DNA from: Marinobacter sp. F4206
Lineage (GTDB): Bacteria > Pseudomonadota > Gammaproteobacteria > Pseudomonadales > Oleiphilaceae
Assembly (NCBI RefSeq): GCF_019392195.1
Contig: NZ_JAHXKI010000003.1
Location: 372,001-436,000, forward strand
Direction: 5' to 3'
DNA length: 64,000 bases
This document shows, in pieces, positions 1 through 64,000 of the stretch. The position numbers and the translations under genes are program-made. Positions within the stretch are counted from its first letter, which is position 1. Each line of letters opens with the position of its first letter. Under the pieces are notes generated by a model, which was not told where the DNA came from, did no database searches, and worked only from the letters and a program-made list of their open reading frames with translations.

Positions 1-285
1 CCCGGCTTCCAGGGCATTTTCAAAGCCGCGAAGGTTCGGCGTCAGCACCGAATAGCGGACGCCAGGCTTGCGATTGATACCGGCCATGACCTTGGCGGCG
101 TCGCCCATCTGCGGCACCCACTTCGGGGATACGAAGCTGGCGGACTCGATGTGGGTCAGGCCGCAGTCGGCCAAGCGGTCGATCAGTCCGGTCTTGATCC
201 GGGTGGCGATGACCGGGCCGGGCTCGTTCTGTAAACCATCCCGGGGGCTCATCTCCACCAGGCGAACCTGTTTGGGGAAGGCCAT
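1..285 (-). CDS. liuE: Hydroxymethylglutaryl-CoA lyase, N-terminal part (gene cut by window edge)
   Basis: First 95 codons of 3-hydroxy-3-methylglutaryl-CoA lyase, which splits HMG-CoA into acetoacetate and acetyl-CoA as the last step of leucine breakdown. The family signature EMSPRDGLQNE lies at residues 11-21; its Arg-Asp pair (R15, D16) corresponds to the catalytic and metal-binding pair of the family. The ATG shares one base with the liuD stop (TAATG), and a GAGGGAG ribosome site lies inside the end of liuD, so the two are translationally coupled. Family members have about 300 residues, so roughly two thirds lie outside the window to the left. It is the last visible gene of the liu operon. 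I see no damage in the visible part. Confidence 0.95.
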   Translation of the reverse strand, partial: MAFPKQVRLVEMSPRDGLQNEPGPVIATRIKTGLIDRLADCGLTHIESASFVSPKWVPQMGDAAKVMAGINRKPGVRYSVLTPNLRGFENALEAG

Positions 286-2279
286 TACTCTGCTCCCTCT
301 TCGCTGACTTCAATGGCGATCAATTCGGCACCTTCAGAGACCTGGTCGCCTTCGGCGAAGAAAATCTCGCTGACGGTGCCGTCGGCCGGGGCCTTGATGG
401 CATGCTCCATCTTCATGGCCTCCATGATGACCAGGGTCTGACCGGCGGTTACCTGGTCGCCGACCTTGGCCTGCACGGCAACGATGGCACCGTTCATTGG
501 TGCCTCCAGGCTGCCTTCGCCGGCCATGTCCTCGAACCCGTAGGTCTCACGATAGATACTGCATTGGAAGGTATCGCCCTCGTAGAACAGCACCAGCTGG
601 TCCTTGTGAAGGTTGCCGTGCACGCTGATCCGGTGGCCGTTGATGACGGCCTGGAGGTAATCGTCGTCCAGTCGGGCAGTCAGGTTGTAGACACTGTCGC
701 CGACGAACACCTGGTAACGGTCGTCCCGCTCGAGAATCTTGAGGTCGTGAATCTCCTCGCCGACCTGCAGTTGCAGCGGCTGGGCGTATTCCGAGTTCAT
801 GCGCCAGCTGTTGCGGCGGCCAAACGGAGACCACGGATCGGTGGACGCCGGCTCGCTGGATTTGCGCTCTTCCAGAACAAAGCCTGCGGCCAGTACCAGG
901 GCCTTGTGGGTGTCGAGCTTGGACTTCGGGAACAGCAGATCCCGATGGCTATCGATAAAGCCGGTGGTCAGGTCCTCCTCCCGGAACGGCTGGGCATCGG
1001 CCAGCGCATGCAGGAAGCGGATGTTGGTCTTCACTCCGGCGATGCGGTAGTTCTCCAGTGCCTGGACCATGCGGTTGATGGCCTGGTCCCGGGTCTCGTC
1101 CCACACGATCAGCTTTGCAATCATGGGGTCGTAATGAATGCTGATGTCGTCGCCTTCGGTCACGCCGGTATCGACGCGCACATGGGCGCTTTCATCGGGG
1201 GTGCTCAGGTAACGCAGATGCCCGGTGGCCGGCAGGAAGTCGTGGTCCGGGTCCTCGGCATAGATACGGGCTTCCAGGGCATGGCCGCGGGTTTTTACCT
1301 CGGACTGGGCCAGCGGCAACGATTCGCCCCAGGCGATTTTCAGCTGCCATTCCACCAGATCCTGGCCGGTCACCATTTCGGTGACCGGGTGCTCGACCTG
1401 CAGGCGAGTGTTCATCTCCATGAAGAAGAACGATCCGTCCACGTCGTAGAGGAATTCGACGGTACCGGCACCCACGTAGTTGATGGCCTGGGCTGCGCGC
1501 ACGGCAGCTTCACCCATGGCCTTGCGGGTTTTCTCGCTCAGGCCCGGGGCTGGTGCTTCTTCCAGCACCTTCTGGTGCCGGCGCTGCACGGAGCAGTCCC
1601 GCTCGGCCAGGTACACACCCTCGCCATCCTGATCACAGAATACCTGGATTTCCACGTGGCGTGGCTGGGTCAGGTAGCGTTCGATCAACATGTCCGGGTT
1701 GCCGAAGGCGTTCTGGGCTTCCCGTTTTGCGGCAGCCAGGGCGTCGTCAAACTCGCCCATGTTTTCGACCACGCGCATGCCTTTACCGCCCCCACCGGCC
1801 ACGGCCTTCAGCAGCAGAGGGAAGCCGCATTTTTCAGCTTCGGTGCGCAGGGTTTCCGGCGACTGGTCGTCGCCGTGGTAGCCCGGCACCAGTGGTACGC
1901 CGGCCTTTTCCATGATGGCCTTGGCGGCGGACTTGGAACCCATGGCCGCGATGGCGGAAGAGGGCGGGCCGATAAACACCAGGTCGTTGGCTTCGCAGGC
2001 CTCCGCAAATTCGGTGTTCTCCGACAGGAAGCCATAGCCCGGGTGGATGGCCTGGGCACCGCTCTCCTTGGCGATCTCGATGATTTTCTCGGCCCGCAGG
2101 TAGCTCTCGGAGCTTGGGGCGGGGCCAATGTGGAACGCTTCGTCGGCCATGGCAACATGGCGAGCGTTGGCGTCCGCGTCTGAATACACGGCAACGCAAC
2201 GGATACCCATACGGTGGGCGGTCTGTATGATCCGGCAGGCGATTTCGCCCCGGTTGGCGATCAGTATTTTGCTGAACAT
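285..2279 (-). CDS. liuD: Methylcrotonoyl-CoA carboxylase, biotin-carrying alpha subunit
   Basis: ATP-dependent biotin carboxylase subunit (664 aa) that, with LiuB, carboxylates 3-methylcrotonyl-CoA to 3-methylglutaconyl-CoA in leucine degradation. The biotin carboxylase domain fills residues 1 to about 450, with the Gly-rich ATP loop GGGGKGM at 162-168 and the family motif MEMNTRLQVEHPVTE further on. The biotinyl domain is at the C-terminus, with AMKMEH at 621-626, so Lys623 is the expected biotinylation site. Acetyl-CoA, propionyl-CoA and geranyl-CoA carboxylases share this architecture; the leucine substrate is inferred from the neighbours (isovaleryl-CoA dehydrogenase, methylglutaconyl-CoA hydratase, HMG-CoA lyase). 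The start lies one base beyond the liuC stop region, and the stop overlaps the liuE start. Confidence 0.96.
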   Translation of the reverse strand: MFSKILIANRGEIACRIIQTAHRMGIRCVAVYSDADANARHVAMADEAFHIGPAPSSESYLRAEKIIEIAKESGAQAIHPGYGFLSENTEFAEACEANDLVFIGPPSSAIAAMGSKSAAKAIMEKAGVPLVPGYHGDDQSPETLRTEAEKCGFPLLLKAVAGGGGKGMRVVENMGEFDDALAAAKREAQNAFGNPDMLIERYLTQPRHVEIQVFCDQDGEGVYLAERDCSVQRRHQKVLEEAPAPGLSEKTRKAMGEAAVRAAQAINYVGAGTVEFLYDVDGSFFFMEMNTRLQVEHPVTEMVTGQDLVEWQLKIAWGESLPLAQSEVKTRGHALEARIYAEDPDHDFLPATGHLRYLSTPDESAHVRVDTGVTEGDDISIHYDPMIAKLIVWDETRDQAINRMVQALENYRIAGVKTNIRFLHALADAQPFREEDLTTGFIDSHRDLLFPKSKLDTHKALVLAAGFVLEERKSSEPASTDPWSPFGRRNSWRMNSEYAQPLQLQVGEEIHDLKILERDDRYQVFVGDSVYNLTARLDDDYLQAVINGHRISVHGNLHKDQLVLFYEGDTFQCSIYRETYGFEDMAGEGSLEAPMNGAIVAVQAKVGDQVTAGQTLVIMEAMKMEHAIKAPADGTVSEIFFAEGDQVSEGAELIAIEVSEEGAE

Positions 2280-2280
2280 G

Positions 2281-3087
2281 TCACTTGTTCTCCGGAATCC
2301 AGTTGGCGCGGCGCTTGTTCAGGAAGGCACTCAAACCTTCCTGCCCTTCTTCGCCCACGCGAGTGTCGGCGATGCGGTGTGCTGTGTCGTCAATCACGGT
2401 GTCATTGATTGGCTTATGGCTGACGGCGAACACCAGATCCTTGGCAGCTTTCATGGCTTCCGGACCGTTCAGAGCGAGCTGCTCCAGCATCCCGTTACAG
2501 CGCGCCTCCATGGCCTCGACATCGTCGCAAACGATGTGGACCAGGCCATATTCTTCGGCCTGCCGAGCAGTGAACACCTCGGCAGAGATGAAATACCGGC
2601 GGGCCTGGCGTTCGCCGATGGCACGCACCACGTAAGGGCTGATCACCGCCGGAATGAGGCCCAGTTTCACTTCGCTCAGGCAGAAGCTGGATTTTTCGGT
2701 GGCGATGACAATGTCGCAGCAGGCGGCGAGGCCCACCGCGCCGCCAAACGCGGCACCCTGCACCAGGCCAATGACCGGCTTGGACAGGTGGTTCAGCACG
2801 TTCATCAGCCGGGCCAATTCCCGGGAATCGTCCAGGTTTTCCTGCCGGGTGTTGTCGGCCATGCGGCGCATCCAGCCAAGGTCTGCGCCGGCGGAGAAGT
2901 GCTTGCCCTCGGAGCGCAGGATGACCACTTTGGTGTCCGCGTCGTCGTTGACTTCGGTCAGCGCATTGATCAACTGCTGGATGATCACGTCGTCAAACGC
3001 ATTGCGTTTGTCCGGGCGGTTCAGCACCACTTCGGTGATACCTTCGGCGCGGCGCTTGAGCAGAACCGCAGTTTCTTGTTCTGTCAT
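2281..3087 (-). CDS. liuC: Methylglutaconyl-CoA hydratase (crotonase family)
   Basis: Enoyl-CoA hydratase/isomerase family protein of 268 aa that hydrates 3-methylglutaconyl-CoA to HMG-CoA. The crotonase fold is recognisable from the oxyanion-hole segments GKHFSAGADLGWM near residue 65 and GAAFGGAVGLAACCD near residue 115. The position between liuB and liuD fits the canonical liuABCDE order, which is the main reason for the substrate assignment; by fold alone it could be a general enoyl-CoA hydratase. The gap to liuB is 14 bp and to liuD 1 bp, so it is clearly co-transcribed and translated from one message. Confidence 0.93.
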   Translation of the reverse strand: MTEQETAVLLKRRAEGITEVVLNRPDKRNAFDDVIIQQLINALTEVNDDADTKVVILRSEGKHFSAGADLGWMRRMADNTRQENLDDSRELARLMNVLNHLSKPVIGLVQGAAFGGAVGLAACCDIVIATEKSSFCLSEVKLGLIPAVISPYVVRAIGERQARRYFISAEVFTARQAEEYGLVHIVCDDVEAMEARCNGMLEQLALNGPEAMKAAKDLVFAVSHKPINDTVIDDTAHRIADTRVGEEGQEGLSAFLNKRRANWIPENK

Positions 3088-3101
3088 GGCAGGTCTCCCG
3101 A

Positions 3102-4709
<1,608 letters not shown>

Positions 4710-4738
4710 AGGGCATCTAGTCCGTGTGTCGGGCCTGC

Positions 4739-4830
4739 CGGGGCGGCACTTCGGGAACCGCTACGAGCACGTCCATGTGCGCTTGTTTCCGGCCATCCTT
4801 GGCCTCCAACATTCCCGAAGTGCCACCCCG
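4739..4830. repeat. Long inverted repeat between liuA and liuB
   Basis: Two 18-base arms, 4739-4756 and 4813-4830, are reverse complements at 17 of 18 positions and enclose 56 bases. Two short inner stems (GCAC/GTGC at about 4768-4780 and GGCC/GGCC at about 4791-4804) could make a branched, three-stem fold in the liu mRNA. There is no U-run after it in the operon direction, so it is not a standard terminator. It may be an mRNA stabilising or processing element, or a small mobile intergenic repeat. Function is inferred only. Confidence 0.7.
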
Positions 4831-4876
4831 TCAGACCCTCGTCATACTTGGGTACTGGCTTCCTGGTGCTTTGTTC

Positions 4877-6043
4877 TTACTTGTTCAGGAACAGCTCACG
4901 ACCGATCAGCATGCGGCGGATCTCGGAAGTACCCGCGCCGATTTCATAGAGTTTGGCGTCACGCAGCAGGCGACCTGTCGGGTACTCGTTGATGTAGCCG
5001 TTACCGCCGAGCAGCTGGATGGCGTCCAGGGCAAGCTTGGTCGCCATTTCGGCGGAGTAGAGGATGGCGCCGGCGGCGTCTTTGCGAGTGGTTTCGCCGC
5101 GATCAGCGGACATGGCCACCATGTAGACGTAGGACTTGGCTGTGTTCATCCAGGTGTACATGTCCGCCACTTTGCCCTGCACCAGTTCGAACTCGCCGAT
5201 GGCCTGGCCGAACTGCTTGCGCTCGCGGATGTATGGGACGGTTACGTCGAGGGCCGCCTGCATAATGCCCAGAGGGCCGCCGGACAGAACCAGGCGCTCG
5301 TAGTCCAGGCCGCTCATCAGTACCTTGGCGCCATTGCCTTCGCCGCCCAGGATGTTTTCGCGGGGCACCTTGCAGTCTTCAAAGACCAGTTCGCAGGTGT
5401 TGGAGCCGCGCATGCCGAGTTTGTCGAGCTTCTGGTGGCGGCTGAAGCCCGGGTAGTCGCGTTCGACGATAAAGGCGGTCACGCCTCTGGAGCCGGCCTG
5501 GGTGTCGGTTTTGGCGTAGATCACGTAGGTATGGGCGTCTGGGCCGTTGGTGATCCACATCTTGTTGCCGTTCAGTACGAAGTGATCGCCTTCGTCTCGG
5601 GCCGACAGTTTCATGGAGATGACGTCGGAGCCGGCGTTGGGCTCGGACATGGCCAGGGCACCAACGTGTTCACCGCTGACCAGCTTGGGCAGGTATTTCT
5701 GCTTCTGCTCTTCGGTACCGTTACGGTGAATCTGGTTCACGCACAGGTTGGAGTGTGCACCGTAAGACAGGCCAACCGAGGCCGAGGCACGGCTGATTTC
5801 TTCCATGGCAATCACATGGGCGAGGTACCCCATATCGGAGCCGCCGTATTCCTCGGCTACGGTAATGCCCAACAGGCCCATGTCACCCATCTTGCGCCAG
5901 AGGTCCATGGGAAACTCGTTGTTGCGGTCGATTTCTTCGGCGCGCGGGGCGATTTCGGAGGCGGCGAAGCCATTGATCTGCTCGCGCAGCATATCGAGGG
6001 TTTCACCAAGGCCGAAGTTGAGCTCTGAGTACTGTGATTTCAT
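4877..6043 (-). CDS. liuA: Isovaleryl-CoA dehydrogenase
   Basis: FAD-dependent acyl-CoA dehydrogenase of 388 aa that oxidises isovaleryl-CoA to 3-methylcrotonyl-CoA. Seen in the sequence: the FAD/substrate motif [12 protein letters not shown] (residues about 131-142), the C-terminal [13 protein letters not shown] and [12 protein letters not shown] motifs, and [14 protein letters not shown] near residue 250. In this last segment the Glu matches the catalytic base position peculiar to isovaleryl-CoA dehydrogenases; most other acyl-CoA dehydrogenases carry their Glu in the C-terminal motif instead. It is the first enzyme gene of the liu operon, 87 bp after liuR. Electrons are expected to pass to ETF. 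Confidence 0.96.
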
Positions 6044-6130
6044 GTCGGTTACCTTTTATTTGGATCTCTGGCTTACGAGGATTCATAACCGGACAGCCAT
6101 GGCGCAGGGCAGGGTAGATGCCTTGCGGGT

Positions 6131-6580
6131 TCATCGCTGTTCGGCGGTTGTCGTCTCTTCTTCGTTGGCTGACACCTGCTGTTCTTTTTTTCTTGTCTGC
6201 AGGTCTGCCAGCGCTTCCCGGCACCGCGCCTCGGCGGTGTCCATTTCCATTTCTGCCTGCGCAATGTCGTTCTTCTGCTGTTCCAGCTGGGCGCGTTTTC
6301 GGCTCAGGGTTTCCAGCATCAGCAGCAGCTGCTTTTCGTTACCGCTGAGGGTTTCGTCCCACAGGTCAAAGAGTTCTTTGGTTTCCGCCAGTGAGAACCC
6401 CATGCGTTTACCCCGAAGGATCAGCTTCAGCCGAACGCGATCCTTGGAGCTGAATATCCGCGTTTGCCCGCGCCGGGTGGGCTTGAGCAGTTCCTGATCC
6501 TCGTAGAAACGGATGCTCCGGGTCGTCACGTCGAACTCCTTGGCGAGTTCGCTGATGCTGTAGGTTTCTTTTTTCATCAT
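6131..6580 (-). CDS. liuR: MerR-family regulator of leucine degradation
   Basis: MerR-type regulator (149 aa) with an N-terminal winged helix-turn-helix (SISELAKEFDVTTRSIRFYEDQ, residues about 7-28) followed by a long dimerisation coiled coil (about 80-130). It ends in a charged tail without the Cys ligands of metal-sensing MerR proteins. Position at the head of liuABCDE and size fit LiuR, which in related proteobacteria controls leucine/isovalerate genes. Two ATG codons occur in tandem (6580 and 6577); AAGGA lies upstream of both, so either may be used. It is likely autoregulated through the palindrome at 6615-6630. Confidence 0.93.
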   Translation of the reverse strand: MMKKETYSISELAKEFDVTTRSIRFYEDQELLKPTRRGQTRIFSSKDRVRLKLILRGKRMGFSLAETKELFDLWDETLSGNEKQLLLMLETLSRKRAQLEQQKNDIAQAEMEMDTAEARCREALADLQTRKKEQQVSANEEETTTAEQR

Positions 6581-6614
6581 GGAGAATTCCTTTTTCGACT
6601 TAGGTTAGATAAAG

Positions 6615-6630
6615 TTTACGTAAACGTAAA
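6615..6630. promoter_or_regulatory. Probable LiuR operator
   Basis: TTTACGTAAACGTAAA, a 16-bp palindrome with one mismatch, lies in the 104-bp gap between divergent liuR (start 6580) and the short-chain dehydrogenase gene (start 6685). AT-rich palindromes with an ACGT core are what I expect for LiuR-type MerR proteins. No second copy is visible in the liuR-liuA gap, so one site may control both operons. Confidence 0.7.
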
Positions 6631-6684
6631 GTGCTTTTACGGTCAGATTTCGAACAAAAAGTGTCTTTAGAGCAGGAGTAAACG

Positions 6685-7446
6685 ATGGAATTCAAAAATG
6701 TGGCGGCCATTGTAACAGGCGGAGCATCAGGACTTGGCGAAGGCGCGGCCCGTGCGCTGGCGGCGGCTGGCTGCAAGGTGGCGATCCTGGATGTGCAGAA
6801 AGAGCAGGGTGAGAAGGTGGCTGCAGAGATCGGCGGCATTTTCCTGCACTGCGATGTGACTTCTGCGGACAGTGCCGAAGCGGCGATCACTGCGGCGCGG
6901 GAAGCCCATGGCCCCTGCGGCGTGGCGGTAAGCTGCGCGGGCATTGCCCCGGCCTCGAAAATTCTGGGTCGCGAAGGTGTGATGCCGCTGGAGAACTTCA
7001 GCAAGGTTATTCAGGTCAACCTGATTGGGACCTTCAACATCCTGAGGCTGGCGGCGGCCGATATGGCCCAGCGTGAACCCAACGCAGAAGGTGAGCGTGG
7101 TGTCATCATCAACACCGCGTCGGTGGCGGCCTACGAAGGCCAGATCGGCCAGGCGGCCTACAGTGCGTCCAAGGGCGGGGTGGTCTCACTGACCCTGCAG
7201 TCCGCCCGTGAGCTGGCTCGTGAGGGCATCCGTGTAAATACGATTGCGCCGGGCCTGTTCATGACCCCCATGATGGCGGGTATGCCCGAAGAGGTTCAGG
7301 AAAGCCTGGCGGCCACGCTGCCTTTCCCGAAGCGTCTCGGCAAGCCGGAGGAGTTCGGCATGATGGTGGACCAGATGGTCCGCAATCCGATTCTCAACGG
7401 TGAAGTGGTTCGTCTGGACTGTGCCCTGCGCATGGCGCCGAAGTGA
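6685..7446 (+). CDS. Short-chain dehydrogenase, HSD10-like 3-hydroxyacyl-CoA dehydrogenase
   Basis: NAD(H)-dependent SDR of 253 aa. The Rossmann motif [10 protein letters not shown] is at residues 11-20, and the catalytic Ser and Tyr-x-x-x-Lys are in [10 protein letters not shown] and AAYSASKGG. The C-terminal [18 protein letters not shown] segment resembles type-II 3-hydroxyacyl-CoA dehydrogenase (17-beta-HSD10), which oxidises 3-hydroxy-2-methylbutyryl-CoA in isoleucine breakdown. It is followed by acyl-CoA dehydrogenase and thiolase genes, which supports a beta-oxidation role. It starts an operon divergent from liuR, behind a shared palindrome. Exact substrate (isoleucine intermediate versus fatty acyl) cannot be fixed from the sequence. 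Confidence 0.9.
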
Positions 7447-7470
7447 AGCATTCAATTGCAGGAGACATAC

Positions 7471-8622
7471 ATGACCGTGTCTGTTGATAAAGAAGAACTG
7501 GCGATGTTCCGGGAGTCGGTGATCAAGGTCCTGGAAAAGGAAGTGGCGCCGCATTACGAAGCCTGGGAAAAAACCGGGCTGGTGCCCCGCGAACTCTGGA
7601 ACACCCTGGGTGATGCCGGGATGCTTTGCGTCGATGTGCCCGAGGACTGTGGCGGCATTGGCGCACCTTTCCAGTTCTCTGTGGTGGTGGGCGAAGAGCT
7701 GGCACGACTGGGCTTCGGTGCGCTGTCCACCAACGTGATGGTGCATTCGGACATCGTTGCGCCTTATCTGAGCCACATGGGCAATGATGAGCAGCGTCAG
7801 CAGTGGTTGCCAAAGCTGGTCTCCGGTGAAGCCGTGGGCGCCATTGCCATGACCGAGCCCGGCGCGGGCAGCGACCTGCAGGCGATCCGCACCAGCGCGG
7901 TGAAAGACGGCGACGATTACATCCTCAACGGCTCCAAGACCTTCATCACCAACGGTCAGCATGCCGATATGGTGATTGTCGCGGCCAAGACCGACCCGAA
8001 AGCCGGAGCGCGGGGCATCAGCCTCTTCCTGGTGGACACCTCGTTGCCGGGGTACAGCAAGGGTCGGAATCTGGACAAGATAGGCCAACATTCCGGAGAC
8101 ACCTCCGAGCTGTTCTTCTCCGACATGCGCATTCCCTCGTCCGCGCTGCTCGGTGAGGAAGGACAGGGTTTCATGTACCTGATGCGCGAATTGCCCCGTG
8201 AACGCCTGGTGATTGGCGCCCTTGGTGTTGCCGCTGCCCGGGGCTCCCTGGACCTGACCATTGCTTACGCTCAGGAGCGGGAACTGTTCGGTCAGAAGCT
8301 GGCCCAGTTGCAGAATACCCGCTTCGAAATTGCCCGAATGGAAACCGACTACCGGGTGAACAAGGCGTTCGTGGACCAGTGCATCGACCAGTACGACCTT
8401 GGCGAGCTGGATGCACCGACCGCCTCCATGGCCAAGTACAGCGCCACGGAGATGCAGTGTCGGGTGGCCGATGGCTGCCTGCAGCTGTTTGGCGGCTATG
8501 GCTACACCACCGAATACCCGATTTCCCGGAACTTCATCGATGCCAGGGTGCAGCGCATTTATGGCGGCACCTCGGAAGTGATGAAAGAAATTATTGCCCG
8601 GTCCGTTTTGGGCAAGGGCTGA
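7471..8622 (+). CDS. Acyl-CoA dehydrogenase
   Basis: FAD-dependent acyl-CoA dehydrogenase of 383 aa. Motifs seen: AIAMTEPGAGSDLQ (about 120-133), FITNGQHADMVIV, QLFGGYGYTTEYP, and the terminal IYGGTSEVMKEIIAR, where the Glu is the usual catalytic base (unlike LiuA). I place the start at ATG 7471 because AGGAG (7460-7464) stands 6 bases before it; an upstream TTG at 7456 would put this site inside the gene. Between the SDR and thiolase genes it completes most of a beta-oxidation round; a hydratase is missing and may be supplied elsewhere. Branched short-chain substrates such as 2-methylbutyryl-CoA are plausible from context. Confidence 0.93.
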   Translation: MTVSVDKEELAMFRESVIKVLEKEVAPHYEAWEKTGLVPRELWNTLGDAGMLCVDVPEDCGGIGAPFQFSVVVGEELARLGFGALSTNVMVHSDIVAPYLSHMGNDEQRQQWLPKLVSGEAVGAIAMTEPGAGSDLQAIRTSAVKDGDDYILNGSKTFITNGQHADMVIVAAKTDPKAGARGISLFLVDTSLPGYSKGRNLDKIGQHSGDTSELFFSDMRIPSSALLGEEGQGFMYLMRELPRERLVIGALGVAAARGSLDLTIAYAQERELFGQKLAQLQNTRFEIARMETDYRVNKAFVDQCIDQYDLGELDAPTASMAKYSATEMQCRVADGCLQLFGGYGYTTEYPISRNFIDARVQRIYGGTSEVMKEIIARSVLGKG

Positions 8623-8642
8623 TTGGTTAGAGAGGAAAAATC

Positions 8643-9824
8643 ATGAGTGACAACAGTGTAGTGATTGCTGGTTCGGCCCGGACTCCCATGGGCGGCATGA
8701 TGGGCTCGCTCAGCTCGGTCCGTTCCCCGCAACTGGGTGCGGAATCCATCAAGGCCGCCATTGAGCGCTCGGGCCTGCAACCCGCAGACATCCAGGAAGT
8801 GATCATGGGCTGCGTTTTGCCCGCGGGCCTCGGGCAGGCGCCTGCCCGTCAAGCCTCTCGCGCCTCCGGCATTCCGGACAGTTCCGGCTGCACCACCATC
8901 AACAAAATGTGCGGCTCCGGCATGCAGGCGGTGATCATGGCGCACGACCAGATCAAGGCCGGGACCAACAACATCATGATTGCCGGCGGTATGGAGAACA
9001 TGAGCCAGGCGCCGTACCTGCTGCCCAAAGCGCGCGCCGGCATGCGCATGGGCCATGGCCAGGTGCTCGACAGCATGTTTCTGGATGGCCTTGAGGATGC
9101 CTACGAAGGTGGCCTGATGGGTGTCTTTGCCCAGCGCACGGCCGACAAGTACGACATCAGCCGGCAGGCCATGGACGAGTTTGCCATCGGTTCACTGCAG
9201 AAGTCCCTGGCCGCCATTGAGAATGGCTGGTTCAAGGACGAGATTGTCCCCGTGAGTGTCGCTGGCCGCGGTGGCGACACCCTGGTGGACATCGACGAGC
9301 AGCCGGGTAATGCCAGGCCGGAAAAGATTCCCAACCTGAAGCCGGCGTTTGCCAAAGACGGCTCGGTGACGGCGGCCAATTCCAGCTCCATCAGCGACGG
9401 TGCCTCGGCCCTGGTGCTGACTTCGGCCGCTGAGGCCGATGCCCGCGGTCTCGTTCCGCAGGCGCGGATTGTGGCCCATGCTACCCACGCGCGCCTGCCG
9501 TCCGAATTCACTCTGGCTCCTATTGGCGCCATCGAGAAGGTCCTGAAGAAGGCCGAGTGGTCGGTGGACGACGTGGACTTGTTCGAGATCAATGAGGCCT
9601 TTGCGGTGGTAACCCTCGCTGCGATCAACGAACTTGGCCTGCCCGCAGAAAAGGTCAACGTGCACGGTGGCGCTTGTGCCCTGGGTCATCCGATTGGTTC
9701 CTCAGGCTCACGGATCATCGTGACCCTGATCAATGCGCTTAAACAGCGTGGCCTGAAGCGTGGTGTGGCGTCTCTCTGCATTGGCGGGGGCGAAGGCACT
9801 GCCGTGGCCATTGAACTGATCTGA
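8643..9824 (+). CDS. Thiolase (acetyl-CoA C-acyltransferase)
   Basis: Thiolase of 393 aa that cleaves a 3-ketoacyl-CoA with CoA, or condenses acetyl-CoA. The nucleophilic Cys is in TTINKMCGSGMQAV (about residue 90). The active-site His is in the NEAFA segment near 320, and the second Cys is in GGACALGHPIGSSGSR (about 345-360) together with CIGGGEGTA at the end. The gene lies 20 bp after the acyl-CoA dehydrogenase with a GAGAGGAAA ribosome site. It probably releases acetyl-CoA (and propionyl-CoA if isoleucine is the substrate). General acetoacetyl-CoA thiolases look the same, so specificity is open. Confidence 0.93.
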   Translation: MSDNSVVIAGSARTPMGGMMGSLSSVRSPQLGAESIKAAIERSGLQPADIQEVIMGCVLPAGLGQAPARQASRASGIPDSSGCTTINKMCGSGMQAVIMAHDQIKAGTNNIMIAGGMENMSQAPYLLPKARAGMRMGHGQVLDSMFLDGLEDAYEGGLMGVFAQRTADKYDISRQAMDEFAIGSLQKSLAAIENGWFKDEIVPVSVAGRGGDTLVDIDEQPGNARPEKIPNLKPAFAKDGSVTAANSSSISDGASALVLTSAAEADARGLVPQARIVAHATHARLPSEFTLAPIGAIEKVLKKAEWSVDDVDLFEINEAFAVVTLAAINELGLPAEKVNVHGGACALGHPIGSSGSRIIVTLINALKQRGLKRGVASLCIGGGEGTAVAIELI

Positions 9825-9913
9825 TTTGGGAGATCGCTGCTCAATGTAGCCTGCCTTGCTGTGGGGCGGGCTTGCGGGGTGGCCGGTGGATTTATCATGA
9901 CGGGTTTACAGAG

Positions 9914-11827
9914 TTAATGATTCTTTGACCGGAATCGAAGCGGTTCGATCTTTAGCTTTTTCAGTCTTGAGGCCAGGGTGGTCGGTTTGACGCCCAGCAA
10001 GGTCGCCGCGCCGTCATCGCCGAATACCCTGCCATTGCTCATGGTCAGGGCCTGCGTCAGGTTCTTTTTCTCCAGGTCCCTCAATTCCTGCTCGGTCATC
10101 AGCTCGCCGTTGAAGTGCCTGGGCGGCGGTGTTGATGCCGCTGGTGCTCTGGCCGGGGAATCCTGTCCCGGCAGGTCCAGATCAAGGCAGCCGTTTGCGG
10201 TGATTACCTGTCGCTCGATCACGTTTTCCAGCTCCCGCACATTGCCCGGCCAGGGGTAGGCCTTCAGGGTTTCCACGTCTCGTTCTCGCAATACAAGGGT
10301 GGGCCGGTTGAACTTCTGGCAGGCCCGGCTAAGGAATTCCTGGGCGAGGATGGGGATATCCTCCAGACGCCGGCGTAGGGGCACCGATTCGATGGGGAAG
10401 ACATTCAGGCGGAAGTATAGGTCCTCCCGAAATGTCTTGGCTTGGATTTCCGATTTCAGGTCCCGGTTGGTGGCGGCAATCACCCGGACATTGACCGCTC
10501 GGGTGCGGTTTTCGCCCACCCGCTCAAACTGCTGGTCCTGCAAGACTCGCAGCAGTTTGCCCTGGAGCTCCAGTGGAATCTCACCGACTTCGTCCAGAAA
10601 CAGAGTGCCTCCATCGGCCAGTTCGAAGCGGCCTGTACGGTCGCTCACCGCTCCGGTGAAGGCGCCCTTGATGTGGCCGAAGAACTCGCTTTCAAACAGA
10701 TCTTTCGGGATCGCCGCGCAGTTCACCCGAATCATTGGCCGGTCCCGGCGATCGCTGGCCTGGTGGATGGCCCGTGCAATCAGTTCTTTGCCGGTGCCTG
10801 ACTCCCCGGTCACCAGCACGTTGGCATCGGTGGGTGCGACCAGCCCGATGCGTCGGGCGATGCCCTTGATTGCTTCACTCTGCCCCACCAGCTCGTGAAA
10901 ATGGTGTTCGGCGCTAAGTTCTTCCTGCAGGTAGGCGTTTTCCATTTCCAGGCGGTGCTTCAGGCTCTTCACTTCCTCCAGCGCGTTCTGCAGTTCTTTC
11001 CGGGCTTCCTGGCGGGCCGAGATGTCGCGGAACACCACCACAGCACCTACCGGATGTCCGTTATCGAGAATGGGCGTGCTGGTGTACTCCACGGCAAAGC
11101 CGCTGCCGTCCTTCCGCCAGAACCAGTCTTCGCCGACGCGCTTTACGCTGGCATCCCGGAAGGCTGCGTAAATTGGGCAGTCCTTCAGAGGGTAAAGGCT
11201 CCCGTCCGCGTGGGAGTGGTGTACAACCCGATGTAGAACCCGGCCCATGAGTTCGTCCATTCGCCAGCCCAGCATTCGTTCGGCAGCGGGATTTGCGAAG
11301 GTGCCTCGCCCTTCCGCATCCACGCCGTAGATGCCTTCTCCCACCGCATGCAGGATAAGCTGGTTCTCACGCTCCATGTCTTTGAACAGCTCTTCGACTC
11401 GCCGCCATTCCAGCAGACCGCCCCGGTGGTAGTGGTTGGCATCGTGCCGTTCGCGCAGGGTACGAAGTTGTTGCCGGTCTCGAAGCAGCAGCAATATGCT
11501 CTGGGATTCCGCTTCCCCGACCCGGGAAGAAGAGATTTCCAGCTCAACCGTGTGGCCATCCCGGTGCTGGAGAATAAAGTCCCGGCTCCAGCCGTGGCTT
11601 CGGAACAGTGTCTCTTCCGTAAAGGCAATCAGTTGTGGGCGTTGATCGGTGAACAGGCGGGTGCAGGGTGTGCCTTTAAGTGACTGCCTATCCGTGCCGA
11701 TCATCCGGCCCATAGAACTGTTGGCCGCCAGAATCAGGTCCCGGCTGGCGTCTACCAGCAGGGCGGCCTCCGGCAAATGATCAATCCAGTTGGCGGTATC
11801 GAAGGCATCTATGGCGTCGGGATTCAT
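9914..11827 (-). CDS. Sigma-54-dependent activator with two PAS domains, likely regulator of the cyanate operon
   Basis: Enhancer-binding protein of 637 aa. Two PAS domains (about 15-125 and 155-275) are joined by a coiled coil (about 270-305) to an AAA+ domain (about 312-545). Walker A is GESGTGKE at 341-348, and GAFTGA, the sigma-54 contact loop, is at 388-393. A Fis-type helix-turn-helix closes the protein (about 595-632). There is no receiver domain, so the signal is probably sensed by the PAS domains in the cytoplasm. It is divergent from cynABDS, and the gap between holds three palindromes and a -24/-12 promoter; this is strong circumstantial evidence that it activates that operon. The palindromes lie 50-100 bp from its own ATG, so it may also control itself. 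The ligand is unknown. Confidence 0.93.
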
Positions 11828-11877
11828 GGCAATGTCCTGAGTAGTTCAAAAAGAACACAACAAATCTTATGCCAACG

Positions 11878-11928
11878 ACGAAAAATCGTAGTCTGAGATA
11901 CGAAAAATCGTGAAACACGAAATATCGT
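11878..11928. promoter_or_regulatory. Three tandem palindromes, probable enhancer (activator-binding) sites
   Basis: ACGAAAAATCGT at 11878-11889 and again at 11900-11911, and ACGAAATATCGT at 11917-11928. Each is a dyad of ACGA/TCGT around four A/T bases. They start 22 and 17 bp apart and lie about 70-120 bp upstream of the -24/-12 promoter, the normal place for enhancer sites of sigma-54 activators. The Fis-type domain of the divergent regulator is the obvious candidate to bind them. Confidence 0.8.
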
Positions 11929-11997
11929 AGCAAAGGCGACACTCACTACTTTAGAAAAAGGCGTTATAAAATAAAGCCTTAGATGTTTTTCAAGACT

Positions 11998-12013
11998 TGG
12001 CACGAACCCTGCG
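11998..12013 (+). promoter_or_regulatory. Sigma-54 (-24/-12) promoter of the cyanate operon
   Basis: TGGCACGAACCCTGCG matches the sigma-54 consensus TGGCACG-N4-TTGC closely, with GG at 11999-12000 and GC at 12011-12012, exactly 10 bases apart. Transcription would start near 12024, leaving a 5' leader of about 100 bases before cynA. No sigma-70 promoter of comparable quality is visible in the gap. Confidence 0.88.
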
Positions 12014-12127
12014 ATAGCTCTATAAGAAGCCCCTGCCCGTTCTCTGATGTTTCAGTGCCGGACTTGAGATGCTCCTTTTTTGCACCGTGAGAGTGCATAA
12101 ACAATTTGAGAGTAGGGAGAGTGCCCC

Positions 12128-13552
12128 ATGACCACGAAAAGCCTTGGCAATCCGTTTAACGGTGACCAGTCTCTGATTCACGCAAAAACCTGCGGATGCC
12201 CGGAATGCAAACTCGGGCAGGAAACGCCGTCGGTGTCCCTGAATCTTCAGCAATCACAGAGCCGGGACGCAATTGCCTCAGAAGCCGCCATGGATTCCGA
12301 GGCCATGATGGACCGGGCCATTGAAAGCGCCGTCGTCCGCTCGGTGTTCGGCCATAATGACCATAGCCGCCGAAGCTTCATGAAGATGATGGGGGCAGGC
12401 AGTGCAGCGGCCTTGTTGGGAAGCGTCTTTCCTCTGGATAAGGCCAAGGCGGCCGTGAAGGAATCGCTCGGTAAGCTCGAAAAAACCAAGTTGAACGTCG
12501 GATTTGTTCCGATCACCTGCGCGACGCCAATCATTATGGCGCACCCCATGGGTTTCTATGAGCGTTACGGCCTGGATGTCACCGTGACCAAGACCGCAGG
12601 TTGGGCCGTAGCCCGGGACAAGTCCCTTGCTGGAGAGTATGACGCTTCCCACATGCTCACTCCCATGCCCCTGGCCATGTCTATGGGCGCCGGCTCCACA
12701 CCGGAGCCGTTCATTATGCCGGCGGTTGAGAACATCAATGGGCAGGCCATTGTCCTGCACGTGGATCATAAGGACAAACGGGATCCTAAGCAGTGGAAAG
12801 GCTTCAAGTTCGGTGTGCCGTTCGAATACTCCATGCATAACTTCCTGTTGCGTTATTACTTGGCCGAAAACGGTATCGACCCGGACAAAGACGTGCAGAT
12901 TCGAGTGGTTCCGCCACCCGAGATGGTCGCTAACCTGCGTGCCGGCAACCTGGACGGTTACCTTTCACCAGATCCGTTTAACCAGCGTGCGGTATGGGAA
13001 AAGGTCGGGTTCATTCATATGCTTACCAAGGATATCTGGGAAGGGCACCCGTGCTGTGCCTTTGCTTGTAGCCAGAAGTTTGCCACCCAGAATCCGAACA
13101 CCTACGGTGCCTTGCTGCGCGCGATCATCGACGCAACCCAGTACTCCAATAACCCGGACAACCGCAAGGAAATTTCCGAGGTTATTGCACCCAAGAACTA
13201 CCTGAATCAGCCGGCACCGGTAATTCAGCAAGTGCTTACCGGCTATTACGCAGACGGCCTGGGCGAAGTGAAGAATGTTCCGGACCGTATCGATTTCGAT
13301 CCATTCCCGTGGCACTCCATGGGCGTGTGGATCCTCACCCAGATGAAACGCTGGGGCTACATTGAAGGTGATGTGGACTACAAAGGCATCGCCGAGCAGG
13401 TCTACCTGGCGGGCGAGACCGGCAAGATTATGGAAGAGTTGGGTTATACCGCCCCTGACAGGACTTACAAGACCCACACCATCATGGGCAAGACGTTCGA
13501 TTCGGATCGTGCGGAAGAGTATGCACGCAGCTTCGATATCGGGAGGGTGTAA
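12128..13552 (+). CDS. cynA: Cyanate/nitrate-type ABC transporter substrate-binding protein, Tat-exported, with extended N-terminus
   Basis: NrtA/CmpA-family periplasmic binding protein of 474 aa. A twin-arginine motif, SRRSFMK, is at residues 80-86, followed by a hydrophobic stretch and the cleavage-type region PLDKAKA near 102-108. The mature binding domain begins near KLNVGFVPITCATPI. Oddly, about 80 residues precede the twin arginines, and they hold a compact Cys motif, CGCPEC at 22-27. The start is supported by TAGGGAGAG just upstream; a later start would cut into this region. With the permease, the ATPase and cyanase downstream, cyanate is the likely ligand; nitrate, nitrite or bicarbonate are family alternatives. 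Confidence 0.9.
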   Translation: MTTKSLGNPFNGDQSLIHAKTCGCPECKLGQETPSVSLNLQQSQSRDAIASEAAMDSEAMMDRAIESAVVRSVFGHNDHSRRSFMKMMGAGSAAALLGSVFPLDKAKAAVKESLGKLEKTKLNVGFVPITCATPIIMAHPMGFYERYGLDVTVTKTAGWAVARDKSLAGEYDASHMLTPMPLAMSMGAGSTPEPFIMPAVENINGQAIVLHVDHKDKRDPKQWKGFKFGVPFEYSMHNFLLRYYLAENGIDPDKDVQIRVVPPPEMVANLRAGNLDGYLSPDPFNQRAVWEKVGFIHMLTKDIWEGHPCCAFACSQKFATQNPNTYGALLRAIIDATQYSNNPDNRKEISEVIAPKNYLNQPAPVIQQVLTGYYADGLGEVKNVPDRIDFDPFPWHSMGVWILTQMKRWGYIEGDVDYKGIAEQVYLAGETGKIMEELGYTAPDRTYKTHTIMGKTFDSDRAEEYARSFDIGRV

Positions 13553-13554
13553 AC

Positions 13555-14382
13555 ATGGCCTCCTTGAACGTTCGGGCAGCGCTGCTGTCGGTTTCGTTCC
13601 TGGTTTTGGCTCTGGGGCTCTGGGAAATGGCAACCCAGCCCCCAGAGGCTGAGACCGGAATGAGCGAGTACGAAATGTTGATGGGTGGTGCCGACCAGGA
13701 ATCCCGAGTGCCGCCCCCTTCCGCGGTCCTCAAGCTGGCGTGGGAAGAGCTGTCTAACCCGTTCTATGATGCCGGCGCGAATGACAAGGGTATTGGTATC
13801 CAGCTGGCCTATTCGGTTTACCGGGTGCTGACCGGTTACCTTGCGGCAATGGCTATCGCATTGCCAATCGGCTTCCTGATCGGTATGTCGCCACTGATGT
13901 ACAAAGCTCTGAACCCGTACATTCAGCTGCTGCGCCCCATCTCGCCACTGGCTTGGATGCCGCTGGCCCTGTTCATCATTCAGGATTCTGACGCGTCCGC
14001 CATTTTCGTGATCTTTATCTGTTCGATCTGGCCGATGTTACTGAATACCGCGTTCGGCGTTGCGAATGTGAGACAGGACTGGGTGAACGTTGCTCGCACC
14101 CACGAACTCGGGCCACTTCGTACCGCCATAACGGTGATTCTGCCAGCGGCCGCGCCGACGATCCTCACCGGTATGCGCATCTCTATCGGCATTGCCTGGC
14201 TGGTCATTGTTGCCGCGGAAATGCTCGTGGGTGGTACTGGCATCGGCTACTACGTGTGGAACGAATGGAACAACCTGGATCTGGCGAGTGTGATCTTCTC
14301 CATTCTGATGATCGGGGTGGTGGGCATGCTGCTCGACCTGGCCTTGGGCAAGGCCCAGAAGCTGGTGGAATACAAAGAATGA
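13555..14382 (+). CDS. cynB: ABC transporter permease for cyanate (NrtB family)
   Basis: Inner-membrane permease of 275 aa with an N-terminal membrane segment, a roughly 50-residue hydrophilic stretch, and then about five to six hydrophobic segments. The ATPase-coupling EAA loop is visible as ARTHELGPLRTAITVILPAA (about residues 180-200). It starts 2 bp after the cynA stop. The IAWLVIVAAEMLVGG segment near residue 210 is typical of the NrtB/SsuC/TauC branch. It forms the channel of the CynABD importer. Confidence 0.93.
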   Translation: MASLNVRAALLSVSFLVLALGLWEMATQPPEAETGMSEYEMLMGGADQESRVPPPSAVLKLAWEELSNPFYDAGANDKGIGIQLAYSVYRVLTGYLAAMAIALPIGFLIGMSPLMYKALNPYIQLLRPISPLAWMPLALFIIQDSDASAIFVIFICSIWPMLLNTAFGVANVRQDWVNVARTHELGPLRTAITVILPAAAPTILTGMRISIGIAWLVIVAAEMLVGGTGIGYYVWNEWNNLDLASVIFSILMIGVVGMLLDLALGKAQKLVEYKE

Positions 14383-14439
14383 GTGGTCCGGCTACCGGCC
14401 AACCGGTGCCGGTCCCAACCCTCCGAATGGAGACCTGTT

Positions 14440-15342
14440 ATGAGTAAGTCATTCCTCGAAGTAGATGGCCTGTCCAAAGTCTATTCAGACGGGCAGGGCG
14501 GTGAGCTGACCGTCTTCGAAGATATCCGCTTTGCCCTGGAGAAAGGCGAATTCGTCTGCATCATCGGCCACTCTGGTTGCGGCAAATCCACCATTCTAAA
14601 CGTGCTGGCAGGCCTGGACGAAGCCAGCGCCGGCAACGTGGTAATGAACGGTAAAGAAATACAGGGGCCAGGGCTTGAGCGAGGTGTAGTGTTCCAGAAT
14701 TACAGCCTGCTGCCCTGGAAAACCACGGTGAACAACATCGTTTTCGCAGTGCGTGCCCGCTGGCCAAAGTGGTCCAAGGAGGAAGTTAAAGAGCACAGCG
14801 AACGCTACCTGAAAATGGTGGGTCTGGACCACGCGCTCGACCGCAAACCGTCACAGCTCTCTGGTGGTATGCGTCAGCGGGTCAGTATCGCCCGGGCTTT
14901 TGCCACTCAGCCGGAACTTCTTCTGCTGGACGAACCGTTTGGCGCGCTGGACGCGCTCACCCGGGGCGTAATCCAGGACGAGCTGGTAAAGATCTGGGAA
15001 GAAACCCGCCAGACCGTATTTATGATCACCCACGATGTGGACGAGGCGATCCTGCTCTCCGATCGAATCTTCCTGATGTCCAATGGCCCCAATGCCCGCA
15101 TCGCTGAAAGCGTGAAGGTAGACATTCCGCACCCTCGGGCACGGGCCACGATATTCCAGAATCCCGCTTACCACAAAACCCGGGACTACCTGGTGGACTT
15201 CCTGGTCAATAGAAGTGGAGGGGCCCTGCCTGAAAAAGACGGCACTCCGAAAGTTGTTGAACCTGCCAAGGGCGTTGCCCAGGCAAATCCGGCGTCTGCC
15301 GGATCCGAATCCGAAACTGCCGTTCGCGCGGCGAATGTCTGA
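14440..15342 (+). CDS. cynD: ABC transporter ATP-binding protein for cyanate
   Basis: ATPase of the importer, 300 aa. Walker A GHSGCGKST (about 43-51), signature LSGGMRQRV, Walker B LLLLDEPFGALD and the switch His in MITHDVDEA are all present. I chose ATG 14440, with GGAG seven bases upstream, over a GTG at 14383 that lacks a ribosome site and would add 19 unrelated residues. The last 45 residues are a low-complexity tail rich in Ala, Pro and Glu beyond the ATPase domain. The related NrtD/TauB/SsuB proteins are the alternatives; context favours cyanate. Confidence 0.92.
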   Translation: MSKSFLEVDGLSKVYSDGQGGELTVFEDIRFALEKGEFVCIIGHSGCGKSTILNVLAGLDEASAGNVVMNGKEIQGPGLERGVVFQNYSLLPWKTTVNNIVFAVRARWPKWSKEEVKEHSERYLKMVGLDHALDRKPSQLSGGMRQRVSIARAFATQPELLLLDEPFGALDALTRGVIQDELVKIWEETRQTVFMITHDVDEAILLSDRIFLMSNGPNARIAESVKVDIPHPRARATIFQNPAYHKTRDYLVDFLVNRSGGALPEKDGTPKVVEPAKGVAQANPASAGSESETAVRAANV

Positions 15343-15369
15343 CGTTAAAAGCCAAGAGAGGAAACCGCC

Positions 15370-15813
15370 ATGATGCACAAAGAACTGATGACCGCAAAAA
15401 TCCTGGAAGCGAAATTCTCCAAGGGAGTGACCTGGGAAGCCATCGCCGAGACCATCGGCCTGTCCCCGGTGTTTACCACTTCGGCGGCTCTGGGTATGAA
15501 CAGCCTCAGCGAAGATAAAGCCTTCGCTCTGTGTGAGTTTCTCGGCTTGGATAAGCCGGTGGCAGAAGCTCTGCAGGTTTGTCCAAAGAAAGCCTGGGAC
15601 GGAGCCGTTCCACAGGATCCACTGATCTATCGCTTGTACGAGGTGGTGGGTGTTTACGGTGACACCATGAAAGAGCTCATCCACGAGAAATTCGGCGACG
15701 GCATCATGAGTGCCATCGATTTCACCATGGACGTCGAGAAGGAGGAGAATCCGAAGGGCGATCGCGTTGTCGTCACCATGAACGGGAAGTTCCTGCCCTA
15801 CAAATCCTGGTAA
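15370..15813 (+). CDS. cynS: Cyanate hydratase (cyanase)
   Basis: Cyanase of 147 aa, which turns cyanate and bicarbonate into ammonia and two CO2 via carbamate. The three catalytic residues known from the E. coli enzyme (Arg96, Glu99, Ser122) are seen here as R88, E91 and S114, with the same spacing. The N-terminal helical domain and the C-terminal swapped-dimer region are full length. GAGAGGAAA precedes the tandem ATG at 15370/15373. Being last in the sigma-54 operon, it gives the transporter its probable substrate and links the locus to nitrogen supply or cyanate detoxification. Confidence 0.98.
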   Translation: MMHKELMTAKILEAKFSKGVTWEAIAETIGLSPVFTTSAALGMNSLSEDKAFALCEFLGLDKPVAEALQVCPKKAWDGAVPQDPLIYRLYEVVGVYGDTMKELIHEKFGDGIMSAIDFTMDVEKEENPKGDRVVVTMNGKFLPYKSW

Positions 15814-15835
15814 CCTTCTTTATCTGATGGTGCCT

Positions 15836-15925
15836 GGGCGCGGGGAGGGATGTTTTTCTTGTGGGAAAAGAACTCGCTGCGCTCAGACAGCTTTTCCCGG
15901 CAGAAAAGCATCCCTCCCCACGCCC
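15836..15925. repeat. Large inverted repeat with nested stem downstream of cynS
   Basis: Arms of 23 bases (15836-15858 and 15903-15925) match as reverse complements at 21 positions; one difference would be a G-U pair in RNA. An inner stem, GGGAAAAG/CTTTTCCC (15863-15870 and 15891-15898), surrounds a loop containing CTCGCTGCGCTCAGACAG. It lies between the convergent ends of cynS and ilvM and could stop transcription from either side. The loop has the feel of a repeated intergenic element of marine gammaproteobacteria, but copy number cannot be judged here. Confidence 0.7.
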
Positions 15926-15959
15926 GATCGACGGCGCAGATAGGTCTGTTGTACCGCTG

Positions 15960-16238
15960 CTAGGCGGTTTTTGACTGTGGTATCTCCTGCACTCCGAGCA
16001 TGACTTCCCCCACCGTGTGCAGCTTTTCCAGCTGGGATTTGAGCATGGCGATGGGTCTTGAGCCCTCCAGAGTGAGTGCGATTTCCAGCTCATCGCCTAT
16101 TGATTCCACCGCCATCTTCGCAATCCGGAAGCCGCGAATCCGGATGACCTGACACAAACGTTCCATGGCCGCCGCTTCGTGATTCATCTGGCAGGTGAGG
16201 GTATAGCTGGGCGTGCCGGTGTAAGGTTGAGGGTTCAT
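15960..16238 (-). CDS. ilvM: Acetolactate synthase II small (regulatory) subunit
   Basis: ACT-domain protein of 92 aa, the short IlvM-type regulatory subunit of acetolactate synthase. The ACT fold is suggested by TLTCQMNHEAAAMERLCQVI at residues 13-32 and the following strand-helix pattern. Its ATG overlaps the ilvG stop by four bases, as in ilvGM operons. IlvM-type subunits are much shorter than IlvH/IlvN. It is expected to stabilise and tune IlvG. Confidence 0.92.
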   Translation of the reverse strand: MNPQPYTGTPSYTLTCQMNHEAAAMERLCQVIRIRGFRIAKMAVESIGDELEIALTLEGSRPIAMLKSQLEKLHTVGEVMLGVQEIPQSKTA

Positions 16239-17935
16239 GCAACGTGCTCCTTGTTCGGTTTGGCGGTGCGCTGGGATTCGTCGATCATGTCGCGGTTGCT
16301 GGCACCGGGTTTGACGATGGGCCAGACATTCTCTTCCCGGGCGATGGCGACGTGCAGCAGCATCGGGCCGTCGTACGCAAGGATGGTTTCGATGCCACGG
16401 CGGATCTGGTCGGTGCGTTCGATGTGCAGGGCGGGAATGTCGAAGGCCCGTGCCATGGCTACGAAGTCCGGGTTGTCATCCAGATCGATCTGGCTTTCCC
16501 GGTTGTTGTAGAACAGTTCCTGCTGCTGGCGGACCATGCCCAGGCACTGGTTGTCGAGGATGATCATTTTTACGGGCAGGTCATAGCGGCGGATGGTCGC
16601 GAGTTCCTGAGCGTTCATCATGAAGGAGCCGTCGCCCGCGACGTTGATGACCGTGCCTTTGCGATCGGCAAACTGGGCACCAATGGCGGCGGGCAAGCCG
16701 AAGCCCATGGTGCCGAGGCCGCCGCTCGACAGGTGGTGGCGAGGGTGATCAAACTGGTAGTGCTGGGCCACCCACATTTGATGCTGGCCGACGTCGCAGG
16801 CGATAACGGTGTTGTCCGGTGTGATCCGGGATAATTGACGGACAAACGCTGGCCCGGTGATGGGGGCGAGTGGCTCCTCGTTGTCGGCAGTGCTGAAGCC
16901 GCCTGTAGTGTTCCAGGTTCGACATTGATGCTGCCAGTCGGAAATCGCCAGTGGCGTTGTTGCCAGTTCCTCGGTGAGTGAAGCAAGGATGTTGGTCAGG
17001 TCGCCACGAATGGCCAGGTCTGCGGTGCGCAGTTTGTTGATCTCCGCGGCATCGGCGTCAATGTGGATGATCCGGGCGTTGGGGGCAAAGGCGTCGAGTT
17101 TGCCGGTGGCGCGGTCGTCGAGACGGGCGCCGATGATCAGCAACAGGTCGCATTCGTCCACCGCGCGGTTGGCCGCCCGGGAGCCGTGCATGCCCAGCAT
17201 GCCGAGGTGATGGGCACTGTGCTTGCCGTTATTGCCGATCCCTTTGAGGGTGACAACGCTGGGCAGGGCGGATACCTCGGCAAAGGCCCGGAAACTGGTC
17301 TCGGCGTGGGCCAGGCTCACCCCGCCGCCGCTATAGAGGAGGGGTTTGCGGGCGGCACGCAGCATGGCCAGGGCTTCAGCCAGGTCGGGATCGTCCGTCT
17401 GGTCGGGCGTTGCCTGTGATGCGGCCTCAGCGAGGGTCTCGGTGAGCAGGATGTCTTTGGGAATATCGACCCAGACCGGCCCTGGCCGGCCACTCCGGGC
17501 CAGTTGTATGGCTTCTTCCATGATCGTGGGCAGGTCATCGGCGCTGTCCACCAGATAACTGTGTTTGACGATGCCCAGGGTCATGCCCAGAACATCGGTT
17601 TCCTGGAAGGCATCCGTCCCGATCAGGCCGGAAGGAACCTGGCCGGTAATCACCAGCATGGGTATGGAATCCCGGTGGGCGTTGGCGACTCCGGTAATCA
17701 GATTGGTGGCGCCGGGGCCGGAGGTGGCGATGCATACTCCGAGCTGGCCGCTGGCGCGGGCAAAGCCGTCGGCGGCCAGGGCGCAGCCTTGCTCGTGGCG
17801 GCACAGCACGTGCTCGGTGCCGACATCGTCCACCAGTGCGTCGTATAGCGGCATGATGCAGCCGCCCGGGTAGCCGAATACAGTGCGGATGTCATGGCGA
17901 TGGAACGCGTCGAGAATGTGCTGTGCGCCGTTCAT
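16235..17935 (-). CDS. ilvG: Acetolactate synthase II large (catalytic) subunit
   Basis: ThDP-dependent acetolactate synthase of 566 aa, the first common step of valine, leucine and isoleucine synthesis. The catalytic Glu48 lies in HEQGCALAADGFARASG, and the ThDP-Mg motif is GDGSFMMNAQELATIRR near residue 440. The FAD-binding central domain is present in full. It reads through without the frameshift known in ilvG of E. coli K-12. The gene follows a leader peptide and attenuator (17963-18116), so expression should respond to charged Leu/Val/Ile tRNAs. The partner ilvM is next, but ilvE, ilvD and ilvA do not follow. Confidence 0.96.
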   Translation of the reverse strand: MNGAQHILDAFHRHDIRTVFGYPGGCIMPLYDALVDDVGTEHVLCRHEQGCALAADGFARASGQLGVCIATSGPGATNLITGVANAHRDSIPMLVITGQVPSGLIGTDAFQETDVLGMTLGIVKHSYLVDSADDLPTIMEEAIQLARSGRPGPVWVDIPKDILLTETLAEAASQATPDQTDDPDLAEALAMLRAARKPLLYSGGGVSLAHAETSFRAFAEVSALPSVVTLKGIGNNGKHSAHHLGMLGMHGSRAANRAVDECDLLLIIGARLDDRATGKLDAFAPNARIIHIDADAAEINKLRTADLAIRGDLTNILASLTEELATTPLAISDWQHQCRTWNTTGGFSTADNEEPLAPITGPAFVRQLSRITPDNTVIACDVGQHQMWVAQHYQFDHPRHHLSSGGLGTMGFGLPAAIGAQFADRKGTVINVAGDGSFMMNAQELATIRRYDLPVKMIILDNQCLGMVRQQQELFYNNRESQIDLDDNPDFVAMARAFDIPALHIERTDQIRRGIETILAYDGPMLLHVAIAREENVWPIVKPGASNRDMIDESQRTAKPNKEHVA

Positions 17936-17962
17936 GGTCGTCTTTTCCCTTTTTATTGCTGC

Positions 17963-17998
17963 AAAAAAAAGCCCCCGGGACCTTTCGGTGCCGGGGGC
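17963..17998 (-). terminator. Attenuator terminator of the ilvGM leader
   Basis: On the minus strand, a 12-bp stem with one mismatch (17971-17998), capped by a GAAA tetraloop, is followed by eight U residues (17963-17970). Its 5' arm (GCCCCCGG) can pair instead with CCGGGGGC inside the leader coding region (18051-18058), giving the alternative antiterminator. This is the classical arrangement of amino-acid biosynthetic attenuators. Confidence 0.9.
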
Positions 17999-18023
17999 TT
18001 TTTGGTGTTTTGTCAGGTTGTTG

Positions 18024-18116
18024 CTATCTCACCCGCTTGTCCACGCAAAAGCCCCCGGACGGTACCACGACCACCAGGACAAGCTTCACAAGGACAATTA
18101 CTGCGTTGAGATTCAT
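18024..18116 (-). CDS. ilvL: ilvGM leader peptide
   Basis: Thirty-codon reading frame, ATG at 18116 and TAG at 18024. Residues 3-18 hold four Leu, eight Val and one Ile, ending in four Val codons in a row (15-18), just before the G-rich segment that can form the antiterminator. A ribosome stalled on those Val codons would free that segment to pair with the terminator arm and let ilvG be transcribed. The reading frame has no other recognisable function. The design parallels the ilvGMEDA leader of E. coli, but the peptide itself is different. Confidence 0.88.
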   Translation of the reverse strand: MNLNAVIVLVKLVLVVVVPSGGFCVDKRVR

Positions 18117-18160
18117 AAAATGAACAATCTGCTCTGAATTCGTAAAATATTTCTGTGTAG

Positions 18161-18190
18161 AATCTACCCCACGCGTTTAACCGGTTGCAA
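18161..18190 (-). promoter_or_regulatory. Putative promoter of the ilvL-ilvGM operon
   Basis: Minus-strand TTGCAA (18190-18185) and TAGATT (18166-18161) are separated by 18 bp. Transcription would start near 18154, about 38 bases before the leader ATG. The match to sigma-70 is moderate; no better candidate lies between the leader and the divergent efflux adaptor gene. The rest of the 332-bp gap from 17936 to 18267 is filled by leader and attenuator. Confidence 0.45.
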
Positions 18191-18267
18191 CCGTTTCTTG
18201 CCGGTTTTTTTCTCGGGTCCTGAATTCTCCGGACCCAATCACGGTTTTCAGGCACGGCGAACGTTTC

Positions 18268-19350
18268 ATGAGTAAAGGAAAGTGGGGTTCCCTGGGGTTG
18301 TCGCTTCTGGTCGTTATCGCGCTGGTGGTGTGGATGGCGACCGGCGACGTCAAGGTGGCGAGCGAGGCGGCTCCGGAGATGAAGGAGCAGGGCGACCGGG
18401 AGTTGACCAGTGTTCAGGTTGAGTCGCTAATTGCCCGTCTTCACGAACCGGGACTGCTGCTTCAGGGGCAACTGGAGCCCTGGCACACGGTCATGATCAG
18501 TGCCCGGGTAGCGGGCACGGTGGAGAAAATTGAGGTCGACCTGGGCCAACATGTGACGTCAGGAGACACCCTGCTGACATTGTCCGATGATGGCCGCCGG
18601 ACTGTTGTCGAACGCTGGCAGGCGCGGGTGCGAAGCCTGGAGGCGGAGCTTGCTGCTGCCCGCAAGCTTCGTTCGAACAACCTGGCCTCTCAGTCCGAGC
18701 TGCTCAATCTCGAGAGTGAGCTGGCGGCGGCGAACGCCGAGCTGACGGCGGCCAGACTGGATGTCGCCCACCTGACGCCCAAGGCACCCTTTGATGGCAT
18801 TATCAATGCGCGGGATGTCGACCAGGGCGCTCTGGTCGAAGTCGGTTCCCCGCTGTTCGAATTGGTCCGCATTGACCGTCTCAAGGCCACCGGGCAAATC
18901 CCTCAGCAGTCCGCGGGCAAGGTGTCGCCGGGGCAGCGGGTGAGGGTGGATCTGCTGAACGGCAAACAGCTTGATGGCATTGTCACTTTTGTGGCGAGCG
19001 CGGCCAATCCGGAGACCCGGAGCTTTGCGGTGGAGATTGCCGTCGAGAATCCTGATCTTCGCCGGGTAGCGGGCGGTAGCGCGAGTTTCCGGATTGCCCT
19101 GCCCGAGGTGAAGGCCATGTTCATCTCACCGGCCTATCTGTCGCTCGGGGACGACGGCCGACCCGGAGTGAAATACGTGAACCGGGAAAACCGGGTGGTG
19201 TTCAGCACCGTCGAGTTACTCAGCGTTGCCACCAATGGCGCGTGGGTGACCGGCCTGCCGGATGAAATCCGCCTGATCACCCGCGGCGGTGGGTTTGTCA
19301 ACGTGGGTGAGCAGGTTCGCCCGGTTGACGCCGCTGAAGACCGGGGCTGA
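18268..19350 (+). CDS. RND efflux periplasmic adaptor (membrane fusion protein)
   Basis: HlyD/MFP-type adaptor of 360 aa. An N-terminal membrane anchor (residues about 8-25, LGLSLLVVIALVVWMA) is followed by the lipoyl half-motif VAGTVEKIEVDLGQHVTSGD (about 75-94). Then comes a coiled-coil hairpin (about 110-155), the second lipoyl half with APFDGIINARDVDQGALV, and beta-barrel domains. It sits 5 bp upstream of the RND pump gene, so it links that pump to an outer-membrane channel, which is not encoded here. It has no lipobox, unlike AcrA. Substrates are unknown. Confidence 0.92.
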   Translation: MSKGKWGSLGLSLLVVIALVVWMATGDVKVASEAAPEMKEQGDRELTSVQVESLIARLHEPGLLLQGQLEPWHTVMISARVAGTVEKIEVDLGQHVTSGDTLLTLSDDGRRTVVERWQARVRSLEAELAAARKLRSNNLASQSELLNLESELAAANAELTAARLDVAHLTPKAPFDGIINARDVDQGALVEVGSPLFELVRIDRLKATGQIPQQSAGKVSPGQRVRVDLLNGKQLDGIVTFVASAANPETRSFAVEIAVENPDLRRVAGGSASFRIALPEVKAMFISPAYLSLGDDGRPGVKYVNRENRVVFSTVELLSVATNGAWVTGLPDEIRLITRGGGFVNVGEQVRPVDAAEDRG

Positions 19351-19355
19351 GCCGA

Positions 19356-22300
19356 ATGCGAACGCTGATTTTTGCCGCCATGGATCGCAGCCGAACCACG
19401 CTGCTGACGCTGCTGTTTCTGATTCTGGGCGGCATTGCCGCGTTTCAGACCATCCCCAAGGAAGCCAACCCGGACATCACCATCCCCATCATCTATGTGT
19501 CCATGACCCTCGACGGCATCAGCCCGGAGGATGCTGAGCGTCTGCTGGTCCGGCCCATGGAGCAGGAACTTCGCTCCCTTGAGGGGGTGAAGGAAATGCG
19601 TGGCCGGGCCTCGGAGGGATCGGCCTCGGTGATGCTGGAATTCGATGCCGGCTTCGATTCCGACAAGGCCCTGCAAGATGTCCGGGAAAAGGTGGACACC
19701 GCGCGCAGCAAGCTGCCGGAAGAAGCGGATGAACCCCGGGTCAATGAAATCAATGTGTCGCTTTTTCCGGTTCTGTCCGTTGGCCTCTCCGGCCCCTTGT
19801 CCGAGCGGGAGCTGATTACCGTTGCACGGGCGCTTCAGGACGCCATCGAGGCCATCCCGGAAGTGCTCGAAGTTGAAATAGGCGGTGACCGGGAAGATCT
19901 CCTCGAAGTGGTGGTTGATCCCCAGGTGCTGGAAAGCTATGGCATCGACTTTGATCAGTTGGCGGCTCTGGTGACCCGCAACAACCAGCTGGTGGCGGCA
20001 GGCTCCCTGGATACCGGCAACGGCCGCATGGCGCTGAAAGTGCCGGGCGTGATCGAGACCATCGAGGACGTTATGTCCATGCCGGTGAAGGTGGACGGGG
20101 ATACCGTGGTGACCTTCGGCGATGTGGCCATGTTGCAGCGTACCTTCAAGGACCCCACCGGCTTTGCCCGTATCAACGGCGAGCCGGCCCTGGTGCTGGA
20201 AGTCTCGAAACGGACTGGCGCCAACATCATCGAAACCGTGGCCCAGGTTCGGGAACTGGTCGAACAGGCCCGCCCCCAGCTTCCGGATACCCTGGAGGTG
20301 CGTTACATCATGGATCAGTCGGACGAGGTTCGGGACATCCTCAGCGATCTGCTGAATAACGTGCTGACGGCCATCGTACTGGTCATCATTGTGGTGATTG
20401 CTGCCATGGGACCCCGCTCTGCCATACTGGTCGGGCTGACCATTCCCGGTGCCTTCCTGACCGGCATCCTGGTGATCTGGGGCCTGGGACTGACCCTCAA
20501 TATCGTAGTCCTGTTCAGTCTGATACTGGTGGCGGGGATGCTGGTGGACGGCGCCATCGTGGTTTCGGAACTGGCGGATCGTAACCTGTCTGAAGGGCAG
20601 ACGGTCCGGTCGGCTTGGGCGGAGGCGGCCAGCCGGATGGCGTGGCCGATCATCGCCTCGACCGCCACCACATTGGCGGTTTTTGTGCCGTTGCTATTCT
20701 GGCCCGGCGTGGTCGGGGAGTTCATGAAATTCCTGCCGCTGACAGTGATCATCTGTCTGGCCGCGTCCCTGGCCATGGCACTGGTATTCCTGCCGGTGCT
20801 GGGTGGTGCCAGCGGTGGTCGTCGCGCTCGAGAGCGCCACGATACCGGGGCAATGATGAAGCACTACCGGCACCTCTTGTCGGTGCTACTGAAAAAGCCG
20901 GGCACGACCTTGCTGGGCGTTCTTGGCGTCATCGTGGTGATCTACGTCGCTTACGCCAAATTCAATTTTGGGGTGGAGTTTTTCCCCAGCGTCGAGCCCG
21001 ATTCGGCCCAGGTTCAGATCCGGGCCCGGGGCGACCTGTCCATTCGGGAGCGGGATTTGATCGTCCGTGAGGTGGAGCAGCGGCTTCAGGGCATGCCTGA
21101 GGTGAATGCGCTGTACGCCCGGTCCATGATCAGTGCCGGCAACCGGATGGCGCCGGATGTCATCGGGGTTCTGCAGTTCCAGTTTACCGACTGGTATAGC
21201 CGCCGCCCTGCAAGCGCCATTCTGGAGGAGTTTCGCAAGCGAACGGATGATATTGCGGGGGTACAACTGGAGTTCCGTGAGCAGGAAGGTGGGCCGGCGG
21301 AAGGCAAGCCCATTGAGCTGCAGGTCAGCAGTCGAGACAGCAGCGAGCTGAATGCGTACGTGGATCAGATCGAGGACCGCATGAACACCATGGGCGGCTT
21401 TGTTGATATCGAGGATGACCGGAGTTTGCCCGGCATCGAATGGCGACTGGAGGTTGATCGCGAGGCGGCGGCCCGCTTCTCGACCGATGTGCTGAGTGTG
21501 GGCAGTGCCGTTCGCCTGGTGACCAATGGCCTGGTTCTGGCTACCTACCGGCCGGAGGATGTACGGGACGAGGTGGATATTGCCGTAAGGGTGCCCAACA
21601 ATTGGCGCGAACTGGACCACCTGCAACGCCAGACCATCAATACCGGCCGTGGCCAGGTGCCGCTGTCCCAGTTTGTGGATCTGGAGCCAGGCGATAAAAC
21701 CAACAGCATCGTCCGTGTTGATGGTCAGCGGACGGTGACCATCAAATCCGAGCTTGCGCCGGGCCGCCGGGTTGACGAAATGCTGAGCAGTCTTCAGGCC
21801 GATATGCCGGAGCCGCCGGAAGGGGTATCGGTGAAGTTCGCTGGTGAGAACGAGGACCAGCAGCAGGCCTCAAACTTCCTCGCCAGCGCCTTCATGGTTG
21901 CGGTGGCGATGATGCTGCTGATCCTGGTAACCCAATTCAATTCCCTGTACCAGACCTTCCTGATTTTGTCCGCCATTCTTCTGTCCACCGCCGGCGTTTT
22001 GCTTGGGCTGCTGCTGAACGGCCAGTCTTTCGGCATCGTCATGGTGGGGATGGGCATCATTGCGTTGGCGGGGATTGTGGTGAATAACAACATCATCCTG
22101 ATCGATACCTACAACCAGATGCGCAAAGACGGACTTGAGGCGTTCGAGGCTGCGCTGGAAACCGGTTGCCTGCGTCTGCGGCCGGTACTGCTGACCGCAA
22201 TCACGACGATACTGGGGCTGACGCCCATGGTGCTGGGCGTCAACGTGGATCTGCTGACGCCGGCCCTGGGTCTGGGCGCTCCGTCTACCCAGTGGTGGAC

Positions 22301-22457
22301 CCAGCTGTCCAGCGCCATTGCCGGCGGACTGGCGTTTGCGACGCTCCTGACCCTGCTGCTGACTCCGGCACTGCTGGTATTGGGGGAGAACGCCGGGGCC
22401 CGCGTCCGCAACGTTCGGGGCTGGATCAGGCAGCGGGTAATTCGGGACGGTTCATGA
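19356..22457 (+). CDS. RND-family efflux pump, inner-membrane subunit
   Basis: Proton-driven RND transporter of 1033 aa, AcrB/MexB-like in layout: two sets of six membrane segments with two large periplasmic loops. The fourth membrane segment reads ILVAGMLVDGAIVVSELADR, so the pair of Asp residues of AcrB-type pumps is reduced to one Asp followed by Gly. The start ATG at 19356 follows the adaptor stop closely. The stop overlaps the truC start (ATGA). No regulator or outer-membrane factor is adjacent. Drug, solvent or lipid export are all possible. Confidence 0.93.
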   Translation: MRTLIFAAMDRSRTTLLTLLFLILGGIAAFQTIPKEANPDITIPIIYVSMTLDGISPEDAERLLVRPMEQELRSLEGVKEMRGRASEGSASVMLEFDAGFDSDKALQDVREKVDTARSKLPEEADEPRVNEINVSLFPVLSVGLSGPLSERELITVARALQDAIEAIPEVLEVEIGGDREDLLEVVVDPQVLESYGIDFDQLAALVTRNNQLVAAGSLDTGNGRMALKVPGVIETIEDVMSMPVKVDGDTVVTFGDVAMLQRTFKDPTGFARINGEPALVLEVSKRTGANIIETVAQVRELVEQARPQLPDTLEVRYIMDQSDEVRDILSDLLNNVLTAIVLVIIVVIAAMGPRSAILVGLTIPGAFLTGILVIWGLGLTLNIVVLFSLILVAGMLVDGAIVVSELADRNLSEGQTVRSAWAEAASRMAWPIIASTATTLAVFVPLLFWPGVVGEFMKFLPLTVIICLAASLAMALVFLPVLGGASGGRRARERHDTGAMMKHYRHLLSVLLKKPGTTLLGVLGVIVVIYVAYAKFNFGVEFFPSVEPDSAQVQIRARGDLSIRERDLIVREVEQRLQGMPEVNALYARSMISAGNRMAPDVIGVLQFQFTDWYSRRPASAILEEFRKRTDDIAGVQLEFREQEGGPAEGKPIELQVSSRDSSELNAYVDQIEDRMNTMGGFVDIEDDRSLPGIEWRLEVDREAAARFSTDVLSVGSAVRLVTNGLVLATYRPEDVRDEVDIAVRVPNNWRELDHLQRQTINTGRGQVPLSQFVDLEPGDKTNSIVRVDGQRTVTIKSELAPGRRVDEMLSSLQADMPEPPEGVSVKFAGENEDQQQASNFLASAFMVAVAMMLLILVTQFNSLYQTFLILSAILLSTAGVLLGLLLNGQSFGIVMVGMGIIALAGIVVNNNIILIDTYNQMRKDGLEAFEAALETGCLRLRPVLLTAITTILGLTPMVLGVNVDLLTPALGLGAPSTQWWTQLSSAIAGGLAFATLLTLLLTPALLVLGENAGARVRNVRGWIRQRVIRDGS

Positions 22458-23170
22458 ACCCGCTGGATGTTCTATATCGAGATGAGGCTTTGTTGGTGGT
22501 GCACAAACCCGCGGGCCTGCTGGTGCATCGAAGCCCCATCGACCGGCACGAGACCGAGTTTGCCCTCCAGTACGCCCGGGCGCTCAATAACGGAGACCAT
22601 GTGTACCCGGTGCACAGGCTGGATCGCCCCACCTCCGGCATACTGGTTTTTGCCAGGGATCCAGACACCGCCCGCAAGATGGGGCAGGCCATGATGGCGG
22701 GGGAGGTGAGCAAAACCTATCGCGCGCTGGTGCGCGGTTGGCCCGCCGCCCGTGGCGAGATTGATCACCCGCTCCGGGAAGAGCCTGAAGATCGCCGCCA
22801 GAAGGGTGTGGAGCAGCCGGTCAGAGCGGCTCGTACGCACTTCCGGACGCTGGCGACGACCGAAATTCCAGTGGCCATCGAGCGATACCCCACCAGTCGC
22901 TATGCCCTTGTCGAGCTGTATCCGGAAACTGGCCGGAAACACCAGTTGCGCCGGCACATGAAACACATCAGCCACCCGATCATTGGCGACGCCAATCACG
23001 GTCGTGGCCGGCACAACCGGTATTTCGCCGAGCGTTTCGGGGAGGCGAGGTTGATGCTTGCGGCCACCCAAATCGAGTTTGCGCACCCGGCCACGGGCGC
23101 ATCCATCCTAATCCGGTCGGAACCTGAGCAGAGCTTTCAGCAGGTTATGTCTATCTTTCAGTGCCTTTGA
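22454..23170 (+). CDS. truC: tRNA pseudouridine(65) synthase C-like (RluA family)
   Basis: Pseudouridine synthase of 238 aa. The catalytic Asp is in VHRLDRPTSGILVFA (about residues 52-66), and the RluA-family segments KTYRALVRG and LVELYPETGRKHQLRRHMKHISHPIIGD are present. No S4 domain precedes, and the length fits TruC, which modifies U65 of some tRNAs. The ATG overlaps the RND pump stop by four bases (ATGA), so translation is coupled although the functions are unrelated. The last 13 bp overlap the convergent GGDEF/EAL gene. RluA-type rRNA specificity cannot be fully excluded. Confidence 0.88.
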   Translation: MNPLDVLYRDEALLVVHKPAGLLVHRSPIDRHETEFALQYARALNNGDHVYPVHRLDRPTSGILVFARDPDTARKMGQAMMAGEVSKTYRALVRGWPAARGEIDHPLREEPEDRRQKGVEQPVRAARTHFRTLATTEIPVAIERYPTSRYALVELYPETGRKHQLRRHMKHISHPIIGDANHGRGRHNRYFAERFGEARLMLAATQIEFAHPATGASILIRSEPEQSFQQVMSIFQCL

Positions 23171-25038
23171 TGGCTCAGGATGAGGGGCTCGGTTGAGTAG
23201 AAGCGCCGGGTGAGCTCTTCAATGGGAAGCGGCTTGCTGTAGCGAAATCCCTGAAGGTAATCGCAATGGTTTTCGAATAGCCAGCGTTCGTGGGCTTGCG
23301 TCTCGACACCTTCCGCGACGATGGAGAGGCCAAGGCCCCGGGCCAGGCCGATCGTGGATAGGGTTATGGCCCTGTCGTTGTCATCGTCCGGCAGGTGCCT
23401 GATGAACGAGCGGTCAATCTTGATGCGGGAAAATGGCAGGCATTTCAGCCGGGCCAGGGATGAATATCCGGTGCCAAAGTCATCAATTGCCAGCATGGCG
23501 CCGGAATCCACCAGATCTTCCAGAACCCTGCTCAGTACCCGGAGCTCACCCTGAAGGGCGTCTTCGGTCACTTCGAACTGAAGCGCACTGACGGGCATAG
23601 CGTAGCTGCCGCAGACGTCGCGGATTAATCCCGGTAAACCGCTCACCATGACCTGTTCCGGCGCCAGATTTACCGAGATGGTGGCCAGGTTGATGCCTTT
23701 GGCGCGGCATGCCCGCCAGTCGCGGCACACCCTCTCCACGACGCATTCGCCGAGCCGGTACATAAGGCCGGCGCTGCGGGCCACATCCAGGAATTCGATA
23801 GGAGAAAGCCAGCCCCGGTCGGGGTGATGCCAGCGAACCAGGGCTTCCGCGCTTTCTATCCGGGTTCCGGTGCTGTCCATGATGGGTTGATAGAACACAT
23901 CAAGGCCATCGTTTTCCATGGCCAACCTCAATTCGCTTTCGACGGCGAATCGGGAGCGGGCCGTCATCTGAATTTCCGAGTCGTACTGGGTGGACTGGCC
24001 CCGACCACGGTACTTGGAGTGATACATCGCGGCTTCCGCGCTGCGAAGCAGCTCTTCGCCATCGTCGCAGTCTCCGGGAAAGTGGCTGATGCCCAAACTT
24101 GCACTGATGATCAGATCCTGTTCATTGACCCGAATAGGCGACCGGATTCGTTGCTGAATGAGCTCCGCGGCACTGACCAGGAGCTCGGGCAGGGTCTTGT
24201 TTCGGATAATCACGGCAAATTCATCCCCGCCAATCCTCGCCAGGAAATCCTTGCCCGTGAGTTGCAGGTCATTGAGCCGCCGGCCCACTTCGGCGATGAC
24301 CTGGTCGCCTGCCTGGGGACCGAGCCCATCGTTGATGATCTTGAGTCGATCGATATCAATCCAGATCAGTCCAAGTCCGCCACGATCGCGCTTCCTGACC
24401 TTTCTGATCAGGTGGTTGATCCGATCCCTGAGCGAATCCATGTTGGCGAGCCCGGTCAGGGAGTCGAAACGGGTTACGTAGTCCAGTGCCTGTTTGGAGC
24501 GGATCCAGGCTTCGTGGGTGTTCATCAGGCTCACGGTGTCGGCCACGGCCACCGCCAGTGAAATGTCAGGCGGGCTCCAGAGCCTGTGATTACGCGACTC
24601 CAGGCAGATCACACCGCTCATCCGGGCACCGTCGAAAATGGGCGCGTCCAGCATGGCGTTGATGTTGTGAATGGCGAGATAGTTGCTTGCGAATGAACGG
24701 GTTCTCGAGTCTTCCTGCGCATTGTCCACGGCAACCACCCTTTCCGTACTGATGGTGGCAAAGTAGGCGGGGTGTTCGGACTGGTAGAGACTGAGAGGCC
24801 CGCCGGTATTGGCCCTGTCGGGCGGGGCCGCGGAGGCATCGTAGAGCCACTCGCAGTTGATACGGTCGCCCTTGGGGGGGAATGACCAGATGCTTACCCG
24901 TTCCACGTTGAGACGCCGGGCGCACAATTCGGTCAGGGCTGCCAGTTTGTGATGTCTTGGCTGCTCAATAAAGTCGGCATCGTGGCTGAGTTCCATCAAT
25001 GCCTTGTGATGGGTAACCAGTATCTCGCTGTCACGCAT
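23158..25038 (-). CDS. c-di-GMP protein with GAF, GGDEF and EAL domains
   Basis: Soluble protein of 626 aa: GAF domain (about 30-170), GGDEF domain (about 185-352, motif GGDEF at 270-274), EAL domain (about 365-615, motif EAL at 398-400). The metal-loop segment IDDFGTGYSSLARL is intact, so phosphodiesterase activity is likely. The GGDEF motif is also intact, so cyclase activity is possible. The inhibitory I-site position reads TGKD instead of RxxD, so product inhibition is probably absent. The GAF domain suggests a small-molecule or redox input. The gene is divergent from another cyclase (25322) and overlaps truC at its 3' end. Confidence 0.92.
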   Translation of the reverse strand: MRDSEILVTHHKALMELSHDADFIEQPRHHKLAALTELCARRLNVERVSIWSFPPKGDRINCEWLYDASAAPPDRANTGGPLSLYQSEHPAYFATISTERVVAVDNAQEDSRTRSFASNYLAIHNINAMLDAPIFDGARMSGVICLESRNHRLWSPPDISLAVAVADTVSLMNTHEAWIRSKQALDYVTRFDSLTGLANMDSLRDRINHLIRKVRKRDRGGLGLIWIDIDRLKIINDGLGPQAGDQVIAEVGRRLNDLQLTGKDFLARIGGDEFAVIIRNKTLPELLVSAAELIQQRIRSPIRVNEQDLIISASLGISHFPGDCDDGEELLRSAEAAMYHSKYRGRGQSTQYDSEIQMTARSRFAVESELRLAMENDGLDVFYQPIMDSTGTRIESAEALVRWHHPDRGWLSPIEFLDVARSAGLMYRLGECVVERVCRDWRACRAKGINLATISVNLAPEQVMVSGLPGLIRDVCGSYAMPVSALQFEVTEDALQGELRVLSRVLEDLVDSGAMLAIDDFGTGYSSLARLKCLPFSRIKIDRSFIRHLPDDDNDRAITLSTIGLARGLGLSIVAEGVETQAHERWLFENHCDYLQGFRYSKPLPIEELTRRFYSTEPLILSHQRH

Positions 25039-25321
25039 AGTGGAGCACAGTTCTTCTGGTGTTTTGCGATTGAACGAACAACCACGGAAAAGCGTGTTAA
25101 CGCGTCGGAAAGCCCTGAATCATCCTCAAAATATGACAGGGTCGCCAATGCCTGTCTACTTGCGGGCATGTCGCCCTGAAATCGGCTCGAGTTGGTTTTT
25201 GTATCAGTTTATTGTCGATTTGCGTCGATTGGTAGCGAGAAGGGACGAAGTCTGCCCTTTTAGCTCATAATCCGACCAACGACAATAACAAAATGTAATC
25301 CGTGGTTCATTGAGGCCCATT

Positions 25322-27208
25322 GTGCAAAGAGTCGTCGGTTTTTTGTGCCTCTTCCTGCTTGCCTGGCCCGCTGCTGCAGTTTCAGCGCAGGCGTTGGCGA
25401 CGTGGGAATCGGGCTCCACTCGCGTAGAACTTTCCCGGTTTGTCGATTACTGGCAGGAGCCTGCTGCCCCGGCGGACATCAAGACGGTGACAGCGCTTGA
25501 TGAGGCAAACTGGACTCGCAACGGTAGCGACAGTGTCAGCCTGGGGTATGGGAGCGGCATCTTCTGGTTCCGGGTCACGCTCAAAAACACAACGGCGAAC
25601 CAGGCGCAGACCTTTCTCGAGATCGGCTATCCCGTGTTGGACCGTATCGAAATCTACATTGATCCGGAGACCTCAGGCGCCGAGTCTCTTGTGCTTGGCG
25701 ACAAGCAACCCTTTTCCGAGCGGCCCATCGAACACCGCAATTTCGTCGTGCCTCTTACGCTGGCCGCTGATGAACCGACCCGGGTCTACCTGAGGGTGAA
25801 TACCACCAGCTCCATGCAAGTTCCCCTCATCCTCTGGAATCAGGACAGTTTCTACGCGGCCGAGCAGTCCCGAACCATGTTTGAAGGGATCTACTACGGC
25901 ATTGTCCTGGTGATGATCCTGTACAACCTGTTCGTGTTCATGGCGGTCGGCGAACGGAGCTTTCTGCACTATGTTGGCTACATCACCGCCATGCCGTTGT
26001 TTCTTGCCAGTCTCCATGGAGTGGCGTTCCAGTACCTTTGGCCGGAGTCGACCTGGTGGAACGACCAGTCGATCATCGTGTTCCTGAACCTGGCGGTGCT
26101 GTTCGGCGGCACGTTCAGTATCCGTTTCATCAACGTGACCCGCGAGAATCATCCCGGTTTTAACCGGTGGACCGTTGCCGTGATCATGGCAGCGGGTTTG
26201 CTGGCGGCGGGGGGACTACTGGTGCCCTACAGGCTCCTGATCCTTCCTACCATTCTGGTGGCCTTCGTGGGCTGTTCGACCATGCTTACACTCAGCATCA
26301 TCCGCTGGCGCAGACGAGATCCGGCCGCGCGTTATTACACTCTGGCGTGGGTCTTTATGCTCTTTGGCGGCATTGTTCTGGCCCTGAGCAAGTTTACGGT
26401 GTTGCCCCGTAACCTTCTGACTGAGAATGCCACCCAGGTTGGGTCGGCGCTGGGTGTGATTCTGTTGTCTCTTGCCCTGGCGGACCGCCTGGACAGGGAA
26501 AAGAAACGGGCGTTCAGGGCTCAGCAACGGCTTTTGAGGGAAGAGCGTAAGGCGAGAATGGCGCAGGAGAAATCGCTGCAGGTGCAACGCGAGGCCAACA
26601 CTCTGCTCGAAGAACGAGTGCATGCGCGAACCCGGGATCTTGAGAGTCTCAACGAGCAGTTGCTGGAACTGAGCGCCACCGACGCGCTGACCGGCCTGAA
26701 AAACCGGGGGCATTTCGACCGGACTTTCCAGTCTGCCGTTGTTCGGGCTTTCCGTTACCAGGAGCCATTGTCGCTGCTGGTTCTGGACATTGACCACTTC
26801 AAGAAATTCAACGACACCTATGGCCACCTGGTGGGGGATGATTGCCTGAAAATGGTGGCCCAGTGTATTCGCCGACATGTAACGCGTCCCCAGGATCTTG
26901 CCGCGCGCTATGGTGGCGAGGAGTTTGTTGTCCTGCTGCCGGACACCCCGGTCAACGGAGCTATCCGGGTTGCGGAACGAATCCGCTCTGACATTGAGGC
27001 GACGGCGTTCCGGGTTTCCGGTGACGTGTTGCACCTCACGGTCAGTGCCGGAGTTTGCAGTGTTTCACCCGAAAAGGCCGATGCCACCAAGGACATCTTC
27101 AATTGGGCGGATGAGGCCCTTTATGAAGCCAAGGGCCAGGGGCGTAACCGGGTTGTTGCCCGGAAGGGCAACGGTCAGAGCATGGTTTCGGCAGTCATTC
27201 CGGTCTGA
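25322..27208 (+). CDS. Membrane diguanylate cyclase with 7TMR-DISM sensor
   Basis: Protein of about 628 aa. A signal peptide (residues about 5-22) is followed by a periplasmic DISM extracellular domain (about 30-165), seven hydrophobic segments (about 175-390), a coiled coil (about 395-450) and a GGDEF domain ending near 615. The active motif is GGEEF, preceded by RPQD, a proper RxxD inhibitory site. I choose GTG at 25322, with GAGG six bases upstream; an in-frame TTG at 25310 would overlap that site. The 283-bp gap to the divergent GGDEF/EAL gene shows no clear operator. DISM receptors often sense carbohydrates or other small molecules; the ligand is unknown. Confidence 0.92.
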   Translation: MQRVVGFLCLFLLAWPAAAVSAQALATWESGSTRVELSRFVDYWQEPAAPADIKTVTALDEANWTRNGSDSVSLGYGSGIFWFRVTLKNTTANQAQTFLEIGYPVLDRIEIYIDPETSGAESLVLGDKQPFSERPIEHRNFVVPLTLAADEPTRVYLRVNTTSSMQVPLILWNQDSFYAAEQSRTMFEGIYYGIVLVMILYNLFVFMAVGERSFLHYVGYITAMPLFLASLHGVAFQYLWPESTWWNDQSIIVFLNLAVLFGGTFSIRFINVTRENHPGFNRWTVAVIMAAGLLAAGGLLVPYRLLILPTILVAFVGCSTMLTLSIIRWRRRDPAARYYTLAWVFMLFGGIVLALSKFTVLPRNLLTENATQVGSALGVILLSLALADRLDREKKRAFRAQQRLLREERKARMAQEKSLQVQREANTLLEERVHARTRDLESLNEQLLELSATDALTGLKNRGHFDRTFQSAVVRAFRYQEPLSLLVLDIDHFKKFNDTYGHLVGDDCLKMVAQCIRRHVTRPQDLAARYGGEEFVVLLPDTPVNGAIRVAERIRSDIEATAFRVSGDVLHLTVSAGVCSVSPEKADATKDIFNWADEALYEAKGQGRNRVVARKGNGQSMVSAVIPV

Positions 27209-28662
27209 GAATCACCGCTGGTCTCATGCAGTGCCGGCCAGGGCATCTCTGATTCCAGTGTATAGGCAATGTCGAGCAGGGTTCGCTCGCCTCCGTGCTG
27301 GCCCATGAACTGGACGGAAACAGGCAGGTTGTCCCGGTTCAACCCCATAGGCAGGGAAATCGCGGGTGCGCCGGTTGCGTTGGCCAGCGGCGTGAAACCG
27401 ACGTAACGGGTGAGGCGTTCAAAGAGGGTGGAGAAGGGTACGTTTGGGCTGAGGTGGCCAATCGCCGGTGTGGTGTGGCCCAAAACCGGCGTCAGGACCG
27501 CGTCGAAACCGGCCATTGCCCGAGCGTAGTGATGGTAGGAGCGGTGCAGCCGCCAGAGTGCGGCCGGCAATCGGTAAAACTGTTTCTTAAATTTGCCCGC
27601 GAGGCCCTCGGTCAGGCCATCAACGTGATCTTTATCGAAGCCCGGGTGGATAAGCTTGCGGCCGTTGGCCTTGACCCCAAACGCGAGGAACGCCCAGTAC
27701 AGGGCAAAGTCCTCCGGGAACGAGGCAGCAACCGGCACGTCCATGGGGACGATCCGGTGCCCGAGTCTCTCCAGCCTGTGCGCGGTGTTTTCCACGGTGC
27801 GACGAGTGTCATCGTCGGTTGCATGTCCGTTAACTGAGTCCAGAACCAGACCGATGGTCAGGGCTTCACCGGAAGGTCCCTCGTTGCGACCAATGGCCGG
27901 CAGGCCGGGCCGGTGGAAATACTTTTCGGCCTGTTCCATGAAGTGGGCGGTATCGCGAACAGACCGACTGACGATTCCGTCGGTAATGATGTTGACGGGG
28001 AGGGTTCGTGCAGCGTCATTGTCGATCAGGCGACCACGACTTGGTTTCAGGCCAACCAGGCCGCAGCAGGCTGCCGGGATACGAATGGACCCCCCGCCAT
28101 CATTGGCATGTGCCACCGGGACTACGCCGGCTGCGACCAAGGCTGCGGCGCCGCCTGAGGATGCACCTGTCGAGAAAGCCAGATTCCATGGATTCCGCGA
28201 CGGCGGCCGGTGAGCCGGCTCGGTGGTCGCATTGAATCCGAACTCGGGCAGGGCACTTTTGCCCAGGCAGACGTAGCCTTGATCGAGCATTTGCAGGGCG
28301 AACGGACTGGTCCTGTCCGAGACGGATGCCGGCACTGCGGCAGAGCCATGGCCAGAAGGCAGTCCCTGGATATCCGTGTTGTCCTTGATGACTGTAGGCA
28401 CCCCGGCGAAAAAGCCGGCGGCGGTACGGTCTGCTTGCGTGTCGATGCGGCGGGCAGCCTCCAGTGCCTTGTCATAGTCGGATGCGACCAGACCGCCAAT
28501 CAGCAGATCCACTGCCTGTGCGCGGGATATGGCCGCCTCGGCAAGTTCTACCGCCGAGACGTCGCGACGACGGATCCGGTCGGCCAGGGCCGTCGCATCG
28601 TCCGTTCCGAGAGCATCATTGGTAAAGGCATGAACCGATCGTGGTACCGTGGAAGCGGCCAT
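27175..28662 (-). CDS. Amidase (amidase-signature family)
   Basis: Amidase-signature hydrolase of about 495 aa. The catalytic Lys is in VPTVIKDNTDIQG (about residue 90), and the Ser-rich loop FSTGASSGGAAALVAAG (about 165-181) holds the cis-Ser and nucleophilic Ser. I prefer ATG 28662, which has TGGAG nine bases upstream, over ATG 28677, which has none. The gene overlaps the 3' end of the diguanylate cyclase by 34 bp. The family includes GatA, acylamidases and nylon-oligomer hydrolases; with no gatC or gatB nearby it is unlikely to be GatA. Substrate unknown. Confidence 0.88.
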   Translation of the reverse strand: MAASTVPRSVHAFTNDALGTDDATALADRIRRRDVSAVELAEAAISRAQAVDLLIGGLVASDYDKALEAARRIDTQADRTAAGFFAGVPTVIKDNTDIQGLPSGHGSAAVPASVSDRTSPFALQMLDQGYVCLGKSALPEFGFNATTEPAHRPPSRNPWNLAFSTGASSGGAAALVAAGVVPVAHANDGGGSIRIPAACCGLVGLKPSRGRLIDNDAARTLPVNIITDGIVSRSVRDTAHFMEQAEKYFHRPGLPAIGRNEGPSGEALTIGLVLDSVNGHATDDDTRRTVENTAHRLERLGHRIVPMDVPVAASFPEDFALYWAFLAFGVKANGRKLIHPGFDKDHVDGLTEGLAGKFKKQFYRLPAALWRLHRSYHHYARAMAGFDAVLTPVLGHTTPAIGHLSPNVPFSTLFERLTRYVGFTPLANATGAPAISLPMGLNRDNLPVSVQFMGQHGGERTLLDIAYTLESEMPWPALHETSGDSQTGMTAETML

Positions 28663-28847
28663 GGCGAAGCACTCCATTCAGATCAACGTTTCCTGACTGT
28701 ACGGAATTTCCAAAGAGGGAGACATGTCATTTGGGGAAAGTGTGACGGGGTCCGGAGCGGTTTTCTTTTGCATCGCCCCTCAATGTGCTTTTCACAGGAC
28801 TTTTCAAGTAATAAGCTTGCGGTGTAATCAAGCACCAAGCGAGCCCG

Positions 28848-29456
28848 ATGGACATTATTGAACCCCTAGTACGAAACTTCCTCGGTATTTTCTTCCTGAT
28901 GATTGGTTTGCAGTTTGCTGGCCGGGCCTTGGGCCTTTATCAGCGCATGCATTTCTCCCACATCAATTACGGCGACCGTGGATCTGCCCCCTGGTGGCAC
29001 CGGCACATCTTTAACGTGTTCCGGGCGCTGATTCTGTCGGTTTGCGTGGTTCGCATCTTCGCGGATATCGACGGCTGGCTGGGTGTGTTCAGCGCGTTGT
29101 ACCAGTGGCCGGTATTGTTGCTGGGCATGTTGCTGCTGCTGGCGTCGTTCGTTTCGGTGAACTATCTGCAGGCGTACATGCATGAAGACTGGCGTTCCGG
29201 CATTGATCGCCGGGACGACCACCGCACGTTGCTGACCAGCGGACCATTTTCCCGTTCTCGGAATCCGCTGTTCATCAGTGTGATAACTGGCCAGTTCGGG
29301 TTCTTCCTGGCCTTGCCGAGCGTCTTTTCTCTGGTTTGCCTGGTTGCCGGTGTTCTGGTGATTACCCGTCAGGCCCGGGAGGAGGAAAAGGCCCTGTCGA
29401 GCAAATTCGGCGCGCCCTACGATGATTATCGGGCGCGCGTGCCTCGCTGGTTTTAA
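28848..29456 (+). CDS. Integral membrane methyltransferase-like protein (ICMT/PEMT fold)
   Basis: Membrane protein of 202 aa with about five hydrophobic segments. The C-terminal part has the isoprenylcysteine carboxyl methyltransferase/phospholipid methyltransferase look: GPFSRSRNPLFISVI (about 131-145), a membrane hairpin, and EEEKALSSKFGAPYDDYRARV (about 178-198), where Glu/Tyr/Arg contribute to SAM binding in the family. Bacterial members may methylate lipids or small hydrophobic acceptors. It stands alone between amidase and djlA, which run in other directions. Confidence 0.8.
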   Translation: MDIIEPLVRNFLGIFFLMIGLQFAGRALGLYQRMHFSHINYGDRGSAPWWHRHIFNVFRALILSVCVVRIFADIDGWLGVFSALYQWPVLLLGMLLLLASFVSVNYLQAYMHEDWRSGIDRRDDHRTLLTSGPFSRSRNPLFISVITGQFGFFLALPSVFSLVCLVAGVLVITRQAREEEKALSSKFGAPYDDYRARVPRWF

Positions 29457-29462
29457 ACCCGT

Positions 29463-30251
29463 TCAACCCGCTTTCTTGCGGGCTTCCTTGATGACGTCGT
29501 AAGCGTGGCTGATTTCCCTTGTCCGCTCTTCCGCCATTTCCCGCATGCTTTCGGGTAATCCCTTGCCAGCCAGCTTGTCGGGGTGGTTCTCGCTCATCAG
29601 TTTGCGATAGGTCTTTTTGAGCTCATCGTCGCTGGCCGAGGGGGAAACGCCCAGAACCTTGTAGGCATCGTCAATCTGCTGGCCCGTGGAACGCTGCCCG
29701 GCGCCGGCACCTGCCTGGCCACTGTGGGCGCCACGCAGCATGGCCTCAAGCTGATCCACCTGACTCTCGGGCAGACCCAGACCGCGGGCAATCCGGACCA
29801 GCATGGCGTGTTCCGCCGGATGGATAACGCCGTCCGCAGCAACCGCAGAAACCTGTACCTGCAGGAACATCTGAAGAAAGGCAGGCTGGCGCCCGGTCAT
29901 CTGCAGGAAGCGGGCAAGTTCGGCGTCCAGATCAAAGTCCGGAGCCTTGCCCCGGTTGAAGGCGGCCTTGGCTTTTGCTCTCTGGGTGTCGTTGAGGCGA
30001 AAGCGCACGAACATGGCTTCCGCCACCTTGATCTCATCTTGAGAGACCACGCCGTCGGCCTTGCACAGTGCGCCCATCACGGCAAAAACCGATTCAACAA
30101 AACCGGACTGAATATTGTGGAGTTTGCCGATCAGGCGGCTTTTCAGGCGGTTGAAAATGAATGCGCCGATGGCGGCACCGATCAGAAAACCGGGAAACTT
30201 GCCAAACGCATAACCGATCAAACCACCGAAAATCAGAGCCAAGAGCATCAA
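29463..30251 (-). CDS. djlA: Co-chaperone DjlA-like protein
   Basis: Membrane-anchored J-protein of 262 aa. A single glycine-rich membrane segment (about 3-33, LALIFGGLIGYAFGKFPGFL) is followed by a TerB-like helical domain (about 55-165) and a linker. The C-terminal J domain (about 198-260) contains the HPD motif in MSENHPDKLAG that stimulates DnaK ATPase. Membrane topology and domain order are those of DjlA. Two ATG codons are in tandem; AAGGA lies upstream. Confidence 0.93.
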   Translation of the reverse strand: MMLLALIFGGLIGYAFGKFPGFLIGAAIGAFIFNRLKSRLIGKLHNIQSGFVESVFAVMGALCKADGVVSQDEIKVAEAMFVRFRLNDTQRAKAKAAFNRGKAPDFDLDAELARFLQMTGRQPAFLQMFLQVQVSAVAADGVIHPAEHAMLVRIARGLGLPESQVDQLEAMLRGAHSGQAGAGAGQRSTGQQIDDAYKVLGVSPSASDDELKKTYRKLMSENHPDKLAGKGLPESMREMAEERTREISHAYDVIKEARKKAG

Positions 30252-30426
30252 TAGGTCCTTAATCCGTAAGAAAACAGTCTTTAGAATATACGGGTTTTTC
30301 AGTCCGGGTTCATGAACAGGCTTTCATTCGGTGAGATCCCTCGATTCGACTGCATGGGTGATCCTCGCTGATGTACAGTGGCAGCTGGGACCCTGAAACA
30401 CTGTTTCCTGCGCGAGGTAGCGAACA

Positions 30427-31077
30427 ATGACTGCTGATCTTTTTGATGATCTGCCCGTTCAGCCGAGCTCTGAGACCATCGATGATGGTGCGGTGGTGCT
30501 ACGGCAGTTCGCGAAGGAGAGGGAAAACGCCGTGATGGCCGCGATTCAATGGGTGACAGAATCTGCCCCTTTAAGGCACATGCAGACGCCCGGTGGCCAC
30601 ACCATGTCGGTGGCCATGAGCTGTTGTGGTGAGTTGGGGTGGGTGACGGACGCCCGGGGCTATCGCTATCAGTCAGCAGATCCCTGTACCGGGAAGCCCT
30701 GGCCGTCAATGCCCGACGTCTTTGAGCGGCTCGCCCGGGAAGCGGCAGACGCCGCCGGCTACCGGGATTTTTGCCCCGACGCCTGCCTGATCAACCGCTA
30801 TGAACCCGGGGCCAAAATGGGGCTCCATCAGGACAAGAATGAGTCTGATTTTGAGCAGCCCATCGTGTCGGTTTCCCTGGGCTTGCCCCAGGTGTTCCAG
30901 TTTGGCGGGCTGAAACGAAACGAACGCCCGGTCAATATTACACTGGCCCATGGCGACGTGGTGGTCTGGGGTGGCCCGTCGCGATTGCGCTATCACGGTG
31001 TCCTGCGCCTGAAAACCGGCAGTCACCCTTTGACCGGCGCCTGCCGCTACAATCTCACTTTCCGCCGGGCCCGCTGA
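30427..31077 (+). CDS. alkB: DNA oxidative demethylase AlkB
   Basis: Fe(II)/2-oxoglutarate dioxygenase of 216 aa that removes methyl groups from 1-methyladenine and 3-methylcytosine in DNA. The iron-binding His-x-Asp is in MGLHQDKNE (about residues 135-143), the distal His in RLRYHGVLRL (about 195), and the 2-oxoglutarate Arg residues in RYNLTFRRAR at the C-terminus. Length equals the E. coli protein. No Ada regulator is adjacent. Its stop abuts the stop of the convergent MgtC-like gene. Confidence 0.95.
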   Translation: MTADLFDDLPVQPSSETIDDGAVVLRQFAKERENAVMAAIQWVTESAPLRHMQTPGGHTMSVAMSCCGELGWVTDARGYRYQSADPCTGKPWPSMPDVFERLAREAADAAGYRDFCPDACLINRYEPGAKMGLHQDKNESDFEQPIVSVSLGLPQVFQFGGLKRNERPVNITLAHGDVVVWGGPSRLRYHGVLRLKTGSHPLTGACRYNLTFRRAR

Positions 31078-32358
31078 TTACTGGAACCAGGCGACGGCAA
31101 GTCCCGCCACCAGCGACAAGACCATCGGAATGCCCACTAACAGGCCCGCCTGCCGGGTACCAATGGCCAGAGCCATGCCCGCTTTGACCAGATTATTGGT
31201 GGCTGCGGCGATGACGATGCCGACGATGGCGACGTGCATGTCCAGGTTGGTCGTCGACATCCGGGTGAGGGAAAGTGTGATGGCATCAACATCGGCAATG
31301 CCGGAACTGGCGGCCAGCATGTAGATGCCGGCATTGCCCAGCCAGCCGGTCAGAAATTCGCCCAGCAGCAGGATGGCCATGAGCAGCAGGCCGAACAGCA
31401 GGGCTGAGGTCAGGTCCAGGGGGTTCTGGTTCAGGGGGGGCTGATTGACTTCCGGCCGATCCGAGTGGCGCCGCCAGATCAGGAACGCCGGGCCATAGAG
31501 CAGGGCCGTCATGGTCGCCACCGGCCAGATCAGGCTGGGGAGCAGATCCCGGTTGATGACAAAACAGTACACCAGAATCCGGGGGAACATGGTGCCGCAG
31601 GCGATCAGAATACCGGTGGCGAATTGGGCACTGAGCTGAGGGAATTGCGCGGATTGACGGGCAAAGTGAAGCGTCAGGGCGGTTGAGGAACTTAAGCCGG
31701 CAAAAACACCGGTGAAAAGGATGCCCCGCCGAGTGCCCGCCACCCGGATGGCAAAGTAGCCGACAAAGGAGATGGAGGCGATCATCACCACCATCCACCA
31801 GATTTCCCGTGGATTGAGGACTCCGCCCGGCCCCATTTCCTGATTGGGCAGCAACGGCAGCATCACGACCGAGATCAGCAGGAGTTTTAGAGCCGCATCG
31901 AGTTCGTGGTCCTTGAGCTTGTAGACCCAACCGTGAATGTCTTCCTTGTTATCCAGGATGATGGCCGTGACAACGGCCGCAGCCGTCGCCATAACCGGAT
32001 CCACCGCTACGGCCACCGCACCGAAGCAGAAGGTCAGCACCATGCCCACCATCCCGGTGATGCTGAAATTACGGATGTGGGCCAGGCGTTCGCTGTACCC
32101 CACCAGGCCCATCGCAACCACGCTGATCAGCAGGACCGGAAATGCCCAGGGCGTAATGGCGTCGGCGAGTACGGCTGACAACCCGCCCAGCAGTCCCACC
32201 AGGGCAAAGGTTCGGATACCGGCAATGCGCTCCCCTGATTTCTGGTCGCGGGCGTCCCAACCCCGTTCCAGGCCTATGATTGCCCCAAGCAAAAGCGCAA
32301 CGGCGAGGTGGAGAGTGGTCTGATTGTTCGTGATGAACTGCGCAGCAACATCATCCAT
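31078..32358 (-). CDS. MgtC/SapB-DUF4010 membrane protein
   Basis: Polytopic membrane protein of 426 aa. The first 140 residues resemble MgtC/SapB (LLLGAIIGLERGWDARDQKSGERIAGIRTFALVGLLGG split by a short polar loop, about 19-58). The rest, about 180-425, is the DUF4010 part with roughly eight hydrophobic segments. The combined family is widespread but without a firm role; magnesium stress and general membrane homeostasis are suggestions for MgtC alone. It is a single-gene unit, convergent with alkB and divergent from the SulP gene. Confidence 0.85.
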   Translation of the reverse strand: MDDVAAQFITNNQTTLHLAVALLLGAIIGLERGWDARDQKSGERIAGIRTFALVGLLGGLSAVLADAITPWAFPVLLISVVAMGLVGYSERLAHIRNFSITGMVGMVLTFCFGAVAVAVDPVMATAAAVVTAIILDNKEDIHGWVYKLKDHELDAALKLLLISVVMLPLLPNQEMGPGGVLNPREIWWMVVMIASISFVGYFAIRVAGTRRGILFTGVFAGLSSSTALTLHFARQSAQFPQLSAQFATGILIACGTMFPRILVYCFVINRDLLPSLIWPVATMTALLYGPAFLIWRRHSDRPEVNQPPLNQNPLDLTSALLFGLLLMAILLLGEFLTGWLGNAGIYMLAASSGIADVDAITLSLTRMSTTNLDMHVAIVGIVIAAATNNLVKAGMALAIGTRQAGLLVGIPMVLSLVAGLAVAWFQ

Positions 32359-32647
32359 GAGACACGGTAGTTCCTAAGTCGGTGTAAGTCTGGGTAAATT
32401 GTAGCTCGGCAAGAAGCTTGCGGGAAATGCACTGGGCATCCCTTACCTTACTTGTCGGGGGCGAATCTGATAAGCTTCGCGGCCCTTGTTTGCAACCCTT
32501 TTTGATTGAAGCTCGCCGGAACCCTGTGAAAACCAGTCCACCCTAGCGCCAGTCCTTGTTTTACCTCTTACATTCGGGATTTTTCGCAATCACCCCGGGT
32601 GACGGCCCGATAGCTTTGTCCCTGTTTTACCAATAACGGAACTCAAC

Positions 32648-34135
32648 ATGGTTAATACCCTGAAAAACCAATGGTTATCCAACATCCGCGGTGATCTTCT
32701 CGCCGGTATCGTGGTGGCGCTGGCATTGATTCCCGAGGCCATCGCCTTCTCGATCATCGCCGGTGTAGATCCCAAGGTCGGCCTGTATGCGTCCTTCTGT
32801 ATCGCAGTTATCATTGCGTTTGTGGGCGGCCGTCCGGGCATGATCTCGGCCGCGACGGCGGCCATGGCGGTCCTCATGGTGACGCTGGTGAAGGAGCACG
32901 GCCTCCAGTACCTGCTCGCGGCAACGTTGCTGACCGGTGTGATTCAGGTTGTCGCAGGTTACCTGAAACTGGGCAGCCTGATGCGGTTTGTTTCCCGTTC
33001 GGTGGTCACCGGTTTTGTCAACGCGCTGGCGATCCTGATCTTCATGGCCCAGTTGCCGGAGCTGACCAATGTCACCTGGCACGTATACGCCATGACGGCG
33101 GCAGGGCTTGGTATCATCTATCTGTTTCCGCTTATACCGGTGGTGGGCCGGATTCTGCCCTCACCGCTGGTGTGTATTGTGGTCCTGACGGCGGTCGCCG
33201 TTGCCCTGGGGCTGGATATCCGGACGGTGGGTGACATGGGTGAGCTGCCCGATACCCTGCCGATTTTCCTATGGCCGGATGTGCCGCTGAATCTTGAAAC
33301 CCTGATGATCATCCTGCCGTACTCGCTGCCGCTGGCGGTGGTGGGTCTGCTGGAATCCATGATGACAGCGACTATCGTCGACGATCTCACCGACACCGAG
33401 AGCGACCGCAACCGTGAGTGCAAGGGGCAGGGTATTGCCAATATCGGCTCGGGCCTGATTGGCGGCATGGCTGGTTGTGCCATGATTGGCCAGTCCATCA
33501 TCAACGTAAAATCCGGCGGCCGCACCCGCTTGTCGACACTGACTGCTGGCGTCTTCCTGCTGATCATGGTGCTGGTCCTCGACAGCCTGCTGGTGCAGAT
33601 TCCCATGGCGGCGCTGGTGGCGGTGATGATCATGGTATCGATCGGTACCTTCTCCTGGGAATCGATCCGCAATCTCAAGGACCATCCGCTGTCCACCAAC
33701 ATCGTCATGCTGGTGACGGTGATCGTCGTGGTGGCGACCCACAACCTGGCCTTTGGCGTACTGGCTGGCGTGTTGCTGGCGGCGCTGTTCTTTGCCAACA
33801 AGATCGGCCACTACATGATGGTCAGCTCCGACCTGAATGAGCAGACGGATACCCGCACCTACACGGTTGTCGGCCAGGTGTTCTTCAGCTCTTCGGAAAA
33901 ACTCCTACAGGCCTTTGATTTCAAGGAAGCAGTCGATAATGTAGTGATTGATCTGAGCCGGGCCCATTTCTGGGACATCACCGCCGTTGGCGCACTGGAC
34001 AAGGCGGTGATCAAGTTCCGCCGTGAAGGTGCCGATGTTGAAGTGATCGGTCTCAACGAGGCCAGCGCCACCATCGTTGATCGCTTTGGCGTTCACGACA
34101 AGCCGGAAGCGGTCGATCAATTGATGGGGCACTGA
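32648..34135 (+). CDS. SulP-family anion transporter with STAS domain
   Basis: SLC26/SulP transporter of 495 aa. About twelve to fourteen hydrophobic segments cover residues 15-390, with the family motif near the N-terminus ([18 protein letters not shown], about 15-32). A cytoplasmic STAS domain (about 395-490) follows, with [21 protein letters not shown] as its core. Candidates are bicarbonate, sulfate or other dicarboxylate/anion transport; the relatively short STAS and this arrangement resemble the BicA-like branch, but that is inference. It is followed after two bases or more by a universal stress protein. The 289-bp upstream gap shows no clear promoter. Confidence 0.92.
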
Positions 34136-34212
34136 ACATGACGCATTCCAAAGAAACCGGTGACGATCGCAGTCAGAATAACAACCACAACGATCAGCAA
34201 GGCGAGGTTGAG

Positions 34213-35064
34213 ATGTTACGAGTAGTGGCCTGTATTGACGGTTCCCGCGCTGCACCGGCAGTGTGTGACTACGCCAGCTGGGCGAGCCAGCACATGCAAA
34301 CCCCCGTCACACTGCTTCATGTTCTGGACGAGGAACGGTATCCGGCAGAACCGGACCTGGCCGGAAGCATTGGTCTGGGCAGTCGCGAACAGTTGCTGGA
34401 TGAGCTGGCAGAGCTGGATCGTAAACGCTCGAAACTCGCTCTGGAGCACGGCCACCACATGCTGGACGAGGCCGAGCGACGGGTGAAAGCGTCGGGTATT
34501 GAGGACGTTGCCAAGCGTCAGCGCCATGGCGATCTGACCGAGTCACTGCTGGCACTTGAGAGCCAGACCCGCCTGCTGGTCATGGGTCTGCACGGAGAAA
34601 GCAGCTCCGATCGTGATATCCACATCGGTAGCCAGCTTGAAACCGTCATCCGCAGCATGCACCGCCCGATTCTGCTGGTTCCGGACGAGTTCACGGCGCC
34701 GAAGAGCGCGATGCTGGCGTTCGACGGTAGCGCCACCGCTTTCAAGGGCGTGGAACTGCTGGCGGGCAGCCCGGTGCTCAAAGGCATGCCGCTGCACCTT
34801 GTGATGATCGGCGCCGACACCAACGACCGCTGGGAGCAGTTGAAGAAAGCAGAGAAGATGCTGGCGGGCCTGGAATCCGACATCACCCTGGCGATCCGGG
34901 CGGGAGATGTGGAACCGGCATTGCACGCCTACCAGGAAGAACACGATATCGATCTTCTGGTCATGGGCGCTTACGGTCACTCCAGAATCCGTCAGTTCCT
35001 GGTGGGCAGTACCACCACGACCATGCTGAAAACGGCTGAAAAGCCACTGGTGATTCTTCGCTAG
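34213..35064 (+). CDS. Tandem-domain universal stress protein
   Basis: Two UspA domains in one chain, about 283 aa from ATG 34213. The second domain carries the ATP-binding type loop in LVMGAYGHSRIRQFLVGSTT near the C-terminus; the first has LLVMGLHGESSSDRDIHIGS in the equivalent place. An ATG at 34138 is in frame and would add 25 hydrophilic residues (Asn/His/Asp-rich); I prefer 34213 because GAGG stands five bases before it and the Usp fold begins immediately. The close link to the SulP gene suggests a regulatory or energy-sensing partner of the transporter. Confidence 0.88.
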   Translation: MLRVVACIDGSRAAPAVCDYASWASQHMQTPVTLLHVLDEERYPAEPDLAGSIGLGSREQLLDELAELDRKRSKLALEHGHHMLDEAERRVKASGIEDVAKRQRHGDLTESLLALESQTRLLVMGLHGESSSDRDIHIGSQLETVIRSMHRPILLVPDEFTAPKSAMLAFDGSATAFKGVELLAGSPVLKGMPLHLVMIGADTNDRWEQLKKAEKMLAGLESDITLAIRAGDVEPALHAYQEEHDIDLLVMGAYGHSRIRQFLVGSTTTTMLKTAEKPLVILR

Positions 35065-35100
35065 TCTGTCCGTAACCGCGCGGTTTCAGGAGGGGATGGA

Positions 35101-36057
35101 TTGGGAGGAGTGAATTGTAACCCGGGTCGCCGGTTCCCGGCATCCATCACCCTGATTCTGGTGTTGGCGATGGCCGGCTGCCAGTCCGTACCGCAACCTC
35201 CGTCGCAGCCCCGCTCGGAGCAGGCCGCGGGCGGCGAGCGCACCGTTGATCCGGACTATTCCCGCCATATCCGCCGGATTACGCAGGCGCTGGGGGAACT
35301 ACCCTCCGGCTCAGTGCCGGCGAACGCAGACGCCTTTGGCCTTCGAGCCATCCAACTACGGGCGGTGGGGGATGATTTTCTGGTTCTGGCCCAGTCGGGT
35401 CCGGCTACCGGTCAGGAATACCCGTTGTGGGGAGACTACTTTAACCGTCTGGCAGATACCGCCGAGGCGGTGGTTAGCGGCGATGCGGACCTGGGTGAGG
35501 CGGAAAAGCTCTACGAGCTCGCCGCCCGGTTGTATCCTGTTTTTCTTGAACGCTCCAACCTGCCGGAGCGCCCCCTCATCGCCGTGGATGGAGAAACCAG
35601 CGCCTACTACGCCGGTAACTATTTTCTGTGCACCATGCCCGAGCTCATCGCAGACGGCTACGGGCGTCGCAGGAACGGGCGGATGGACGATCATCTGAGC
35701 CGAGCCATGGAGCGCTACCTTGGCGGACCCTGTGAGCCGGATTTGATGTTCTCAGCCGCCGAGATGCTCTATGACTACGCCCTGGTCTCCGGCGCCGATC
35801 AAGACGCCTACCTTGACCGCATCGAACAGGCCGGCCCCGGCAAATCGACTCCCTGGCTGATGCTTCTGGACAACCTGTCGCTGGCGGATAATCGCGGACA
35901 GGCGTTGGCAAACCTTGATCGCGCCCAGGCTCGGGCACGCGCCGATCTGGACGACGGCGACGAGATCAGCGTGGAGTTTGTCGGCGAGGTAGAACGCCAG
36001 CGCGCGGTGTTAATCCGAGAATCCGGAGCACTCCAGGCACTCCCGTATCGGCCGTAA
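35101..36057 (+). CDS. Putative lipoprotein of unknown function
   Basis: I do not recognise this 318-aa protein. A hydrophobic signal (about residues 13-25) ends in LAMAGC, a lipobox-like site with Cys26, so it is probably a lipoprotein. The rest is helix-rich, with Ala/Leu/Glu-rich stretches (for example ADLGEAEKLYELAARLYP, about 135-152) that recall tetratricopeptide-like packing. The start is TTG at 35101: AGGAGGGG at 35088-35095 stands at the right distance, and no in-frame ATG is close. It follows the stress protein by 36 bp in the same direction and may belong to the SulP-Usp operon. Confidence 0.8.
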   Translation: MGGVNCNPGRRFPASITLILVLAMAGCQSVPQPPSQPRSEQAAGGERTVDPDYSRHIRRITQALGELPSGSVPANADAFGLRAIQLRAVGDDFLVLAQSGPATGQEYPLWGDYFNRLADTAEAVVSGDADLGEAEKLYELAARLYPVFLERSNLPERPLIAVDGETSAYYAGNYFLCTMPELIADGYGRRRNGRMDDHLSRAMERYLGGPCEPDLMFSAAEMLYDYALVSGADQDAYLDRIEQAGPGKSTPWLMLLDNLSLADNRGQALANLDRAQARARADLDDGDEISVEFVGEVERQRAVLIRESGALQALPYRP

Positions 36058-36082
36058 ACGGCCGGGTTGATGGGGCCGGAAG

Positions 36083-37264
36083 TCAGGCAGCGTTGCCTGC
36101 CGCCACGCCCGACGCCCACGCCCACTGGAAATTGTGGCCGCCAAGATGGCCCGTTACGTCGACAACTTCACCGATAAAGTACAGGTTCGGACGCTCCAGC
36201 ACCGCCATGGTCTTCGAGGACAGTTGCCGCGTGTCCACGCCACCGAGGGTCACCTCTGCCGTGCGGTAGCCTTCGGTACCCGCGGGCTTGATTCGCCACT
36301 GGCCAAGGGCACGGGCAACCTGCTCCAGATCACTGTTCTTGTAGCCCTGCAGGGGGCCTGTCCAGCCGTGCAAGTCGTTGTAAGCCAATGCAAAGCGCTT
36401 TGGCAGGTGTTGGCCAAGGTAGTGGACGACGGTGGACTGAGGCTTGTGTTTGCGCAGTGCGAGCAAGTCTTCAAGAATCCGGTTGACGGGCAACAGGTTC
36501 ACTGTCAATTCGTCACCCGGTTGCCAGTAACTGGAAATCTGCAGCATTGAAGGCCCACTCAGGCCGCGATGGGTCACCAGCATGGGCTCGCGAAAATGCT
36601 GGTCATGACAGGAGACATCCACCGGACAGCTCACGCCGGACAGGGGCGATAGCTGCTCCTTCAGTTCCGGCTGCAAGGTAAACGGCACCAGGCCGGCCCG
36701 TGTAGGCAGGACTTTGAGCCCGAACTGTTTGGCAAGTTCGTAACCGAATCCGGTGGCACCCATGGTGGGAATGGACAACCCGCCACAGGCAACAATCAGG
36801 GATTCGCAGGTGAGGGTGCCGGCGCTGGTGGCCAGTGTGTATCCGGAATCGGTGCCTTGCACGCGGGATACCGAGGTTTTCAGCCGGATGTCGGCCCCGG
36901 CCCATTCGCATTCGGTCAGCAGGACATTCAGGATGTCCTTTGCACTGTCTTTGCAGAACAATTGTCCTGCCGCTTTTTCCTCGTGCTCCACGCCATGCCG
37001 CTCCACCAGTTCCAGGAAATCCTGGGGCGTGTACCGCTTGAGCGCGGAAATACAGTAGTGCGGGTTGTCGGACAGGAAATTGGCCGGGGTGCTGTTCAGG
37101 TTGGTGAAGTTGCAACGGCCCCCACCGGACATCAGGATTTTCTTGCCCGGTTTGTTGGCATGGTCGATCACCAGTACCTTGCGGCCTCGGTAGCCTGCCG
37201 TGGCTGCGCACATCAGGCCAGCCGCCCCCGCGCCAATAATGATTACGTCGTAGTCCGAACCCAT
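36083..37264 (-). CDS. HI0933-family NAD(P)/FAD-dependent flavoprotein
   Basis: FAD-binding protein of 393 aa. The dinucleotide-binding motif DVIIIGAGAAGLMCAATAG is at about residues 5-23, and the family motif GGGRCNFTN at about 51-59. The C-terminal FAD-closing segment is HLGGHNFQWAWASGVAAG. The family (HI0933/YhiN/BaiN) has broad, mostly unproven activities. I take ATG 37264 as start; an in-frame GTG at 37276 is possible. Neither has a clear Shine-Dalgarno, and a hairpin (37270-37293) sits immediately upstream. It follows the alcohol dehydrogenase gene in the same direction. Confidence 0.88.
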   Translation of the reverse strand: MGSDYDVIIIGAGAAGLMCAATAGYRGRKVLVIDHANKPGKKILMSGGGRCNFTNLNSTPANFLSDNPHYCISALKRYTPQDFLELVERHGVEHEEKAAGQLFCKDSAKDILNVLLTECEWAGADIRLKTSVSRVQGTDSGYTLATSAGTLTCESLIVACGGLSIPTMGATGFGYELAKQFGLKVLPTRAGLVPFTLQPELKEQLSPLSGVSCPVDVSCHDQHFREPMLVTHRGLSGPSMLQISSYWQPGDELTVNLLPVNRILEDLLALRKHKPQSTVVHYLGQHLPKRFALAYNDLHGWTGPLQGYKNSDLEQVARALGQWRIKPAGTEGYRTAEVTLGGVDTRQLSSKTMAVLERPNLYFIGEVVDVTGHLGGHNFQWAWASGVAAGNAA

Positions 37265-37269
37265 GAGTA

Positions 37270-37293
37270 CCCGCACACTGATAAATGTGCGGG
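37270..37293. repeat. Hairpin just upstream of the flavoprotein start
   Basis: CCCGCACA (37270-37277) and TGTGCGGG (37286-37293) form a perfect 8-bp stem with an 8-base loop. It lies six bases before the flavoprotein ATG and 17 bases after the alcohol dehydrogenase stop on the minus strand. There is no U-run, so it may affect translation initiation or RNA processing rather than terminate. Confidence 0.55.
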
Positions 37294-37310
37294 CATTATA
37301 CGCGATGGCG

Positions 37311-38366
37311 CTAGCTGTTTTTCAGTGTTGCCATATCAATAACGAACCGGTACTTCACATCGCCCTTTTTCATCCGTTCGTAGGCGTCGTTGATGTTGTG
37401 GATGTCGAGCATCTCCACGTCGCAGCTGATGTCATGCTCGGCACAGAAATCCAGGACTTCCTGGGTTTCCGGCATGCCGCCGATGAGCGAGCCGGCCAGA
37501 ACCCGGCGTTTGAACACCAACGCGCCTGCCTCCAGGGCCGGCTCGATGGGCTCAAGCAGTCCGACGATGATGTGGGTGCCATCGTAGGTCAGGCAGTTCA
37601 GGTAGGGGTTCAGGTCGTGCTGAACCGGCACGGTGTCCAGCATGAAGTCGAAGGTTTCTGCGACTTCGGCCATCTGGTCCTCATCGGTGGAGATCACCAC
37701 GTGATCCGCTCCCTGCTTTTTGGCCTCGGCGACTTTGCTTTCGGAACGGGTGAAGATGGTGACTTCGGCGCCCAGTGCCTTGGCAAACTTCACACCCATG
37801 TGGCCAAGACCGCCCATCCCGATCACGCCGACCTTGTGTCCGGCTTTGACGCCATAGTGCCGCAACGGCGAGTAGGTGGTGATGCCGGCACAGAGCAGGG
37901 GCGCGGCAGTCTGGATGTCCAGCTTGTCCGGGATCCGGACCACGAAACGTTCACTGACAACGACCCGTTCGGAGTAGCCGCCGAAGGTAATGGAATGATC
38001 GTACCGGTCTTCGCCATTGTAGGTGCCCGTCATGCCTTCGCTGCAATACTGTTCCAGGCCGGCTTTACAGGCGGAGCAGGTGCGGCAGGAATCGACCATG
38101 CAACCTACGCCGACGACATCGCCTTCCCGGTAGTTTTTGACGCCCGGACCGACTGCGGTAACCCGACCCACGATTTCATGGCCGGGGACGACCGGGTACT
38201 GGGTCACGCCCCAGTCGTTCTGAGCAAAATGGATGTCCGTGTGGCAGACGCCACAATAGTCGATTTCAATGGCGACATCGTCCTTGCGCAACGACCTTCT
38301 GGTTATGTCGTGCGGGGCCATGCCGGAGGTGGGAGATTGTGCCGCGAATGCCTTGGTTGCTGTCAT
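37311..38366 (-). CDS. Zinc-dependent NAD(P) alcohol dehydrogenase (CAD/YahK type)
   Basis: Medium-chain alcohol/aldehyde reductase of 351 aa. The catalytic zinc site is seen in CGVCHTDIHFAQND and PVVPGHEIVG (about 37-70), and the structural zinc Cys cluster in CRTCSACKAGLEQYC (about 95-109). The NAD(P) loop GMGGLGHMG is at about 180-188. It is most like the cinnamyl-alcohol-dehydrogenase/YahK group that reduces aldehydes with NADPH. It is the likely first gene of a two-gene unit with the flavoprotein. Confidence 0.93.
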   Translation of the reverse strand: MTATKAFAAQSPTSGMAPHDITRRSLRKDDVAIEIDYCGVCHTDIHFAQNDWGVTQYPVVPGHEIVGRVTAVGPGVKNYREGDVVGVGCMVDSCRTCSACKAGLEQYCSEGMTGTYNGEDRYDHSITFGGYSERVVVSERFVVRIPDKLDIQTAAPLLCAGITTYSPLRHYGVKAGHKVGVIGMGGLGHMGVKFAKALGAEVTIFTRSESKVAEAKKQGADHVVISTDEDQMAEVAETFDFMLDTVPVQHDLNPYLNCLTYDGTHIIVGLLEPIEPALEAGALVFKRRVLAGSLIGGMPETQEVLDFCAEHDISCDVEMLDIHNINDAYERMKKGDVKYRFVIDMATLKNS

Positions 38367-38464
38367 GGTTCAGGCTCCTTTTCCGGAAGTAAGCCCATAT
38401 ATACTCTGATTGGTGCCACATCTCTCACCGCTGGACATTGCCATTGTGTAATCGGGCCCTGTAT

Positions 38465-39268
38465 CTATAGCTGAACCCAACCCTCCATGAAGAAGGCCGC
38501 CTGGCCGGCAATCGCGACACGCTCTCCTTTCAGTTCGCAGCGAAGGACGCCGCCCCGTTCTGAAACCTGTCGGGCGTCCAGTCTGCTTTTGCCCAGCACC
38601 TCGGCCCAGTAGGGCGCCAGCACGCTGTGGATAGAGCCGGTGACCGGGTCCTCGTCAATGCCCGCCCCCGGGGCAAAGTACCGGCTGACGAAGTCGCATT
38701 CATCTCCCCTTGCCGTCACGATCAGGCCCTGATTGCCCAGTGCCTTCAGCTTGCGAAGATCCGGTCGGGCCGTGCGCACTGCGGCTTCGCTGTCCAGGAC
38801 GATCATGTAGTTGGTGTCGTTGGGGACAAAAAAAGCGGTTTCCGGCACACCGGGGAGGGCTTCTCGCACCAGCATCGGGGTTTCCCGTTCCTCAAAGGCG
38901 AGGTTCGGGAAGTCGAGTGTCAGCCAGCCGCCGGCATCCTGCTGAACACCCAGGGGGCCGCTTTTGGAGTGGAAGCGGATTGTTCCGCCGGTCCAGCCCA
39001 ATTTGTTGAAGATCACCCAGGCACTGGCCAGGGTGGCATGGCCACAAAGCGGCACCTCGACACCCGGCGTAAACCAGCGAATGTGGAAATCGGCTTCATC
39101 ATGTGCCGGTAGCCGGACCAGAAACGCGGTTTCCGACAAGTTGTTCTCGTTGGCCAGTGCCAGCAATGTCTCGTCTGGCAGCCACTGCTCGAGCGGCATC
39201 ACGGCGGCGGGGTTCCCGCCGAAGACCCGGTCGGTGAAGGCGTCTACCTGGTAGATGGAATGGGGCAT
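38465..39268 (-). CDS. PhzF-family isomerase-like protein
   Basis: PhzF/DapF-fold protein of 267 aa. The N-terminal YQVDAFTDRVFGGNPAAV (about 5-22), the Glu of NNLSETAFL (about 42-50) that acts as acid/base in PhzF, and CGHATLASAWV (about 75-85) are all present. The symmetric second half carries DPVTGSIHSVLAPYW. Despite the family name there are no phenazine genes around, so this is one of the many stand-alone homologues of unknown substrate. It is divergent from the MocR-type regulator, which may control it. Confidence 0.9.
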   Translation of the reverse strand: MPHSIYQVDAFTDRVFGGNPAAVMPLEQWLPDETLLALANENNLSETAFLVRLPAHDEADFHIRWFTPGVEVPLCGHATLASAWVIFNKLGWTGGTIRFHSKSGPLGVQQDAGGWLTLDFPNLAFEERETPMLVREALPGVPETAFFVPNDTNYMIVLDSEAAVRTARPDLRKLKALGNQGLIVTARGDECDFVSRYFAPGAGIDEDPVTGSIHSVLAPYWAEVLGKSRLDARQVSERGGVLRCELKGERVAIAGQAAFFMEGWVQL

Positions 39269-39382
39269 AGTCTCTTCTCCCTGTGCGTGAAATCAGCATA
39301 ACGCCATTGCGGCGTTGGTTCATGGGGCTATTGTGCGGAACTGCAGACAGGCGTAACAGATTCAGATAATCTGATTTTGAAC

Positions 39383-39440
39383 CGGTACAGGGGTGTGGAA
39401 AATCAAACTGTACTGATCACATTCCCGGCGAACTGTACCG
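39383..39440. promoter_or_regulatory. Repeated CTGTAC motifs between the PhzF and MocR-type genes
   Basis: AACTGTACTG at 39406-39415 and AACTGTACCG at 39431-39440 are direct repeats 25 bp apart. The reverse complement of CTGTACCG occurs at 39383-39390 (CGGTACAG). Direct repeats of this kind are typical binding sites for MocR-type dimers. They lie 60-120 bp before the MocR-type start and in the PhzF upstream region. Confidence 0.6.
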
Positions 39441-39501
39441 CTCCGTTTGGTTCTGAATCTGGTGCAATGGGTGTCCGGAGCTTGAGAATGAGGTGGCTGA
39501 C

Positions 39502-40908
39502 ATGGGCGTTCTATACAATCAGGTGGCTGATCAGTTGCAGGCGCTGATTCAGGATGGTGTCTATCGGGACGGGGATCGACTGCCGGGTGTGCGGGTGCTG
39601 AGCCGGCAGTTCGGCGTGAGTATTTCCACGGTCTTGCAGGCCCATCAGACTCTGGAGGGGCGGGGATATCTGGATGCCCGTGAGCGCAGCGGCTATTTTG
39701 TTCGCCTGCCGGCTCTGGATGCGCCCGAGCCGGTGATGCAGAAGCACCGCGCGAAGCCCGTGCCGGTGACTGCCCGGGAAATGGCGCTCGATCTGTGCGT
39801 GGACGAGCAGAAGCGCATGGTGCCGTTGGCCACAGCCATCCCGCACCCCGATTTCCTGCCCCTGCGCCAGATTCAGCAAAGCACCCTGTGGGCGGCACGT
39901 CGGGGTCTGGAAACCCTGGATTATGCCTTTCCGGGCAAGGAATCGTTTCGACGCCAGATTGCCCAGCGCATGGCAACGTTGGGCGTGCCCATCACGCCGG
40001 ACGATGTGCTGGCGACCAACGGCGCCCAGGAAGCCATCATTCTGGCACTTCGGGCCGTGACTCAGCCGGGCGACATCGTTGCCGTTGAGACGCCCTCATT
40101 TCCGGGAATCCTCCAGGCGCTGGAGGTGGTCGGTCTGCGGGTGATTGAGATCCCGACCCACCCGTCAGACGGGCTGAGTCTGGAAGGGTTGCAACTGGCG
40201 CTCGACCAATGGCCGCTCAAGGCCTGCGTGGTGGTCACCAACCACAGCAATCCGATGGGGGCGAGAATGCCGGACGAACGCAAAAAGCAGCTGGTTTCGA
40301 TGCTGGCCGCGGCGGCGGTGCCCCTGATTGAGGACGATATCTACGGCGATCTGTACCACGCCGGAGACCGGCCCCGGCCCGCCAAGGCCTTTGATCGCAC
40401 TGACAATGTGATCTATTGCAGCTCCTTCTCGAAAACCATTTCCCCGGGGCTTCGGCTAGGCTGGATGGTGCCCGGCCGCTACATGGCCAGTGCCCGGCAG
40501 CATAAGTATTTTGTGAACCTGGCAACCTCGTCCATTCCGCAGCTGGCGGTCGCGCATTTCCTGGAGCAGGGCAGTTACGATCGATACCTGCGTTCAGCCC
40601 GGCAGCATTACCGGGAATCGTCCGAGCGAATGCGGGCGGCGATCACCCGTTCATTTCCGGAGGGCACGGCCGTCAGCCGGCCCCAGGGTGGGTTTGTGCT
40701 GTGGGTCCAGTTGCCGGATGGTATTTCCGGAACCGAGGTGTATCAGAAGGCACGGGCGGAGAACATCAATGTGTCGCCGGGGCTGATGTTTTCAACCACC
40801 AATAAATACGACAACTGCCTGCGCCTGAACAGCGCCAATCCCTGGACCGAGCGCATTGAACAAGCCGTGGCCCGACTCGGGACGCTGGCGCGGGAGTCCG
40901 CCGGCTAG
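39502..40908 (+). CDS. MocR-type regulator (GntR helix-turn-helix fused to aminotransferase fold)
   Basis: Regulator of 468 aa. An N-terminal winged helix (about 5-70, with LPGVRVLSRQFGVSISTVLQAH) is fused to a fold-type-I aminotransferase domain (about 105-465). The PLP Lys is in YCSSFSKTISPGLRLGW (about 310-326), so PLP binding is expected. I start at ATG 39502, with GAGG eight bases upstream, rather than at GTG 39493. Repeats at 39383-39440 may be its operator. Targets may include the divergent PhzF-like gene; MocR proteins often govern vitamin B6, taurine or GABA genes, but nothing here shows which. Confidence 0.92.
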   Translation: MGVLYNQVADQLQALIQDGVYRDGDRLPGVRVLSRQFGVSISTVLQAHQTLEGRGYLDARERSGYFVRLPALDAPEPVMQKHRAKPVPVTAREMALDLCVDEQKRMVPLATAIPHPDFLPLRQIQQSTLWAARRGLETLDYAFPGKESFRRQIAQRMATLGVPITPDDVLATNGAQEAIILALRAVTQPGDIVAVETPSFPGILQALEVVGLRVIEIPTHPSDGLSLEGLQLALDQWPLKACVVVTNHSNPMGARMPDERKKQLVSMLAAAAVPLIEDDIYGDLYHAGDRPRPAKAFDRTDNVIYCSSFSKTISPGLRLGWMVPGRYMASARQHKYFVNLATSSIPQLAVAHFLEQGSYDRYLRSARQHYRESSERMRAAITRSFPEGTAVSRPQGGFVLWVQLPDGISGTEVYQKARAENINVSPGLMFSTTNKYDNCLRLNSANPWTERIEQAVARLGTLARESAG

Positions 40909-41558
40909 AGTCTGGCCCGAAGGTCCAGCGGGTCAATCAGACCGGCGGCGATGGCAAGGCCGGTGACATCGGGCAATCGCTCGGCGCCCAGTCGTTTCAT
41001 GACCCGGGCGCGGTACAGGTCGATGGTTTTGACCCCGACATCCAGCTGCTCGGCGATCTCGCGGCTGGTATAGCCCTGGGCCAGCGGCAGGAATACATCC
41101 CGCTCCCGGCGGGTGAGGGTCTCAAGCAGGTTTTCGGTGGATTCGTCACCCTGTTGCCGATGGCTGGTCTGACGGTGCTCCTGCAGTGCCTGCTGGACAC
41201 TGTCCAGCAGCAGCTGTTCGTTGAACGGCTTCTCGATGAAGTCGAACGCGCCCGATTTGAAGGCCCGGACCACGATGGGCACATCGGCGTGACCGGACAC
41301 AAAAATGATGGGCAGGTCCAACCCCCGTTTCTGCAATTCCTCCTGCACATTCAAACCACCGAGGCCGGGCATGCGGACATCCAGAACCACGCATCCGGCA
41401 CCCTTGCTGCTCACCGCATCGAGGAACTTTCGGCCATCACTGTAGGCTTCCACCCGCAGGCCGACCGACTCCAGCAGCCACTGGGTGGATTCCAGCATGC
41501 CGGCGTCGTCATCAACCACGTAAACGGTTGTGGAATCAGCAGCTGAGGTGTCAGTCAT
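40905..41558 (-). CDS. FixJ-type response regulator
   Basis: Two-component response regulator of 217 aa. The receiver domain (about 10-125) has its phospho-acceptor at Asp60 in CVVLDVRMPG and the FixJ-like segment VSGHADVPIVVRAFKSGAFDFIEKPF, cut here across the usual alpha-4/beta-5 face. A LuxR-type helix-turn-helix follows (about 145-205, LTRRERDVFLPLAQGYTSREI). Its ATG overlaps the histidine kinase stop by 8 bp, so it is the cognate partner. The probable target is the divergent acyl-CoA synthetase promoter, with the dyad at 43102-43125. Confidence 0.93.
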   Translation of the reverse strand: MTDTSAADSTTVYVVDDDAGMLESTQWLLESVGLRVEAYSDGRKFLDAVSSKGAGCVVLDVRMPGLGGLNVQEELQKRGLDLPIIFVSGHADVPIVVRAFKSGAFDFIEKPFNEQLLLDSVQQALQEHRQTSHRQQGDESTENLLETLTRRERDVFLPLAQGYTSREIAEQLDVGVKTIDLYRARVMKRLGAERLPDVTGLAIAAGLIDPLDLRARL

Positions 41559-43056
41559 CTGGATGAGTCTCCGTGCGTCGTGCAGTAGTGGGTTTGGTGC
41601 AGGTGGCAGGCGGGAACCGGCAAATCAGGGACAGACCGCCGGATCTTGCCGGGATAGCGTCCAGAAACCCCCCAAAGCCCTCGATAATGGAGCGGCTCAT
41701 GGAAAGCCCCAGCCCAAGTCCCTGAGGCTTGCTGGTGTAAAAAGGCTGGAACATCTGCCGGATCCCCTGATCGTCCAACCCCGGGCCCTGGTCAGTCACT
41801 TGAATCAGGGTCTCGCCCGCGTCATTCACGCAGCTGCTGATAACCACCGAAGAGACGGCGTCACCGGCTAACTGGTCACAGGCCTCGACATTGGCCTCAA
41901 TACCGTTGCGGATCAGGTTGATCAATACTTGCTCCAGAAGCACCGGGTCAGCGGTGATGACCGGCGCGCATCGGGCGAGTCGCTGGGTAATCCGGACCCC
42001 GTTTTTTTCCGCTTCCCACTGGCACAGCCGGGTAACGTTGGCGACAACGTCGTTCAGGGAAACCGGCCCGGTGCGTTTCTGCCCCTTGCGCAGGAACGCC
42101 CGTAGTCGTTTGATGACTTCCGATGCCCGATTGGCGTGATGAACAATCTTCTGCAGGCCGTCGTCCACACGGTTCAGACATTCCGGGTTGGTCTGGGCAT
42201 TTTTCAGGTAGCGCTGGCTGGCACCGGCAAAATTCACGATGGTGGCCAGAGGCTGGTTCATCTCATGGGCTATGCTGGAAGCGAGTTCCCCGAGGGTCGC
42301 CAGCCGCGCGGCGTGAGCCAGTTCGTCTGCGAGGCGGCGGTTGCTTTCCTCCGATTCGACCCGGCCAGTGATGTCCCGGGAGACACTGACGACCTCAATC
42401 ACGGCACCGGTGTAGGTTTCCCGAATGGCCCGGCTCGCAATCTCGAACCAGCGCCGGGTGCCATCCCGGTGGAGGATATCCACGGTCATAGTGGCGTAGC
42501 CATCGTCCCGAAGACGGTTGCGGGTCTCCGTCAGTTTCTGGGCGACGGAGTGACCCTTGAAGATTCCCTCCAAGGATTTGCCCCGGAGTTCCTCCGGCCA
42601 GTAGCCGAGCAGTCGCCAGGAAGCCGGTGTGGCATCGATGAAGCGTCCGTCCGGCGCATGTCGGGAAATCAGGTCGGTGGTGTTTTCGGTAATCAGCCGA
42701 TACAGCCGGCTGGAGCGGGTGGCCTCATCGTGAATGCGGACCTCCTCGGTAGCGTCACGGCCCCGAATGAGAATCTGTCCGGCTTCCGGGTCGGGGATGA
42801 AGGTCCAGAGCAGAATGGTCCCGCCGATCCTGGCTTCCACATTTTCGATGGCCCTATTCTGATTAAGGGCCGACATCACGAGCGCACAGGTATTGACCGG
42901 CAGCAGGTCCAGGGTGTCGGTGAGGCTGTTGCGATGCGTCAATTCTCCGGCTGCACGATTGACCAGCAGCAGCTCGCAATCGGTATTCAGGACCAGTCCG
43001 GGTTGCGGGTCGGCGTCCGGCAAACTAAATACGGTTACGGGTGGAGAGTTTATCAT
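41551..43056 (-). CDS. PAS-domain sensor histidine kinase (FixL-like)
   Basis: Histidine kinase of 501 aa with no membrane segment. Two PAS domains (about 7-105 and 115-232) precede the H-box SIAHEMNQPLATIVNFAG with His264. The N-box LIRNGIEA and G-box GLGLGLSMS are intact. The PAS domains show no obvious haem-binding His, so oxygen sensing is not assured. I choose ATG 43056; an in-frame TTG at 43119 would lie within the operator dyad. The signal may be an acyl compound given the divergent acyl-CoA synthetase and permease genes, but that is inference. Confidence 0.9.
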   Translation of the reverse strand: MINSPPVTVFSLPDADPQPGLVLNTDCELLLVNRAAGELTHRNSLTDTLDLLPVNTCALVMSALNQNRAIENVEARIGGTILLWTFIPDPEAGQILIRGRDATEEVRIHDEATRSSRLYRLITENTTDLISRHAPDGRFIDATPASWRLLGYWPEELRGKSLEGIFKGHSVAQKLTETRNRLRDDGYATMTVDILHRDGTRRWFEIASRAIRETYTGAVIEVVSVSRDITGRVESEESNRRLADELAHAARLATLGELASSIAHEMNQPLATIVNFAGASQRYLKNAQTNPECLNRVDDGLQKIVHHANRASEVIKRLRAFLRKGQKRTGPVSLNDVVANVTRLCQWEAEKNGVRITQRLARCAPVITADPVLLEQVLINLIRNGIEANVEACDQLAGDAVSSVVISSCVNDAGETLIQVTDQGPGLDDQGIRQMFQPFYTSKPQGLGLGLSMSRSIIEGFGGFLDAIPARSGGLSLICRFPPATCTKPTTARRTETHPDD

Positions 43057-43101
43057 CGCGGTTTTTATGGTATTTATACTATAATACGTTGGTGTAATTT
43101 C

Positions 43102-43125
43102 TAGTATTTGGTCTATCAAATACTA
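43102..43125. promoter_or_regulatory. Perfect dyad, likely operator between the two-component genes and acyl-CoA synthetase
   Basis: Two 9-bp arms, TAGTATTTG (43102-43110) and CAAATACTA (43117-43125), are exact reverse complements around GTCTAT. The surrounding 70 bp are strikingly AT-rich for this genome. It lies 46 bp before the kinase ATG and about 84 bp before the acyl-CoA synthetase ATG. A LuxR/FixJ-type dimer is a natural ligand. Confidence 0.65.
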
Positions 43126-43208
43126 TTTTGGCCAGCTCGAAGTATAGCGGCTTTAGCGATTCTCCTGAATACGCCATAAGAACAACAGTGCTCACAGAGG
43201 ACCCCACA

Positions 43209-44837
43209 ATGACCTCGATTTTTGATCAGGGCCTTGCGCCCGTCGATGCCAACTACGCCGTTCAATCGCCGATTGATTTTATCGAACGTACCGCCAGTGT
43301 TTACCCGGAATTCCCATCGGTCATACACGGTGCCATCCGGTACACCTGGGCCCAGACCTACGAGCGTTGCGTTCGTCTCGCCTCCGCTCTGAAAGGGCGA
43401 GGTATCGGCCGGGGCGATACCGTCGCGGTCATGCTGCCGAACATCCCCGCCATGGTGGAGAGCCATTTCGGTGTCCCCATGGTCGGCGCGGTACTGAACA
43501 CCCTGAACGTGCGACTGGACGCCGAAGCCATTGCCTTTATGCTCGAACACGGCGAGGCGAAAGTGGTGATCGCCGATCGCGAGTTTGGCGATGTCATCAA
43601 TGACGCCGTCAGCCGCCTCAAGGACAAGCCGCTGGTCATTGACGTCGATGACCCCGAATACGGTGAAGGCGTTCGGGTCAGCGATCTGGATTACGAGGCC
43701 TTTCTGCAGGAAGGCGACCCCGGGTTCCAGTGGAATTTTCCGGCGGATGAGTGGGATGCCATTTCACTGAACTACACCTCCGGCACCACCGGTAACCCGA
43801 AAGGGGTGGTCTACCATCATCGTGGCGCCTACATCAACGCACTGGGCAACCAGGCGGTGTGGTCGATGGATATGCATCCGGTCTACCTCTGGACGCTGCC
43901 GATGTTTCACTGCAACGGCTGGTGTTTTCCCTGGACGATTACTGCCATGGCGGGAACCCACGTGTGCCTGCGCCGGGTCGATCCCGAGAAGATTCTGCAA
44001 CTGATCCGTGATCATCAGGTTACCCATATGTGTGGCGCCCCGATTGTACTGAATGCGCTGCTGAACGTGCCGGAGTCTGCCAAGGCCGGCATTGATCACG
44101 ACGTGAAGTCCATGACCGCCGGTGCGGCGCCGCCTGCGCAGGTAATCGGAGCCATTGAGGAAATGGGCATTCAGGTTACCCACGTCTACGGTCTGACTGA
44201 GGTCTATGGCCCGGTGACCGTGTGTGCCTGGAAATCGGAATGGGACCAGCTGCCGCTGCACGACCGGGCCAGAAAGAAGGCCCGCCAGGGCGTTCGTTAT
44301 CACACCCTGGCAGGCACCATGGTGGGTGACCCGAACACCATGGAACCGGTGCCCAGAGACGGCAAAACCATCGGTGAGATCTTCCTGCGCGGTAACACCG
44401 TGATGAAAGGCTACCTGAAGAATCCGAAGGCCACCGAAGAGGCGTTCCGGGGCGGGTGGTTCCACACCGGTGACCTGGCCGTCTGGCACGAGGATGGCTA
44501 CATGGAGATCAAGGATCGCCTGAAGGACATCATCATTTCCGGTGGTGAGAACATTTCCACTATCGAGGTTGAGGACACCCTCTACCGCCATCCTGCCGTT
44601 CTTGAAGCCGCCGTCGTGGCCCGACCGGACGAGAAGTGGGGAGAAACGCCGTGCGCGTTCGTCACCCTCAAGCCGGAATCGGGAGAGGTCAGTGAGGACG
44701 ACATCATCACCTTCTGTCGTGAGCACCTGGCTCGCTTCAAGGTGCCCAAGACCGTCGTCTTCTCGGAGTTGCCCAAGACGTCCACGGGCAAGATCCAGAA
44801 GTTCGTACTGAGGGATCAGGCCAAAGACCTGGACTGA
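43209..44837 (+). CDS. AMP-forming acyl-CoA synthetase
   Basis: Adenylate-forming ligase of 542 aa. The AMP motif YTSGTTGNPKGVVYHHRGA is at about 183-201, YGLTEVYGP at about 325-333, and the hinge/Lys motifs DRLKDIIISGGENIS and TSTGKIQKFVLRDQ at the C-terminus. It resembles AlkK-type medium-chain acyl-CoA synthetases and the related 3-methylmercaptopropionyl-CoA ligase group (DmdB). The start at 43209 has AGAGGA upstream. Divergent from a two-component pair and followed by a permease, so its substrate may be imported by that permease and sensed by the kinase. Confidence 0.92.
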   Translation: MTSIFDQGLAPVDANYAVQSPIDFIERTASVYPEFPSVIHGAIRYTWAQTYERCVRLASALKGRGIGRGDTVAVMLPNIPAMVESHFGVPMVGAVLNTLNVRLDAEAIAFMLEHGEAKVVIADREFGDVINDAVSRLKDKPLVIDVDDPEYGEGVRVSDLDYEAFLQEGDPGFQWNFPADEWDAISLNYTSGTTGNPKGVVYHHRGAYINALGNQAVWSMDMHPVYLWTLPMFHCNGWCFPWTITAMAGTHVCLRRVDPEKILQLIRDHQVTHMCGAPIVLNALLNVPESAKAGIDHDVKSMTAGAAPPAQVIGAIEEMGIQVTHVYGLTEVYGPVTVCAWKSEWDQLPLHDRARKKARQGVRYHTLAGTMVGDPNTMEPVPRDGKTIGEIFLRGNTVMKGYLKNPKATEEAFRGGWFHTGDLAVWHEDGYMEIKDRLKDIIISGGENISTIEVEDTLYRHPAVLEAAVVARPDEKWGETPCAFVTLKPESGEVSEDDIITFCREHLARFKVPKTVVFSELPKTSTGKIQKFVLRDQAKDLD

Positions 44838-44847
44838 TTGCCTGAAC

Positions 44848-44871
44848 GGCTGTGCCGGTCCCGGCACAGCC
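44848..44871. terminator. Strong hairpin between acyl-CoA synthetase and permease genes
   Basis: GGCTGTGCCGG (44848-44858) and CCGGCACAGCC (44861-44871) pair fully, effectively a 10-bp GC-rich stem with a 4-base loop. No U-run follows, so it may only lower expression of the downstream permease gene or protect the upstream message. Confidence 0.55.
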
Positions 44872-44933
44872 TCTTCACCCCGAAAAAACAACGCTATCTG
44901 GTTCACGCTCCGCGTGCGCCCGGAGACCCTATT

Positions 44934-46310
44934 ATGCAAATGTTCCACCGCAATAACGGCGACGAGCAGCCCTACTGGCCCGCCGGTCCGTTCAAGATTC
45001 GCCTGCCGTTCGTTCATTACCGCTGGGAGTTTGCGGAGATGGTTCAGGCGCTGATCATGTTCGTGGTCAGTCTGGCCATGATTCCGCTGCTGGAGAAGTA
45101 CCTGGGCGTACCTTACGACGTGGCGTTGGCCTACGTGGTGATCTGTGGTATCGGTTTCATGCTGCCGGCGTTGCTGGGCGTTCCGCTGGTGCCGGGCTGG
45201 ATTACCCCGGGTATTCCTGTGGTGCTGCTGTTCCTGAGTGATTATGAGCCGGGCCCTGAGGCGATTCAGGCCCTGTTTGCCCTGCAGTTCCTGGTGTTCA
45301 TTATTTTCCTGGTTCTCGGGGTTACCCGTCTGGGAAGCAAGCTGGTGGAGCTGATTCCCCGATCCATGAAAGGGGGCATCATCATTGGTGCCGGTATAGC
45401 GGCCCTGATGGGTGAGATCGAGGCCGGCGGACGGTTGGCCAACACCCCGATCTCACTGATTATCGGCGGCCTGGTGTGCCTGTACCTGATGTTTTCGGTC
45501 TCATTCAAAGGCTTTGTGGAGACCAGCAGCATTGCCCGCAAGATCGCCAACTACGGCATGGTGCCCGGTATGGTTGTAGCGATTCTGGTTGGATTTGCGA
45601 CCGGTGAGTACGCCGTGCCGAACGTGGAGTGGGGCATCACCCGACCTGCTTTTGGCGAGCTCTGGAATTACCTGCCCTTCGCCGTCGGCTTTCCGGACGC
45701 CAGTGTCTTCCTGTATGCCATTCCGACGGCCGTCATCGCCTACGTCATTGCCTTCGGTGACATTGTCGTCGGCCAGTCCCTGATGAGCCGCGTCGATCAT
45801 CTTCGAAAGGACGAGAACATCGATAGCAGCGTTGACCGGGTTCACCTGGTAACGGCAATTCGTAATGGCATGCACGCGTTCCTGGCCCCGTATCCCGGCC
45901 TTGCCGGCCCGATCTGGACGGCGGTTACCGCGACCATGGCCGAGCGCTACAAGTACGGTCGCAATGCCATGGACTCGATCTACAGCGGCGGTGGCACTTT
46001 CTGGATTACCGGATTCATTGCCCTGTTCGTGCTGCCACTGGTGAGTTTCTTTCAGCCGGTCCTGCCCATCGCCCTGTCCCTGACCCTGTTGTTGACCGGT
46101 TACATCTGTCTGATGGTCGGTCTCGAGCAGCTGGAGAACAACACCGAGCGTGGTATCGCCGGCACGATGGGCGTTGTGCTGGCGGTCTATGGCGCGGGCT
46201 GGGGCCTTGCTACGGGCGCTGTGCTTTACCTGCTGATTGAACGAACCAAGCTCCTGGGCTTTACCGCTGATCCGGAAGCGCCGGGCGCCGACCTCGCTGA
46301 CGAACACTGA
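44934..46310 (+). CDS. NCS2/SulP-like permease of unknown substrate
   Basis: Membrane protein of 458 aa with about 12-14 hydrophobic segments and the general look of the xanthine/uracil (NCS2) superfamily. Examples are GWITPGIPVVLLF, LGVTRLGSKLVELIPRSMKGGIIIGAGIA (cut across two segments) and IAFGDIVVGQSLM. No STAS domain follows. The start at 44934 has GGAG eight bases upstream; earlier in-frame codons give an Arg/His-rich extension with no ribosome site. It follows an acyl-CoA synthetase gene, so an organic acid rather than a nucleobase is conceivable. Confidence 0.83.
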   Translation: MQMFHRNNGDEQPYWPAGPFKIRLPFVHYRWEFAEMVQALIMFVVSLAMIPLLEKYLGVPYDVALAYVVICGIGFMLPALLGVPLVPGWITPGIPVVLLFLSDYEPGPEAIQALFALQFLVFIIFLVLGVTRLGSKLVELIPRSMKGGIIIGAGIAALMGEIEAGGRLANTPISLIIGGLVCLYLMFSVSFKGFVETSSIARKIANYGMVPGMVVAILVGFATGEYAVPNVEWGITRPAFGELWNYLPFAVGFPDASVFLYAIPTAVIAYVIAFGDIVVGQSLMSRVDHLRKDENIDSSVDRVHLVTAIRNGMHAFLAPYPGLAGPIWTAVTATMAERYKYGRNAMDSIYSGGGTFWITGFIALFVLPLVSFFQPVLPIALSLTLLLTGYICLMVGLEQLENNTERGIAGTMGVVLAVYGAGWGLATGAVLYLLIERTKLLGFTADPEAPGADLADEH

Positions 46311-46363
46311 CCCAACTGCCTCTGATGTCGGACCGGAGGCAGTCCACCCCCTGTGTGTCCTTT

Positions 46364-46389
46364 GGGAGGCGTAATGCCTCCCTTTTTTT
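46364..46389 (+). terminator. Rho-independent terminator after the permease gene
   Basis: GGGAGGC (46364-46370) and GCCTCCC (46376-46382) form a 7-bp stem with loop GTAAT, followed by seven T residues (46383-46389). The rest of the 254-bp gap up to 46564 contains no other gene; GATAACAACA is repeated twice just before the next ribosome site. Confidence 0.92.
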
Positions 46390-46564
46390 GCTCATTCCCT
46401 GATGGATGACAGAATGTCATTTCGTGACAATTTGTCGAATTCTGACCCTCGACGCCTTCCTTCTGCCTTGTTTTCAGGTTTAAACTGGCCTGGCTGGTGA
46501 ATGTTTAACCGCTGTTCGTAACCGATAACAACACGACAAAACGTGATAACAACAGGAGGCAGCC

Positions 46565-47398
46565 ATGACCATCAGTTCCACGCCTGAAGGGGTGTCGGTC
46601 CAGCCCCGGCATATCCGGTTTGACGTCAGCGAAGACCTGAAGTCTTTCTGGCACGGCAACAATGCCTTCAGAACCGCCTTCTTCAATGCCCTGTCCCTGC
46701 AGTTTCCGGATGGCGAGCAGCAGTTCATCAACGCCGTTCGGCTGTACCGTGATCGTATTGATGATCCCAAGCTCCAGGCTGAAATCCGGGGCTTTATTGG
46801 CCAGGAAGCGCTGCACAGCCGTGAACACAAGAGTTACAACGAGGCCCTGAAAGCAAGGGGCTACGACATTGACGCCATTGACGAGCGATTTGCGCGGCAT
46901 ATGAAGTGGGTGGCCAATCTCCCGCCCAGCCGCCAGCTCGCGGGCACCTGTGGCGCTGAGCACTACACAGCGGTTCTGGCGAACGCCATACTCCGGCATC
47001 CGGAATGGATGGAGGGCGCGACCCCGGCAATGGCGCGCCTCTGGCGCTGGCATGCGATTGAGGAGACCGAGCACAAATCGGTGGCGTTCGATGTCTACCA
47101 GCAATGTGTGGGCGATGAGCGCTTGCGGCGGATTGTGTTCCTGTTTGTTACCTGGAACTTCTTCAAATACACCTTCCTCAATACCTGCAGTCTGCTGAAG
47201 ACGGATGGCAAACTCTGGAGCCTGGGCACCTGGCTCGGCGGCTTGAACTTCTTGTGGGGCAAACCTGGCGTTATCCGCAAGTGCCTGCCGGAGTTTCTGG
47301 CCTACTTCCGTAAGGGCTTTCATCCCTGGCAGCAGGACAACCGTCGGCTTCTGGCGAAGAACCTGAAGGAATTGGAGGCGGCGCCATCCGCACAGTGA
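46565..47398 (+). CDS. PF10118-type predicted metal-dependent hydrolase
   Basis: Protein of 277 aa of the family of predicted metal-dependent hydrolases with conserved His/Glu. Seen here: FIGQEALHSREHKSYNEALKA (split over two helices, about 77-97), AEHYTAVLANA (about 131-141) and WRWHAIEETEHKSVAFD (about 161-177). This ferritin-like pattern of ExxH and E-x-x-E-x-K-H may hold a di-metal centre. The biochemical role is not known. It has AGGAGG nine bases or less before the ATG and lies behind a terminator, so it is a separate unit. Confidence 0.82.
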   Translation: MTISSTPEGVSVQPRHIRFDVSEDLKSFWHGNNAFRTAFFNALSLQFPDGEQQFINAVRLYRDRIDDPKLQAEIRGFIGQEALHSREHKSYNEALKARGYDIDAIDERFARHMKWVANLPPSRQLAGTCGAEHYTAVLANAILRHPEWMEGATPAMARLWRWHAIEETEHKSVAFDVYQQCVGDERLRRIVFLFVTWNFFKYTFLNTCSLLKTDGKLWSLGTWLGGLNFLWGKPGVIRKCLPEFLAYFRKGFHPWQQDNRRLLAKNLKELEAAPSAQ

Positions 47399-47507
47399 TG
47401 GCGCAATGCTGAAATTCTGAACGGGTTGTGTAAAACTGGTTGCCTTCAAAAATAACGACAAAAAAGGGCGCTCCCAACGAGGAAAGCCCGAAGCTGGAGG
47501 CCTCACC

Positions 47508-48458
47508 ATGCGAGTTGGTTTGATCGTCGATTCCGCGTGCGATCTACCTTACGAGTTCAGTCGTAAGCACGATCTGTTTATTCTTCCCGTCACCGCCGTG
47601 ATTGATGGCCAGACCTACATCGACGAGCATGATCCGGTCAGGACCCAGGAGTTCTACCAGAGCGGGCTGCTGCAGAAAGGGCATCAGGCCGAGACCCAGG
47701 CCTATTCGCCAAAGCAGATTCACGACCTGTTCATGGAAAAAATTGTCACTCAGTTTGATGTGGCGTTTTGCGAAACCGTCACCCGCAGTCGCAGCCTGAT
47801 ATTCGAGAATGCCACCGAGGCAATGAACAGCGTGCTGGCCAATTACGATGGCGCTCGCCGGGCCGCTGGCCGCGAGGGAAAATTCTCGATGCGGGTGATC
47901 GACAGCAAGCAGATTTTCGCCGGCCAGGGCCTGCTGGCCGCCCATACCCTGAAGCTGATTGACCAGAAACTGTCGAAAAACGCCCTCCGGCATGAGGTCG
48001 AGACGTTCTCGGACAAGATATACACCTGTGTCATCCCCCGTGACCTGCACTACATCCGGGAACGGGCCCGGCGGCGCGGCGACAAGAGCGTTTCGGCACT
48101 GGTGGCCTTCCTGGGCAAGACGCTCAATATAACGCCGGTGATTTTTGGCAAGGGTGCGGAAGGTCAGCCTGTGGCCAAGACCCGCAGTTTCGATGTGGCC
48201 GTGGAGAAGGTGATGAACTACGCCGCCGCCAGGGTTGAGGCGGGGTTGGCCACGCCGTATGTCAGTCTGTCCTGTGGTCTGACCTGGACCGAAATAGAGG
48301 ATTTGCCGGGACTCAACCGCCTACGGGACGCCTGTGAACGCAATGGTGTTGAGCTGTTGCTGTCCCAGATGGGAATCACCAGCAGTATTTATGTGGGTCC
48401 GGGAAGCCTGTGCCTGGCTCTGGCAGCTGAACCGCATACCTTTAACGATTTCCAGTAA
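47508..48458 (+). CDS. DegV-family fatty-acid-binding protein
   Basis: DegV protein of 316 aa. The N-terminal signature VGLIVDSACDLPYEF (about 3-17) and the ligand-pocket SLSCGLTWTEIEDLPGL and STQ-like segments are present. DegV/FakB proteins bind fatty acids; Gram-positive FakB works with the kinase FakA, which is not seen here. It is slightly longer than the usual 280 residues because of the middle insertion around 190-215 (RERARRRGDKSVSAL). Single-gene unit with GGAGG upstream. Confidence 0.9.
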   Translation: MRVGLIVDSACDLPYEFSRKHDLFILPVTAVIDGQTYIDEHDPVRTQEFYQSGLLQKGHQAETQAYSPKQIHDLFMEKIVTQFDVAFCETVTRSRSLIFENATEAMNSVLANYDGARRAAGREGKFSMRVIDSKQIFAGQGLLAAHTLKLIDQKLSKNALRHEVETFSDKIYTCVIPRDLHYIRERARRRGDKSVSALVAFLGKTLNITPVIFGKGAEGQPVAKTRSFDVAVEKVMNYAAARVEAGLATPYVSLSCGLTWTEIEDLPGLNRLRDACERNGVELLLSQMGITSSIYVGPGSLCLALAAEPHTFNDFQ

Positions 48459-48602
48459 TCCGTCCTCTACGGTGCGACGCGGTGACCGGCATTTGCCGCA
48501 CCGCGGTCGTCACCCGGTAGTTTTGGCGAACTCCACCTGCACGCTGCCGTGTTAGCCTCGTACTCCTACCTCAAACCTTTCATGAACAGGACAGTCGAAT
48601 CC

Positions 48603-49637
48603 ATGGGCAACAGCAATGCGGATCTCGCCAACAGGCTGCTTGAGCAGCACGTAAAGCATGAACTGGCGTCGCTCAAGGGGGCAAAGCTGCGCAAGTTCCT
48701 TGAGCGCGAAGTGACGGAACTTCTTGGGCAGGCGGATGTAATCACCCTGAACCGGCTGAGCTCTGTGGATCAGGTGATGGGTGTGATCCAGCGGATCGTT
48801 GTGAACATGGAGCTGGATGCCGGCATTCCCGAACTGGCGGCGGAAATGGCCACGGAGGTAATGAACGCACCGGTGCAGGAGCGGACCACGCTGGGAGAAA
48901 TCATCAGCCGGGACCAGGCAACCGGTTTCGTGGAGGAGGCCCTGGAGTTGCGCCAGCAGCGGGAGCGGATCATCAGTGAGATCATGGCTCATCCGGTCTA
49001 TCAGGAGCTGGTGTCGAACGTGGTATACGCCGGCCTCGTGAACTACCTCTACGAGGACAATCTCATTACCAAGTCGGTGCCGGGTGTCGGCTCGATGATG
49101 AAATTCGGTAAGAAGATGGCGAACCGGGCAGTGCCCGGCCTGGATGAAACCTTTGAACGGCGGATCAAGATCTGGTTGTCCGATAGTCTGCCGGGTCTGA
49201 TCGCCCGCAGCGAGCAGTTCCTGAACAGGGCGTTGTCTGATGATGAGCTCCGGGACAGCGTCATGGCGGGCTGGGTCTCGGTGGAGGGCAGGACCATTGC
49301 CGATCTGCGCGAGGGTCTCGGAGATGTCGAGTTACAGGAGTTTGTGGTGCTGGGTTACGAGTTCTGGCTGCAGTTCCGCAAAACCGCCTATTTTGAAGGC
49401 TGTTCCCGCGCCGTGGTGGAGCATCTGTTTGCCAAATACGGTGATCGCCCCATCACCGATCTGCTCAACGACGTGGGCGTTACCCGGGAGGTGATCATGG
49501 CTGAAATCGATGCCTACGCACTTCCGGTTATGGACGTGTTGCGGGAACAGGGCTATGTTGAGGCCCTGGTGCGCCGCAGATTGAGTCGCTTTTACAATTC
49601 GGCGGCGGCACGGAAGATACTTGAGCCGCAGGCTTGA
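48603..49637 (+). CDS. Conserved hypothetical protein, unknown function
   Basis: I do not recognise this 344-aa protein. It is soluble and almost wholly helical by composition, with no signal peptide, Cys cluster or nucleotide motif. Regions of note are a basic segment KSVPGVGSMMKFGKKMANRA (about 158-177) that could be a short amphipathic or membrane-touching helix, and two nearly parallel helical halves. I prefer ATG 48603; earlier in-frame codons (48582, 48549) have no ribosome site. It lies between degV and the LysE exporter in the same direction, with gaps of 144 and 36 bp. Confidence 0.78.
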   Translation: MGNSNADLANRLLEQHVKHELASLKGAKLRKFLEREVTELLGQADVITLNRLSSVDQVMGVIQRIVVNMELDAGIPELAAEMATEVMNAPVQERTTLGEIISRDQATGFVEEALELRQQRERIISEIMAHPVYQELVSNVVYAGLVNYLYEDNLITKSVPGVGSMMKFGKKMANRAVPGLDETFERRIKIWLSDSLPGLIARSEQFLNRALSDDELRDSVMAGWVSVEGRTIADLREGLGDVELQEFVVLGYEFWLQFRKTAYFEGCSRAVVEHLFAKYGDRPITDLLNDVGVTREVIMAEIDAYALPVMDVLREQGYVEALVRRRLSRFYNSAAARKILEPQA

Positions 49638-49673
49638 TCAAGTCCGGCGCCGGCCACTTCTCGGAGGCATGCA

Positions 49674-50306
49674 GTGTTTACAGAGTTGTTCTGGGCTTAC
49701 CTTATCGCCATTACTCTGCTCACGATAACACCCGGTGTTGACACGCTACTGGTGATGCGTAATACCGGACGCGGGGGCTTGAGGGATGGCTGTATAACCA
49801 GCGTCGGCATCTGCAGCGGGTTGTTCATCCATGCGACGCTGTCTGCGCTGGGTATTTCCATTCTGCTGGTCGAGACCGCCTGGGCCTTCTCTGCGCTGAA
49901 ATGGGCCGGCGCCTGCTATCTGGTCTGGCTGGGGATTGCATCGCTCCGTCAGGCATGGGCAAGGGACGGCAGGCAGCAGGCTGAGCAGCCCGCGGTCGTG
50001 AAACAGCGGGTGGCCACCGGCATTTCGTTCCGGGAAGGGCTGCTGTCGAACGTGCTTAATCCCAAGACGGCGCTGTTCTACATGGCGTTATTGCCACAAT
50101 TTGTGGACCCTGCCGGCAACGCCTTTCAGCAGTCGTTGATTCTCGCGGGTGTGCACTTCCTGCTGGCCATGCTCTGGCAGTGCGGGCTAGCCTTTGTGGT
50201 CGTCCGGTTCAAAGGGCTGGGGGCCAGCGCGCGGGTGAAACGTGCCCTGAATGCCACCACCGGCGGATTTTTTGTCGCCATGGGGGCGAAATTGGCGAGC
50301 AGCTGA
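49674..50306 (+). CDS. LysE/RhtB-family amino acid exporter
   Basis: Membrane protein of 210 aa with six hydrophobic segments. The family motif TPGVDTLLVMRNTGRGGLRDG follows the first segment (about 19-39, broken by a loop), and NPKTALFYMALLPQF is at about 126-140. The start is GTG at 49674, with GGAGG (49663-49667) six bases upstream. RhtB relatives export homoserine, threonine, leucine or other small molecules; substrate is not deducible. Confidence 0.9.
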   Translation: MFTELFWAYLIAITLLTITPGVDTLLVMRNTGRGGLRDGCITSVGICSGLFIHATLSALGISILLVETAWAFSALKWAGACYLVWLGIASLRQAWARDGRQQAEQPAVVKQRVATGISFREGLLSNVLNPKTALFYMALLPQFVDPAGNAFQQSLILAGVHFLLAMLWQCGLAFVVVRFKGLGASARVKRALNATTGGFFVAMGAKLASS

Positions 50307-50342
50307 GCAGCTTTGAAGGTCGTATCAATCGAACCGGCAAAG

Positions 50343-50372
50343 AAAAAGGGAAGCCCTGGGGCTTCCCTTTTT
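50343..50372. terminator. Bidirectional terminator between lysE-type gene and fdxA
   Basis: AAAAAGGGAAGCC (50343-50355) pairs with GGCTTCCCTTTTT (50360-50372), a 13-bp perfect stem with loop CTGG. A-run on one side and T-run on the other serve both convergent genes. Confidence 0.92.
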
Positions 50373-50388
50373 GCATTCAGGCGGCGCC

Positions 50389-50712
50389 TTATTTCTCGAG
50401 GTACTGCAGCTTGTCCGGCTTGCCGTCCCATTCTTCAGCATCCGGAAGCGGGTCCTTCTTCTCGGTAATGTTCGGCCACTTACCGGCGAGATCGGCGTTG
50501 AGCTCTACAAACTGGACCTGATCGGCGGGCAGCTCGTCCTCGGAGAAAATGGCTTCTGCCGGGCACTCGGGCTCACACAGGGCGCAGTCGATGCACTCGT
50601 CCGGATCAATTACCAGAAAGTTCGGGCCTTCGTAGAAACAGTCTACCGGGCAGACTTCCACGCAGTCCGTGTATTTACACTTGATGCAGTTATCAGTAAC
50701 GATAAACGCCAT
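50389..50712 (-). CDS. fdxA: Seven-iron ferredoxin FdxA
   Basis: Ferredoxin of 107 aa with [3Fe-4S] and [4Fe-4S] clusters. [18 protein letters not shown] (residues 9-26) and [16 protein letters not shown] (about 40-55) supply the Cys ligands. The long acidic C-terminal tail is typical of the Azotobacter FdI group. Placement beside mutS is conserved in Pseudomonas and Marinobacter relatives, which supports the organism assignment. Its redox partner is not shown by the context. Confidence 0.96.
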
Positions 50713-50870
50713 AGTCAGATCCCTGGTCCAGTGGTCAATCTCATCGGGAGCTTTCAGTCAGCCCCATGGTTATGTTTTAGTGCGCGATATTGTAGGGAGC
50801 GCCCTTCAGACCCGCAAGCATTGGACCGCTATATTCTTATTACCTCGGCCCATATTCTGGAATATTCCCG

Positions 50871-53501
50871 TTATTTGACCAGTAATTCCTTCAGTTCGTA
50901 AAGCCGGTTAAGGGCTTCCCTCGGAGTGAGGTCATCCAGTTCGAGGGACTTCAGCGTTTCCTCCACCGCACTGGGTTCCAGGCTGGCAAACATGTCCCCT
51001 TGCATGATCGGATCACTGGTTCGTCCGGATGAAGCGGGTAGGCTTTCTGGAGCCTTGTTTGCCGGGGCCTGGCTGGCCGGTGCCGTCGGCGTTGCGCTGC
51101 CTTCCAGGTGCGCCAGCTGGCCTTTGGCGTTGCGGATGACGTCCTGGGGCACACCTGCCAGCTTGGCCACTTGCAAGCCATAGCTCTGGCTGGCCGGGCC
51201 ATCATGGACGTTGTGCAGGAAGACGATACTGTCGTCGTGTTCAGTGGCGGTCAGGTGCACGTTCACGGCGTGCGTGAGGTCATCCGCAAGCTGGGTCAGC
51301 TCGAAGTAGTGGGTCGCAAACAGGGTGTAGCAGCGAATGTTTTTCGCCAGGTGCTCGGCGGTGGCCCAGGCCAGCGACAAGCCATCAAAGGTGCTGGTAC
51401 CGCGGCCGACTTCGTCCATCAGCACCAGGCTGTATTCCGTGGCGTTGTGGAGAATGTTGGCGGTTTCGGTCATTTCCACCATGAAGGTCGACCGGCCGCC
51501 GGCAATGTCGTCCGAGGAGCCCATGCGGGTGAAGATGCGATCCACCGGCCCCAGCACCGCCCGATTCGCAGGGACGAAACTGCCGGTATAGGCCAGCAAG
51601 GCAATCAGGGCGGCCTGGCGCATGTAGGTGGACTTACCACCCATGTTGGGGCCGGTGATCACCAGCATGCGGCGTTGGGTGTCCATCAGCAGATCGTTGG
51701 GCACGAACGGCTCGTCCAGCAGTTGCTCAACCACGGGATGACGGCCTTCTTCGATATCAAAGCCCGGTGATTCACTGAATTCCGGTGCGGCGAAGCGCAG
51801 GGTGGTGGCCCGTTCGGCAAAGTTGCTCAGGACGTCCAGTTCAGCCAGGGCCTGGGCGGCATCCTGCAGTGGTGCAAGTTGTTCAGCGACCGTTTCCAGG
51901 ACCTCATCGTACAGTGCTTTTTCTCGGGCCAGAGCACGGCTCTTGGCGCTCAGGGCCTTGTCCTCGAATTCCTTCAGTTCCGGGGTGATAAAACGTTCGG
52001 CGTTCTTCAGGGTCTGGCGCCGGATGTAATCCACCGGAGCCTGATCGGATTGGGCGCGGCTGATCTCGATGTAGTAGCCATGTACCCGGTTGTAACCCAC
52101 TTTGAGCGTGCTGATGCCGGTACGGTCCCGTTCCCGGGTTTCCACATCCAGCAGGTACTGGCCGGCGTTCTCGCTGATGTTGCGGAGTTCGTCCAGTTCC
52201 TCGTCAAAGCCTTCACGGATCACGCCGCCGTCCCGGATCACCACGGGCGGATTGTCGATGATGGCCCGCTCCAGCAGGTCAGACAGCTCGGGGTATTCGC
52301 TGATGATGGTGGCCAGTTTTACGATGTGATGGGAATTGACCGGTTTTAGCGTCTCCTGAAGGTCCGGCAGTGCCTGGAACGCATCCCGGAGACGGGCCAG
52401 GTCCCGGGGTCGCGCCGAGCGAAGAGCAACCCGGGCGAGTACCCGTTCAATATCACCGACCGCCTTCAGCAGGTCGTGCACTGGTTCATAGTGAAAACCG
52501 TCCAACAGTGCCGATACCGCCTGTTGGCGTTGTGCCACGACGTCCACGTTCCGCAGTGGCCGGTTCAGCCAGCGCCGGAGCTCGCGTCCGCCCATGGAGG
52601 TGGCGGTGCGGTCCATCACCCAGGCCAGGGTGTGCAGATGGCCGCCCATCAGGTTGGTGTCAATTTCCAGGTTTCGGCGGCTGGCCGCGTCCAGGATGAC
52701 GGCCTCGTCCCGGCGTTCCCGGGTCAGTTTCCGGATATGGGGCAGGGCCGTGCGCTGGGTTTCCTTGGCGTATTGCAGCAGGCAACCGGCGGCGCAGATC
52801 GCCAGGGTGAGGTCCTCGCACCCGAACCCGGTGAGATCTCGCACTTGCAGCTGATGGGTGATCACTCGTCGTGCGGTATCGGATTCGAACAGCCAGGGGC
52901 CCTGGCGACGGATCCCGGTGAAACTTTCCAGCACCTCTTCGTACGGGAAGTCTTCGCTGATCAGAATCTCGGCCGGGCGCACGCGTTGGAGTTCGCCCTG
53001 CAGGGCTTCCAGGTCGTCCAGCTCAGAGACAGCAAACCGACCGCTGGAAATATCCAGGGAGGCGAATCCGAACTGTTCGCGATGGCTGTAGATTGCCACC
53101 AGGAGATTGTCCCGGCGATCTTCCAGGTAGGCATCGTCGCTCAAGGTGCCGGGCGTAACGATTCTTACCACCTGGCGCTCGACAGGGCCCTTGCTCGTGG
53201 CCGGATCGCCAATTTGCTCACAGATGGCGATGGATTGACCCGCCCGCACCAGCCGGGCAATGTACCCCTCAGAGGAATGGAAAGGGATGCCGGCCATGGG
53301 AATCGGGTTGCCCCCGGATTGCCCTCGCGCCGTCAGGGTAATGTCCATCAGCTCGGCGGCTTTTTTGGCGTCTTCGTAAAACAGCTCATAAAAATCCCCC
53401 ATGCGGTAGAACACCAGCTCATTGGGGTGCTGGCCCTTGATCTTGAGGTATTGCTGCATCATGGGCGTGTGCTTGGAAAGATCGTTCTGAGCTGCTGACA
53501 T
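50871..53501 (-). CDS. mutS: DNA mismatch repair protein MutS
   Basis: MutS of 876 aa, which recognises mismatches and recruits MutL. The mismatch-reading Phe-x-Glu is in [11 protein letters not shown] (about residues 34-44). The Walker [10 protein letters not shown] is near residue 615, followed by [12 protein letters not shown] and the C-terminal helix-turn-helix. I start at ATG 53501 (MSAAQND); the frame is open upstream to 53714, but that part is Ser/Arg-rich, lacks a ribosome site and runs through the divergent pncC gene. A linker rich in Ala/Pro (near 800) precedes the last helices. Confidence 0.97.
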
Positions 53502-53583
53502 GGACGGGTCCGGATTGCCTTGCTTTGGATGAAGGCGTGAATTGTAAGAAAATAACGCCCGGGATGAAACGAAGGAGATCATT

Positions 53584-54084
53584 ATGACCGCCGGTGACCA
53601 GGAATTGTTCGACGCGGGAGCGCGTCTGGGCGAACTGCTGGAGCAGCAGAGACGTATGATAGCCACGGCCGAGAGTTGCACGGGCGGCTGGGTGGCCAAG
53701 GCACTGACTGACAAGGCGGGCTCTTCGGCCTACGTGCTTGGCGGACTGGTGACCTACAGCAACCAGGCCAAGCAGGAGTTGCTGGGGGTGACTGGCAAAT
53801 CTTTGGAGGATCACGGTGCGGTCAGCGAACCGGTCGTTCGCGAAATGGTCGCGGGTGCGCTGGCGACCACCGGGGCGGATGTGGCTGTCGCCATCAGCGG
53901 CGTTGCAGGCCCGGGCGGTGGCAGTGAGGAGAAACCGGTAGGCACGGTCTGGTTCGCCTGGGGTAATGATGCGACCTCTACCGAAGCGGTCGTCGAACAC
54001 TTTTCTGGAGATCGGGACCAGGTCCGTCGCCAGGCGGTTCTCTATGCGCTGCAGGGGGTCCGGGCGTTTCTGGAGACGTCCTGA
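53584..54084 (+). CDS. pncC: Nicotinamide-nucleotide amidohydrolase PncC (CinA C-terminal domain)
   Basis: Stand-alone CinA C-terminal domain protein of 166 aa that converts NMN to nicotinate mononucleotide and ammonia. Conserved stretches [15 protein letters not shown] (about 25-39), [14 protein letters not shown] and [11 protein letters not shown] are present. It precedes recA by 196 bp, the usual position in gammaproteobacteria, and is divergent from mutS. Confidence 0.94.
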
Positions 54085-54137
54085 TCGGTCGTCAGCAGAG
54101 TGCGCGCCGCAATCAAATCAGTTTCGTAAAAGAGGGG

Positions 54138-54166
54138 TTGGTCTCCTCATCGGGTTATGTTTTAAT
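54138..54166 (+). promoter_or_regulatory. recA promoter
   Basis: TTGGTC (54138-54143) and TTTAAT (54161-54166), 17 bp apart, form a sigma-70 promoter. The LexA box begins two bases after the -10, overlapping the expected start of transcription near 54174. The recA leader would be about 105 bases. Confidence 0.75.
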
Positions 54167-54167
54167 A

Positions 54168-54183
54168 CTGTTCAAATATACAG
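54168..54183. promoter_or_regulatory. LexA (SOS) box of recA
   Basis: CTGTTCAAATATACAG fits the gammaproteobacterial LexA pattern CTG-N10-CAG with an A/T-rich centre. Its position over the start point means LexA would block initiation until DNA damage activates RecA. Confidence 0.9.
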
Positions 54184-54280
54184 GGAATTTGCTGTATCTG
54201 CTGTACAAGTTCCCGAACCATTATTCCGCGACCGGTCTTGAGTGATCGCCGGCCGCTACGGCGACAGAGGGTTTTGCACT

Positions 54281-55327
54281 ATGGAAGACAACCGCAAGAA
54301 AGCACTGAGCGCAGCACTGGGCCAGATTGAGCGTCAGTTCGGCAAAGGTGCCGTGATGAAAATGGGCGACCAGCCCCGCGAGGCGATTCCTGCGGTTTCC
54401 ACCGGTTCTCTCGGGCTGGACGTGGCCCTGGGTATTGGCGGCCTGCCTTACGGTCGTATCTGTGAAATCTACGGCCCTGAAAGTTCCGGTAAGACCACGC
54501 TGACCCTGCAGGTGATTGCGGAAGCCCAGAAACAGGGCAAGACCTGCGCCTTCGTTGACGCCGAGCACGCCCTGGATCCGGTCTATGCCGAAAAACTTGG
54601 CGTCAACGTGGACGACCTGCTGGTGTCCCAGCCGGACACCGGTGAGCAGGCGCTGGAAATCGCCGATATGCTGGTGCGTTCGAATGCGGTGGACGTCATC
54701 ATTGTGGACTCTGTGGCTGCACTGACGCCCAAGGCGGAAATTGAAGGCGAGATGGGCGACAGTCACGTGGGCTTGCAAGCCCGCCTTATGTCCCAGGCTC
54801 TGCGTAAACTGACCGGTAACGTAAAGCACGCCAACTGCCTGATGATTTTCATCAACCAGATTCGGATGAAGATCGGCGTTATGTTTGGTAGCCCGGAGAC
54901 CACAACTGGGGGTAATGCCCTGAAATTCTACTCTTCCGTTCGTCTGGATATCCGACGCATCGGCGCGGTAAAGGACGGTGACGAGGTAGTGGGCAACGAG
55001 ACCCGCGTGAAAGTGGTCAAGAACAAGGTCTCTCCACCGTTCAAGCAGGCCGAATTCCAGATCATGTACGGCAAGGGCATTTACCATATGGCCGAGGTTC
55101 TGGACATGGGTGTGAAGGAAGGCTTCGTGGACAAATCCGGTGCCTGGTACGCCTACAACGGCGACAAGATTGGCCAGGGCAAGGCCAATGCCTGCAAGTT
55201 CCTGGAAGAAAACATGGATATGGCCACGGAAATCGAAGCCAAGGTCCGTGACAAGCTGATGCCCAAGCCAGAGAAAAAGGAAAAAGCCGAAGAGGCGCCG
55301 GCTGAAGCCAACGGAGAGCTGCTTTAA
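54281..55327 (+). CDS. recA: Recombinase RecA
   Basis: RecA of 348 aa, which forms filaments on single-stranded DNA for strand exchange and triggers LexA cleavage. Walker A GPESSGKT is at 65-72. The L2-loop region with [20 protein letters not shown] and the acidic C-terminal tail (rich in Glu, Lys and Ala) are present. ATG 54281 starts the standard MEDNRKKAL sequence; an in-frame ATT-type extension upstream is not used by relatives. SOS-controlled. RecX, usually the next gene, is absent here; the downstream gene is a phosphatase. Confidence 0.98.
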
Positions 55328-55348
55328 GCCACTGTCAATTCTGAAATA

Positions 55349-55373
55349 GGCAGCAGGAGCGCTCCCTGCTGCC
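55349..55373 (+). terminator. Hairpin downstream of recA
   Basis: GGCAGCAGG (55349-55357) and CCTGCTGCC (55365-55373) form a perfect 9-bp stem with loop AGCGCTC. It begins 21 bases after the recA stop. No T-run follows, so termination strength is uncertain. Confidence 0.6.
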
Positions 55374-55580
55374 GCTGCTCCCCTTCAGTTCTTCCTATCT
55401 GATTCTCGATCCCCTTCTGCTGGGTTGTACCTCCCTCGCTGTGAATGCTGTCAGCTTGAAAAAAGCCGGAGCTGTGTTATACCGACATTACACAATCTGG
55501 GCAGTGACTCTGTAGCAACGCTGAGCCGTGGTGGTGATTGTTTGGTTAATAAGGACATTCAACCAAATCAGGGAGCTCCC

Positions 55581-57338
55581 ATGATTAGGCTTTATTCCTC
55601 TTTCCTGAAACCGTTCCGGAACAGCTGGTCGTTCCTCTTGTTCACGTCTGCGTTTTCCGCCGTGATGGTCGGTCTGGTGCCCGGCGCAGCAGTCGCTGCG
55701 GAAACTGGAAGAGACGGCCCCCCGAAGCTTATTCTGCAAATCACGGTGGATGCTCTTCGCGCCGATTTGCCCGAGCGTTACGCGTCAGTCTTAGGAGGCG
55801 ATGGCTTCAAGCGCCTCTGGAACAACGGAATCACCTATTCCAACGCCAACTATCGACACGCAAACACAGAGACTGTCGTTGGCCACACATCCTTGGCGAC
55901 TGGCACAGTACCCGCACGCCACGGGATGATCGGAAACGTCTGGTTTGATCGTGAGTTGGGACGACTGATCTACAACATCGAAGATGCACGCTATCGGTTG
56001 CTGACAGCCGGTGCTGATGTGGATAAACAGACTGAAATCGATCCGACCCAGAAGGCAGCCAAGGTGGATGGCCGGTCACCAACCGCCATCCTCACGTCGA
56101 CGTTCAGTGATGAATTGGCGATTCACTTCAATGGGCGGTCAAAGATCTTTGGCGTCTCTGTGAAAGATCGAGGTGCGGTTACCCTGGCTGGGCAGACCGG
56201 AAAAGCCTTCTGGTTTTCCAAGGCCACCGGGGAGTTTGTTACCAGCACCTATTACTATGACGAGTACCCGCAGTGGGTGACGGACTGGAACGCGGGCAAG
56301 CCCGCTGGCAAATACGCGGACCAGGCCTGGGAGCTACTCCTGGAACCGAATGCTTACCAGTTTGGTGGGTCTGATGATCAGGATTTCGAAACCGATTTTC
56401 CGGGTTTCGGGCGGACCTTCCCGCACGCCTGGGGCTCAGCCGACGACAAGTATATGACGACCCGACTGACGCTCAGCCCGGCCGGTGACGAATTAACCCT
56501 CGATTTTGCAACCACGTTGATGAAAGCTGAGGGGTTGGGGCAGGACGAGGTACCGGATTTCCTGGCGGTCAGCTTTTCCGCAACCGACTATGTCGGTCAC
56601 GTTTTCGGCGCGTCCAGTTTGGAAACCGAGGACAATATGGCTCGCCTGGATCGTACCCTGGCTGACCTGCTCAACGTCGTTGATGAGCACGTTGGCCTTG
56701 AGGACACATTGGTGGTGCTTTCGGCCGATCACGGACAGCCCGAAGTCCCCGGCCATCTCAATGAACTTGGTGTGTCCGGTGCAAGCTATTTCGATGTCGA
56801 GGCGCTCGACAAGACGCCGGCCATTGAGGCCCTGAAGAAGGAGTTTGGCATTGGTGAGGAACTCATAGAGGCGTTCTTCCAACCCTACCTGTATCTGAAT
56901 GATGAGATGATCAAAGAAAAAGGTCTGAACAAAGCGGCAATCGAACAGACACTTGCCGACACGCTGATGCAGTTTGAGGGTATTTCCGTAGCTATACCCA
57001 GTTCGGCCCTTCGGTCGGGAGCGTTCCCGAATGTTCCAGTCATCAGTGCCGTCCTGAATAACTTTCACCCCAAGCGCTCGGGCGACATCTATGTGGTGTT
57101 CAATCCCAATGTATTCATCAACGATTTTGACGGCCTGGAGGTGGCGTCTGTTCACGGTTCACCCTGGCGTTATGACACCCATGTGCCGGTGATTTTTTCC
57201 GGATACGGCCTGAAGGCCCAAACCGTCAGTCGACCAATAGCGCCGTATGACATTGCCCCGACCCTGTCATCCCTGATTGGCGCAAAAGCACCCTCGGGGG
57301 CCGTGGGTGAGCCGTTACCGGAAGTTCTGGGGCACTGA
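55581..57338 (+). CDS. Secreted alkaline-phosphatase-family enzyme (PafA-like)
   Basis: Exported metallo-phosphatase of 585 aa. The signal peptide ends near residue 40 (GAAVAA). A metal-binding Asp57 lies in QITVDALRAD, and the probable Thr nucleophile in HANTETVVGHTSLATG (about 93-108). Zinc-ligand segments SATDYVGHVFG and LSADHGQPEVPGHL are in the middle, with a His in the C-terminal HGSPWRYDTHVPVIF. This pattern fits PafA/type-I phosphodiesterase relatives that release phosphate from many monoesters. The start at 55581 has GGGAG upstream. A weak sigma-70 candidate (TTGAAA 55456, TATACC 55478) precedes; no Pho box was recognised. It occupies the place recX has in relatives. Confidence 0.88.
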   Translation: MIRLYSSFLKPFRNSWSFLLFTSAFSAVMVGLVPGAAVAAETGRDGPPKLILQITVDALRADLPERYASVLGGDGFKRLWNNGITYSNANYRHANTETVVGHTSLATGTVPARHGMIGNVWFDRELGRLIYNIEDARYRLLTAGADVDKQTEIDPTQKAAKVDGRSPTAILTSTFSDELAIHFNGRSKIFGVSVKDRGAVTLAGQTGKAFWFSKATGEFVTSTYYYDEYPQWVTDWNAGKPAGKYADQAWELLLEPNAYQFGGSDDQDFETDFPGFGRTFPHAWGSADDKYMTTRLTLSPAGDELTLDFATTLMKAEGLGQDEVPDFLAVSFSATDYVGHVFGASSLETEDNMARLDRTLADLLNVVDEHVGLEDTLVVLSADHGQPEVPGHLNELGVSGASYFDVEALDKTPAIEALKKEFGIGEELIEAFFQPYLYLNDEMIKEKGLNKAAIEQTLADTLMQFEGISVAIPSSALRSGAFPNVPVISAVLNNFHPKRSGDIYVVFNPNVFINDFDGLEVASVHGSPWRYDTHVPVIFSGYGLKAQTVSRPIAPYDIAPTLSSLIGAKAPSGAVGEPLPEVLGH

Positions 57339-57361
57339 CTTTGTTACACTGATCCCGGGCT

Positions 57362-57390
57362 GCCCTGCGTGCACTCAGTCATGGCAGGGC
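57362..57390 (+). terminator. Possible terminator after the phosphatase gene
   Basis: GCCCTGC (57362-57368) and GCAGGGC (57384-57390) pair around a 15-base loop. No T-run follows. It could be a weak terminator or chance; it lies 24 bases after the phosphatase stop. Confidence 0.35.
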
Positions 57391-57421
57391 CTCAATGCGG
57401 TGAATCGGTCCGGGAGAGCCA

Positions 57422-57892
57422 GTGGAGAACAGGAAACAGTTATTGATCGTGGCCCATGCGCCCTCCCCAAATACCCTCAAACTGCGCGAGGCGGTGGAGA
57501 GGGGCGCCTGCCACGAAGACATCGAGAACGTTGATGTCAGAGTGCTCGCGCCGCTGCAAGCGGGCCCGGAAGACATACTCGCCTGCGATGCGATCATACT
57601 CGGGACCCCTGAAAACCTGGGCTACATGGCTGGATTGATCAAAGACGTATTTGATCGCTGTTACTACGACTGCCTAGATAAAACGCAGGGCTTGCCGTTC
57701 AGTTTTTACGTCCGTGCAGGGCACGATGGTGCAGGTACTCGCAGGGCCATTGAATCGATAACCAAGGGGCTTCGCTGGCGTTTAGTTCAGGAGCCGCTCG
57801 TTTTGCGTGGTGAATTTCGAGCTGACTTTATTGCTCAATGTGAAGAGCTTGGTTTATCAATGGCCGCAAGTCTGGATGCTGGAATAATATAA
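57422..57892 (+). CDS. Flavodoxin-fold NAD(P)H-dependent reductase-like protein
   Basis: Small flavodoxin-like protein of 156 aa. The N-terminal strand-loop IVAHAPSPNTLKLREAV (about 9-25) is the phosphate-binding loop of FMN, and ILGTPENLGYMAGLIKDVFDR (about 58-78, read with a turn in the middle) is the second FMN contact. It starts at GTG 57422 with GGGAG upstream. FMN-dependent quinone or azo reduction is possible. It is the last intact gene before the IS3 remnant. Confidence 0.85.
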   Translation: MENRKQLLIVAHAPSPNTLKLREAVERGACHEDIENVDVRVLAPLQAGPEDILACDAIILGTPENLGYMAGLIKDVFDRCYYDCLDKTQGLPFSFYVRAGHDGAGTRRAIESITKGLRWRLVQEPLVLRGEFRADFIAQCEELGLSMAASLDAGII

Positions 57893-57925
57893 GCTCTAAG
57901 AGTCTTGCGTGTCGTTTCGGCGGCG

Positions 57926-58420
57926 CTAGTGTGGCAAGGCCCCAATATCCTCGACGTCTGACAGTTGCACAAAATTCTGTTTTTCGAAGTCCACGGGGTG
58001 CAGCCCGACGTTAATTTCATGCCGGCGAGCTGGGTTATAGAACATCTTGATTTAGTCGAAGTTATCCCGTCGTGCTGCATTTCGATCCTGGTAGATTATC
58101 CGGTTTACACGCGGGGTCTGAAGTAGCGAGAAGAAGCGCTCTGCAACGGGATTGTCGTGGCAGTAGCCGAAACGGCTCATGCTGGCCCTTGTCTGATGCC
58201 CCACAAGGAAGTCTCTCCACTCTCGGCTGGTGTACTGCGATTCCTGATCGTAAGGGATTAGCACCTCCTGGGCCGGTCGTCGCTTCCAGGAGGTCATCAG
58301 TACGGCATTCATGACCAGGCCCGTCGACATTAGGGGGTTCATTGACCAACCGGCAACCTGACGGACGAACAGATCCACCACTGAGGCCAAGCATAAGAAG
58401 CCTTCGTGGGTTCGAATTCC
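57926..58420 (-). pseudogene. Truncated IS3-family transposase (OrfB C-terminal part) with internal stop
   Basis: On the minus strand the frame from about 58420 reads GIRTHEGFLCLASVVDLF, then RQVAGWSM, a D-containing SQYTSREWRDF segment and PVAERFFSLLQ. This is the DDE-type C-terminal catalytic core of IS3-family OrfB. A TAA at 58052-58054 interrupts NFD-stop-IKMFYNPARRHEIN, where a Tyr codon is expected. The frame then continues to TAG at 57926. The first Asp and everything before it, including OrfA, are missing. No target duplication or terminal inverted repeats are evident, so this is an old, immobile remnant; its lost half ends abruptly at about 58420 next to unrelated sequence. Confidence 0.9.
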
Positions 58421-58598
58421 CGGTTCAGGGAGATTGGAAGCCCATAAATTCGGATCATTTAAAACTGGAAATTCTGGATTTGGATATAGTTCACGACTAT
58501 TTTTATTTAGCGGCTATAACCGGGCAAAGAAGTACGCCCGAAAAACACCGGAAGTGCTGGATAGCTTAGTCGCTCCCGAACGCCACGGAGGGATTAGA

Positions 58599-59609
58599 AT
58601 GACCTGCCCAATGATAGCCTGGAATAATGATCGTACGTTGTGCGCCGAGACCTTTTTCTGGAGCCCCAGTTGTAAGTGGCTCAACAAAGCCCAGAAACGG
58701 CTCAGTCGAAGTTGCAGGCGTACTGAACAGCTACCGATAAGCAGCCAAAACAAAACTAGAAACACAGTCTCCGACGCACGACGATGTGCCACTTTGCTTT
58801 TAGTTATAGCCATCTCATTGGCGGTATCAACCTCTGCTATGGCTCAAGGTGTGGATACCAGCGAAGAGATCAATAACGGAACCAACCCCACCCTGCTTAC
58901 GACACAAGCTGGCATTCAATACCAGTACAACGAAATCAATTCCGATCTTAATACAGGGCTATTCGAGGCCTTCTATACCCAGCCTTTCGGTGAGGCGGGA
59001 ACACGAGCTTTCAAATTCACAGTCCCAGGATCGGACAGTCCCTTTAATGCCCGCCCGCGCCTCGGAGAGGCTGAAGACGCAGCAGCCGTGGACGATCGCG
59101 TTGGCGACGAATTTGTGCTGGGCGACATCAGCGTCACGTACATTGACGTGTTTTATCTCTCCGACCGAAATGGCTCTGCCTTTACGTTCGAGTTGTTTAC
59201 GGATACGGCGGAGAGTGACTACGCCGGTTACGGCCAATTCGCGGGCGAAACCTCAGTTTTTTACGCATGGTTTTTGGATGGCGGGGCGATCTTCGCTCCT
59301 GCCTGGGTACAGACCTTCGGTTTGGAGGGCGGCAACGATGCGGGAGTCGACGTGAATGTCTCGACATTCGATTTTTACTATGTGCCGAAGCTTGCAAATC
59401 CGAAGTATTACATGACCTACGATCCGGCGGTGATTCACGACTGGGAGTCCGATGTGACCTTCGGCAGCCTACAAATTACCTTTGGGATGCTGACGGGCAG
59501 GGCGTTTGGCGGAGACAGCCAGGTATTCGTCAAACCCGGCATCCTGCTTGGCGGAGACCGGCCCGCTGAATGGTCGATTCAGGTAGGTTACAAGGTGCTG
59601 AACTTCTGA
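58599..59609 (+). CDS. Putative outer-membrane beta-barrel protein, unknown function
   Basis: Protein of 336 aa that I cannot assign to a named family. A signal-peptide core (CATLLLVIAISLAVSTSAMA, about 63-82) is followed by a chain of alternating aromatic and polar strands ending in aromatic Phe (VGYKVLNF), as in outer-membrane barrels. Odd: about 60 residues precede the signal core. ATG 58599 has GGAGGG six bases upstream and no better start lies closer to the signal. Either the n-region is unusually long or the start region was rearranged when the IS3 piece to the left inserted. It may belong with neighbours on amidohydrolase or uptake functions. Confidence 0.75.
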   Translation: MTCPMIAWNNDRTLCAETFFWSPSCKWLNKAQKRLSRSCRRTEQLPISSQNKTRNTVSDARRCATLLLVIAISLAVSTSAMAQGVDTSEEINNGTNPTLLTTQAGIQYQYNEINSDLNTGLFEAFYTQPFGEAGTRAFKFTVPGSDSPFNARPRLGEAEDAAAVDDRVGDEFVLGDISVTYIDVFYLSDRNGSAFTFELFTDTAESDYAGYGQFAGETSVFYAWFLDGGAIFAPAWVQTFGLEGGNDAGVDVNVSTFDFYYVPKLANPKYYMTYDPAVIHDWESDVTFGSLQITFGMLTGRAFGGDSQVFVKPGILLGGDRPAEWSIQVGYKVLNF

Positions 59610-59734
59610 CTTGTGTGAGGCACCGAACCAAAAAAGCACGGGCCGATACTTGTAAGGTCTGGGGCATAGCTTGAACAAACGGACCAGTGGTGTTCAGCCA
59701 CTTTAAGTTTTAAAAACCTTCAAGGACCTCAGAC

Positions 59735-60706
59735 ATGAAACGCAAAACCCTAACCATCTGCCTATCCGCGGCAATTGCCGTTACTCCTCTCTATGGCTTC
59801 GCCCACGAGGCCATTGCACTTTCATCCCCGGCCTGATTGACGCCCATTGGCATGGTCTTTATGCCGAGGCCACCATTGGTCAAGTCATGACGACCAACGA
59901 AGGGTACTGGAACCTTCTGGCTGCGCGGGCCCAGCGCAATGCTTTGTATCGAGGTTTTACCACCGTACGAGAAGCCGCAGGCCCTATGTTCGACATCGCA
60001 CGGGCAACTGATCAGGGTCTCATTGAGGGGCCAAGGCTCTTTCCCTCGGGGCCTGCAATCTCACAAACTGGCGGTCATATGGATTTCCGGTTTACGCGCG
60101 ATGTACCGGCCACGCCCAATAGTCTGCATTCCCTCGAGAGAGCCGACCAGTTTTACATCGCCGATGGCGTGCCCGAAGTCATCAAGCGTGTCCGCGAAAA
60201 CCTGATGCAAGGCGCCACCCAGATCAAGCTATGAGCGAATCAAGGAGGAGGGCGCGTGGCTGAGCATGCAGCCGTTTCTGGACGATGAGGATGCTCCTGA
60301 CCTGAACGAAGCACCGAAAGCCAAGTACAAGTTCGTGACTGATGGCACCGACTTCGTCTATCGCACGGCTAAGGAGTTGGGCGTCAAAATTGCCTTCGGC
60401 ACGGACACGTTGTTCAGTCCGGATCTTGCCAAGCGGCAGGGTGCGCAGTTGGCCAAGCTGCAAAAATGGTTCACCCCGTTCGAAGCACTGAAAATGGCCA
60501 CCTGCGATAACGCAGAACTTTTAGCGCTATCCGGCCCGCTAACCCCATATCCCGATGGTCCTCTGGGCGTGATCCAAGAGGGAGCCTACACGGACATGAT
60601 TCTGGTGAATGACAACCTTCTGGAAAACCTGGATCTCGTCGATGATCCGGAAGGAAACTTTGATGTGATAATTAAAGACGGTGTGATCTATAAGAATGAA
60701 ATTTAG
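59735..60706 (+). pseudogene. Decayed secreted amidohydrolase, two internal deletions
   Basis: Compared with the intact paralogue at 61721-63076, this copy has: a signal peptide frame (from 59735, stop TGA near 59836); a second frame beginning about 59818 with TFIPGLIDAHWHG, carrying the HxH metal motif, through GATQIKL and a TGA near 60233; and a third frame starting near YERIKEEGAWLSMQPFLDDED, running to the stop at 60706. About 60-70 residues are lost near the N-terminus and about 85 in the middle, including the Lys and later His metal-ligand region, and each junction shifts the frame. So no active enzyme can be made, though short internal open frames remain at 59887-60234 and 60266-60706. 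Confidence 0.85.
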
Positions 60707-60826
60707 CTTGTGAGATGGCCGGATTGCTGCGTTTCCGCGTGCATCCTTATCCTCTCAGCTGTGGGGTTTTGGGGTACAATCTAGAAAATTGAAGTCACTT
60801 ACTCGACAACTCCTCGGAAACATCAA

Positions 60827-61510
60827 ATGCACAACGTGCGGCGTTTTTTGGGATTATTAGGAATGCTCGCGCTGTATTCGAACCAACAGCTTTACGCCGA
60901 TCCCTACATAGTCGCCGTCAATGTTGGCGTGCCAGAGAGATTTGATGTCGAAGACGGAAACTTGGTGGGGGCCGGCTCACCACCGTATCACTGCGTATTT
61001 GATCACACCGGAGAGAACTTCACGTTTGTTCTCATGCCACTAAAGCGGTCTCTGTATGAGCTCGATAAGGGTAGGGTTGATGTCACGTTGCCTCTGGTTC
61101 GTGAGCCCAGCCGTGATGAATACGGTGATTTTGGTGGGCACTTGTACCACGTCGACTATGTGTATCTCTCATTGAGGGAACTGGGGCCGATTCAAGAAGA
61201 TTCTGGCCTATCGTTCGTCATGTTGAGGAGTTTTGCGGGCTTGCGGGTGCTTCTCAAGGATGAATACGCGGAGGTTTTTTTTGTAAACCTGTGGGAGCAA
61301 GCTCCAGAAATGCTTAAGCAAGGACGCGCTGATGCGGTGTTAATACCTAAAACGCTTGTTGCCGGGTTTATGGAAGATTACACAGAGCCATATTTCCAGC
61401 AGCATGCAGGGCGGTTAGGGGTATCGTTCTATATTGCCCGCAAACATCGGGAGACGGGCCTTACTGCCAAGTTAAAGCTCGCTGTTGATGAATGCGGGCA
61501 AGACGGCTAA
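60827..61510 (+). CDS. Small periplasmic solute-binding-like protein
   Basis: Protein of 227 aa with a signal peptide (about 1-24, ending LYA before DPYIVAV). The pattern resembles extracellular solute-binding proteins of family 3, for example the short KRSLYELDKGRVDVTLPLV stretch and FAGLRVLLKDEY in the first half and MLKQGRADAVLIPKT in the second. No transporter permease or ATPase is near, so it may act in sensing or have another ligand-binding role. ATG 60827 has no strong ribosome site. GC content is lower than in the core region. Confidence 0.78.
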   Translation: MHNVRRFLGLLGMLALYSNQQLYADPYIVAVNVGVPERFDVEDGNLVGAGSPPYHCVFDHTGENFTFVLMPLKRSLYELDKGRVDVTLPLVREPSRDEYGDFGGHLYHVDYVYLSLRELGPIQEDSGLSFVMLRSFAGLRVLLKDEYAEVFFVNLWEQAPEMLKQGRADAVLIPKTLVAGFMEDYTEPYFQQHAGRLGVSFYIARKHRETGLTAKLKLAVDECGQDG

Positions 61511-61720
61511 TCAAAAGTGTAGGTGGCAGCGTCACCGAGAAACCTACCCTCCAACGTAGCCGCCAAGATCACTCAAACAGTCCCTACTTTGCCGACAACT
61601 AAGAAATAGCCTGCCTGAAGAAGCGTCCAAACATCCCGCGGGCAAAGTACCTGATTTAATGAACCGCCCGGAAGCTGGGTTTTTCTGAGCATGGTCGAAC
61701 CCGCGGGAACCTATGCACGC

Positions 61721-63076
61721 TCACTCAAGTGTGTTTTTGTAGATCTTGCCATCTTTCATGATCAAGTCGAAGTTGTTGTCCGGATCGGCCACGAGGTTGA
61801 GGTCTTCCAGGGGATTGCCATCCACCAAAATCAAATCGGCATAAGCGCCCTCGGTGATTTCGCCCAATGGACCCTCTTGGTAAGGATGGCGCGGCCCTGC
61901 CATTTCCATGAGTTCGGCATTGTCGGAGGTGGCCATTTTCAGCACTTCGTAGGGCGTGAACCAGCGACTCAATTTGGTAAGAAACTTACCCTGCTTAGCA
62001 GCCATTTCGGGATCCATGATAGCGTCCGTTCCGAATCCAATCTTCACTCCCATTTTTTTAGCAAGTGGATAGACCTTTTCCGTGCCTGATGTTGCCTCCA
62101 ACCATTTCTTTGTCGAGGACTCGGTTGGAAATACCATGCGATCTTCATCGTCCAGCAGCGGCTGCGTACTCAACCAGACTCCTTTTTTCTTCATGAGTTT
62201 GAGCGTGTCTTCGGTTACAAGCATACCGTGCTCAATGGTCTTGATTCCTGCTTCAACGGCCATTCTGACCGCCTCGTCAGTGATGACGTGAGCCGCGACA
62301 TAGCTATTGTAACTTTCCGCGACGTCGACGATGGCCTTCATTTCCTCCAGTGAGTACTGGCGAACATCAAGGGGGTCAAAAATTGAGGCGACCCCACCTC
62401 CAGCCGCGATTTTGATTTGGCTCGCCCCCATTCGGAAGACCTCGCGGGCGCGCCGACGAACCTCCGGCAACCCGTCGGCGATGACGAAAAAGCCGGTCCT
62501 TCCCCAGTAATCCAGATTGCTTTCCGCTGGGATCTCATGGGGCAGGCGATAGTCATAGTGCCCCCCAGTCTGACTAAGCGGCGGACCGGCCACCAGCATG
62601 CGGGGGCCCACGATGACTCCGCTATCAATCAGTTTTTTAAGTGAAAAACTGTTGCCACCGATATCCCTAACGGTGGTAAAGCCCCTCATCAACGTGTGCT
62701 CCGCGGTCGGGACCGCTCTGGCTGCAATCTCGTAGACGTCCCCAGTCAGGATCACGGCCTGCGGTACCGCAGCCATTGTCATATGCCAATGGACATCGCT
62801 AAGCCCGGGAATCATTGTACGCCCACCACCATCAATGACTGTTGCTCCCTCAATTTGGACGTCATCGGACGAAATGTCGGAAATCAAGTTGCCTGTGATG
62901 ACCACATTGGCGTTTTCGATAAGGTCTTCGTTAAGCCCATCAAAAATGTTCACATTCGTGATGATTGTTTGAGGCTTTGGGGTGGACTCGGCCTCAGTCG
63001 CTGAATCTGCAGCAAGAACTGGTTTTGCCAGAATCGAAACAACAAACAGACTAGACAAGATATACGCTCGTTTCAT
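61721..63076 (-). CDS. Secreted metal-dependent amidohydrolase (imidazolonepropionase-like)
   Basis: Exported TIM-barrel hydrolase of 451 aa. The signal peptide covers residues 1 to about 22 (MKRAYILSSLF to VLAADS). The metal motif HWH is in IPGLSDVHWHMT (about 98-100), with further ligands in AAGGGVAS, AAHVITDEAV, EHGMLVTEDT and GFGTDAIMDP. This is the subtype-III amidohydrolase layout found in secreted Xaa-Pro dipeptidase-like and imidazolonepropionase-like enzymes; substrate unknown. GGAG eight bases before ATG 63076 decides the start. It is the intact paralogue of the pseudogene at 59735-60706 and runs in the opposite direction. Confidence 0.9.
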   Translation of the reverse strand: MKRAYILSSLFVVSILAKPVLAADSATEAESTPKPQTIITNVNIFDGLNEDLIENANVVITGNLISDISSDDVQIEGATVIDGGGRTMIPGLSDVHWHMTMAAVPQAVILTGDVYEIAARAVPTAEHTLMRGFTTVRDIGGNSFSLKKLIDSGVIVGPRMLVAGPPLSQTGGHYDYRLPHEIPAESNLDYWGRTGFFVIADGLPEVRRRAREVFRMGASQIKIAAGGGVASIFDPLDVRQYSLEEMKAIVDVAESYNSYVAAHVITDEAVRMAVEAGIKTIEHGMLVTEDTLKLMKKKGVWLSTQPLLDDEDRMVFPTESSTKKWLEATSGTEKVYPLAKKMGVKIGFGTDAIMDPEMAAKQGKFLTKLSRWFTPYEVLKMATSDNAELMEMAGPRHPYQEGPLGEITEGAYADLILVDGNPLEDLNLVADPDNNFDLIMKDGKIYKNTLE

Positions 63077-63446
63077 TGTGTCATCTCCACATGTGCTTTG
63101 AAGACAGAAAAGCCGATGGATAACCATGCCAAATACCGGGACATCGCAAACGGCGGCAAAGGATATGACACACTGCAGGTTATTTATTGCGGACAAGTTC
63201 TGCCCAACGAATATAGTCTAGACAAGTAGCCCGGGATTGCTTTTTTTTTCGCTCACTGTGAGTTCAAGAACGCCAGGATGTAGACGGACGCCTCGGTCAA
63301 CGAACTCGGATTAAATTCAGGGGCCAGATCGATTGGCAGTTAGCGAAGGGCATAAAGCCAGAAAACGAGAACTTGGAATGGGTGATGCGGTGCCGGGCTA
63401 ACGCCGCTCAGGAGTCGCCCGGCACAGGATACCGTCAATCAAGGTC
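63077..63446. other. Intergenic stretch with one hairpin
   Basis: 370 bp between two minus-strand genes. It contains GTGCCGGGC (63390-63398) and GCCCGGCAC (63417-63425), a perfect 9-bp stem with 18-base loop, placed 22 bases after the stop of the serine hydrolase gene, so possibly its 3' end signal. An unstarted open frame on the plus strand near 63275-63445 could be debris of a lost gene. A run of nine T (about 63241-63249) follows GGGATTGC. No promoter or repeat family was recognised. Confidence 0.5.
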
Positions 63447-64000
63447 TTAACGATCGAAGAGGCCGGAGGTCGCTATCGGTCGAACATAACGGTGGCAGGA
63501 TAAATCGCCGTTATTCACATTAAAGTAAACAACCACCAGATCTCGCGCCGGTGACACATAAAGTCCCTGCGCCATCAAACCAAATTTCATCATGTCTCCG
63601 TCCTCCCAAACGAGGTCCCACTGGCGACTGTTGGCAATAAAGTCCTCGGTTCCAACGCGTTCAGCGAATTCAGGGCCATCGAACCCGGCCATGATAAAAT
63701 CATGGGTTCTGACCTCACTGCGAATACGCGCCAGGATCTCGTCAGAAACCACTTTTTCGACCGCAATTTTGTTCCAGCTGGGCGTGTACAGCATGCCGAA
63801 GCGGGCGAAATCCCGCAGATTGCTTGAGACCAATCCATGCGCGGCCGCAATCCCGTCGGGCGTCAGGTGAAATTGTAGCGCAGACTCTGCGCCCACTTTC
63901 GACCAGACTCTTCGATCAAACATCTGCGGCCAGCGCTCACCCTCCACGGCCTCGGCAAGTAATACCAGCACTTGCGTGAGACCGGACGCATACTCAAACG
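63447..64000 (-). CDS. Beta-lactamase-like serine hydrolase, C-terminal part (cut by window edge)
   Basis: C-terminal 184 codons of a serine hydrolase of the beta-lactamase/DD-peptidase group. Recognisable features are AHGLVSSNLRDFARFGML (the conserved turn after the third catalytic region, about 120 residues before the stop) and LYVSPARDLVVVYF near the end. The Ser-x-x-Lys nucleophile would lie beyond the right edge. The frame is open to base 64000. Such enzymes act as esterases, D-amino-acid amidases or penicillin-binding-like proteins; no choice can be made here. Confidence 0.85.
   Translation of the reverse strand, partial: FEYASGLTQVLVLLAEAVEGERWPQMFDRRVWSKVGAESALQFHLTPDGIAAAHGLVSSNLRDFARFGMLYTPSWNKIAVEKVVSDEILARIRSEVRTHDFIMAGFDGPEFAERVGTEDFIANSRQWDLVWEDGDMMKFGLMAQGLYVSPARDLVVVYFNVNNGDLSCHRYVRPIATSGLFDR

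Follow-up and report, generated by a model that had tools for sequence, protein, structure and literature searches.

The window, a 64,000-nucleotide stretch of the Marinobacter sp. F4206 genome, carries a gene cluster ordered as in cynFABDS, in which a divergent regulator lies beside genes for a substrate-binding protein (SBP), a permease, an ATPase and a cyanase. The permease and ATPase genes, located 3' of cynA and followed by the cyanase gene, are of the nitrate-transporter type. The features of the locus are as follows:

9914–11827, minus strand: divergent cynF-type regulator, PAS and sigma-54 activator (PF00158, 4.1e-73; PF00989)
11998–12012, plus strand: promoter-like sequence of the sigma-54 type, TGGCACGAACCCTGC, preceding cynA, read directly
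12128–13552, plus strand: cynA-type SBP of the CmpA/NrtA family, 474 amino acids, stop included in the coordinates (PF13379, 7.9e-93)
13555–14382, plus strand: cynB-type permease (PF00528; TIGR01183 above cut-off)
14383–15342, plus strand: cynD-type ATPase, listed from a GTG (TIGR01184 above cut-off, match from residue 46)
15370–15813, plus strand: cynS cyanase (TIGR00673, 175.2 bits against a cut-off of 113.3)

CynA is probably the binding protein of a cynF-cynABDS operon and would capture cyanate, a label that is suggested by the presence of cynS and by the gene order. Among 80 homologous loci, the SBP, permease and ATPase genes are found together in all 80, a divergent cynF homologue in 79 and cynS in 76, and at least two of the four loci lacking cynS (L052 and L086) sit at the end of the available sequence. 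According to passages of a study on P. pseudoalcaligenes, the cynFABDS cluster is required there for cyanate assimilation, mutants of the regulator and of the cyanase do not grow on cyanate, uptake of cyanate is also possible through other transporters, and a putative sigma-54 promoter was described for the operon (PMC6627978).

The ATG at 12128 opens a reading frame of 474 codons, read from the sequence as MTTKSLGNPFNGDQSLIHAKTCGCPECKLG...GHNDHSRRSFMKMMG, and the product scores 311 bits against PF13379 (NMT1_2) and shares 95% identity over 474 residues with a protein of Marinobacter pelagius. This start codon is credible because a ribosome-binding site, AGGGAG (12114–12119), lies 8 bases 5' of the ATG, with the sigma-54-like element further upstream; of 17 Marinobacter loci, 13 have the pattern TGGC[AG]C-N5-6-TGC at a comparable distance. 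For cynD, the true start is probably an ATG 19 codons further in, such that the frame as listed carries 19 extra codons (MVRLPANRCRSQPSEWRPV, 14383–14439) before the likely true start MSKSFLEVDG.

The N-terminal part of CynA can be divided into four segments, all encoded on the plus strand:

12128–12208, plus strand: N-terminal module, residues 1–27 (MTTKSLGNPFNGDQSLIHAKTCGCPEC), with proposed metal ligands H18, C22, C24 and C27
12209–12298, plus strand: variable linker, residues 28–57 (dN/dS 0.287; pLDDT below 50 for residues 32–54)
12299–12361, plus strand: conserved helix SEAMMDRAIESAVVRSVFGHN preceding the arginines, residues 58–78 (model helix 57–73; pN 0.028)
12362–12457, plus strand: Tat signal proper, residues 79–110, comprising HSRRSFMK, the h-region and an AKA-A cleavage-like site

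A preliminary description of the locus had drawn attention to a CGCPEC motif, with a preceding HAK, placed far before the twin arginines, and this arrangement is borne out by the reading frame, the residue positions and the scores of the Tat models. HAKTCGCPEC occupies residues 18–27, with HAK at 18–20 and CGCPEC at 22–27. The motif SRRSFMK begins at residue 80 and its arginines are residues 81–82, so placing S80 58 residues after C22 and 53 after C27; the span 12128–12370 covers codons 1–81 and R82 ends at 12373. The Tat signal exceeds curated cut-offs for PF10518 (23.1 against 22.7 bits) and TIGR01409 (19.5 against 16.7) and, with its twin-arginine motif, h-region and AxA-like site, it marks CynA as a predicted Tat substrate; a KAA motif occurs at the cleavage-like site in all 80 loci. 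Pfam and NCBIfam name only the NMT1-type and Tat parts of the protein, and the module itself matched no Pfam family when the N-terminal segments of the window's protein and of seven others were searched.

In the AF2 model the module is of moderate confidence, with block means of 59–72, and the linker joining it to the Tat helix is disordered, while most of the mature part has pLDDT values above 90. The model used was built from 35 rows and is good; an earlier one, based on 28 close rows, was of poor quality, with a mean pLDDT of 58, and was set aside.

Conservation and distribution of the N-terminal module

All 80 homologues retained from the reference genomes, which are the 80 best among 561 relatives, show the pattern HxxxCxCxxC, and H18, C22, C24 and C27 are invariant among them. 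A longer pattern that adds SL-x-[ND]-P and L-x-H fits 79 of these 80 loci, and the non-ligand sequence KSLGNPF ahead of the site is also conserved. The genera represented include Marinobacter, Thiomicrorhabdus, Thalassospira, Roseovarius, Halomonas and Methylophaga. By contrast with the ligands, the segment between C27 and the arginines varies in sequence and extends over 35–82 residues in the 80 loci. Immediately after CxCxxC, linkers of Alphaproteobacteria (L046, L047, L050, L054, L065–L067 and L092) are often rich in histidine, as in GKHHHAGHDHHED, a composition that would be consistent with the handling of metal. In one gammaproteobacterial homologue (L110:439–1887, minus strand) the ligands are rearranged and RHGGACRHGHHGPGQCGC replaces HxxxCxCxxC.

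Among 17 Marinobacter sequences, dN/dS values of 0.046 for the module, 0.287 for the linker, 0.044 for the Tat signal and 0.049 for the mature domain were obtained; for the helix before the arginines, pN was 0.028 and synonymous sites were saturated. Since the value for the module is close to that of the mature domain, selection at the protein level appears to be as strong on the module as on the binding domain. The preliminary description would have been contradicted by homologues that start close to the arginines and show no conservation upstream; the homologues instead carry the segment with its Cys and His residues invariant. Judged from these comparisons, the segment ahead of the Tat signal is a genuine module and more than a product of chance.

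It is extremely improbable that the leader is an ordinary long n-region, or the product of a mis-set start codon, without function. In-frame ATGs corresponding to M55, M60 and M61 do lie closer to the arginines, but in other credible Tat candidates of the same genome, a short list that includes some false matches, the Met precedes the arginines by 2–28 residues (once possibly by 44) and CxC is absent. A wrong start codon or drift was rejected on account of the dN/dS of 0.046, the upstream ribosome-binding site and the invariance of the ligands in all 80 loci. Gene models that start nearer the arginines would drop the conserved module.

The best 80 of 561 relatives favour close kin and, to avoid such bias, a search with the mature domain only was run over 398 genomes of the phylum. 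The 39 places that passed an E value of 1e-60 were all read; 24 are close homologues (53–100% identity, the window's own included) and 15 are distant (40% or below). All 24 close homologues carry an N-terminal CxC, Cys131 and HPCC at 307–310, whereas all 15 distant ones carry Asp131, HPEK and a twin-arginine-type motif, and lack CxC. This is a single split of one family and counts as one event, and the co-occurrence of module and cysteine pocket is supported by essentially a single branch of one tree and may reflect shared history. In that tree, which contains long branches (L018, L167, L168 and L233) and was rooted for drawing only, the window's group forms one branch, with L110 inside, and the rows without CxC cluster together.

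Several loci depart from the general picture. A distant twin-arginine protein of the NMT1 type from another Marinobacter (L018:1354–2613, minus strand) has HPCC together with Asp131 and no CxC; the HPCC motif and the module are therefore not locked together, and HPCC by itself can do without the module. On plasmids of Bradyrhizobium (L165) and Bosea (L166), the gene of a CxC-bearing SBP adjoins genes for a molybdopterin oxidoreductase and for a carbon-nitrogen hydrolase, and cynS is annotated in neither neighbourhood; the pocket motifs QVMPV and SHQ of these proteins differ and the substrate is probably another one. For a plasmid of Acetobacter ascendens (L167, positions 3800–3968 of the locus), the annotated start falls after a degenerate in-frame CQCGSTY, and the module may have been lost or the start mis-set. 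The single cyanobacterial homologue sampled, on a Pseudanabaena plasmid (L168:3701–5269), reads CPCGGTHLPQDH; its motif CPCGGTH-x4-H opens a very long n-region (well above 100 residues), with a long segment that appears helical by eye, followed by SRREF and a lipobox-like GAASC, and the product has the appearance of a Tat lipoprotein.

Profiles of the whole leader, searched against 369 and 398 genomes, gave strong matches only at genes for binding proteins, and a profile of the 30-residue module, searched against 321 genomes, gave 11 strong matches, again without exception at the gene for the binding protein. Hits with E values above roughly 1e-5 are short or lie mostly in the Tat part, and the genome sets of the leader-profile and mature-domain searches overlap, so that their counts are not additive. 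Among these strong matches the module never occurs independently, and this argues against a separate job for the freed leader or the cytoplasmic precursor, for example in signalling to CynF. Such a role would accord with the tight conservation of a module that is expected to be removed on export, and with the divergent cynF that adjoins cynA in all but one of the 80 loci; we nevertheless regard it as very unlikely.

A candidate metal site and a cysteine pocket

A sister group of 32 sequences carries a related but different arrangement: CxCG occurs in all 32, a His three or four positions after the second Cys (+3 or +4) in 31, and His or Cys at +9 in 28. One further sequence, L233, which reads CACGCEGSISLH, was left out of this tabulation of 32 out of 33. 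Cys27 of the window's group stands at +3, in the place of the sister-group His, and the fourth ligand, which the sister group has at +9, lies in the window's group six residues ahead of the second Cys. In Moraxella a Cys replaces the His at +9, and L165, L166, L167 and L169 have no +9 ligand. The sequences thereby present the features of a zinc-type site, namely four Cys/His ligands that are conserved or exchanged Cys for His. Exchange of Cys for His at fixed positions is allowed for a metal site and not readily for a disulfide switch. On these grounds, residues 1–27 probably bind a metal.

The preliminary description had offered a metal- or redox-responsive gate, or a small separate domain, as possible explanations. 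Both the small domain and the metal have gained support from the four-ligand pattern, the Cys/His exchange, the disordered linker and the purifying selection, while the redox reading is less favoured since two of the four proposed ligands of the sister group are His. Cyanate reacts with thiols, and the cysteines could accordingly act as a switch that senses oxidants or, by S-carbamoylation, cyanate and gates the export of CynA. The three closely spaced Cys residues of the window's group and the presence of cyanase beside most homologues (76 of 80) would suit such a switch, but a conserved His at two of the four sister-group positions, and the retention of CxC in L165 and L166, where no adjoining cynS is annotated, would not, and we consider it improbable.

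The mature part of the model has the two-lobed NrtA-like fold, superposing on NrtA (2g29) with a Z score of 51.8 and an rmsd of 1.3 over 357 residues, and on CmpA (2i48) with a Z score of 47.9 and an rmsd of 1.8 over 360 residues. Two sites with cysteines are of particular relevance:

12518–12520, plus strand: codon of Cys131, a residue of the loop that follows the first strand of the mature part
13046–13057, plus strand: pocket motif H307-P-C309-C310, in which C310 aligns with NrtA Lys269

The place of Lys269 was established from the matched ranges (fragment residue 46 corresponding to chain position 240) and an offset of 29; the offset derives from an assumed NrtA full length of 446, and it agrees with the chain numbering of the 2g29 match. 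The pocket Trp, Gln and His of NrtA are kept in CynA as W159, Q206 and H237, and these were matched to Trp102, Gln155 and His196 by motif and by alignment with NrtA-like homologues, not from 2g29. As described in passages of PMC13204499, nitrate is held in NrtA by Trp102, Gln155, His196, Gly240 and Lys269. In CynA the anion-contacting Lys269 is replaced by Cys310, with Cys309 beside it, and for this reason CynA was not assigned as a nitrate binder. Passages of PMC8786288 indicate that CmpA balances its anion with Ca2+ where NrtA has basic residues. The pocket cysteines of CynA could similarly hold a metal at the anion site.

Possible working of the module

As the most economical account of all the observations, we propose that the module is a cytoplasmic, metal-binding microdomain preceding the Tat signal, which is removed with the signal and serves to load, check or time the precursor before export, a proposal for and against which we find the case evenly poised. 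The four Cys/His ligands of residues 1–27 would hold a single transition-metal ion in the cytoplasm, most likely Zn2+, and a flexible linker would connect this unit to the conserved helix and the twin-arginine motif. Tat would then export the folded precursor, and cleavage at AKA-A would remove the entire leader (about 108 residues), and with it the module. With the leader removed at this site, the module could act only before or during export.

In the mature pocket, a Cys would occupy the place of Lys269, with Cys309, His237 and probably Cys131 nearby and, while CmpA employs Ca2+ to balance its anion, the CynA branch may employ a thiolate-held metal. The module could then serve its own precursor in cis by bringing, holding or reporting metal while the pocket fills and folds, thereby timing export. 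That the module serves the cysteine pocket in this way is a tentative suggestion, more doubtful than otherwise, and the delivery of metal to the pocket and the gating of export are hypotheses. A bolder version, that CynA-type proteins are metal-dependent anion binders (through Cys131, Cys309/Cys310 and His237) equipped with a throw-away leader metallochaperone, such that only loaded protein is exported, seems to us unlikely. A metallochaperone gene was not seen in the annotated neighbourhoods, and a dedicated maturation chaperone is not annotated nearby in the nine annotated plasmid stretches (of 11), although one could be encoded by a distant gene.

Tat serves proteins that need a cofactor before export, and to our knowledge NrtA-type anion binders are not generally regarded as being among them. 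In open-licence papers on Tat n-regions, cysteine, metal, cyanate and SBPs, we did not find the module described, and it appears to constitute an undescribed conserved Cys/His module preceding the Tat signal of a Tat-type binding protein of the NrtA/CmpA family. The combination of a module resembling a metal site in a cleavable leader with a cysteine-containing anion pocket renders testable the idea that a signal peptide participates, in cis, in metal loading or quality control. It also bears on the capture of cyanate, a marine nitrogen source.

Comparison with known systems

The cynFABDS cluster of P. pseudoalcaligenes CECT5344 has the same divergent sigma-54 regulator, SBP, permease, ATPase and cyanase, the likeness being one of gene order; the terms "signal peptide" and "twin-arginine" are absent from the main text of that study, and the module goes unmentioned in its passages (PMC6627978). 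With NrtA and CmpA (2g29 and 2i48), CynA has in common the fold and the pocket Trp, Gln and His, but it differs from NrtA in carrying Cys310 for Lys269 and, in addition, Cys131 and Cys309. Moreover, none of the 15 distant NrtA-like proteins that were examined has the CxC module or the long leader.

The C-terminal metal-binding domain of SecA (SEC-C), with the motif CXCX8C(H/C), interacts with SecB and ribosomes, according to passages of PMC6620043, and resembles the module in being a small terminal Cys/His unit on a flexible linker. In a strong rival to our proposal, the module is a zinc-held docking tag with a structural metal that binds a cytoplasmic partner (the ribosome, a general chaperone, TatBC or the ATPase of the transporter itself) and delays or targets the precursor with no delivery of metal. 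The sister-group spacing CxC-x8-H resembles the first three ligands of the SecA motif, with the CxC and the +9 residue alike and the fourth ligand elsewhere (+3/+4), and the conserved non-ligand KSLGNPF is what one would expect of a binding face. Against this, the window's group has no ligand at +9, its third Cys being at +3 with a Thr at +9; the operon encodes no partner gene; and the SEC-C model matched none of eight N-terminal segments (the window's and seven others) at E values up to 10, in a search in which the HMMER filters drop most weak matches. Docking is a possible function, though rather unlikely on balance. The window's group employs H-x3-CxC-x2-C instead of the SecA motif and places the module before a Tat signal.

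Our proposal of a metal-binding leader that acts on its own precursor is related in concept to the REMP-guided Tat substrates (abstract of PMC3316669), with which it shares the idea that a precursor is checked through its leader before export. It differs from those systems in that CynA, with no chaperone gene in the annotated neighbourhoods, carries the metal-type motif in the leader itself.
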